This document shows positions 1-33,736 of a DNA stretch of 33,736 nucleotides, piece after piece. Both the position numbers and the translations under genes were made by a program. Within the stretch, counting starts at the first letter, position 1; each line of letters starts with the position of its first letter. The stretch comes from an uncultured Candidatus Poseidoniales archaeon (GTDB lineage Archaea; Thermoplasmatota; Poseidoniia; Poseidoniales; Poseidoniaceae): assembly GCA_905182125.1 (NCBI GenBank), contig CAJJAV010000031.1, positions 1 to 33,736 of the forward strand, given 5' to 3'. Under the pieces are notes generated by a model that was given only the letters and a program-made list of their open reading frames with translations, was not told where the DNA came from and did not search any database.

Positions 1-487
1 TGCTACAGGGCAATTCTGTTCGCTTAACTTCACTCATTGGAAAGAGTGTCAATACCTATCGAATGAAAGTGAACGAAATCCTCGCCATGTTGAAGCAAAC
101 AAATGTTCAACTCGTATCTTTTGAACATGAAATTAGACTTCAGCATGGAGATTCTTTACGACTCTTTGAGGAGATACACCCTAGCATTTTCTCCAAATTA
201 GTTCGAAAGTCGTTGTCAAAGGAAAATCCAGTCCAATCGTGAATTTTAGTGAATACATGCATGATGTGTACACTGCTCTGAAACACATAAGTGAATTGCC
301 GGAACACAGCTTGCGTGATTTCACTTCTGAATTAAATGATCTTGCTGAACTGGCAGAAATGGTTGGGACGACGACTTCTGACAAATTAGAAACCCGTTAC
401 GAGTTCAGTGGTAAATCAACTTCTGTTGAGTCAAAAAATCTCTATCTCTGTGAAGCCAATGAAGTGACTATCACTCCAAGATTTTGA
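1..487 (+). pseudogene. Unidentified gene, 5' end outside window, one frame change
   Basis: The third frame is open from base 3 to a TGA at 240-242. The second frame continues from about 239 (VNFSEYMHDVYTALKHIS) to a TGA at 485-487. Both halves have plausible amino-acid composition (helical, charged), so I read them as one protein with a one-base frame change near 236. No catalytic motif is visible in the roughly 160 residues seen, and I do not recognise the family. The stop is 7 bases before the next start, so it is probably the upstream member of the same operon. The true start lies left of the window. Confidence 0.45.
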
Positions 488-494
488 ACATTCA

Positions 495-1031
495 ATGTCG
501 CAAAAGGAGGTCCTGGTGGAGGTTTTCGAGAAATGGCTCGATAATCAAGGGTATGAGGGGACGAAGTTCGCCGATGAATGTGTCCGTCAAGCGAAGGCTT
601 TGTTTGAATGGGACAACCCAATTGAATGGAGTGAGCACGAAACCAAGTTGAAGGAATTATGGAATGACGTGCCCCCTCAATGCAACGGTGAAATGATTCT
701 AAGCCCCAAAAAGAAAGAGGCTATCGATGAGATGAACAGTAATTACAAAGATACAGGCTGTAATTTCTGTAAGAAGAAAACTCCGAATTCAGTCCGGGCT
801 CAGAATTTGGGTTTGAAGAACGACGAGTTGCAATCGTAAAGCAGACATAGCACCCGATACTGGGGGATTGACAACAACTCTATCGGCAATATGCTTTATC
901 TCTGTCCAAATCACGCATCAGTCATACTCGAAAAGATGCGTTAAGATTGAGATTCAAGTGTAATTCTACTTGGGTCGACATTGAGGAGTTTATCTGAAGA
1001 GCATTTGTCCGACAATCCTGCTCTTGAATGA
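495..1031 (+). pseudogene. HNH-endonuclease-like gene, broken by frame changes
   Basis: ATG at 495 opens 114 clean residues to a TAA at 837. These include a C-x2-C pair (GCNFCKKK, about residue 89) after a helical N-terminal part of about 80 residues. Shortly after, another frame reads NRKADIAPDTGG (about 819-861) and then the 495 frame reads IDNNSIGNMLYLCPNHA (about 867-917). This order, CxxC then KADI.P..GG then N..LCPNH, is the layout of McrA-type HNH nucleases, with the usual KAHI His replaced by Asp as read. The tail continues in other frames to a TGA at 1029-1031. All breaks can be explained by one-base indels. A strong Shine-Dalgarno-like AAGGAGGT lies just inside the ORF (503-510), so a GTG at 516 is an alternative start. 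The nuclease call is from motifs only. Confidence 0.5.
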
Positions 1032-1406
1032 CATTCGTTTTTTCCGTCTGGGAAGGAGTTTGCTTCCGGGGCGAGCGCTTTTCCGAGGAGGCAGTGGAAA
1101 ATCCATCGTTTGGAACAATTATGTTCTCGGACAATTGCTTGAGGACGGGAGAATTGTCAAAGGTCATGCTGAGAAACTGACTAATAACCTCGTGAGTTGG
1201 ATTAAAACACAGGAGCGTTGATTTTTGTGGTTGAGAGTAAGGGCTTCGTCCGGATACCGGATCATAAATTGCAATGGCTACCACTCCTGAGAGACCTCTA
1301 CCGATTTGAAGAAACACTTGTTTCTGGCCCTGGAAGTCACAAAAGACGATTTTCTGATGTCATTTGGACGAAGAAAGCAGCCATCTCTTCCCTAGATCTT
1401 AGATGA
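1028..1406 (+). pseudogene. Small unidentified gene with ATGA overlaps at both ends
   Basis: ATG at 1028 overlaps the preceding stop (ATGA, 1028-1031) and reads MTFVFSVWEGVCFRGERF onward to about 1175. Sense then continues in a second frame (TNNLVSWIKTQE, to 1221) and a third (IFVVESKGFVRIPDHK to LDLR, stop at 1404-1406), whose stop overlaps the ATG at 1403 of the next gene. The two stop/start overlaps are the main reason to treat the three pieces as one real gene of about 125 residues with two frame changes. No family is recognised and no metal or nuclease motif is seen. Its place between the HNH-like gene and the helicase suggests a part in the same system, which is inference. Confidence 0.4.
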
Positions 1407-1424
1407 AGTACAGAGTCACTGATT

Positions 1425-1787
1425 TTGAGCAATTACTCGAATATCCTTGCTAAGGAACGTCAATTAATGGTTGTACCATTGCAAAACTCAGGTGAAACGA
1501 AATACCTCACCCGTGTTGCCGAGTTAGTTCGTACGGTCGGTCACACCTATGAATATTGGAGCAAAGGCAGACCTGCAGTTTCTGCTACGCGTTGGCTGGT
1601 TGAGGATAAGAAAGTTCCAAATTTGGTTATCCCTGCCGAGGTTTTTATTCATTCCATAACCGCGAAGTGCGAACAGCTCATCCCTGGAGACGCAGGGTAT
1701 AATTTGCGAAAGTGCTGCGGAAGAAGTGTGTGTCGCAGTAGCGAAATCAATCCACAAAGACGAATGGGAAAAAGTTCATTTTTCTGA
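1425..1787 (+). pseudogene. Fragment: N-terminal region before the helicase core
   Basis: This frame carries the part after the 16-codon opening at 1403 (MKYRVTDFEQLLEYP). Useful sense runs from about 1448 (LAKERQLMVVPLQNSG) to about 1685, after which frame 1 takes over (TQGIICESAAEEVC). The sequence is mixed helix and strand with no recognised motif. The last 30 codons of this ORF are out of frame with the helicase and are probably not real protein. Confidence 0.4.
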
Positions 1788-2478
1788 ATTTCAACTTGAA
1801 GCAACCCTCAAGATTTTACAATCCAGATACGGCGAGAGTATTTTCAAATCTCAAGTTCTGACTGCGGGAGTTGGCTCAGGAAAGACGATCGCGTTCAGTA
1901 TTGCTACGCTGATTGAAGCTAGAAAGACAATGCTGGATGGAATGAAGAATAACAACTTAAAGTCGACGGGCCTTTTCGTCTACCCCCGTACACAACTCGC
2001 CATTGACCAGCACCAAGAGTTGGAGAAGTTCGCCAAACACATGGACTGCGATTTGAAAATTTGGCTTGAAATGTCTCAAGCGTACCCCAAACCGGAGGGA
2101 CTATCCGTTGCTCAGAGGAGTGCCCGAAGAAGTATTCCGAACATTCCGCACCCTTTGGGCATCATTGTCACGACTTTTGAAACTCTCAAAAGAAGGATGC
2201 GTAGGCCTGAGTTCATGCTAAAGTTGAGCAAACATTTATCGACTATTGTGCTCGATGAAGTGCACCTTTTATCAGGAATTGGTGGCGGAATGTCGAGCCA
2301 ATTGCTTGCTCGACTTGCTGAATCGGTATCCCATTCCGAGAAAGAGGTTCACTGGATTGGTGCGTCTGCTACGATTGCTCGGCCGGATGTTCATGGGAGC
2401 CGACTGTTCGGGATTAAGCCCGACGAAGTGCAAGTCATTGCTCCCCGTGACAAGCGAAATGGTCCAAGCGGGGATTAA
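1726..2478 (+). CDS. SF2 helicase fragment, RecA-like domain 1
   Basis: This 250-residue piece holds the first RecA-like domain of an SF2 DEAD/DEAH helicase: a Q-motif-like FSEFQLEA (residues 19-26), Walker A VGSGKT (49-54), motif Ia YPRTQLAIDQ (86-95), TTFETL (149-154), Walker B DEVH (177-180) and motif III GASAT (212-216). The frame is open upstream to 1660, so the ATG at 1726 is internal to the true protein. From about 2450 sense passes to the second frame (SEMVQAGINHH), so the last few residues of this ORF are spurious. DrmA of DISARM, DpdJ-type and MrfA-type helicases share this layout. I cannot separate them without a search. Confidence 0.7.
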   Translation: MCVAVAKSIHKDEWEKVHFSEFQLEATLKILQSRYGESIFKSQVLTAGVGSGKTIAFSIATLIEARKTMLDGMKNNNLKSTGLFVYPRTQLAIDQHQELEKFAKHMDCDLKIWLEMSQAYPKPEGLSVAQRSARRSIPNIPHPLGIIVTTFETLKRRMRRPEFMLKLSKHLSTIVLDEVHLLSGIGGGMSSQLLARLAESVSHSEKEVHWIGASATIARPDVHGSRLFGIKPDEVQVIAPRDKRNGPSGD

Positions 2479-4438
2479 CCACCACATCTTCATCCGCCCT
2501 ACGCAAGGTATGAGTCTAATTGGTGCCCTGGTCAATGTTACAAGCTTGACTTTGCATCAGCGTCGAGGTGATTTGAGCAAGAGAAGTGATCGCTCAAAGG
2601 ATAAAGTTCGAGAGAAATCCATTGGGTTTGCAGATAATCTGGAAATGTTGGGGAGATGGAACGATGATTTCAGAGAAAATGAACGAACGCAGAATGTAAT
2701 GCGAGGCCGAAAACACCCTGACAAGGGTATAGAAATCAAGAATTGGAACGAGACTCAACGGGAGATACCCTATGCGTGGCGTTTCAACAAGCCTCTTCAA
2801 AGACGTTTGGCGACACACGGAGGCAACGATGAACTTTCTCCGGGGGACTCATTCAAAGATTTAAGGACTCTTTTTGATGGTGATCAGTGCTCCAAAGTCT
2901 GCGATTCATGCCGTAAAGGTGAACAGGTTACATTGGGTGAAATCCAGCCTGACGACTTACTTGAATTGAAGAAAATCGTCTACAGAACCCATCACCGTCA
3001 GGACGATAAAATCAGTGCCCTACAGATTGACTCAAACGAATTTACTTCTGCTAAGGGCGTTGTTATTGGCTCACATGAGTTGTGTCCTTTCCTGCAAGCA
3101 GGTGCATGTTTGTGGTTTCCTGAGCCTGATACAGATGCGATATATGAGATTCCAGGATCAAAGACCTATCCCAAAATTGAATTCGCAGCCGTGGGTCGTT
3201 CTTCTGTGTTCTCCAGCAAAACACCTGGGATAGATTCAGATGATTCCGAGGAAATGAATGGAATCACTAGCAAAATTTTCCGTGATACCACTCAAGCAGT
3301 CTTTGATGTAAAGGGGAGTGGAAAGAGAGTCCCCGTAGATATCATTCTTGCTTCACCTAGCTTGGAAGTCGGTGTGGATTTACCGATGTTAACTGAAAGT
3401 GTTTTGGTGAAATCGGTAAGAAACATTGCCTCATACAGGCAAAAAGTGGGTCGGGTTGGCCGTGAGCGTAATTTAGACACAGTAAATGTGACACTCATGA
3501 CCGAAGCAAGTACTGATTTACACTATTACCGCCAACCTCGTAAATTGGTGAGTGAAGGTCGATTAGAGCCCGTTCCTTTGATGGAGCACAATAAGGCAAT
3601 CATAGCATGTAGCGCATACAGTTCAATTTGGGAATGGCTCGCACTTCACGCAGACCTACCTGAGTACATACAAGGTACAGCGAATGGTACTCTTGGTTCA
3701 CGTTTACAATCCTGCCTTGATGAAATGGCAAAAAATTCCATTCAACTGAGAACTTACATTGGTCGAGCCATAAAAAACCCGAATAAACATACAGATTTGA
3801 TAGATGAAGCGATTCAGCAAGTTCGGGAAGAAATCGGGTTACTTGTTCTACCTGTACAATCGACCTATAATATCCAACCTCCACTCAACTATGAGGCTAA
3901 AGTTATCGATTTATTTGGCATACATGCGCTCAACAAAGTTCACTCGAGTCATTCCATTTCCAAGAGACATGAACAAGTTTCGGGGAACCTCGATAAGATT
4001 GAGTCTCACACGAAATCGATAATCAAATCCCTTCAACAAATCTTGCAAAGTAGCGACAAAATCCCTCCATCTTCGATTCCCAAATTGAACGATTGCGAAG
4101 ACTCTCTCAACAAAAAAGTCCCCGAACTCGAAGAATTGAACTCGACGCTGGAAATACTCAATTCACTGGACATAAGCAGATTTGATGAAGATGGACAAGA
4201 TGCCATTGATGATGGCCAGAAGTACATCAAACGTCTCATACGAGATTTGGAGAAGGTAGATCAAGCAGGGATAAACCAGGACGTCGTCTCTTTGTTTGAT
4301 GACTATACCAATATTGATGCGAAAGACGAACAAGGTCAACAACTTGTAAATGGTGGTTTCTGGAAGAGAGTTTATCTCTCAGATACCATGGATAATCTTT
4401 CTCGAATTCAAATATTAAGAAGAAACAGTGGTTCTTGA
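2246..4438 (+). CDS. SF2 helicase fragment, RecA-like domain 2 and coiled region
   Basis: Real sense starts near 2450; the first 70 codons are a shadow of the previous fragment. It includes a stretch typical of large DUF1998-linked helicases (KSIGFADNLEMLGRWNDDF, about 2615-2670), a lone CDSC pair (about 2899), GSHELCPFLQAGACLW (about 3069-3117), motif V-like ASPSLEVGVDLPM (3351-3389) and motif VI QKVGRVGRE (about 3439-3465) with the Arg pair that contacts ATP. Residues around 580-680 are charged and heptad-like, probably coiled coil. The frame ends at 4438, but sense seems to pass to frame 1 near 4405. This part supplies the second half of the ATP-driven motor. Confidence 0.7.
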   Translation: MCSMKCTFYQELVAECRANCLLDLLNRYPIPRKRFTGLVRLLRLLGRMFMGADCSGLSPTKCKSLLPVTSEMVQAGINHHIFIRPTQGMSLIGALVNVTSLTLHQRRGDLSKRSDRSKDKVREKSIGFADNLEMLGRWNDDFRENERTQNVMRGRKHPDKGIEIKNWNETQREIPYAWRFNKPLQRRLATHGGNDELSPGDSFKDLRTLFDGDQCSKVCDSCRKGEQVTLGEIQPDDLLELKKIVYRTHHRQDDKISALQIDSNEFTSAKGVVIGSHELCPFLQAGACLWFPEPDTDAIYEIPGSKTYPKIEFAAVGRSSVFSSKTPGIDSDDSEEMNGITSKIFRDTTQAVFDVKGSGKRVPVDIILASPSLEVGVDLPMLTESVLVKSVRNIASYRQKVGRVGRERNLDTVNVTLMTEASTDLHYYRQPRKLVSEGRLEPVPLMEHNKAIIACSAYSSIWEWLALHADLPEYIQGTANGTLGSRLQSCLDEMAKNSIQLRTYIGRAIKNPNKHTDLIDEAIQQVREEIGLLVLPVQSTYNIQPPLNYEAKVIDLFGIHALNKVHSSHSISKRHEQVSGNLDKIESHTKSIIKSLQQILQSSDKIPPSSIPKLNDCEDSLNKKVPELEELNSTLEILNSLDISRFDEDGQDAIDDGQKYIKRLIRDLEKVDQAGINQDVVSLFDDYTNIDAKDEQGQQLVNGGFWKRVYLSDTMDNLSRIQILRRNSGS

Positions 4439-4502
4439 GACCAAACACATTGTTTGAGAATCCCTACACTAAGAAAGTCTCTCTTTCGATTAAGAACTTG
4501 GA

Positions 4503-5642
4503 TAACGAAAAGTTCCAACTCCTCTCGATGCTTCTCAAGCAGAGATCACCGTTAACGAGGCAATTTACGCATTTATGCCAGGAACATGGAACCTTCGCAT
4601 CCCCCATCGCAGGTTCAAGGTTGTAACTGGGGAGTTACATCCCTCAGGCGGCAAGGTGATTGCAAAATTAGATCGAATGATCTCAGCAGGAAACAGATTC
4701 CGAAAAGTGCATGATTCTTCTCTACCTGCTCCACCCGGGTGCTCAGAATCACTGCAAATTCATGCACCAACTCATTTGTCAATGATTGAATCTTTTGCCA
4801 AATATGTTGATTTAAACAAAAACACACTTCAGGTTATGGATAAAGATGAATCTACTTTTGACTCTCCTGCGAAGACGACATCAAAGTTACCTAAATCGTT
4901 TCAAAATCGCTGGGCATGGTCTCCTCGAAAAGAAGGAACACCAACGGGAGCCTTCCGATTGCCTAACCATATCTATCAGCTTGAACATGCAAACCATAGT
5001 ACGACCAATCTTGAGCATTCAGAGGGACTTAAGCATCCAATGTGTAATTCCCTGCTTGAATCGATTGAATGGCATGATGAAAAAGAAGTTATCGAGTATA
5101 CCTACGGCCTTTCGCGATCTTTTGGCGCAAAGGGAGATATTAATTTGGCCTACAAAGACCAACACGATCGGAACATAGGTTTTGGAGAAAAATATCATAC
5201 CGAGGCCCTCACTTTCAAACTTAATCCGTCGATTATTAAATCGATTCAACACAAATTCAGAACTGAAATAGAGAATGAATCGGGAATAATCTCACCAAGT
5301 ATCATTAAATCTTTCAAAGCCTTTGTGTTGACGGATACAGATTTCGGTGGCGCTACAATTAATCCTCATACCCTCGAAGGTTTGATTTCTGCAATACTCA
5401 TATTCAATGACTGGAGGAATACAGCAATCACTCCAAAAATCCTGTCAGGATATTTCTGCGATGCGCATGAACGTGCGGCTGATTTTAGGCCAGTAATGGA
5501 ACTTTTCATTCGTACACAAATGAAATTAAATCAGAAATATGATGTTGAAAACCCTGAAAAATTTGACGAAGGCTTAAAGAAACGAAACCTTCCGTCATTC
5601 GACGATTTTGAGGATAGTTTCGCAAGTATGGTACAAATTTGA
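4503..5642 (+). CDS. Fragment: region between helicase and DUF1998 Cys cluster
   Basis: Frame 3 is open from 4503. The ATG at 4575 is internal, since the preceding codons read LDASQAEITVNEAIYAFMPG and fit well. A short bridge in frame 1 (about 4396-4510, RPNTLFENPYTKKVSL) links it to the helicase fragment. The motif EAIYAFMPGTW near the start resembles the opening of DrmB/DUF1998-type proteins, where a similar aromatic-proline-glycine segment follows a short linker; this is a resemblance by eye. No catalytic motif is visible. The end (FEDSFASMVQ) continues in frame 1 as KFDAFLDLWIHR, so the TGA at 5640 comes from a frame change. Confidence 0.5.
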
Positions 5643-7062
5643 CGCATTCCTTGATTTATGGATTCACCGAACAATATTGAGTACATTTGGTGTCGTTGCT
5701 ACGAATTCTATGCAGCAGTTCTGCGGTAGTGATGAGAGTGATGTTGGTTACCTCATCGAAGAAGATTCTTGGATTGGAGACTCCTCTCGTATAGTAATCT
5801 ATGACAAGGCAGAGTTTGGAAACGGGACATGTTCTACTGCACGAGATTATCTTCATATCCCTCATGTTGTGCGAACCTCTAGGTTTTCAGAAAGAAGCAG
5901 GTTACCGACTTCCGATTACCTTTCGACACTTGAAGAAAATTTACTCCAATGTCTTCAGCATCAATCCGATTTAGGCGCACTCGTTCTTCTCGAAGATTCC
6001 AATTTGAGTGCTCTTTCGAGTATGCCAGATTTGGTCAAACATGCGAAGGAAAATTACGAAGTTGGATCTAAAATTTGGGAAAAACTGGGTGTCAAATCGA
6101 TGGATGATGCATGGACACTTCCTTTGCATGTTCGACTTGCAGCACACTACGATTCGCAAAATCTGGGAATGGCTATGGACGACACGACACGTTCGTGCAC
6201 CATCTGTTGGAATGGATGCCCTGAATGTGTAAACCAATTACAAAACACACTTGGTGGTATGTTGGGTCTGAATTTCATTGACAAATATGTTCTTGATGAG
6301 TGGTTCCATGAAGGAGTTGCAAAATCGGATGATTACCAGTACCTTGATTTCAAGGAGATGACAAATGGTAAGGCGAATATGCATTTCGGTAGCCTCAACA
6401 GTCTTCATCTGATTACCCCAGATGGAGACTCAAAGCGCTCTATTTGTTTGCCATGGACAATGGGCTTTCACATGCAAAGAGAATCGCCTTTCAGTACCAG
6501 ACTTATCGTCCGTTCCACCGATCTGAGTGGACTTCGGATTGGTGATGTAACGGGACCTGCTTTGGGTATTGAAGGACATGGTTTTGAACGATTACTTTGG
6601 TTTAATCTCTTGATGACATCACATCTCGATGCAGTCGGAGCCCTTCCTGATGAAAAGAAAGAACTTCAGTTGCTTTATTATGACGCAAGAGATTTACAAC
6701 TCAAGGATATCGGTCTATCCCCTCGCATGTTGGATTCAATGTTGGCAGTGAGCGATGGAGAACCTTTGGAAAAGTTGTCAGATGTTCTCCGTTGGATGTT
6801 ACGTCGAGGGTTTAAGATAACACTGTGCATTGATAAAAATCAAGCTACTCACCTCCCAGTTAGAGGACTTTTTACATCGCATTGCGGATTTCAGTGGTAT
6901 GAACATTCTCCAGAGAACCAGCGAGAAAGGAAGTATGCACAAAAAGATCTTGATCTCACCCATCGCCGTAATGACCGGTTCCGCAAACCTGACGTACTCG
7001 GGTTCCAATCTCAACGACGAAAGTATCAATCATACTACATCAAACAACAAAAGTCAGTATGA
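5608..7062 (+). CDS. DUF1998-like Cys cluster and N-terminal half of a PLD domain
   Basis: Sense begins near 5636. The cluster SCTICWNGCPECV (about 6193-6231; C-x2-C-x3-C-x2-C) followed by a helix is the hallmark of DUF1998, which in MrfA-type helicases and DrmB probably binds a metal. Downstream in the same uninterrupted frame, DARDLQLKDIGLS and then VLRWMLRRGFKITLCID (about 6787-6837) look like the strand-helix-strand that precedes an HKD motif (helix, RG-x-K, hydrophobic strand ending in D). After about 6845 sense moves to frame 2, so the last 70 residues here are spurious. The absence of any stop between the Cys cluster and the PLD-like part indicates fusion. Confidence 0.6.
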   Translation: MRIVSQVWYKFDAFLDLWIHRTILSTFGVVATNSMQQFCGSDESDVGYLIEEDSWIGDSSRIVIYDKAEFGNGTCSTARDYLHIPHVVRTSRFSERSRLPTSDYLSTLEENLLQCLQHQSDLGALVLLEDSNLSALSSMPDLVKHAKENYEVGSKIWEKLGVKSMDDAWTLPLHVRLAAHYDSQNLGMAMDDTTRSCTICWNGCPECVNQLQNTLGGMLGLNFIDKYVLDEWFHEGVAKSDDYQYLDFKEMTNGKANMHFGSLNSLHLITPDGDSKRSICLPWTMGFHMQRESPFSTRLIVRSTDLSGLRIGDVTGPALGIEGHGFERLLWFNLLMTSHLDAVGALPDEKKELQLLYYDARDLQLKDIGLSPRMLDSMLAVSDGEPLEKLSDVLRWMLRRGFKITLCIDKNQATHLPVRGLFTSHCGFQWYEHSPENQRERKYAQKDLDLTHRRNDRFRKPDVLGFQSQRRKYQSYYIKQQKSV

Positions 7063-7486
7063 CTCTGTGTTAGCAAACGCTCGAACCACATTAAAAGACG
7101 CAGAGAGTTTTGATTTCAATTATGTCTCAAAATACTCACCAAATTCCAGAAAGAAACCACAAACAGTGGACAAGCCCATTATGGTGGATGAGATTAGTCA
7201 AATAATACAGGAGCTTGAGAATGGTACATTCGATGATGAAACACGTACCATTGAATTCAAGTCTTGTTACGGCACACCCAATCCCGAAAAGAATATGACC
7301 GAACAAGACACTGCTGATATAGGGTTCAGGGAAGTGGCAAGCATGATAAATTCTGATGGAGGTCATGTCTTGTTTGGAGTCGAAGACAAGACATGGGATG
7401 TAGTTGGAATTGGAAAGGAAATAAGTTCATACGGCACCCGGGACGAGTTCTTAGGCAAAAAAGTCAAAGTAACAGTTCCAGCGTAA
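6830..7486 (+). CDS. PLD-like (HKD variant) plus Schlafen AlbA_2 fragment
   Basis: Sense starts near 6850 (TSQLEDFLHRIADFSG). Residues 36-58 read MHKKIL then VMTGSANLTYSG, the H-x-K and G-S-x-N signature of phospholipase-D superfamily nucleases, followed by NDE (62-64). The usual Asp of HxKxxxxD is Pro here as read. After a linker of about 60 residues, 126-218 form the first part of a Schlafen AlbA_2 domain: TRTIEFKS (138-145), a helix ending REVASMINSDGG (167-178) and HVLFGVEDKTWDVVGIG (179-195). PLD proteins in DISARM and related clusters are presumed nucleases; AlbA_2 domains bind or cut nucleic acid in Schlafens. Both domains sit in one unbroken frame. Confidence 0.65.
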   Translation: MIKIKLLTSQLEDFLHRIADFSGMNILQRTSEKGSMHKKILISPIAVMTGSANLTYSGSNLNDESINHTTSNNKSQYDSVLANARTTLKDAESFDFNYVSKYSPNSRKKPQTVDKPIMVDEISQIIQELENGTFDDETRTIEFKSCYGTPNPEKNMTEQDTADIGFREVASMINSDGGHVLFGVEDKTWDVVGIGKEISSYGTRDEFLGKKVKVTVPA

Positions 7487-7749
7487 TATTGGTCCTGCGT
7501 TTAGTGATTTTGTAAGTTGGCAAATCAGAGAAATAAGCGGAAAAAAGGTCTTAATCATAACATCAAAGCCATCGCTTAACAAAAAAGTTTGGTTCAAACC
7601 TCGTGGAAAGCGCCTCGAGAAAGATGTTTCTGGATCAGAAGCATGGAGCTATGTATAATCGCAGCGAAGACCATGTAAATACATTAAGAGGGATTACTGA
7701 AATTTGTGATTGGGCTGAAGCTCGATTTGGAACGCGAAGTATAGAGTAA
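7479..7749 (+). pseudogene. Fragment: C-terminal end of the AlbA_2 domain
   Basis: Frame 3 from 7479 reads QRNIGPAFSDFVSW, GKKVLIITSKPS and KKVWFKPRGKRLEKD, matching the second half of an AlbA_2 domain (strand, then vli.V..s..kPv.f). A TAA occurs at 7656-7658, but frame 1 continues from 7651 (MYNRSEDHVNTLRGITEICD) to TAA at 7747-7749. Two more frame changes thus separate this tail from the preceding fragment. The last 33 residues are predicted helical. The gene ends 50 bp before the convergent IcmF stop. Confidence 0.45.
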
Positions 7750-7752
7750 AAC

Positions 7753-7769
7753 TGGAAATCCATTTTCCA
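7753..7769. terminator. Small inverted repeat between convergent genes
   Basis: TGGAAA and TTTCCA are perfect 6-base arms around a 5-base loop, in the 50-bp gap between the convergent stops at 7749 and 7800. A short T-run follows on the - strand. It may help end transcription from both sides. The stem is short and AT-rich, so this is a weak call. Confidence 0.25.
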
Positions 7770-7799
7770 AAAATCCCGATGGAAGTTCATTCAACAAAA

Positions 7800-10700
7800 T
7801 CACATGTTCCGTCGGTACTGCCCACCAACGTTGAACAGCGCATCGGTGATTTGACCCAAACTTGCCACCTTCACCGTCTCCATCAATTCTTCAAACACGT
7901 TGCCGCCAAGTCGCGCAACTTCTTGCAGCTGCTTGAGCGCAGCCTCGGTTGCGCCTGCGTCAGAAGTTTGTCGATCGGTGACACGGGCCAAGCAGTTCTC
8001 CTTTTCTTCAGGTGTTGCTCTGGCCAATTCCATCTCGAAATCATCCGCAGCTGATTCATCGAACACCTGAGCGTTCGGATTCTCGAAGGTGTTGACGCCA
8101 ACAATTGGCAGGGTTCCGTCGTGCTTGAGGTGCTCGTAGTACATTGATTCATCCTGAATCTTGCCTCGCTGGTACATGGTTTCCATAGCACCGAGCACGC
8201 CTCCTCGCCGGCTGATCGCCTCAAATTCCTCAAGCACAGCAGCCTCGACCAAGTTGGTCAGTTCATCGACGATGAACGAACCTTGCATTGGGTTCTCAGT
8301 CTTCGTCCAACCGCTTTCCTTGTTGACAATCAGTTGAATCGCCAACGCTCGGCGGACGCTTTCTTCAGTTGGCGTGGTGATGGCTTCATCGTACGCGTTG
8401 GTGTGGAGGGAATTGGCATTGTCTTGAATCGCAAGCAAGGCTTGCAGTGTTGTGCGGATGTCGTTGAAGTCAATCTCTTGGGCGTGGAGGGAGCGTCCAC
8501 TTGTCTGAATGTGATACTTCAATTTCTGAGAGCGCTCGTCAGCCCCGTACATGTCCCGCATGGTGACCGCCCAGATGCGTCGGGCGACTCGGCCAATCAC
8601 GGTGTATTCGGGATCAAGTCCGTTCGAGAAAAAGAACGACAAGTTGGGTGCGAACTTGTTGATGTCCATGCCTCGGCTCCGGTAGTATTCGACGTAGGTG
8701 AAACCGTTGGCTAATGTAAGGGCAAGTTGCGTGATTGGATTGGCGCCAGCCTCAGCGATGTGGTAGCCGGAAATGGAAACCGAGTAGTGATTACGCACAC
8801 CGTGGTCGATGTAGTACTGCTGCACGTCACCCATCAGTTTGAGGGCAAAAGGCGTCGAGAAAATACAGGTGTTCTGCGCTTGGTCTTCCTTGAGAATGTC
8901 TGCCTGAACGGTACCGCGAACGGTTTGCAAGGTGCGGGCCTTGATTTCAGCATAGGTTGCTGCGTCCACAAGTTCGTCACCACGTCGGCCAACTGTTGCC
9001 AATCCGAAGCCATTGTGCCCTTCAGGAAGATCGCCAGCATAAGCGATGTCCAGCAGGTTGAGTGGCTTGCCCTGTTCAGCAAGATGCGCTTCGATTTGCT
9101 GATCGATGGCAGCGTTGAGGAAGAACGCCAGAATCATTGGGGCAGGTCCGTTGATGGTCATGCTGACTGAGGTGTTTGGGTTGCACAGGTCAAACCCAGA
9201 ATAGAGCCGCTTGGCGTCATCAGTTGTTGCGATGCTGACGCCGGAATTTCCGACCTTGCCCCAAATGTCAGGGCGTCGTGCGGGATCTCTTCCATAGAGC
9301 GTGACTGAATCGAAAGCAGTTGAGAGTCGAACATAGTCCTGGCCTTGGCTCAGGTAGTGGAACCGACGGTTGGTCCGTTCGGGTTCGCCTTCACCGGCAA
9401 ACATACGCGCCGACAGTTCGTCGGTTCGCTTGAACGGGAACACGCCAGCGGTGTAAGGGAAATGACCAGGTGCGTTTTCCTTGGTGACGAAGTTGAACAG
9501 TTCACCATCATCAGCAAAGGTCGGCAAGGCCACACGAGGGATGGCAGAATGCGCAAGTGATTCGGTGGTCGTCTGCACGGTGAATGGCTTGCCACGGACG
9601 TGGTAGGTGAATTCTCCAGTTGCGTACTGTTTGGCCAAGTCACGGAACGCTTCGAGGCGGTTTCGTGCCTCTTCCACAGTTTCAAGCAACCCATCAATTT
9701 GTTCCTGCAGGTCAGCAGCGACCTTGTTTGCTCCGCGCTCTTGAGCGTGTGCAGCAGCTGTTTCGAGGTGCTGGCACAAGCGCAATTGTTCAGCAACTGC
9801 GCTGTTTTGAGCATGGTATTCACGAACCTTTGCTGCAATTTCCGAAAGGTAAGCGATGCGCTCTGCAGGGATCACGCCTTTGCGTTCACCCATGGCGTCG
9901 ATTGGCTCAGATGCCTCAAAGTTGAGCATTGCGGCTAACTTTTGCCACAAACGGTCAACCCCACCGTCAGCAAACTGGCTGGCAATGGTAGCGACGACGG
10001 GGAGTTCTTCATCCGCAACATCGAACTTGTTGCGGTTGCGGCGCACCTGTTTGCGAATCGCTCGAAGTGCATCTTCACTGCCTCGCTTTTCGTACTTGTT
10101 GAGGACCACAAGGTCGGCGACATCGAGCATCTCAATCTTCTCAAGTTGGGTGTGTGCGCCGAATTCAGCGGTCATGACGTACAAAGAACGGTCAGCCACT
10201 GAAGTGATGGCGTCGCTGCCTTGGCCGATTCCGCTTGTTTCACAGAAGATGAGGTCGAAGCCTACGGCCTTGGCCACATCGATGGCTCGGTCGAGGTTCG
10301 CACTGATTTCAGAACCAGAGCCTCGGCTGGCAAGGCTGCGCATGTAGAGGTCATTGTTTGAAAGTGAATTCATTCGGATGCGGTCGCCAAGGAGCGCACC
10401 ACCGGTTCGTTTCCGTGTCGGATCGACACACAGCAAGCAGACCTTCTTTCCGGGATTGTCACGTTGAACCCGCAGCATTAATTCGTCCAAGAGGCTTGAT
10501 TTTCCAGCGCCACCCGTTCCGGTGAAACCAATCACTGGTACGTCTTTTGAGGAAGAACGACAGGTCTCAAGCGCCGCTTTGAATACAGCATCGTCAGCAG
10601 ATTCTGACAAGGTGAGCAACAACCCAACCTTGGCCATGTCATCAGGTGTGACCGGGCCATCCAAACTTGCTAGGCGCTCGTTGCTGATCAAGTCGACTTC

Positions 10701-11138
10701 AGCAGCTTGGCCCATCAAGTGTTCAATCATACCCATCAAGCCCATGCTTCGCCCGTCATCAGGCGAATAGATCTTGGAAATACCGGCTTGGTGGAGGGTT
10801 CGAATCTCGGGAGGAGTGATGGTTCCGCCACCGCCGCCAAAGATACGAACATGCTCGCAGCCAGCCTCATCCAACAGTTCACGAATGTAAGAGAAGTACT
10901 CGACGTGACCGCCTTGGTAGGAAGTGAGAGCAACGGCGTGTGCATCTTCTTGAACGGCACAATCGACCACGGCCTTGGCCGACTGATCGTGGCCCAAATG
11001 GATCACTTCAGCGCCCGAGGATTGAATCAAGCGGCGCATGACGTTGATGGCTGCGTCGTGACCGTCAAACAGCGAAGCTGCAGTGATGACACGGACAGGG
11101 CCTGTCGTCGTTTCAAACACAGAGTCTTCATCGGCCAT
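7800..11138 (-). CDS. icmF: Fused isobutyryl-CoA mutase (IcmF), B12-dependent
   Basis: This 1112-residue protein carries an N-terminal cobalamin-binding domain (1-150, FDGHDAA with the lower-ligand His at 27), a MeaB-like G-protein chaperone (P-loop GTGGAGKS at 207-214, CVDPTRKRTGG, base-recognition NKYE at 347-350) and a C-terminal acyl-CoA mutase barrel (about 540-1100). This domain order defines IcmF, which interconverts isobutyryl-CoA and n-butyryl-CoA; some members act on pivalyl- or isovaleryl-CoA. VFPFKRTDE (566-574) has Phe where methylmalonyl-CoA mutases have Tyr in a TRGPYPTMY context, favouring IcmF. Length is close to the known family. Its start is 52 bp after the ABC-F stop, so co-transcription is possible. 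The exact substrate is uncertain. Confidence 0.93.
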   Translation of the reverse strand: MADEDSVFETTTGPVRVITAASLFDGHDAAINVMRRLIQSSGAEVIHLGHDQSAKAVVDCAVQEDAHAVALTSYQGGHVEYFSYIRELLDEAGCEHVRIFGGGGGTITPPEIRTLHQAGISKIYSPDDGRSMGLMGMIEHLMGQAAEVDLISNERLASLDGPVTPDDMAKVGLLLTLSESADDAVFKAALETCRSSSKDVPVIGFTGTGGAGKSSLLDELMLRVQRDNPGKKVCLLCVDPTRKRTGGALLGDRIRMNSLSNNDLYMRSLASRGSGSEISANLDRAIDVAKAVGFDLIFCETSGIGQGSDAITSVADRSLYVMTAEFGAHTQLEKIEMLDVADLVVLNKYEKRGSEDALRAIRKQVRRNRNKFDVADEELPVVATIASQFADGGVDRLWQKLAAMLNFEASEPIDAMGERKGVIPAERIAYLSEIAAKVREYHAQNSAVAEQLRLCQHLETAAAHAQERGANKVAADLQEQIDGLLETVEEARNRLEAFRDLAKQYATGEFTYHVRGKPFTVQTTTESLAHSAIPRVALPTFADDGELFNFVTKENAPGHFPYTAGVFPFKRTDELSARMFAGEGEPERTNRRFHYLSQGQDYVRLSTAFDSVTLYGRDPARRPDIWGKVGNSGVSIATTDDAKRLYSGFDLCNPNTSVSMTINGPAPMILAFFLNAAIDQQIEAHLAEQGKPLNLLDIAYAGDLPEGHNGFGLATVGRRGDELVDAATYAEIKARTLQTVRGTVQADILKEDQAQNTCIFSTPFALKLMGDVQQYYIDHGVRNHYSVSISGYHIAEAGANPITQLALTLANGFTYVEYYRSRGMDINKFAPNLSFFFSNGLDPEYTVIGRVARRIWAVTMRDMYGADERSQKLKYHIQTSGRSLHAQEIDFNDIRTTLQALLAIQDNANSLHTNAYDEAITTPTEESVRRALAIQLIVNKESGWTKTENPMQGSFIVDELTNLVEAAVLEEFEAISRRGGVLGAMETMYQRGKIQDESMYYEHLKHDGTLPIVGVNTFENPNAQVFDESAADDFEMELARATPEEKENCLARVTDRQTSDAGATEAALKQLQEVARLGGNVFEELMETVKVASLGQITDALFNVGGQYRRNM

Positions 11139-11190
11139 GCCGATGCCACGGGCTGTTGGTTCATCAAATCAGCCCTCGGGGAAAAGCCGG

Positions 11191-12867
11191 TCAGATCTGA
11201 GAGACTTCATCCTCTGCCAAGGGCGGTAGACCCTTTTTGGCTCGAATGTAATCGGTGTAGTTGCCGTAATAGACGGTGACAATTCCATCTTGCAATTCCC
11301 AGATGCGGTTGACAACTTGGTCGAGGAACCAACGGTCGTGAGAGACGGTGATGAGCGAGCCTTCGTAACCGATGAGTGCTTCTTCAAGCGTGTCCTTGGA
11401 ATCCATGTCCAAGTGGTTGGTTGGTTCGTCCATCAACAAGAGGTTGTTTTCCTCAAGAAGCAGTTTGAGTAAAGCCACACGAGCCCGTTCGCCACCTGAC
11501 AGTTGTGAGAGTTTTGTGGTCACTTGATCGCCGGTAAATTGGAAGCGACCAAGAGCTGCACGAATATCACCATAACTGAAATCAGGCCGCAATTTCTGAA
11601 TTTGCTCGACTGCGTTCATGTTGAAATCGAGCGTTCCATGGTCTTGATGGAAGTATCCGATTTCTGCACCGGGGGCTAAATCCCGGGTTCCACTCGTCAA
11701 CTTCTCATCCCCGTTGATGAGTTTCAAGAGGGTGGTTTTCCCCTGACCGTTTCCACCGACAATGCCAATTCGGTCACCCTTTCGAACCTCTAAATCTTGG
11801 TTGTTGAGCAAGGGTCGATCAAGCCCTTCGAAGATCTTTGTTGCTCCATCCATTTGCAGCACATCCATGCTTGCTTTATCGGTTGCTTCGAGTTGAAGGA
11901 TCAGTGGTTTGCGTTTCTTCGGAACTCGGGCCCGGAGGATCTTGAGTTCTTTCTGCATCCGTTCAATCATCTTCTGTTTCGCGGAAATCGATTTGTCGAA
12001 CTTGTTGGCCCGCTTCATCTGTTTAAGGGCGCCAGTGGTGGCGGCAATTTTCTTCTCCACCGTGTGAATCATGTCGCCAAGAGCAGCCTCTGTTGCGATC
12101 TTTTGTCGCAAAAACTGACTGTAATTACCCTTCCAAGGCCAAGCTCGAAGGTTGTCCACTTCAACGATGCGGGTGCACACTTGGTCGAGGAAGTAACGGT
12201 CGTGGGAAACGATGAGTTGAGCGCCTTTGAAATCCTTGAGAAAAGCCTCGAGCCATTCGGTGGTTTCAATGTCCAAGTGGTTGGTCGGCTCGTCCAAAAA
12301 CATCACATCGACAGCAGCAAGACCGACAAGTTGGCGGGCAAGGGCGAGTTTTGCTTTTTCACCACCAGATAATTTTGACACTTTCATGTCCATTGGATGC
12401 TTGTCAAGACCGAGCGTGGTCAAGGTCGCCTTGGCAATGTTGGCAACGTTTCCGCCACCGCTCTCTCCGAGGGTTTGTTGCAATTCACTGTAGCGCTCCA
12501 TGACCCCTTCCCAATCGCCGTCATAGAAACTGGGTTCGATCATTTGTGCTTCAATCGCTGCAATTTCTTCTTCCAATTCTTGAAATTGCCGGCCTTTACG
12601 ACCGAGTTCTTCTTCGATGGTTGAATCAGAATCAAGGTCTCGAATTTGGGTGAGGTATGCGATGCGGATGCCAGGGGCATATTGCACTTCGCCCACGTCT
12701 TGTGATCGCTCACTGATGGTGTTGAGAAGGGTGGTCTTTCCTGCACCGTTGTGACCGACGATACCGATGCGGTCACCGTCTTGGACGAGGAGGTTGATGT
12801 CCACCAGAACATCGACTGGACCGAAGCTACGGTCAACGCCTTCGATGTTGATGAGTTCGCGTGCCAT
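11191..12867 (-). CDS. ABC-F family ATPase (EttA/Uup-like)
   Basis: Two ABC nucleotide-binding domains lie in one chain with no membrane segment: Walker A GHNGAGKT (38-45), signature LSGGEKAK (166-173), Walker B with DEPTNHLD (192-199); second set GGNGQGKT (371-378), LSGGERAR and MDEPTNHLD (479-487). A charged linker (about 255-330, KKIAATTGALKQMKRANKF) matches the P-site tRNA interaction motif region. ABC-F proteins act on the ribosome rather than in transport. I place the start at the ATG at 12867 (MARELINIEG), which has GGGGAG just upstream; the frame is open further but that sequence is not conserved-looking. A TATA-like GTTTATG lies about 37 bp upstream. The C-terminus ends shortly after the second domain. 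Confidence 0.92.
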   Translation of the reverse strand: MARELINIEGVDRSFGPVDVLVDINLLVQDGDRIGIVGHNGAGKTTLLNTISERSQDVGEVQYAPGIRIAYLTQIRDLDSDSTIEEELGRKGRQFQELEEEIAAIEAQMIEPSFYDGDWEGVMERYSELQQTLGESGGGNVANIAKATLTTLGLDKHPMDMKVSKLSGGEKAKLALARQLVGLAAVDVMFLDEPTNHLDIETTEWLEAFLKDFKGAQLIVSHDRYFLDQVCTRIVEVDNLRAWPWKGNYSQFLRQKIATEAALGDMIHTVEKKIAATTGALKQMKRANKFDKSISAKQKMIERMQKELKILRARVPKKRKPLILQLEATDKASMDVLQMDGATKIFEGLDRPLLNNQDLEVRKGDRIGIVGGNGQGKTTLLKLINGDEKLTSGTRDLAPGAEIGYFHQDHGTLDFNMNAVEQIQKLRPDFSYGDIRAALGRFQFTGDQVTTKLSQLSGGERARVALLKLLLEENNLLLMDEPTNHLDMDSKDTLEEALIGYEGSLITVSHDRWFLDQVVNRIWELQDGIVTVYYGNYTDYIRAKKGLPPLAEDEVSQI

Positions 12868-12976
12868 GTTCTCCCCGTTTGTGCGCCCCTGTGCACCCCT
12901 CATAAACTCCATGGCCCAATAAATGCCGCATTTTGTCTTGGAGTGGTTTATCCACCTCCGCCAACAACAGTCTTGT
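12868..12976. promoter_or_regulatory. Divergent promoter region with two TATA-like boxes
   Basis: This 109-bp gap separates two divergent starts. GTTTATCC at 12946-12953 is about 27 bp before the + strand ATG at 12977, the spacing expected for a leaderless archaeal transcript. On the - strand GTTTATG (about 12902-12908) is about 37 bp before the ATG at 12867, allowing a leader of about 10 bases that holds the GGGGAG site. Both boxes share GTTTAT. These calls rest on position and composition only. Confidence 0.45.
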
Positions 12977-13258
12977 ATGGGTCGCAACAGGTGGAGTCCG
13001 GAGCGACAACGAACGCTCAAGGAAGCAGATTGGATTGTGGGGTGGCTGCGAAAAAACGGACCAGCCACCACGCGAGAAATCGTTGTGGCCATGGAAGAGC
13101 AGCAACTCGAAGTCCGTGCCCATGTGCTGAGCAAAGCCCTCCGCCGTTCACCTTTCATCGTTCAGTGCGGTCAACGGGAAGTGGGAGGAGCGAGCCTCAG
13201 TGTTTGGGACTTCGATCGCAAAGAAGAACCCGAAGACCCAGTCAATCAAACTGAGTGA
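12977..13258 (+). CDS. Small winged-helix-like protein
   Basis: 93 residues if started at the ATG at 12977 (MGRNRWSPERQR), preferred because a TATA-like box lies 27 bp upstream; the frame opens earlier at 12923. The core ADWIVGWLRKNGPATTREIVVAMEEQQLEVRAHVLSKALRRS looks like helix, then helix-turn-helix, and the following FIVQCG and SVWDF could be the two wing strands (seen in separate short pieces). Such small proteins may be DNA-binding regulators. It is transcribed divergently from the ABC-F gene and overlaps the next gene's 3' end by 17 bp in convergent orientation. No metal-binding residues are seen. Confidence 0.6.
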   Translation: MGRNRWSPERQRTLKEADWIVGWLRKNGPATTREIVVAMEEQQLEVRAHVLSKALRRSPFIVQCGQREVGGASLSVWDFDRKEEPEDPVNQTE

Positions 13259-13574
13259 ACACGCTTGCTCGTCCCTTTCGCTCAAGCAGCATTTGATTGT
13301 ACTCATCTTCGGTTCGTTTTCGTTCTGCCAGCTCATGGCGCATACCGGGAGAGGCGAGCACACAGACAATGAGGCCAAGCCCAATTCCAACGGGAACGCT
13401 CAAGAGCAGTGGGATGCCGAGAACAATGGTGTTGAGGACGCCCATACTGAGTCCAACTGCGCAGCCAATACCCAATGGTTTTTGCACGATTTTAGGCAGC
13501 AACGGTGGTTCCTTTCGTGGTTGTGATAAATCGATGCTGAGCGTGGAACCTTTGTTCTTCTCAGTTGCGATCAT
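13242..13574 (-). CDS. Small membrane protein, two predicted TM segments
   Basis: 110 residues from the ATG at 13574 (MIATEKNKGS), chosen because a TATA box sits 24-35 bp upstream; a longer form to 13634 would run through that promoter. Two hydrophobic segments, about residues 32-52 (LGIGCAVGLSMGVLNTIVLG) and 54-75 (PLLLSVPVGIGLGLIVCVLA), are joined by a tight turn. A charged tail with ERKRTEDEYNQMLLERKG follows. The layout suggests a hairpin in the membrane with both ends cytoplasmic. Family and role are unknown. It converges on the winged-helix-like gene with overlapping 3' ends. Confidence 0.6.
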   Translation of the reverse strand: MIATEKNKGSTLSIDLSQPRKEPPLLPKIVQKPLGIGCAVGLSMGVLNTIVLGIPLLLSVPVGIGLGLIVCVLASPGMRHELAERKRTEDEYNQMLLERKGRASVFTQFD

Positions 13575-13597
13575 TGTGAACCATTTGTCGCGGAGGG

Positions 13598-13609
13598 TTA
13601 TAGTATAAT
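13598..13609 (-). promoter_or_regulatory. TATA box for the small membrane protein gene
   Basis: On the - strand this reads ATTATACTATAA, centred about 30 bp before the ATG at 13574. That spacing puts transcription start within a few bases of the start codon, a leaderless arrangement common in archaea. Confidence 0.5.
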
Positions 13610-13703
13610 CCCCGGCGACCCGGTATCCGACCATAAACCTTCAAACAGGGCGCGAAATCGAGGGTTCCTCTTGACATGGGGCCAAGTTCCGGAAATGTCC
13701 GAA

Positions 13704-15608
13704 TCAGATGGCGTCGATGGCGCTTTGATGATGGGCTTGCAAGTTTCGCAGCTTGACCTTCATCGATGGCGTCAACATATCGTTGTCAGTGGACCATTCA
13801 ACGGGATCCAAAATGAGTGTTGCAGCAACTTCGTAACCCTTCCAAACTGGAGACTTCATGCTGTTTGTCTTCAATTCATTGAGCAACCAAGTGGTTGTTT
13901 CAGGTCGTGCGCAGATGTCAGCGTCGCTTCCAGATACATCGACTCCAGCACCAGAGAGCGCTGGTTTGAGGCTGTGCATGTTCGGGTGAACGATCAAGTA
14001 GGTTCGGAGCATGTTTCGACCGTCGAGAACGGCTTGTTCCACAAACGGAGAGAGTTTCACATTCTCTTCAAGAGGAGCAGGCGAGACGTACTTTCCATTT
14101 TCAAGTTTGAATTGGCTCTTGACTCGGCCGGTGATAGCGAGGTAGCCATCGGTGAGTTTTCCAAGGTCTCCAGTGCGGAACACTCCAGGTTCAATGATGA
14201 CTTCCTTTGTGGCTTTTTCATTGTTCCAATAGCCCATCATGACGTTTGGTCCGTGGACGATGATCTCGCCTTCTTCTGGGCGTTCTGGATCGTCCCATGC
14301 GTCGGTATCGATGGTGACCTTGACACCGTTCGCCACTCGGCCAACACAGCGCAAGCGGGACATACCTGGTCCAGCCCAGCCATTTGCGGAAACCAAAGGT
14401 GAGGTTTCAGTCAAGCCGTAGCCCTCATAGCAACTAAATCCAACCAATTGAATGAATTCAGCAACATCTGGTGAAAGCGCAGCAGCACCGGACATACAGA
14501 AGCGAATGTTGCCTCCGAACCGTGCACGAACCTTGGACCAGATGAGCTTGTCGTAGAACTTGTCGAGCATACCCTTTGGAGGGACTGCGTCACATTCAAC
14601 GCCAGCCTTAGCGATTCGCTTAGCAGCGTGCTTGCGGGCTTTTCCGGAGAGGAAGCGCTTGACCGGTGATGCAGCAAATTGACTGTTGACACGGTCGTAG
14701 AACTTGTTCCAAACACGAGGCACTGCCAAGAGCACTGCTGGCTTGATCTCGATGCATTCATCTGCGATTCGAGTGAGGTCGGAAATCAAATTGATGTGGA
14801 CGCCACAGCGAAGCATCCAGTGCAAGTCAAAGGTGCTTCCAAAGGAGTGAGCCCATGGCAAGAACGCAGCGTTTTTGTCACCGACGTAGATTTTGAAAGC
14901 AGATTGTACGCACAGAATGTTGGACAGTGTGTTCCAGTTGCTGAGCATAACACCCTTTGGGTTTCCTGTTGTTCCGGAAGTGTAGATGAGTGTGTTGAGT
15001 GCAAATGGATCGTCTGCAATTTCGAAGGTGTTCTCTGAAGATCGTCCTGCAGCGACAAAGTCAGACCAAGCGTGAACGGGGATGCCTTCTGGTGGAAGTT
15101 CATTGGCGGGTTCTTCACCCATCAACAAAATTCCAGCGCTTGGCCAACCACTTGCGTCAGCGGGGAGGTTCGCAACAAGTTTGTCGAGAACACCTGGGTT
15201 CGCAACAGCCAGCAATGTGGGGGTGGAGTCTGCAAGAATGTACGCCCATTCTGCACCGTGTTGATGCGTGTACATGGCGGTGTAAGCTGCTCCGATGGCG
15301 TTTGCTCCATAAGAAAGGGAGGCCCATTCAACGCTGTTATCGAGGATCAAAGCCACTCGGTCGCCGGTGGAGATGCCAAGATCGGAGAGCCGTTGAGCGA
15401 CTGCCGTCGACAAACTTCCAAATTCATCATAGGTCAAATGAGTTCGAGGCATGCCTTTTTCGGGGATGTATCCAAAACAATCGTTTGGACCGAAAAGGCC
15501 CACGCTCGTCATGAGCATCTGGTACAGAGTTCGGGGGTCGTCGCCTTCAGGTTGTTTCCATTGTCGGTCGGCGGGCTGTTGTTCCCACGCCATTTTCAGT
15601 TCTGCCAT
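13704..15608 (-). CDS. Long-chain acyl-CoA synthetase (AMP-forming)
   Basis: 634 residues from the ATG at 15608 (MAELKMAWEQ); the open frame runs further upstream but into the SMUG1 3' end. Adenylate-forming motifs are complete: YTSGTTGNPKG (209-219), YGLTETSP (397-404), and FRTGDLGKLTDGYLAITGR (477-495) with the conserved Asp, plus a C-terminal KLENGKYVSP loop near 501-510. Insert pattern and length match ACSL/FadD15-type long-chain synthetases, which activate fatty acids to acyl-CoA through acyl-AMP. No membrane segment is obvious. It is 55 bp downstream of the SMUG1 gene; a weak AT-rich box (GCTTAATG) lies about 20-28 bp upstream. With IcmF nearby it suggests fatty-acid use. Confidence 0.9.
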   Translation of the reverse strand: MAELKMAWEQQPADRQWKQPEGDDPRTLYQMLMTSVGLFGPNDCFGYIPEKGMPRTHLTYDEFGSLSTAVAQRLSDLGISTGDRVALILDNSVEWASLSYGANAIGAAYTAMYTHQHGAEWAYILADSTPTLLAVANPGVLDKLVANLPADASGWPSAGILLMGEEPANELPPEGIPVHAWSDFVAAGRSSENTFEIADDPFALNTLIYTSGTTGNPKGVMLSNWNTLSNILCVQSAFKIYVGDKNAAFLPWAHSFGSTFDLHWMLRCGVHINLISDLTRIADECIEIKPAVLLAVPRVWNKFYDRVNSQFAASPVKRFLSGKARKHAAKRIAKAGVECDAVPPKGMLDKFYDKLIWSKVRARFGGNIRFCMSGAAALSPDVAEFIQLVGFSCYEGYGLTETSPLVSANGWAGPGMSRLRCVGRVANGVKVTIDTDAWDDPERPEEGEIIVHGPNVMMGYWNNEKATKEVIIEPGVFRTGDLGKLTDGYLAITGRVKSQFKLENGKYVSPAPLEENVKLSPFVEQAVLDGRNMLRTYLIVHPNMHSLKPALSGAGVDVSGSDADICARPETTTWLLNELKTNSMKSPVWKGYEVAATLILDPVEWSTDNDMLTPSMKVKLRNLQAHHQSAIDAI

Positions 15609-15663
15609 GAACAGTAAGTGTTGCATTAAGCACTTGAAAGGTTCGCCGGTTTTCGATGGAGGC

Positions 15664-16440
15664 TTATTCTGCATTTCGTTGCAAACAAGCCACGACGTTT
15701 TCTCGCCAATCTTCCCCATTGTTCTTGTTCGCTCGAGGGCTTGCTGGACTTGGATGCCAACACGTGTCGATGCTTATTTCACGCCCCGAAGGGCTTGTCC
15801 CAGCCCCGGTCTTCGAAGCATTGAGTGCCTTTCTCGCTCGTTGTTCTGCATACTTTCCAATCCCGATGATGCAGGTAATGCCAAGGATGTCAACCACTTC
15901 CCTCAGGTGCTCATCGCAGGCTTCGAGAACCGGAGCAATCACAGCAGCGGGCACGTTGTTGGGTGTGATGTTTTGGCCCCGTTCCCCCAACAGCAACAAC
16001 GGGCAGTGATTGACCACGAACAGGTGCTCAAAGGTGGATTTTGCAGTTCCATAATGGCCTTCCATCAAGTTCCAAATGCGAGTTCCTGAAACTTCTTGTC
16101 GTTCGAGGGCCATGCCTTCAATCGGTCGTTTTGGGTGAGCGTTCGCCGGCGTTTCAAGACTTCGCGCTTCAATTTCAAGGAAGTCGCGTGCGACCACAGT
16201 GGCGCCAAACGGTACGCCTGTCTGCGCCATGCCCCACGGGCCGGGGTTCATGCCGAGCAGCAGCGTTGTAGCGCCGAGGCCGCCCCACTTCTCGAGGTAC
16301 TGCACATGATGAGGCCAAGCGTAGTCAAGAGGGTTCGTTGCGTGTTCAACGCTCGATTTTTTCTCAAGCACCGGAATGGCTGCATCACAGATCGCTGAAA
16401 GGCGTTGAGCTGCCTCAATCAGTTGACCAACAACGTCCAT
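15664..16440 (-). CDS. SMUG1-type uracil-DNA glycosylase
   Basis: 258 residues with the SMUG1 signature: GMNPGPWGMAQTGVPFG (63-79, including the catalytic-site Asn), HPKRPIEGM (102-110), EVSGTRIW (116-123), NHCPLLLLG (144-152) and CWHPSPASPRANK (227-239) with the catalytic His and intercalating loop. SMUG1 (UDG family 3) removes uracil and oxidised pyrimidines such as hydroxymethyluracil from DNA, starting base excision repair. Motif identity with animal SMUG1 is striking. Position 70 is Trp-Gly where the animal enzyme has Phe-Gly. It follows the surface-protein gene by 32 bp and precedes the acyl-CoA synthetase. I am confident in family but not in substrate range. Confidence 0.92.
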   Translation of the reverse strand: MDVVGQLIEAAQRLSAICDAAIPVLEKKSSVEHATNPLDYAWPHHVQYLEKWGGLGATTLLLGMNPGPWGMAQTGVPFGATVVARDFLEIEARSLETPANAHPKRPIEGMALERQEVSGTRIWNLMEGHYGTAKSTFEHLFVVNHCPLLLLGERGQNITPNNVPAAVIAPVLEACDEHLREVVDILGITCIIGIGKYAEQRARKALNASKTGAGTSPSGREISIDTCWHPSPASPRANKNNGEDWRENVVACLQRNAE

Positions 16441-16472
16441 GCGTTCAGAACGAACGGAGGCTGTACATGAGC

Positions 16473-19400
16473 CTATTCTTCATCTTCACGACGAAGAGCG
16501 ATGAAGAATCCAGCACTGATTGCAACAGCGGTTCCGATCATGCCGATGGAAGGGATAGGGTCGCCACCATCGGTAATGGTTCCATTCTCATCAACGCCTA
16601 ATTCCATGCCGTCACAAGCCGTTCCAACACCATCGCCATCCAAATCTGCTTGGTCAGCATTTGCTATCAGAGGGCAATTGTCCGTCAGGTCAGTGATCCC
16701 GTCTCCATCATCATCGGCATCAAGATTGTCTCCAACTCCATCACCGTCTAAATCCGATTGTTCCGTTGGGTCGGTTGGGAATGCATCATTCGAGTCTGCC
16801 ATTCCGTCACCGTCATCGTCATCATCAGTATTATCGCCTAATCCATCATTATCGGTGTCAATGGTTTCATTCCCGTTGTTGGGTAGAGCATCGTTTTGAT
16901 TGTCCACTCCATCTCCGTCAAGATCAGAGTCACATGCATCGCCGAGGCCATCACCATCATTGTCCGTTTGATTTGCATTTACCATCGATGGGCAATTGTC
17001 GGTAGCATCTGAAATTCCATCTGCGTCATTATCTCCATAAACTGTGAAATTCCATGTTATGTTTGAAGAAAGATTGTCCTCAAGAGCAAGAGAAGCTTCA
17101 ACAATATACGCTCCTTGAATACCCTGTTGTCCAGAACTTAATGTCAATGTGATGTTATACATAGAATCATTCGAGTCCCAGTTCAGATAGTGAGTGTAAG
17201 TTTGCGATTGACCACTCTGCACATAGTTCCAGCAGTAATCGCATATCCCAGGTATTCCCCAGTCAACCATGAAACTACCTTGTAAGCCGGAGTCTATCGC
17301 TCCAAAAATAGCAAACGGATCATCTCCTTCATCGCAATCAATCGTTAGAATAAATGTAACACTCTGATTCACAGCATATGCACTTGAAGTGTTGCTGAAG
17401 GTTAATGGTGAAGGATTTCCGCAAGGGTTCGAAGCATTGTCAGTATTGTTTCCTAGATCAGTATTTCCACCTGTGTTGTTTCCATCAGAGAAGTTTGAAT
17501 TGATTACAACCACAGAATAATACATTTCATCATAACCCACATCATCACAATTCTGATTGTAGGCATAATAACCATTCCCCGATGGCCAGAGAAGTGTCAT
17601 TGTGACCCCTCCACATATTGGAGTGAGTGAGTAGGCCATCACTGTACCGTTGGTTAGGTTTGACGGGACTGTAACTGACCATTGGACAGGATTCGAACTG
17701 TTCAGGCCCATTGCATAAAAAGCCTCACCATACCCAATATACGTCCCGTTGATGAAATCTCCTCTTAAATCCGCCCATGGATGATGGAGTCCTCCTCCAT
17801 TACTCGGCTGTGGGCAGTTGGTGGTTAAGACAGCAGACAAATTGAATGAAGTCATTCCAGAGGAATAGTCATCGGTGATGTTTCCTATTGTATAGCACGA
17901 ATCAAGGTCGATGAGTCCGAATGGGATTTCTACTGTATAGTTGTAATTTTGACTTTCAGTGCAATTTTCATAACAATTGTCCCTCGTTGGATGTATCTCG
18001 AACACAACCATTGTTCCTTCAACAAACGTAGAATCTCTCGACACCTGCCAAGACACAGGATAACTGGAATTATTACCACTCATTCCATATCGCCAATTGT
18101 TCGAATTGTTGACGTTGATGCCTTCCTGTTCGAAGACCACAACAGTGTTTGGATACAGGATTCCTTCCGCACAGGTGTTGGTTAAATCGGCTGTTAGGTT
18201 AAATGAATCCTGTGGTGCAGCAGAGTAATTGTAATCAAAACTGAGATTCGTGAACGTTAAGCACTCGTGCAACAAAGAATTGTTAGTACTTGTATTGCTT
18301 CCGCTGTTGTAAGAAGTCATTGTGTAGTCGCCTGCAGCGAAAACATCAGCACTAAAGTTGGTTGTATTCCAGTTGGAATACAGGGCTGCTACGACGTTCA
18401 TATTACCAGCACCACCGGTGACAAGGTTCGCAGGCACAGTCCATGATTGGGATGCCTGTCCTGAGCTGAGGTTGATGGTCTCAAATCCAGTTGCGTTTCC
18501 AATTATGCTTCCCGAGTGATCGGTATATCCGTTGTTGTTGAGCAACCAGGATTGCCAACAGTTTTCACCAACTGACCCATCCATGTAAGCGATCGATACG
18601 CATCGTTCTTCTGTGACTGCTGCATAAAGCGTAAGAGCCGAAGGTGCGGTGGCAGTTCCGTTGTAGAGCGCAGTTACAGTGACCGTCACAGTTCCATCAC
18701 CGTTATCCGTTTGAAACACAGATACGGAGTAATCATTGGCAGAGGAGTGCATGTTGGCACCATTCGAAATGAAACTATCCCAACAGGTATCACTCCCACA
18801 ACCGGGGTTTAGGGTTGCGTCACCAAATGATGTTTTTGGGGAGCCGCTTCCTTCTTGAAGATGGTTCATGGCATAGATTGGTGCAATGTTTCCTGAACTT
18901 GCATCTGCAGTGTCCCCATAAGATGCGCTACGATAGGAAATGTAGACATAATTTTCAGGATGGTCGCACTTGAGTTTTTCATGAGCTGGATTGCCTGATG
19001 AGATGTCATATATGCCGTTTGAAGATGATATGTATTGAGCGAAAACAGAATGGTTGAGCGCAATGTTGCTGCTTCCAGGAATACAACCCTGGGTGCCATC
19101 ATTATCTTCAGTCGAATCCTTGCATCCGTCCCAATCTGCATCTGTACTGCTGCTAGACGTCCAGCCCGTTTCACCCTTCGAACAATTATCGTGAGTATCA
19201 GAAATTCCGTCGTTATCATCATCAGCGTCTTCTGTGGAAGAATCCTCACAACCATCACCATCGTGATCTGTTGAAGCCGAAGATGACCATCCAAGGTTTC
19301 CTCTTGGGCACGAATCTGATAGATCTACGACGCCATCATTATCGTCATCGGCGTCTTCAAAATTGTCTTGACATCCATCAGTGTCATGATCTGTGTGTGA

Positions 19401-20030
19401 ATAAGAGGTCCAGTTTGTGTCTCCATTTGGGCAAGAATCATTCGCATTCAAAATACCGTCGCCATCTGTATCATCGGAAGTGCTGTTCCCTGAGGTGTTT
19501 CCACCATCAGCGTCTTCAGTCGAGTCTCGGCACCCATCTGCATCGGCGTCTGTTGAAGATGAAGAAGTCCAACCTAGTTCACCTTTCGGACAGGAATCAT
19601 CCACGTCGTTAACGCCATCGTTGTCATCGTCCATATCTTCCATTGAATCTTTACATCCATCTGAATCATAGTCGGTTACGCTGGAAGATGTCCATCCAAG
19701 GTCGCCTTTTGGACAGGAATCATATGCGTCGATAACGCCATCGTTGTCATCGTCAGTATCTTCACTCCAATCACGGCAACCATCAGCATCATAATCAGTA
19801 ACGTTTGTCGAAGTCCAGTTTGAAGTGCCGTTTGGGCAACTGTCGTAAGCGTCGTCAATTCCGTCGCCATCCGTGTCATTGGTCGAGTTCGATGCCATTA
19901 CAACAGAGGTGGATTCTAGGGTTGAATCCTGTTCAGTGCCGGGTATTTGGTTGAGATGGCCGGTCATGGCTTGCCCGAGGAGGAGAACCGTCAGGAAAAG
20001 GGCAACTGACAATGTTCGCTTGACTTGCAT
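16473..20030 (-). CDS. Secreted, C-terminally anchored Asp-rich repeat protein
   Basis: 1185 residues. A signal peptide (1-22, KR then a Leu/Val core) is followed by six repeats of about 40 residues (52-310) of the form DxDxDGxxDxxDSCPxGxxxWTSxxxTDxDxDGCxDxxED. A middle region of several hundred residues has many N-x-S/T sites and at least two related beta-rich modules, each with an F-N-L-(T/S)-A-(D/V)-L core (about 630 and 745). C-terminal thrombospondin type 3 repeats (999-1141) bind calcium in known proteins. A single hydrophobic helix (about 1163-1180) and an RREDEE tail end it. It is probably a cell-surface, calcium-stiffened stalk or adhesin. Transcription seems leaderless (TATA box at 20053-20063). 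Confidence 0.88.
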   Translation of the reverse strand: MQVKRTLSVALFLTVLLLGQAMTGHLNQIPGTEQDSTLESTSVVMASNSTNDTDGDGIDDAYDSCPNGTSNWTSTNVTDYDADGCRDWSEDTDDDNDGVIDAYDSCPKGDLGWTSSSVTDYDSDGCKDSMEDMDDDNDGVNDVDDSCPKGELGWTSSSSTDADADGCRDSTEDADGGNTSGNSTSDDTDGDGILNANDSCPNGDTNWTSYSHTDHDTDGCQDNFEDADDDNDGVVDLSDSCPRGNLGWSSSASTDHDGDGCEDSSTEDADDDNDGISDTHDNCSKGETGWTSSSSTDADWDGCKDSTEDNDGTQGCIPGSSNIALNHSVFAQYISSSNGIYDISSGNPAHEKLKCDHPENYVYISYRSASYGDTADASSGNIAPIYAMNHLQEGSGSPKTSFGDATLNPGCGSDTCWDSFISNGANMHSSANDYSVSVFQTDNGDGTVTVTVTALYNGTATAPSALTLYAAVTEERCVSIAYMDGSVGENCWQSWLLNNNGYTDHSGSIIGNATGFETINLSSGQASQSWTVPANLVTGGAGNMNVVAALYSNWNTTNFSADVFAAGDYTMTSYNSGSNTSTNNSLLHECLTFTNLSFDYNYSAAPQDSFNLTADLTNTCAEGILYPNTVVVFEQEGINVNNSNNWRYGMSGNNSSYPVSWQVSRDSTFVEGTMVVFEIHPTRDNCYENCTESQNYNYTVEIPFGLIDLDSCYTIGNITDDYSSGMTSFNLSAVLTTNCPQPSNGGGLHHPWADLRGDFINGTYIGYGEAFYAMGLNSSNPVQWSVTVPSNLTNGTVMAYSLTPICGGVTMTLLWPSGNGYYAYNQNCDDVGYDEMYYSVVVINSNFSDGNNTGGNTDLGNNTDNASNPCGNPSPLTFSNTSSAYAVNQSVTFILTIDCDEGDDPFAIFGAIDSGLQGSFMVDWGIPGICDYCWNYVQSGQSQTYTHYLNWDSNDSMYNITLTLSSGQQGIQGAYIVEASLALEDNLSSNITWNFTVYGDNDADGISDATDNCPSMVNANQTDNDGDGLGDACDSDLDGDGVDNQNDALPNNGNETIDTDNDGLGDNTDDDDDGDGMADSNDAFPTDPTEQSDLDGDGVGDNLDADDDGDGITDLTDNCPLIANADQADLDGDGVGTACDGMELGVDENGTITDGGDPIPSIGMIGTAVAISAGFFIALRREDEE
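16608..17036 (-). repeat. Thrombospondin type 3-like repeats (coding)
   Basis: Residues 999-1141 of the surface protein contain tandem DxDxDGxxD units, two with the classic pattern TDNCPxxxNxxQxDxDxDGxGxxCD. They encode acidic calcium-binding loops; the DNA repeat follows from the protein repeat. Confidence 0.75.
19101..19877 (-). repeat. Six coding repeats of about 123-130 bp, CPxG-WTS type
   Basis: Residues 52-310 hold six units of about 40 residues, each with a DxDxDG loop, SCPxG, WTS or WSS, and TDxDxDGCxD. A 13-residue Gly/Ser/Thr-rich spacer separates units 3 and 4. Each unit has two Cys, one in SCP and one in DGC, well placed for an internal disulfide. The pattern differs from standard thrombospondin type 3 repeats. 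Confidence 0.75.
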
Positions 20031-20052
20031 AACATGGATTGATATCCTCTTG

Positions 20053-20063
20053 CTTATAATTTA
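20053..20063 (-). promoter_or_regulatory. TATA box of the surface-protein gene
   Basis: On the - strand this reads TAAATTATAAG (approximate ends), centred about 28 bp before the ATG at 20030, which fits a leaderless transcript. It is the clearest promoter in the window. Confidence 0.55.
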
Positions 20064-20074
20064 GTCTATACTCG

Positions 20075-20087
20075 AGGAGAATCTCCT
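20075..20087. promoter_or_regulatory. Palindrome just upstream of the TATA box (possible operator)
   Basis: AGGAGA-A-TCTCCT is a perfect inverted repeat with a single central base, 12 bp beyond the TATA box of the surface-protein gene. A palindrome at this place could bind a dimeric regulator. No copy is noticed elsewhere in the window. Confidence 0.35.
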
Positions 20088-20115
20088 AGATTGAGATGCT
20101 GCTAATGCAATCAAA

Positions 20116-20145
20116 GCATCATGAATATTTATCTATTCATGCTGC
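20116..20145. terminator. Hairpin downstream of the radical SAM gene
   Basis: Arms CATGAATA and TATTCATG (8 bp) surround a 6-base loop, extended after one mismatch by GCA/TGC. It lies 9-38 bp beyond the stop of the radical SAM gene in the gap before the surface-protein gene. No T-run follows, so it may act as an RNA 3'-end structure or a second operator rather than a simple terminator. Confidence 0.35.
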
Positions 20146-20153
20146 ATAAACCT

Positions 20154-21935
20154 TCAATTATTTTGGAAATAGATCGAGTATTTCTCATCCCAATCGATGG
20201 ATGTCGCCTTGAACCATGCTTCGGGGTCAGTGTATGCGGCTTCATCACGAGCCTTACGTTTTCGCTTGGCTCGTTGGCTGATCAGCTTCCAAGCGGTCTT
20301 TTCGCCGATTCCAGGTATTGCTTCGAGGTGTTTTTGGGTCATTCGCTCGTGGTCAAGGTTGATTTCCACACCTGTGATTGAACGTGCGCCATGCCCTGTG
20401 ATGACCACATCGGACTGAGTTTCGAGTGGGATGTGGTATTCAACCCCAATCAAAATGGGATATGCACCTATTTGTCGGCCAAAAGTAATACCCGCCTTCC
20501 CTCTTGATGACTCTGCAGTATGCGCTTCATTAAGATGTGCGGGCAGTCGCGTTCGCCCATCATGCGTCTCCCAATGCACATCGGATAGTACTTCACCCAT
20601 AGGGAATAATTCTTCCAAGAGGGGACCATCGATGGTGTCACGTACGTTGGTTTTGAACATGTTGAAATCTTTTTGGGGGATCTCTTGGAAGCCTTCACCT
20701 TCGACTTGACGGATGTTGATCCTGCGCAACAGGAGGCCTTCTCTGCGAATTTCATGCAACAAATCGAGGTTCAATTGGTACGTTTTCGATGACTCCCCGT
20801 TGAGCCCAGCAATGAAATTGAGGCCGGGCAGGAGTTTTGGTAAACCACGTGAACCACGCTCTTTGCCATATTTATTGATCAGGCGAATTGCAGATTTCAA
20901 CTGTCCAGGGTCGCAATTGAGCCAATTTGCCTCATGAACACTCGGGTCTGCGGATTCGAGTCCAAACGAAAGGACTGCTCCATCCGAAAGGGTCTCGACC
21001 AAGGTTTTGGTGATCGCCTCAGATTCTTCGAGGTTCTCAGCAATAATGGAGGGGTTGCCATTGTCGGTGTGGAGCACATTCAGTCGTTCATCTTCGCGCA
21101 AACCATGGAGAAGTTGAGCAATTGGTTCAGGGTTCGGTACGGGGTATTCGAGTTCCTTCACACCATCTGCCATGTAGGTGTAGGTGTCGGTCATGCCACC
21201 TAAACGGACGTGCTGAACGCCTGCATCATGAGCTTTTCGAACTTCTTCGATGATGTCTTCAGGTGTTCGCCAAATTGGAATTCCCTTTTTCGGTTCAATG
21301 CAGAACTTACAGCCGCGTTTGTATCGAACACATCCTTGGTAGACTTCCACTTCGTAGGTGAGTGGACCTCGTTTTTGTTCGGTACCAAGATCGGGATGGT
21401 CGGTCACTGATTTGCTTGAGGCGCCCGCTTGAGCCCAGTCAGTCCATTGCTCAGCAGTTCGCCGAGCATGGCTCCATTTGCCGGTTTGTAAGAATGAATG
21501 AAGGCTTGCGTCAGTGTCTTGGAGCGCGAGAAAGAGGTTTGCCCGAAGCGGGGACCAGCCTTGCTGGCGCCATCCACGAATCGCCCATCCACCGAAGACG
21601 GCTGGTGTTTCGGCTGGCATCGAACGGATCAGTTCTCGAGTTTCTTTGAGAGAAATCGGCGTGCCCCGTAGGTAGCGTCCCGGAACGACTGCGCCTGCAA
21701 TGCAAGCCAAGCCAGCAATGTTGGCAAGACGCTTACGAACTGCTTCTTCACCCTCCTTTCGGATGAATGTACGCCACGCATCAATGGTGATGTACTCGTA
21801 ATCGATGTTGGCTTGTTCCAAGACACCGCACAAGTAACGAATGTGGAAACCAATGTAGGGTGGAACACCGAAGGCTGCAGGTTCATCTTCGTAACCATCG
21901 ATGACGAGCCAAGCTGTTTCATTTGCCTCGACCAT
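20154..21935 (-). CDS. Radical SAM protein with C-terminal helix-hairpin-helix (COG1031-like)
   Basis: 593 residues from the ATG at 21935 (MVEANETAWL); a TTG at 21965 overlapping the upstream stop is an alternative. An N-terminal region of about 190 residues precedes the radical SAM core, whose cluster ligands appear to be C202, C209 and C212 (GCVRYKRGCKFC), a C-x6-C-x2-C spacing rather than the usual C-x3-C-x2-C. GGMTDTYTY and SFGLESAD (323-330) fit the barrel strands. Residues 536-556 (HLEAIPGIGEKTAWKLISQ) form a helix-hairpin-helix, suggesting nucleic-acid contact. This layout matches the uncharacterised archaeal COG1031 group. It lies 26 bp after the Csl4-RRM gene, so probably the same operon. 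The reaction is unknown. Confidence 0.8.
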   Translation of the reverse strand: MVEANETAWLVIDGYEDEPAAFGVPPYIGFHIRYLCGVLEQANIDYEYITIDAWRTFIRKEGEEAVRKRLANIAGLACIAGAVVPGRYLRGTPISLKETRELIRSMPAETPAVFGGWAIRGWRQQGWSPLRANLFLALQDTDASLHSFLQTGKWSHARRTAEQWTDWAQAGASSKSVTDHPDLGTEQKRGPLTYEVEVYQGCVRYKRGCKFCIEPKKGIPIWRTPEDIIEEVRKAHDAGVQHVRLGGMTDTYTYMADGVKELEYPVPNPEPIAQLLHGLREDERLNVLHTDNGNPSIIAENLEESEAITKTLVETLSDGAVLSFGLESADPSVHEANWLNCDPGQLKSAIRLINKYGKERGSRGLPKLLPGLNFIAGLNGESSKTYQLNLDLLHEIRREGLLLRRINIRQVEGEGFQEIPQKDFNMFKTNVRDTIDGPLLEELFPMGEVLSDVHWETHDGRTRLPAHLNEAHTAESSRGKAGITFGRQIGAYPILIGVEYHIPLETQSDVVITGHGARSITGVEINLDHERMTQKHLEAIPGIGEKTAWKLISQRAKRKRKARDEAAYTDPEAWFKATSIDWDEKYSIYFQNN

Positions 21936-21961
21936 GATGACCAACCCGCATGAGGTGGTCT

Positions 21962-23371
21962 TCAATCCTTCTTGGGCTTTGGTCGACGACGGCGCTTGTT
22001 GCCATCTTCTTCTTCTTCCCGCATGGCTTGAATTTCACGTGTGGTTTTGCCGCCAGATTGAGCAGGTTTAGCACTGGCGCCACCTTTCTTGCCGCCTTGT
22101 GATACATCGACCTTGATCTTTCGACCGAGGAGTTCTGAGCCGTTGAGTTTTGCCACAATTGCTTCGCCTTGGTCCATTTCTTTCACGAATGCGAAAGCGA
22201 ATCCTTTGGGTTTTCCTGCGTTATCGGTTGCCATCACCATCTCGGTGACGGTTGCAACACCATCAAACAACGCTTTGAGTTGTTCTTCAGTGGCTTTGAA
22301 TGGAAGGTTACCGATGTAAAGTTTGAGACCTTGCGGTTCCTTTCGCTTCTCACGCTTGCCTTTCTTGTCATCGCTGTCAGCATCTCGGACGCCGATCTTC
22401 CGACCGTTGATTTTGTGACCGTCCAACTTTGCAGCAGCCGCATCAGCTTGCGACTTTTCGCTGTAGGTGACGAAACCAAATCCGCGGTTAACCCCGTTGT
22501 CATCGGTAAGAACGATGCAGTCTGTCATGTCGCCATGTTCAGCAAACAAGGTTCGGAGTTCTTCAGTGCCGATTTCTCGTGGCAAACCGCCGACAAAGAG
22601 GCGGCAACCAGGAGCGTTCTTTGGACGGCGACCTTGGCCACCGCTTTCGCCTTCAAAACGGAAGTATGTTCGCTCTCGTCCGTCTTCACGGACGTCAGCA
22701 GCGATGAATGTTGCTCGACCAGCTGGGCCTTTACCAAACATGGCTTCAGCAGCTCCACCCCATCGCTTTCCAGCGTTGTTTAGGGCGCTTGCACCGTTTT
22801 CTACTTCTGCCCAGCCAGCGCCGTAATTGTCAGCGAGGGCTCGGTAGGATTGGTAGTTGCATGCTGGGCAGCGAACGTTCCAATCACCGTCAAGGTCAGG
22901 AATCAACGTTTCGCCACATGGAGGGCAAATGGCATGAAGGACACCGCAATCATTGCGGTCTCGGAAAGAGATACGAAGCACAGGGCTTGTTTCCTTGACT
23001 TCTGCTCGACAGACATCCCGTCGGCGAATTGCATCTGCGGTTTGATGCATGTAGCGATCAACGATGTTGGTCACATGGAATTGACCATACAGGTGCTCTG
23101 GGAGCACGCTACCTGGTTTGCCTTCGACGCAAATGACTTGCGCTTCCCCGTTCTTTTCGTTGAGTTTGACGATTTCACACAGCACCGTGTCGCCAACTTC
23201 GGGCGTCACTATGGCGTTGGATGCAGTCACTGTACCGATGCCTTCATTGATGGAAAACGCACCAACAGATGTGGCTACAATTCGTCCATCAATTTCAATC
23301 GTACCTTCTCCAGCCTCGCAATCAGCGGTGCTTGATACATTCATTCCTGGGGTGACGAGGCTCGGCGTCAT
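21962..23371 (-). CDS. Csl4-like exosome protein fused to two RRM domains
   Basis: 469 residues. Residues 1-175 have the layout of archaeal Csl4: N-terminal domain (VTPGMNV, GEGTIEIDGRIVATSVG), an S1-like middle (TPEVGDTVLCEIVKLN, 56-71) and a zinc ribbon (C149, C152, C168, C171). After a Gly-rich linker come RRM1 (257-330; RNP2 LFVGGL, RNP1 RGFGFVTY) and RRM2 (349-425; LYIGNL, KGFAFAFV), then a Lys/Arg-rich tail (426-469). Csl4 caps the archaeal exosome and helps recruit RNA. RRM domains are common in eukaryotes but rare in archaea, so the added pair is unusual and probably widens RNA binding. It precedes the radical SAM gene. The Csl4 assignment is by layout and motif, without a search. Confidence 0.82.
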   Translation of the reverse strand: MTPSLVTPGMNVSSTADCEAGEGTIEIDGRIVATSVGAFSINEGIGTVTASNAIVTPEVGDTVLCEIVKLNEKNGEAQVICVEGKPGSVLPEHLYGQFHVTNIVDRYMHQTADAIRRRDVCRAEVKETSPVLRISFRDRNDCGVLHAICPPCGETLIPDLDGDWNVRCPACNYQSYRALADNYGAGWAEVENGASALNNAGKRWGGAAEAMFGKGPAGRATFIAADVREDGRERTYFRFEGESGGQGRRPKNAPGCRLFVGGLPREIGTEELRTLFAEHGDMTDCIVLTDDNGVNRGFGFVTYSEKSQADAAAAKLDGHKINGRKIGVRDADSDDKKGKREKRKEPQGLKLYIGNLPFKATEEQLKALFDGVATVTEMVMATDNAGKPKGFAFAFVKEMDQGEAIVAKLNGSELLGRKIKVDVSQGGKKGGASAKPAQSGGKTTREIQAMREEEEDGNKRRRRPKPKKD

Positions 23372-23473
23372 ATGATTTCATTCCTATTGCAAACATGGCC
23401 CGAGGTAGGTCGCACGCTGTTTCGCTTGTTTGAACGGGTGGGCCGTCCCCTTTTCAACCCCCCCTACGAGGTT

Positions 23474-24145
23474 TCACGCCTCTTCGATTTCGTCTTCGAT
23501 TAATTTGGCATCGCCTGGGAGGTGGAATCGCCAGCACCTCACTTCAGTCGCTGCTTTTCCTTTGCTGTGATGAGCGTATGTCGGAGGAAGGCGGAATTGG
23601 GTTTCCAGCATGATTTCGGCTTCATAGCCGTGATCTTTCGCTAACGCTTCCACATGACGGGCTTTAGCGCTGTGCAAGACATGGACGGCTTTTGCCCCGA
23701 GCGAAAAAGCATATTCGAGCAGTGGGCGATCTGCTCGTGCGGTTTGAACACCCCACGGCGGGTTCATCACGACCAAATCCACAGGACGGTCAATCACCAC
23801 CTCATCCGTTCCAATCTTCGCATGAATGAGGCTTACAGTCCCTTGATGGCGCGACGTGGTACGTTGGATGTTGGTTTCAGCTGCCATCACCGCTTGATCG
23901 TCTGCTTCGACGAGCGTCACATGCGCAGCTCCAATGATCAGGGTTGCCAAACCGAGGATGCCATTGCCTGCAGCGAGATCGACGATATGCTTCCCTTCCA
24001 CATCATCCAACTGATCGACACCGAGCATCCAGTAAGCGGCAAGGTCACCTTCGGTTGCATACTGTTCCAATTCAACTGATTCACACGGATGTGGATCCAA
24101 TTTGGACAGCTCAATCGCCAAATGTTTTGGGCGCATGCCTCTCAC
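23474..24145 (-). CDS. METTL5-like rRNA adenine-N6 methyltransferase
   Basis: 223 residues. VELEQYATEGDLAA (24-37) is the METTL5-type substrate loop, followed by SAM motif I DLAAGNGILG (56-65), the acidic motif II end VEADD (79-83) and the catalytic NPPW (128-131, NPP-F/W/Y of N6-adenine methyltransferases). VHVLHSAKARHVEALAKDHG and a C-terminal RCWRFHLP strand also match. Animal METTL5 modifies one adenine in small-subunit rRNA; archaeal relatives are presumed to do likewise. The start is a GTG overlapping the stop of the zinc-ribbon gene (GTGA); an ATG lies three codons in. The 3' end is followed by 102 bp before the Csl4-RRM start with no gene seen. Confidence 0.85.
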   Translation of the reverse strand: MRGMRPKHLAIELSKLDPHPCESVELEQYATEGDLAAYWMLGVDQLDDVEGKHIVDLAAGNGILGLATLIIGAAHVTLVEADDQAVMAAETNIQRTTSRHQGTVSLIHAKIGTDEVVIDRPVDLVVMNPPWGVQTARADRPLLEYAFSLGAKAVHVLHSAKARHVEALAKDHGYEAEIMLETQFRLPPTYAHHSKGKAATEVRCWRFHLPGDAKLIEDEIEEA

Positions 24146-24348
24146 CAGCGTGGTGGTTGTTGCTGAAATTGGTTGTTTGCAGCGTACTGCTGTTGTGCGG
24201 CTTGCATTTGCAGTCGCATGTAGTGGATCTGTTCAGCTTCTTGCCGAAGGAGGATCAATAACTGGTCTCCAGGCTGCTGGTTGCCACAAAATCGGCAAAA
24301 GCGAATGCCATCTTGGTACTGTTGTCCGCAGTTAATACAGAATCCCAT
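24142..24348 (-). CDS. Small double-zinc-knuckle (zinc-ribbon) protein
   Basis: 68 residues from the ATG at 24348. Two CxxC pairs (CINCG, CRFCG; residues 4-7 and 18-21) form a zinc ribbon of the kind found at the N-terminus of many archaeal and bacterial proteins. The rest is Gln-rich (QMQAAQQQYAANNQFQQQ), low-complexity and probably helical or disordered. Its stop overlaps the methyltransferase start by four bases, suggesting translational coupling. It could be a small partner of the methyltransferase, as TRMT112 is for METTL5 in eukaryotes, but sequence likeness to TRMT112 is not evident; this is speculation from context. Confidence 0.7.
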   Translation of the reverse strand: MGFCINCGQQYQDGIRFCRFCGNQQPGDQLLILLRQEAEQIHYMRLQMQAAQQQYAANNQFQQQPPRW

Positions 24349-24394
24349 AGTGGTGCCTCGAGTTTAGCGTTAGGTCGAGTGGATTTTAATCTTA

Positions 24395-25498
24395 TCATTC
24401 CATCGTTGCCAATTGTAAAAACACCGGCCACGTTTCAAAGCCAGCCGCAGCTGCTCGCTCGTTGATTTCTTCCCAACGAGGATCGTCCATCATTTCAGTC
24501 GGGTCAACACCTGCTGCTAACAAACCATTGACAAGGTCTCGGAACTCGATTTCGATGTCTTCCATCGGTGCCTCTGGTGCTGCTTCAATGACAGGCACTG
24601 GCACATCTTCACGGACTTCTGGAGCAACCACTGCTTCGGGAGCCGGTGCTCTTTCCACAACAGGTGGCGGTGAGGGTAGGGTGGATTTCGCACCCGACGG
24701 CAATGGGACGAACACATGTTCAGTTGCCACAGCGTCTTGCGAGGTGCTTTGCTCGCCCGTATCTTGGGCAGGAGGCAACGCCACATCATCAGGTTCGCCT
24801 TCGGCCACAATACCTGCAATGAGGTCGGTAGAGAATGCGTCCATCATGGTGTCCATGCTGCCGTTTTCCTTTGCTTCTGGAACGACTGGCATTTCCTCTG
24901 CTGTCGCTTCTGAAACGGTGATCTTCCGCTCAAGGCGGCCAACTCCCAGCACCTCTGCCTGTTGTCGAGCAAACTCGGCTGCTTGTCGACGAGGCAGACT
25001 CACGAAGCACTTCCCTGGAACATCATGAGGCGGGAACGGCAGGTAGTAGTGCTCCAATGCCGCCACGGATGGGTGCCGGAAACAGAGGATTCGTTGTGTC
25101 TCAAACGGTCGCTGTGAGGGGTTGTCAACCGAGTACGGCAGGGCCATGACTTCGATTGAGCCACGCAGCCAACCTTCGTTCGTGACCAGATGTTGCATCC
25201 AAGGCCCGAGGTCCGGGCTGGCAATATCCACAAATTGGAACGAAGCACTCCGAGGGTCAAAGCCCTGATCTTCGAGCAATGGGGCAGCCGCTCGAGGACG
25301 ATGGAAGACGGTGAGGACAGGTTGGCCATGCTCAATCATATCGCCATGAAGTTCCATCAGTTTCCTTTCTTTGCGAGGGCACATGAGCAACAACGTCATG
25401 CGAGCAGCGTTTGGGTCCCATATTTCGCCCCAACGCGCATCGGCCTCATTCTTGAGCTGACCAATGGTCATGTCGGGAATCATTGCCGTAATTCCCAT
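24395..25498 (-). CDS. Unidentified protein with ordered ends and Pro/Ala/Glu-rich linker
   Basis: 367 residues. Residues 1-200 look folded, with alternating strands and helices (MTLLLMCPRKERKL, QPVLTVFHRPRAA, GSIEVMALPYS, KCFVSLPRRQAAEFA). Residues about 215-310 are low-complexity and acidic, rich in Pro, Ala and Val (PSPPPVVERAPAPEAVVAP). The last 50 (IEFRDLVNGLLAAGVDP and DDPRWEEINERAAAAGF) are helical, possibly a small interaction domain. No signal peptide or TM segment is seen and I do not recognise the family. It is 40 bp downstream of the aspartate-semialdehyde dehydrogenase gene and 46 bp upstream of the zinc-ribbon gene, where a weak AT-rich box is seen. Real gene: likely; function: unknown. 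Confidence 0.75.
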   Translation of the reverse strand: MGITAMIPDMTIGQLKNEADARWGEIWDPNAARMTLLLMCPRKERKLMELHGDMIEHGQPVLTVFHRPRAAAPLLEDQGFDPRSASFQFVDIASPDLGPWMQHLVTNEGWLRGSIEVMALPYSVDNPSQRPFETQRILCFRHPSVAALEHYYLPFPPHDVPGKCFVSLPRRQAAEFARQQAEVLGVGRLERKITVSEATAEEMPVVPEAKENGSMDTMMDAFSTDLIAGIVAEGEPDDVALPPAQDTGEQSTSQDAVATEHVFVPLPSGAKSTLPSPPPVVERAPAPEAVVAPEVREDVPVPVIEAAPEAPMEDIEIEFRDLVNGLLAAGVDPTEMMDDPRWEEINERAAAAGFETWPVFLQLATME

Positions 25499-25538
25499 GT
25501 TCCCACCGAATCCTTCGGGGTGCTGTACGCCTTTATGC

Positions 25539-26702
25539 CTACTGCTGTTTCGGGAGCCTTTCTTCGATGTAGGCTTGTTCTGCCAGCAGCATCGTGCCCC
25601 CAGCAGCCCCTCGAACCGTATTGTGCGAGTAGGCAGAAAATCTGACTGTTTGGAGGTCGAGCATTTCCAGTGAACCGAGCACGATTGCCATACCCGCTTT
25701 CAGATCGTTGCTCGGATTTGGTGCTTGAGCAAAACGTTCACCATCGGCCCAAAGATGGAGCAATGGGTCGATGCACCCTACCACTTGTATCGAGCGGCTA
25801 GGGGCACTCGGGCTGGCTTGTAATCGCTCTGGAAACGAGTGCTCTTCAAAGCAGGATTGAACCTCTTCGATTTCTGCAGGACGCTGCAAGGTCACCGTGA
25901 CAAACACCTGATGCCCATCGTTGCGTGTCACCCTTTTGCAGGTGATGTCCAGTTCAAGGTCGACCGCAGCAACATGCGAGGAACAGCCTTCAAAGGCCTC
26001 GTGTCTCTGATGAATCTTATTTCCTTCTTCGGGTCTCCGGCCACAGTCATGAGCGACTCCGAGCACATGCAGCAACTCAGCACCAGTTTTGTGGGCTTCA
26101 CCAACAATTTCGTTTGAGTGGTGTCCTTTTTGAGCTCCATCGTCCAACAATAGATCGTAGCCTCCACCGGAAAGTGCCTGTTCGCTGTTCATTTGAATGC
26201 CTTCAACTCCAAAGGTCGCAGCCAGAGCAGCAACGGGGACTGCTAATGGAATCAGCGTGCAATTCGTGGCACACGCTAACATGTGGCCACCGGTGCCAAA
26301 CTGAGACATATGGTCGGGGTTGACATCTGGGATCACCAAAGGAACTCCATCACAACGTCGAAACGCACTCGCATTGGAAAACACTGCGATTCCAGCTTTG
26401 GAAAGGTGCAACTCCAATGGATCAGCAACATCGGCAGGTAAGCATGAAAACGCAACGGTCACGTTGAGTTCAACCAATTGCTCAATCAGGTTCTTTTCTA
26501 AACCACTGAGCACGGTCACCTGAGGCAGGTTTGGACGCGGTTCGCTGAGTTTCCACGGTATGGAACTCAACGGACGGCCTGCCGTTCGCTCACTGCCAAC
26601 CACCGCTGATAGGACGAACCATGGATGGTTCGCAAGGCGCTGTTGCATCCGTTGGGCCACAAGCCCCGATGCGCCAAGCACCACCGTGTTGTGCCGTTGC
26701 AT
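25539..26702 (-). CDS. asd: Aspartate-semialdehyde dehydrogenase, archaeal type
   Basis: 387 residues. NADP-binding GASGLVAQRM (10-19), SNASAFRR (108-115), PDVNPDH (124-130), catalytic Cys147 in ATNCTLIPL, ALSGGGYD (175-182), the substrate Arg and catalytic His in CKRVTRNDGH (254-263), and SHNTVRGAAGG near the C-terminus fit the archaeal/yeast-like ASADH branch. The enzyme reduces aspartyl phosphate to aspartate semialdehyde on the route to threonine, methionine and lysine. Differences from the usual family: GASGLV in place of GATGxV, and Thr-Asn-Cys-Thr in place of Pro-Asn-Cys. No aspartokinase gene is adjacent. Start at the ATG at 26702, 38 bp after the glycosyltransferase stop. Confidence 0.88.
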   Translation of the reverse strand: MQRHNTVVLGASGLVAQRMQQRLANHPWFVLSAVVGSERTAGRPLSSIPWKLSEPRPNLPQVTVLSGLEKNLIEQLVELNVTVAFSCLPADVADPLELHLSKAGIAVFSNASAFRRCDGVPLVIPDVNPDHMSQFGTGGHMLACATNCTLIPLAVPVAALAATFGVEGIQMNSEQALSGGGYDLLLDDGAQKGHHSNEIVGEAHKTGAELLHVLGVAHDCGRRPEEGNKIHQRHEAFEGCSSHVAAVDLELDITCKRVTRNDGHQVFVTVTLQRPAEIEEVQSCFEEHSFPERLQASPSAPSRSIQVVGCIDPLLHLWADGERFAQAPNPSNDLKAGMAIVLGSLEMLDLQTVRFSAYSHNTVRGAAGGTMLLAEQAYIEERLPKQQ

Positions 26703-26740
26703 AAGCCGTCGTTACGCCGGTCCGCTTTGAGCCTTTTTGG

Positions 26741-27517
26741 TCAATCGAGGTCCAAGTTCCCCTGCCCGACCTTTGAGCGAGGAGGGGTTTTGAAGATGCG
26801 TCGAACAAGCAACTTTCGCAAAATGTTCCATCCATCCCGAATCGATCCAAGTTTGGCTTCTCCTAAGCGGCGGGAATAGCGAATTGGAATATGCGCCAAC
26901 TCCAATTCTTCCAAGGCGCATGAAGTGTACATCTCCGCTTCGATTTCAAAGCGCATCGAGTTGAGTTTCAGCAAGCCGATTGAGTGGCGATTGAACGCCC
27001 AATATCCGGAGCATAGATCATTCAGGGGCACCCCGTAGAGGGCGACAGCGAACCACGTCAAGAGGTGGTTTCCAAAGTAATTCGTCTGCGTCATTGCGTC
27101 GGGGTCCATCTCCCCTTTCAAGCGGTCTCCAATGGCGACATCTGCGCGCTCGAGTGCTTTGAGAAACCGAGGTATTTCTTCGGGATGATATGTCCCGTCG
27201 GCATCGAACATGACAAGTGCATCATTGCCACTCGACAAGAATGCGGAAAATCCCTGCCGCATGGCGGCTCCTTTCCCTTTGCCCCTTTGCCGGATGGTTG
27301 AACAGCCGAACGATTCAGCAATCGCAACCGTTTCATCTTCACTGCCACCATCAACAACCAGGATGTGAGCCTCCCACCCCATTGCTTCTAATGCTCCCGT
27401 GGGAATGCGAGGTACGACCTCTGCAATCCCTTCCGCCTCGTCCAAGGTCGGTAGGAGCACCATGACGCGCTTCATGGGCGGTTCTGAACCGCCGTGGCTA
27501 TCATCACTTCGCATCAT
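26741..27517 (-). CDS. Family 2 glycosyltransferase (polyprenol-phosphate sugar transferase-like)
   Basis: 258 residues, or 244 if begun at the ATG of MKRVMVLLPT. GT-A fold motifs are clear: PTLDEAEGI near the start, ILVVDGGSEDET (nucleotide-sugar Asp), GKGAAMRQGF, and FDADGTYHPEEI (metal-binding DAD) followed by GDRLKG. LCSGYWAFNR resembles the dolichol-phosphate mannose/glucose synthase acceptor loop. There is no TM helix at the C-terminus. Enzymes of this kind load a sugar onto a polyprenyl phosphate for later use by membrane transferases. It starts 8 bp after the stop of the large membrane-protein gene, so the two are probably co-transcribed and act in the same glycan pathway. Confidence 0.85.
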   Translation of the reverse strand: MMRSDDSHGGSEPPMKRVMVLLPTLDEAEGIAEVVPRIPTGALEAMGWEAHILVVDGGSEDETVAIAESFGCSTIRQRGKGKGAAMRQGFSAFLSSGNDALVMFDADGTYHPEEIPRFLKALERADVAIGDRLKGEMDPDAMTQTNYFGNHLLTWFAVALYGVPLNDLCSGYWAFNRHSIGLLKLNSMRFEIEAEMYTSCALEELELAHIPIRYSRRLGEAKLGSIRDGWNILRKLLVRRIFKTPPRSKVGQGNLDLD

Positions 27518-27524
27518 TTCACCC

Positions 27525-29855
27525 TCAATCCCTTAATTCAAGCCAGTGCATTCGAAGTCCAGTGCGGTCAAAGAGGGCATCGCCTCGACCGGAGAAACCG
27601 GTCGGGTTGATCCAACGGCTTCCGGAGTTCGGGCCATCTTCCCAATCTATTGTAAGTGTGAGGTCAGAAGAGGTGAGTTCAGCCACTTGAAGACAGGTAG
27701 AATGCCAACCTGCTCGGGCGTGCAGTATGTCGGCGCTGGTTGTTTGCTGGGCATTGATGGTGATCGAAAAATCCCCGAGATTGCCAACTGCTTCATAGAC
27801 CAAACAGACGGTTCGATTTTGCTGTAGGTTGCTGGTCAATGCGTAGTTCAGCGTAGAAGTGCGCCCCTCTTCGATGAACGGGCGTTGGTCGCCGAGGTCG
27901 AGCGGGTCCCGGAACCTATGTTCACGCCAAGGGTCATCTCGCATTGTGCAACCGTTGACGCAGGAACGTTCGTTTGCAGATGCGTACTCATAGGGGTCCG
28001 AACTCCCGGTTGAATCGAAGACCCACAGAACACTGCCAGAATGTTCGGCTACGATCGACCAGTACGCTGAGGCGCCGAGGAACCACCCTGCAGTCCCGAG
28101 CGGTGAAGACACGGCATGGGTGATGTTGAGCGCTTTAATTGCCAGCGGCAGATCACCAAACACCGCTGATGTAGCCTCTGCTTGAATCGTTGTTTCCAAT
28201 TGGACCAAACCAAGCGTCGGTAAGCTGGTGAATTGAACGTGGGACGGAGCGTCAAGAACATACCCCCATTGAGCGTTTTCGGAGAACACGATGCTGCCAC
28301 TGGGAAGGTTTTCTACATCGGCCATGAGTTCAAAATCACCGTTGCTCATCGGCCGCAACTCGTCATGTTGGCTCACTTGAACCAGCAACAAGTTTCCAAT
28401 AATGATGCCAACCATAACGCTCACTAAGAGCCCAGTGACGATGTGTCTGTGGAGGTGAGGATCCCATCCTACACCCATGAATCCTTTCTGTTTAGTCACG
28501 GAAGTCAAATTGGTTGTGTCGCTCCAAAGCAGGGCAAATAAAGCAGCCAGTGGAACATGGAAGGCATGGAGTCCCATCGAATACAGCACATACGAGAGAA
28601 GTGAAAGGATTGGGATTTGCTCCAAGCCCTCAATGAGGTGGATGCCACTCAGCAACCACAAGCCGCCAAACCACGTGGCCAACAGCATTCCCTCAACCGA
28701 TCCACGAAGCCGCCAAGCGGCAAGTAGCCCCCCAACGAGCAGGATTAGATTGTAGGTTGCGAGCGGTCGTCCCCCCTGCCACCCGTATTCAGCAAACACA
28801 GCAGCATCGAGCATCCTTGGTGCCAACACGAGCAGTGCAATCGCCGCAGCTGCGGTCAACAATCCGGCGCTCACCATCAACAGTTTCTGGACGTTGGCGC
28901 CGTGTTTCTCATCGAGACGGAACCCAATCACAAGGTGGGCTGCCATCAACATGCCCAGGTAAATTGCCCCTGTTGGATGGATGAATGCGACGCAGAGAAA
29001 AGCCAGCACAAAGCCCCGAGTGTGATGTTTACCACGGGTCGAAGTAGGGCGAAGCAGCACCAAGAGGCCAACAACCAAACCCAATTGGCTTGCCACAGTT
29101 GGATAGCCGGAATCAAAGGTTTTGGCAAATAACCCCGCTCCCAAAGCCATGGCCAGCATGCCATGCGCTCCGGCTCCGTGCCTGTCCATCGCACCGCCGA
29201 TGCCCAAAACCAGGGCGAACAGGCTGTAGTGGCCGAGGTGGAATACGGCCTGGCCAGAGGTCAATCCCAGAGCGCCTTGTAACCATGCTGCGAGCGAGGG
29301 GAACGCTGGGGGATAGGTCCAGAACCCTTCATTGGTTCCGGGCAGCATCATTGTTCCCGTGGCATGGATTTGTCCACTGAGCATCGAAAAGCCAATCCAG
29401 TCGACACCAAATGGAAGGGTTTGCATGAACGGAAGCGAGAGGCAACTGAAGGCGACGAAACCTCCAAGCGCAACAATCCATGGTTTACGGTGAGATTGAA
29501 ACCATCGTTGCGCCGTCACTTCTTCACTGAGGACGGATTCCTCAGTTGAGGTGATTTCCCCATGCATCGCTGCCTCGAGTGCTTGCCAAGGTGTGAGTGA
29601 TTTCGTTTCATCAGCACGCCGTTGCAACCGAAGCACTGCATAGGCGTTAAGCAACAAAAGGCAAGCCGACATTAAGCCCCATGTCCACAAGTTGGTGTAG
29701 ACGAGTGCCCCCGCAATTCCGTACGCTAACAACAGGCCAAGAGCCGGACTTAGCAATGCTTTTCGCAGCCGATCAGCACTGCCATCCAAGACCTTGCAGA
29801 GTGCATAACCCGGTACAACCGTGACCGCGAGCAGGAGCATCGCGGTCAAGAGCAT
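27525..29855 (-). CDS. Large polytopic membrane protein, GT-C glycosyltransferase-like
   Basis: 776 residues from the ATG at 29855. N-terminal hydrophobic segments (1-20, 33-55, 58-75) precede a hydrophilic loop with many charges, then about eight to ten more membrane segments between about 130 and 515. After 515 comes a soluble, probably external domain of about 260 residues with cysteines (SCVNGCTM) and N-x-T sites. FGVDWIGFSMLSGQI followed by TYPPAFPSLAAWL resembles the first external loop of GT-C glycosyltransferases, where an Asp is catalytic. GT-C enzymes use polyprenyl-phosphate sugars, which would suit the adjacent GT2 gene. The specific family is not recognised, and the GT-C call is inference from topology and context. 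Confidence 0.7.
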   Translation of the reverse strand: MLLTAMLLLAVTVVPGYALCKVLDGSADRLRKALLSPALGLLLAYGIAGALVYTNLWTWGLMSACLLLLNAYAVLRLQRRADETKSLTPWQALEAAMHGEITSTEESVLSEEVTAQRWFQSHRKPWIVALGGFVAFSCLSLPFMQTLPFGVDWIGFSMLSGQIHATGTMMLPGTNEGFWTYPPAFPSLAAWLQGALGLTSGQAVFHLGHYSLFALVLGIGGAMDRHGAGAHGMLAMALGAGLFAKTFDSGYPTVASQLGLVVGLLVLLRPTSTRGKHHTRGFVLAFLCVAFIHPTGAIYLGMLMAAHLVIGFRLDEKHGANVQKLLMVSAGLLTAAAAIALLVLAPRMLDAAVFAEYGWQGGRPLATYNLILLVGGLLAAWRLRGSVEGMLLATWFGGLWLLSGIHLIEGLEQIPILSLLSYVLYSMGLHAFHVPLAALFALLWSDTTNLTSVTKQKGFMGVGWDPHLHRHIVTGLLVSVMVGIIIGNLLLVQVSQHDELRPMSNGDFELMADVENLPSGSIVFSENAQWGYVLDAPSHVQFTSLPTLGLVQLETTIQAEATSAVFGDLPLAIKALNITHAVSSPLGTAGWFLGASAYWSIVAEHSGSVLWVFDSTGSSDPYEYASANERSCVNGCTMRDDPWREHRFRDPLDLGDQRPFIEEGRTSTLNYALTSNLQQNRTVCLVYEAVGNLGDFSITINAQQTTSADILHARAGWHSTCLQVAELTSSDLTLTIDWEDGPNSGSRWINPTGFSGRGDALFDRTGLRMHWLELRD

Positions 29856-29925
29856 GCGCGAGCATCATGGTTGAGGTTTTCATTGTTCGGCCAACAATCA
29901 AAAGAAAGTGGGCAATACCAACGCC

Positions 29926-30540
29926 ATGAGCAGTGTACCACAGGCGTTCGCACCGGTCGTGCAGTTCAATGAGGCCTACTGGGTGTTCAACTTCTCTCGT
30001 GGCCCTCCACACGATTGGACCTGTCCCTATGCCTATCAAATCGGGCGATACGATGAGGTCCGACCGGGCATGTACCTGACACCGCTGTTTGAAGGCGAAC
30101 GCGACTTGCATGTCGGCATCGATCTTGGAGCACCAGCTGGGACGCCTGTCCACTCTTTTGCAGACGGCAAAATCCATTCGTTTGGCATCAACGCGGAGGA
30201 TGGATCCTATGGACCCACCATCGTTGTTGAATACGACTTATCGTGGCCACCCACGCCACAGAATGTCAACCCGTGCAGGACAATTTGGGCCCTCTATGGC
30301 CACTTGTCAACCGAGAGCCTTGATGGGCTTGTCGAAGGGGCTTTGGTCGCCAAAGGGGCGAACATGGCACGGATGGGTACCAAGCAAGAAAACGGGGGCT
30401 GGGAGCCACATGTCCATTTCCAACTCTCATTGATTGAACCAATCGGTGCTGATTTGCCCGGCGTTGTACGCCGAGATGATCGAGAGCAAGCGCTTCGAGA
30501 CTACCCCGACCCCCGCCTTGTTTTGGGTCGCTTGTATTGA
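29926..30540 (+). CDS. M23 (LytM-type) metallopeptidase domain protein
   Basis: 204 residues from the ATG at 29926; a GTG at 29908 is an alternative. LytM zinc ligands are present: H62 and D66 (LHVGIDLGAP), H164 in PHVHFQL (162-164), and H126 in LYGHLS. The layout (H-x3-D, YGHL, HxH) is that of M23 peptidases, which cut Gly-Gly or peptidoglycan cross-links in bacteria. Here there is no signal peptide or lysin domain, and archaea lack murein, so the substrate is unclear. N-terminal 55 residues are unique. It is divergent from the GT-C-like gene across a 70-bp gap and its stop abuts the stop of the isomerase gene (30540/30541). Confidence 0.85.
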   Translation: MSSVPQAFAPVVQFNEAYWVFNFSRGPPHDWTCPYAYQIGRYDEVRPGMYLTPLFEGERDLHVGIDLGAPAGTPVHSFADGKIHSFGINAEDGSYGPTIVVEYDLSWPPTPQNVNPCRTIWALYGHLSTESLDGLVEGALVAKGANMARMGTKQENGGWEPHVHFQLSLIEPIGADLPGVVRRDDREQALRDYPDPRLVLGRLY

Positions 30541-31653
30541 TTAATTGACGGACTCAAGATGGTCCTTCAATGCTGAAATAGGGCCGATTGAAGCAGGGTC
30601 CTTTCCGTGCAAGAACGAGAGAGCAAGTGAAATCCAATCGGTGAGGATGCACAGGTGGAGCATCGATTCAAGCAGCGTACGTCCTTCGCCTTCAATCTTC
30701 CAAGCATAGTCGGTTGCTGCATGGGCGATCATCCAATCCATACGTTGTTGAACTCGGGTGTGCATGCCACTCCACGTCAACAACAGGAGGACATGTTCGA
30801 TGCCTGATTCATCTTTATCGTCACCAACCCCGCCCCAAGCCACGCTTTCGTTGTGGTTCATTTCTGGGACAACGCCAACGCGAGCAAACCGAGCGGCATT
30901 TTCGTTGAGTTGATTCTTGTATCGGTTGAGCACAGGTGTCATTTCAGTTGGGCCTAAAAGAGCGATAGGCCGGTCAATCATGCACATGGCGAGTTGGGCA
31001 ATATCTCCTTCGGGATCGTTCAGAATGTCAAAGTCATCCATGGCGCGTTGCAATCGTTCCAACATCGCTTCATCAGCCCCTTCGATTGGAATGGGCAGGA
31101 TGCCAAGGTGGCGGAGCAAGCCAAGTTGACGGCTAAAGATGTGGCCAAACGCACTGCGTGGCGGTTGTCCTCCGATGGACGGAATCAGGAAACATTGCGG
31201 ATAGAGTTCGGGAAGTCCCGCGAGGATGCCCCCGGTCGAAACAGCGATTGTTGTAGCGCCTGCCTTTAGGGCCGTTTCCGTTGCTTCAAGCGTTTCTTCC
31301 GTGTTGCCACTGTGTGAAGTGGCAAGGATCAACCATGAAGGGTTCCACCATGCAGGTAGGGTGTAATCGCGTTGAACATGAACGGGGATGCTTCCTTGGA
31401 AGGTAGCGAGGGCTGATAGGAAATCGCCCCCCGCTGCAGACCCCCCCATGCCAAGACAAAGGACACCGGTCCATTTGGTCTGGCGAAGGGATTCAATCCA
31501 GGGGAAGTGTTCCGGAGTTGCATGTGCCAGTCCTTGTCGAAGGTCATCAACAAAAGCCCGTGTGAAACCGATCATGCCCTCATTATCAAGGGCAAGAGCG
31601 AGGTCCTCCATGTTTGGGATGGTTGAATCCTTGGTGGAACCGTCGTTCGTCAT
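30541..31653 (-). CDS. Bifunctional phosphoglucose/phosphomannose isomerase
   Basis: 370 residues with an SIS double domain: CLGMGGSAAGGDFL (66-79), ATSHSGNTEETL (111-122, phosphate loop), GGQPPRSAFG (161-170), then MNHNESVAW with the catalytic Glu and a C-terminal CILTDWISLALSFLHGKDP. These are the motifs of the archaeal PGI/PMI family, which interconverts glucose-6-P or mannose-6-P with fructose-6-P. Mannose-6-P is also the entry to sugar nucleotides, which fits the nearby glycosyltransferase genes. Its ATG at 31653 overlaps the NMD3 stop (ATGA), so the two are translated from one message. Family assignment is secure; double activity is from family knowledge. Confidence 0.9.
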   Translation of the reverse strand: MTNDGSTKDSTIPNMEDLALALDNEGMIGFTRAFVDDLRQGLAHATPEHFPWIESLRQTKWTGVLCLGMGGSAAGGDFLSALATFQGSIPVHVQRDYTLPAWWNPSWLILATSHSGNTEETLEATETALKAGATTIAVSTGGILAGLPELYPQCFLIPSIGGQPPRSAFGHIFSRQLGLLRHLGILPIPIEGADEAMLERLQRAMDDFDILNDPEGDIAQLAMCMIDRPIALLGPTEMTPVLNRYKNQLNENAARFARVGVVPEMNHNESVAWGGVGDDKDESGIEHVLLLLTWSGMHTRVQQRMDWMIAHAATDYAWKIEGEGRTLLESMLHLCILTDWISLALSFLHGKDPASIGPISALKDHLESVN

Positions 31654-32729
31654 TTCTTCACCTTCGCTTCTTTTTCATCGCAACCAAGGTGGTGCAATGC
31701 GACCCATTCACCTTCCACTTGCGTTACGCGCAGTGGTCGGGTTTTCAGGTAATCCCATGGGAGTCGTACAGAGGTCATTTGCCATGTACTCGGGTCGAGG
31801 AATTCACCCACAGATGCATCTTGTGTGATCAAATCAACGATGTTGTGTTCACCCATTTGCGTCATGACATTGGCCGATTCGAGGTCTCGCCAACTTGCTC
31901 CAGTTCGCTCTTGGCGGTCGATTCGGCTCATAATGGCCCCTTCTTTGGTCCAGGAAGCGGCTCGCCACAACTTGTCACGCCAACGTAAAACATCGCCAAT
32001 CTCATAGCCCGGTTTGCGATAAAGCAAGGTCAGACGAGTCACGTCAACGCCGTCTTTACGACCAGCAACAGTGTTGGATTCTGCAATATGCCCGCCATAT
32101 TCGGACACCAAATGGCGGCCCCAAGTTCGGGCCAAGCCTTTGTTCCCAAGCACGATGTCATACCCACCGGTAACGGGACCTTCAGAGGTGATGAAGAACA
32201 TAGGGTCATCGGCCATTTCTTCCATGACCTTGTCCAATGTGATTCGTAGATCAGTGAATTCATCTTCACTCAAACGGCGCCCGGTGGATCTCAATTGAAC
32301 CGTCGCTTCGAAGTAATTCCCTGCACGTCGTGTGCAAGTAAGGCAAACACCGTTGGCCATTCTTGCCCGCATGGTGTGTTCTTCTTTGAAACTTAAACCT
32401 TCGATGGTGCCTTCGACTTGCAAGTGAAGCAGCGTGTGGCGATCTGAGACCGTCCTCGATTCATGGGCCAACCCAATGTTTTCGGCATCTTTGTGGAAGA
32501 CGACGTGGCGTTGAATGAGTTCATCCCAAATTTCTTCTTCCGAAATGAGAACCCATTTCCCCTGTATTTCTACGATGCCACATCGGGCGCAACGCACCCA
32601 TGGGACGTTTTCAGGCACTTTGACGAGATGAATCCGCTTCCGCAAGCATGGCTCGCACATCCGGTCTCCAAAAAGTGGCGGTTCTGCACCGCAAACCAGA
32701 CAAAATTCTCCTCCAAGTTCGAGTGTCAT
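31650..32729 (-). CDS. NMD3 family ribosome-associated protein
   Basis: 359 residues. N-terminal zinc-binding pairs FCLVCG and MCEPC (C10, C13, C25, C28), CARCG (47-51) and CLTC (about 128-131), then GNYFEATVQLR, are the NMD3 layout; a long central domain follows. In eukaryotes NMD3 binds the 60S subunit and serves as export adaptor; in archaea it is thought to act in late large-subunit assembly or translation. The C-terminal eukaryotic shuttling tail is absent, as usual for archaea. Upstream, 60 bp separate it from the CcmD-like gene; downstream it overlaps the isomerase by four bases. Start at the ATG at 32729 (MTLELGGEFC). Confidence 0.9.
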   Translation of the reverse strand: MTLELGGEFCLVCGAEPPLFGDRMCEPCLRKRIHLVKVPENVPWVRCARCGIVEIQGKWVLISEEEIWDELIQRHVVFHKDAENIGLAHESRTVSDRHTLLHLQVEGTIEGLSFKEEHTMRARMANGVCLTCTRRAGNYFEATVQLRSTGRRLSEDEFTDLRITLDKVMEEMADDPMFFITSEGPVTGGYDIVLGNKGLARTWGRHLVSEYGGHIAESNTVAGRKDGVDVTRLTLLYRKPGYEIGDVLRWRDKLWRAASWTKEGAIMSRIDRQERTGASWRDLESANVMTQMGEHNIVDLITQDASVGEFLDPSTWQMTSVRLPWDYLKTRPLRVTQVEGEWVALHHLGCDEKEAKVKK

Positions 32730-32789
32730 GCGATTGCCCCACCATGACGCCTGTGGTTCTCGTATTCAACCTGTGGCTTTCCGAGTGCT

Positions 32790-32969
32790 TCACTCGGCCT
32801 GTTCTTTGGCTATTGTATCGGCATCCGACGCCACAATCCCCATGCTTGTTTCAACGGCATGGAGCCTCGCTTCGATGGATTTTGAACGGTTGACGACCGT
32901 CCACGTCCAGAGAGCAATACCTGCAATCATACCCAAATACGCCACTGTGAGATAGTTCATTCCGTCCAT
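32790..32969 (-). CDS. ccmD: CcmD-like small membrane protein
   Basis: 59 residues, MDGMNYLTVAYLGMIAGIAL at the start, one TM helix (about 6-26) and then a charged helical tail (VNRSKSIEARLHAVET). CcmD is a tiny one-helix protein that lies after CcmC and helps release holo-CcmE from the haem exporter. The gene starts directly after the CcmC stop (TGAATG), which with its size and topology is the basis of the call; sequence likeness in this family is always low. No CcmE-like gene is in the window. Confidence 0.7.
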   Translation of the reverse strand: MDGMNYLTVAYLGMIAGIALWTWTVVNRSKSIEARLHAVETSMGIVASDADTIAKEQAE

Positions 32970-33674
32970 TCATTTTCCCCCGTCGATTTGATGCTGTGCC
33001 TGTTCGAGCCGCTGTTCTAAGCCCGTGATGCGCATGGACATGAGAATATGGCCAAGGATGAACACAGTAAACGAAAGAGCGCCAATCATCAAAACAATCG
33101 TCATATCGCCCGAAAGTGATCCACTGTCGTCACCCGATCCAATGACTGGACCAGGATGTCGAATCTCCCAAATTCTGGTGGCGATGTAGGTGAATGGGAC
33201 GAGAATAAAGCCATACAGGCCGAAGGTGGAAAAAGTATCGCGTGTCTCGACACCATCGGGCTGAGACTGCCTCCCTAGCACAAGGAATAGAGCAAGCAAG
33301 GTCAACAAGCCAAACGTGTTCAGTCGAACATCGGTCCAATCCCACGGAGTGCCCCATTCAGCAGCCCCCCAAACGCATCCAGACCAAACGGTCATCAGTC
33401 CGCATGCCAATCCTGCTTCTGCTCCAGCGACATGCAAGCGCCATCCGAGCGGGCTGCGTTTGAAAAACCACAAAGCAGATCCGGCAAAGAGCACGCCGAA
33501 AGCAATGAAAGCAGCCCACGCAGCAGGCACGTGCCAGTAAAAAATGCGCTGGGCAGCAGGGGATTCAAAGGCATCAATGGCCACGCTTGGTGCCCATTGA
33601 AAACCGAGGTAGAGGGTGGTCATCACACCGAGGAAACCGATGCCCAAGAGGGCCTCCGCACTACGACCTGCCAT
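32970..33674 (-). CDS. ccmC: Haem exporter/haem-handling protein CcmC
   Basis: 234 residues from the ATG at 33674 (MAGRSAEALLG), chosen because GAGG lies about 9 bases upstream; the frame stays open to the window edge from a TTG. Six hydrophobic segments are seen. WHVPAAW carries the first conserved His, WGAAEWGTPWDWTDVRL is the tryptophan-rich WWD haem-binding motif, and a second His is in the following external loop (IRHPGP). CcmC loads haem onto CcmE in system I cytochrome c maturation. The C-terminus is a short charged helix. Remaining ccm genes probably lie beyond the right edge. Confidence 0.88.
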   Translation of the reverse strand: MAGRSAEALLGIGFLGVMTTLYLGFQWAPSVAIDAFESPAAQRIFYWHVPAAWAAFIAFGVLFAGSALWFFKRSPLGWRLHVAGAEAGLACGLMTVWSGCVWGAAEWGTPWDWTDVRLNTFGLLTLLALFLVLGRQSQPDGVETRDTFSTFGLYGFILVPFTYIATRIWEIRHPGPVIGSGDDSGSLSGDMTIVLMIGALSFTVFILGHILMSMRITGLEQRLEQAQHQIDGGK

Positions 33675-33736
33675 GGTGTTAACCTCGCGGTTCCCCTTCT
33701 TGAACTTGGGTGTTCTCACCAGTTGGATGCCCAACT

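Follow-up and report, generated by a model that had tools for sequence, protein, structure and literature searches.

Which defence system, if any, is encoded at the left end of a 33,736-nucleotide stretch of DNA from an uncultured Poseidoniales archaeon (the window), and does the locus specify one protein or several? The initial annotation placed an SF2 helicase, a DUF1998/MZB C4 cluster, a PLD segment and a Schlafen (SLFN) AlbA_2 domain in this order on the + strand, ending at 7749, and Pfam matches and motifs confirmed all four. The domains in 1407-7749 are beyond chance level, and the sequence is most plausibly read as having a role in defence. Genes of the Dpd type are believed to act against DNA without a particular modified base, and we consider this locus likely to be a frame-broken copy of an effector gene from an archaeal Dpd-like restriction island.

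Reading frames and domains of the gene

Positions 1407-7749 are tiled by nine overlapping stop-to-stop pieces, indicating eight frame changes, and no single frame therefore spans this stretch. The overlapping open pieces cover it entirely without a nonsense change. All eight changes fall within 6.3 kb, further changes occur upstream, and tiling of open reading frames by eye showed none in the remaining 26 kb. The gene, previously taken to start at 1403, probably begins near 1225, as judged by eye; frame-2 residues 1254-1289 resemble, by eye only, the start of the DpdJ-like protein of the SAT164 MAG (G129; PATD01000045.1), which belongs to the same archaeal order. The probable N-terminal region (1225..1787; this and all other parts of the gene lie on the + strand) contains frame changes near 1380-1440 by eye, and residues encoded by 1425-1787 matched the PADLOC DpdJ model at 0.011. 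Upstream lies a small frame-broken gene (495..1220, + strand) with a CxxC motif and an LCPNH-like stretch, whose likeness to HNH or Zn finger proteins was noted by eye only; for 495-839, NCBIfam and PADLOC returned nothing, and Pfam nothing significant. The path of a codon model, with three island genes from contig C26 of the same genome (see below) as the training set, agrees with the assigned frames from 1706 to ~6820, including 5639-6820 without a frame change. The path stays in frame 0 until 7013, beyond the frame-1 PLD motifs, and assigns no frame to 751-1705 and 7419-7800. The predicted structure was uninformative (mean pLDDT of 33) and was left out of the analysis.

The helicase part begins with RecA1 in frame 0 (1660..2478; Pfam DEAD, 8.6e-17), which contains the motifs GVGSGKT (1867-1887), DEVH (2254-2265) and GASAT (2359-2373) and is 26% identical to residues 186-450 of the G129 DpdJ. 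RecA2 and the region following it (2228..4438, frame 1) contain Cys residues (2888-3109) and QKVGRVGR (3440-3463), with 28% identity to residues 439-808 of the same protein (5e-37) and a Helicase_C match of 6.7e-4 at 20.3 bits, under the Pfam cut-off of 23.5. The middle region (4396..5642, frames 0 then 2) was assigned by the codon path and contains no recognised domain, 4575-5642 being devoid of Pfam matches. The DUF1998/MZB Zn-binding region and DpdJ-like tail (5578..6560, frame 0, end at ~6560 estimated) matched Pfam MZB at 1.1e-7, above the cut-off, contain the C4 cluster CTICWNGCPEC (6196-6228) and are 20% identical to G129 DpdJ residues 1467-1714 (1e-13). Pfam reports no MZB in G129 DpdJ, although the protein aligns with the MZB/C4 region of the window.

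The DpdK-like PLD domain is divided between two frames. Its first half (6661..6850) lies in the open frame 0 of the C4 cluster, with no intervening stop. Positions 6748-6849 correspond to DpdK profile columns 60-93, and 6661-6747 were assigned by eye. The match of 6748-6849 to a profile built from five DpdK-type proteins (G129, Scytonema, Shinella, Paenibacillus and Nostoc, with the Agrobacterium record left out) is weak, in register, and was equalled or bettered by 2 of 2000 shuffles. Alignment by hhalign with two DpdK-type proteins returned nothing in the first half and a probability of 1.5% for the second. The second half (6850..7100, frame 1) contains MHKKI (6935) and GSANLT (6977-6994) and matched DpdK profile columns 113-156 at 2.2e-10 in a three-sequence search, PADLOC DpdK at 1.4e-9 and NCBIfam DpdK at 7.4e-9; PLDc_2 scored 25.8 bits (1e-5), just under the Pfam cut-off of 27. 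The proposal that DUF1998 and PLD share one open frame stands for the weakly matched first PLD half but fails for the half with the H-x-K and GSxN motifs.

The SLFN AlbA_2 region (7181..7749) starts in frame 1, with an internal ATG at 7181, and continues by eye in frames 2 and 0. Its segment 7238-7420 matched Pfam SLFN_AlbA_2 at 5.9e-8 (33.7 bits, above the cut-off of 25.3), with the motif ETRTIEFK at 7238. The suggested joining of PLD to AlbA_2 in one frame is borne out over 6821-7486, which includes the Pfam-matched AlbA_2 part, but not over the remainder. As the sequence stands, the DpdJ-like part, the DpdK-like PLD and AlbA_2 follow one another with no stop codon between them. A J-K-AlbA_2 fusion is probable, judging from this one frame-broken copy. 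A profile search found AlbA_2 in none of the order's four other DpdA-bearing genomes, G129 included; no close relatives came from genome contigs, viral contigs or phages, and a plasmid search with the PLD-AlbA_2 piece returned none. The added domain, described from the outset as exceptional, appears unusual among the genomes and sequences searched.

Profile ranking, partner genes and relatives

Dpd models ranked above those of other systems for the three pieces compared with PADLOC: RecA1 obtained 87.7 bits with DpdJ versus 23.9 with the best DrmA and 29.9 with the best DruE, RecA2 35.0 bits with DpdJ versus 18.4 with DrmA and ~26 with DruE, and the PLD piece 35.9 bits with DpdK versus 17.7 with DrmC. 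NCBIfam gave the same Dpd-first ranking, with scores under the equivalog cut-offs (87.7 and 41.9 bits for two DpdJ pieces, cut-off of 800; 35.4 bits for a half domain of DpdK, cut-off of 100). The intact G129 DpdJ, at 136.3 bits, is also under that cut-off. A helicase tree of seven rows, with long branches and composed without DISARM or MrfA rows, placed the protein outside the bacterial Dpd pair and left its deep position unfixed.

Contig C26 of the same genome carries, at its end and in open frames, genes for a DGQHR protein, an SF2 helicase and a DpdA-like protein. The DGQHR gene, adjoined by a gene for a resolvase-domain protein, scored 72.1 bits with TIGR03187 (cut-off of 58.85) and weakly, at 13.5 bits, with the specific PADLOC DpdB model. 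The DpdA-like gene, cut by the contig end, scored 24.3 bits, far under the equivalog cut-off of 200, matched PADLOC DpdA at 8.2e-7, and its 184-aa part is 40% identical to G129 DpdA. In control genomes, the DpdA model matched 4 of 14, all under the cut-off, and the DGQHR model 4 of 14, with one above it. QueC- and TGT-family matches were above the cut-off in 4/4 genomes examined. The GC content is 0.429 in window positions 1-7750 and 0.41 at the C26 end, versus 0.52-0.53 outside, and we infer that the two contigs hold parts of one island. Its right edge is formed by an intact host gene, mutase-like by eye (7800..11138, - strand), with 90-95% identity in G101, G022 and G002, 89% over 632 aa in G020 and a 37% match only in G010. 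In G022, ~0.6 kb containing one small gene separates it from the 214-aa gene of the left flank, and the relative orientation of the two is reversed, which suggests a single neighbourhood but falls short of proof for simple insertion. No island-end repeats or tRNAs were found. Among the scanned window proteins, DpdD-I were not recognised by Pfam, PADLOC or NCBIfam.

G129 groups together DpdC-, DpdA-, DGQHR- and DpdJ-like genes, a helicase and a PLD protein. Its DpdJ-like gene codes for a single chain of 1782 aa that contains both the helicase and the C-terminal canopy region; directly after it comes a separate gene for the PLD protein, which had no NCBIfam or PADLOC match, a Pfam match under the cut-off and weak similarity (0.003) to the window PLD piece. 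In 3/3 intact pairs examined (those of G129, Scytonema and Paenibacillus), J and K are separate genes spaced 1-10 bases apart. Nostoc and Shinella were excluded from this count, since the incomplete gene table for the 12 kb flanking the Nostoc K in each direction lists no J gene, and the Shinella K stretch has no annotated feature. An MZB protein is encoded by a separate gene in a Natronococcus plasmid locus and in G232. The finding named in advance as refuting the single-chain proposal, separate genes in intact homologues, is thus borne out by half: PLD is uncoupled from the helicase, but helicase and canopy remain one gene in G129.

In G232, a match to a DpdA profile of two rows covers profile positions 14-415 out of 419 (5.1e-114), and DpdC (DUF6884) was matched by PADLOC in G129 and G232 and recognised by eye in G063. 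A DpdA match was absent from all 35 genomes of the order with completeness of at least 90% and contamination of at most 5%. Two candidate orthologues of the helicase were rejected as other YprA-like types: the 2009-aa helicase of G239 (L007), for which DECH_helic scores above DpdJ, and the G232 helicase, which matches DruE1. Loci in G553 and G428, with weak DpdA profile matches, were dropped after inspection of their ORF lists by eye.

Proposed mechanism and alternative readings

In a Dpd-like island, the DGQHR, helicase and DpdA-like proteins would replace guanine in host DNA by a 7-deazaguanine base, with preQ0 supplied by the host QueC pathway. The DpdJ-like YprA-family helicase would load onto unmarked DNA, translocate with its Zn canopy and deliver this substrate to the fused DpdK-like PLD nuclease, and AlbA_2 may either aid nucleic acid holding or act as a Schlafen-type RNase forming a second arm. 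In the strongest form of this proposal, an intact single chain exists in vivo, in which the helicase finds unmodified DNA, the built-in PLD cuts it and the Schlafen RNase stops the cell; we regard this form as unlikely. If true, surveillance of the base mark, restriction of DNA and abortive infection would be united in one chain.

The same features could arise from three adjacent separate genes, for DpdJ, DpdK and AlbA_2, whose intervening stops were erased by sequence errors. The separate J and K genes elsewhere, the numerous frame errors of the stretch, the suitability of ATG 7181 as an AlbA_2 start and the weak recognition of the first PLD half are consistent with such an arrangement, which would however require compensating changes. 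Furthermore, the C4 cluster is linked to the first PLD half in frame 0, and the PLD motifs to AlbA_2 in frame 1, in both cases with no stop, and the codon path crosses 5639-6820 unbroken. This reading has a limited chance of being correct, and we attribute a similarly limited one to a true pseudogene in a decaying island, from which no protein is made. Decay would account for the clustering of eight frame changes in this part of the window and for those of the small upstream gene, but the open pieces contain no nonsense change, the helicase, PLD and C4 motifs are retained, and the C26 frames are open. In our judgement, indels without nonsense changes are better explained by errors in reads or assembly close to the end of a contig.

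Assignment to another system appears far less probable. The order of activities is that of drmA-drmB-drmC, and DrmA and DrmC matched weakly, but the DISARM identity initially proposed was rejected because the Dpd models scored higher for 3/3 scored pieces and because DpdA-like and DGQHR genes are present in the genome. In addition, no methyltransferase family was found in the nine scanned window proteins to the right of the gene, its left side lying beyond the contig end. A helicase of the Druantia III or ARMADA type with a fused C-terminal nuclease is equally improbable: fused nuclease domains are described for these types (PMC12458937) and the DruE models match weakly, but the best DruE score is below that of DpdJ, and the PLD matches DpdK.

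Comparison with known systems

The gene resembles Dpd (NF041067, DpdJ; NF041068, DpdK) in its top-ranked helicase and PLD profiles, its J-then-K order and the partner genes in the genome, and differs in its sub-equivalog scores, the joining of J to K as written and the added AlbA_2. The G129 island has a DpdJ colinear with the window gene and the DGQHR-helicase-DpdA order of C26, but its J and PLD genes are separate and divergent from the modification genes. In BRIGADE, 7-deazaguanine genes of archaea likewise accompany a YprA helicase and a PLD nuclease; the system is described as usually containing two YprA helicases and as reported from halophilic archaea only (PMC12458937). With the RecA2 piece as the query, one YprA match was found in the present assembly (82% complete). 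DISARM shares the order of helicase, DUF1998 and PLD activities but has them on separate genes with a methylase. In the YprA family, helicase and DUF1998 usually form one chain; DISARM departs from this consistently, and splits occur sporadically in other cases (PMC12458937). The DISARM split is unlike the single frame of the G129 homologue; the window copy is broken between the two regions.

The AlbA_2 domain of Schlafen-type defence proteins is presented as a tRNA-cleaving RNase in one account (PMC12839542) and as a DNA-binding domain in another (PMC6299218). In these accounts its fusion partners are a minimal kinase plus wHTH, or else Argonaute or SIR2, in contrast to the YprA helicase and PLD found here. 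If the fusion is real, the helicase itself would carry the DNA-cutting and a possible RNA-cutting step, and the Dpd restriction step, which a 2025 review describes as not explored further (PMC12707154), could therefore be studied with one purified protein.

Our results point to defence islands of the Dpd-like 7-deazaguanine type in an archaeal order initially taken to be planktonic and marine, for which no such islands are announced in the titles or abstract openings of the literature matches listed. One modification module is combined with differing effectors across the order, namely, separate J and PLD proteins in G129, a Druantia-type helicase in G232 and, in the sequence as written here, J, K and AlbA_2 joined. 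The joined helicase, PLD and AlbA_2 would add a new arrangement to a known kind of system and not constitute a new type.

Domains, frames and family assignment

Pfam identified, on the + strand and in this order, DEAD helicase (frame 0), Helicase_C (frame 1, under the cut-off), MZB/DUF1998 (frame 0), PLDc_2 (frame 1, slightly under the cut-off) and SLFN_AlbA_2 (frame 1, cut-off passed) domains; with the motifs also found, this agrees with the single-strand domain order of the initial annotation. Positions 1407-7749 are covered by nine overlapping open pieces, and hence contain eight frame changes, with further changes upstream of 1407; the remaining 26 kb of the window are, by eye, tiled by long open frames. 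Three genes of C26, another contig of the same genome, were used to train a codon model. Its path agreed with these frames between 1706 and about 6820, stayed in frame 0 until 7013, beyond the frame-1 PLD motifs, and called no frame for 751-1705 and 7419-7800. Visual inspection also revealed a small frame-broken gene upstream of the helicase gene (495-1220), with CxxC and LCPNH-like residues, whose product may be an island-encoded HNH or Zn-finger protein. The flanking host genes include one for a uracil-DNA-glycosylase superfamily protein (15664-16440).

A DISARM-like address had been proposed for the gene. This assignment was abandoned, since DrmA and DrmC were outscored by DpdJ and DpdK, the helicase and PLD nuclease of the Dpd 7-deazaguanine-in-DNA system. 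Profile scores were 87.7 (DpdJ), 47.6 (SngC), 29.9 (DruE) and 23.9 (DrmA) bits for the RecA1 piece, 35.0 (DpdJ), about 26 (DruE) and 18.4 (DrmA) bits for the RecA2 piece, and 35.9 (DpdK) and 17.7 (DrmC) bits for the PLD piece. NCBIfam also ranked the Dpd models first, with scores far under the equivalog cut-offs, indicating that the gene is Dpd-like and no textbook Dpd member. The intact DpdJ of G129, a relative from the same order (GenBank PATD01000045.1, isolate SAT164), is likewise under the DpdJ equivalog cut-off.

Joints of the window copy and gene arrangement in relatives

One open stretch of frame 0 contains both the C4 cluster (6196-6228) and the first PLD half (matched by a profile at 6748-6849), and one of frame 1 contains the PLD motifs (6935-6994) together with AlbA_2 (7181 onward). 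Searched against three sequences, a profile of five DpdK-type proteins matched the second PLD half at 2.2e-10. The first half gave a weak, in-register match, equaled by 2 of 2,000 shuffles, and nothing in an hhalign test with two sequences. Neither joint contains a stop codon in the sequence as written. Of the two single-frame joints initially annotated, PLD-AlbA_2 held for the Pfam-matched part of AlbA_2, and DUF1998-PLD held for the weakly matched first PLD half but not for the PLD motifs. The window copy is probably a DpdJ-DpdK-AlbA_2 fusion, a reading that falls short of certainty because sequence quality limits it. By analogy, such a protein would load onto unmarked DNA, translocate along it and use its PLD domain for cleavage.

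In G129, DpdC-like, DpdA-like, helicase and DGQHR genes lie on one strand and are followed by a dpdJ-like gene (1,782 residues), with which the window gene is colinear over DpdJ residues 186-450, 439-808 and 1475-1722. A 189-residue PLD protein, weakly matching PLDc_2 and no Dpd model, starts one base past the dpdJ-like stop. DpdJ and DpdK genes are likewise adjacent and separate on the Scytonema (AP018264) and Paenibacillus (NZ_CP043762) plasmids. Separate helicase, DUF1998 and PLD genes in intact homologues had been named as evidence against a single chain: PLD is separate in all three intact pairs of this small set, whereas the helicase and the part aligning with the MZB/C4 region form one gene in G129. 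Among loci with 7-deazaguanine-type genes, a Natronococcus plasmid encodes helicase, MZB protein and PLD in three separate genes, and in genome G232 the gene for an MZB protein is separate from that for a DruE1-like helicase. In G232, of the window's genus, one locus (C45, 510-14760) contains DGQHR-, helicase, DpdA- and DpdC-like genes, after which come three proteins of no clear family and a YprA helicase resembling DruE1 (466 bits); another (C139) encodes the MZB protein as well as one with weak PD-(D/E)xK resemblance. Together, these loci appear to pair a Dpd modification module with an effector of the Druantia type.

Partner genes and distribution

The DpdA and DGQHR models each matched the window's own genome at one place, near the C26 end, with 24.3 bits (under the cut-off; 4 of 14 control genomes also matched) and 72.1 bits (over the cut-off; 4 of 14 controls matched, one over the cut-off), respectively. 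The last 4.2 kb of C26 encode, in order, DGQHR (681 residues), an SF2 helicase (537 residues) and a DpdA-like protein (184 residues, truncated by the contig end), adjoined by a Resolvase-domain protein. The GC content is 0.41 at the C26 end and 0.429 in the first 7.75 kb of the window, versus 0.52-0.53 outside. We infer that both belong to one island parted by an assembly gap. This reading stops short of proof because the two flanking genes, about 0.6 kb apart in genome G022, have the opposite relative orientation there. In G022 (C10, 8349-9627), MurD- and FtsW-like genes (by eye) lie near the mutase-like right-flank gene on an archaeal contig, which is possibly chimeric. QueC- and TGT-family matches over the cut-off occurred in all four genomes examined, including two (G002 and G022) outside the five with DpdA-like genes.

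These five, among 318 genomes of the order, were detected with a profile built from the DpdA sequences of the own genome and G129, which match by construction; the match is almost full length in G232 and limited to the gene end in G063 and G216. None of the 35 order genomes rated ≥90% complete and ≤5% contaminated matched the profile. A 389-genome phylum sample gave four matches, two of them weak and outside the order. In G063 (C35), the DpdA gene end and a DpdC-like gene adjoin, by eye, a tyrosine-recombinase-like gene and a series of genes for small membrane proteins and ATPase-like proteins, possibly a mobile element or provirus. Positions 1-3851 of G216 C33 are 99.7% identical over 3,851 bases to 5308-9158 of the G232 C45 locus despite different genus labels, suggesting recent transfer or a binning error.

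The AlbA_2 domain

Among the five DpdA-bearing genomes, all incomplete, AlbA_2 was found only in the window's own, at two places: the window gene, over the Pfam cut-off, and C11 (135301-135492; 35.3 bits). Searched against 389 phylum genomes, the PLD-AlbA_2 piece retrieved itself and two matches limited to the AlbA_2 part. AlbA_2 has been described both as a tRNA-cutting defense RNase (PMC12839542) and as a DNA-binding domain (PMC6299218), so that the domain could play either role in the window gene. The main text of a YprA survey, whose supplementary tables may list this protein or similar ones, does not contain the terms Schlafen or AlbA_2; it does describe an ALBA-like domain at the C terminus of Dpd helicases (PMC12458937).
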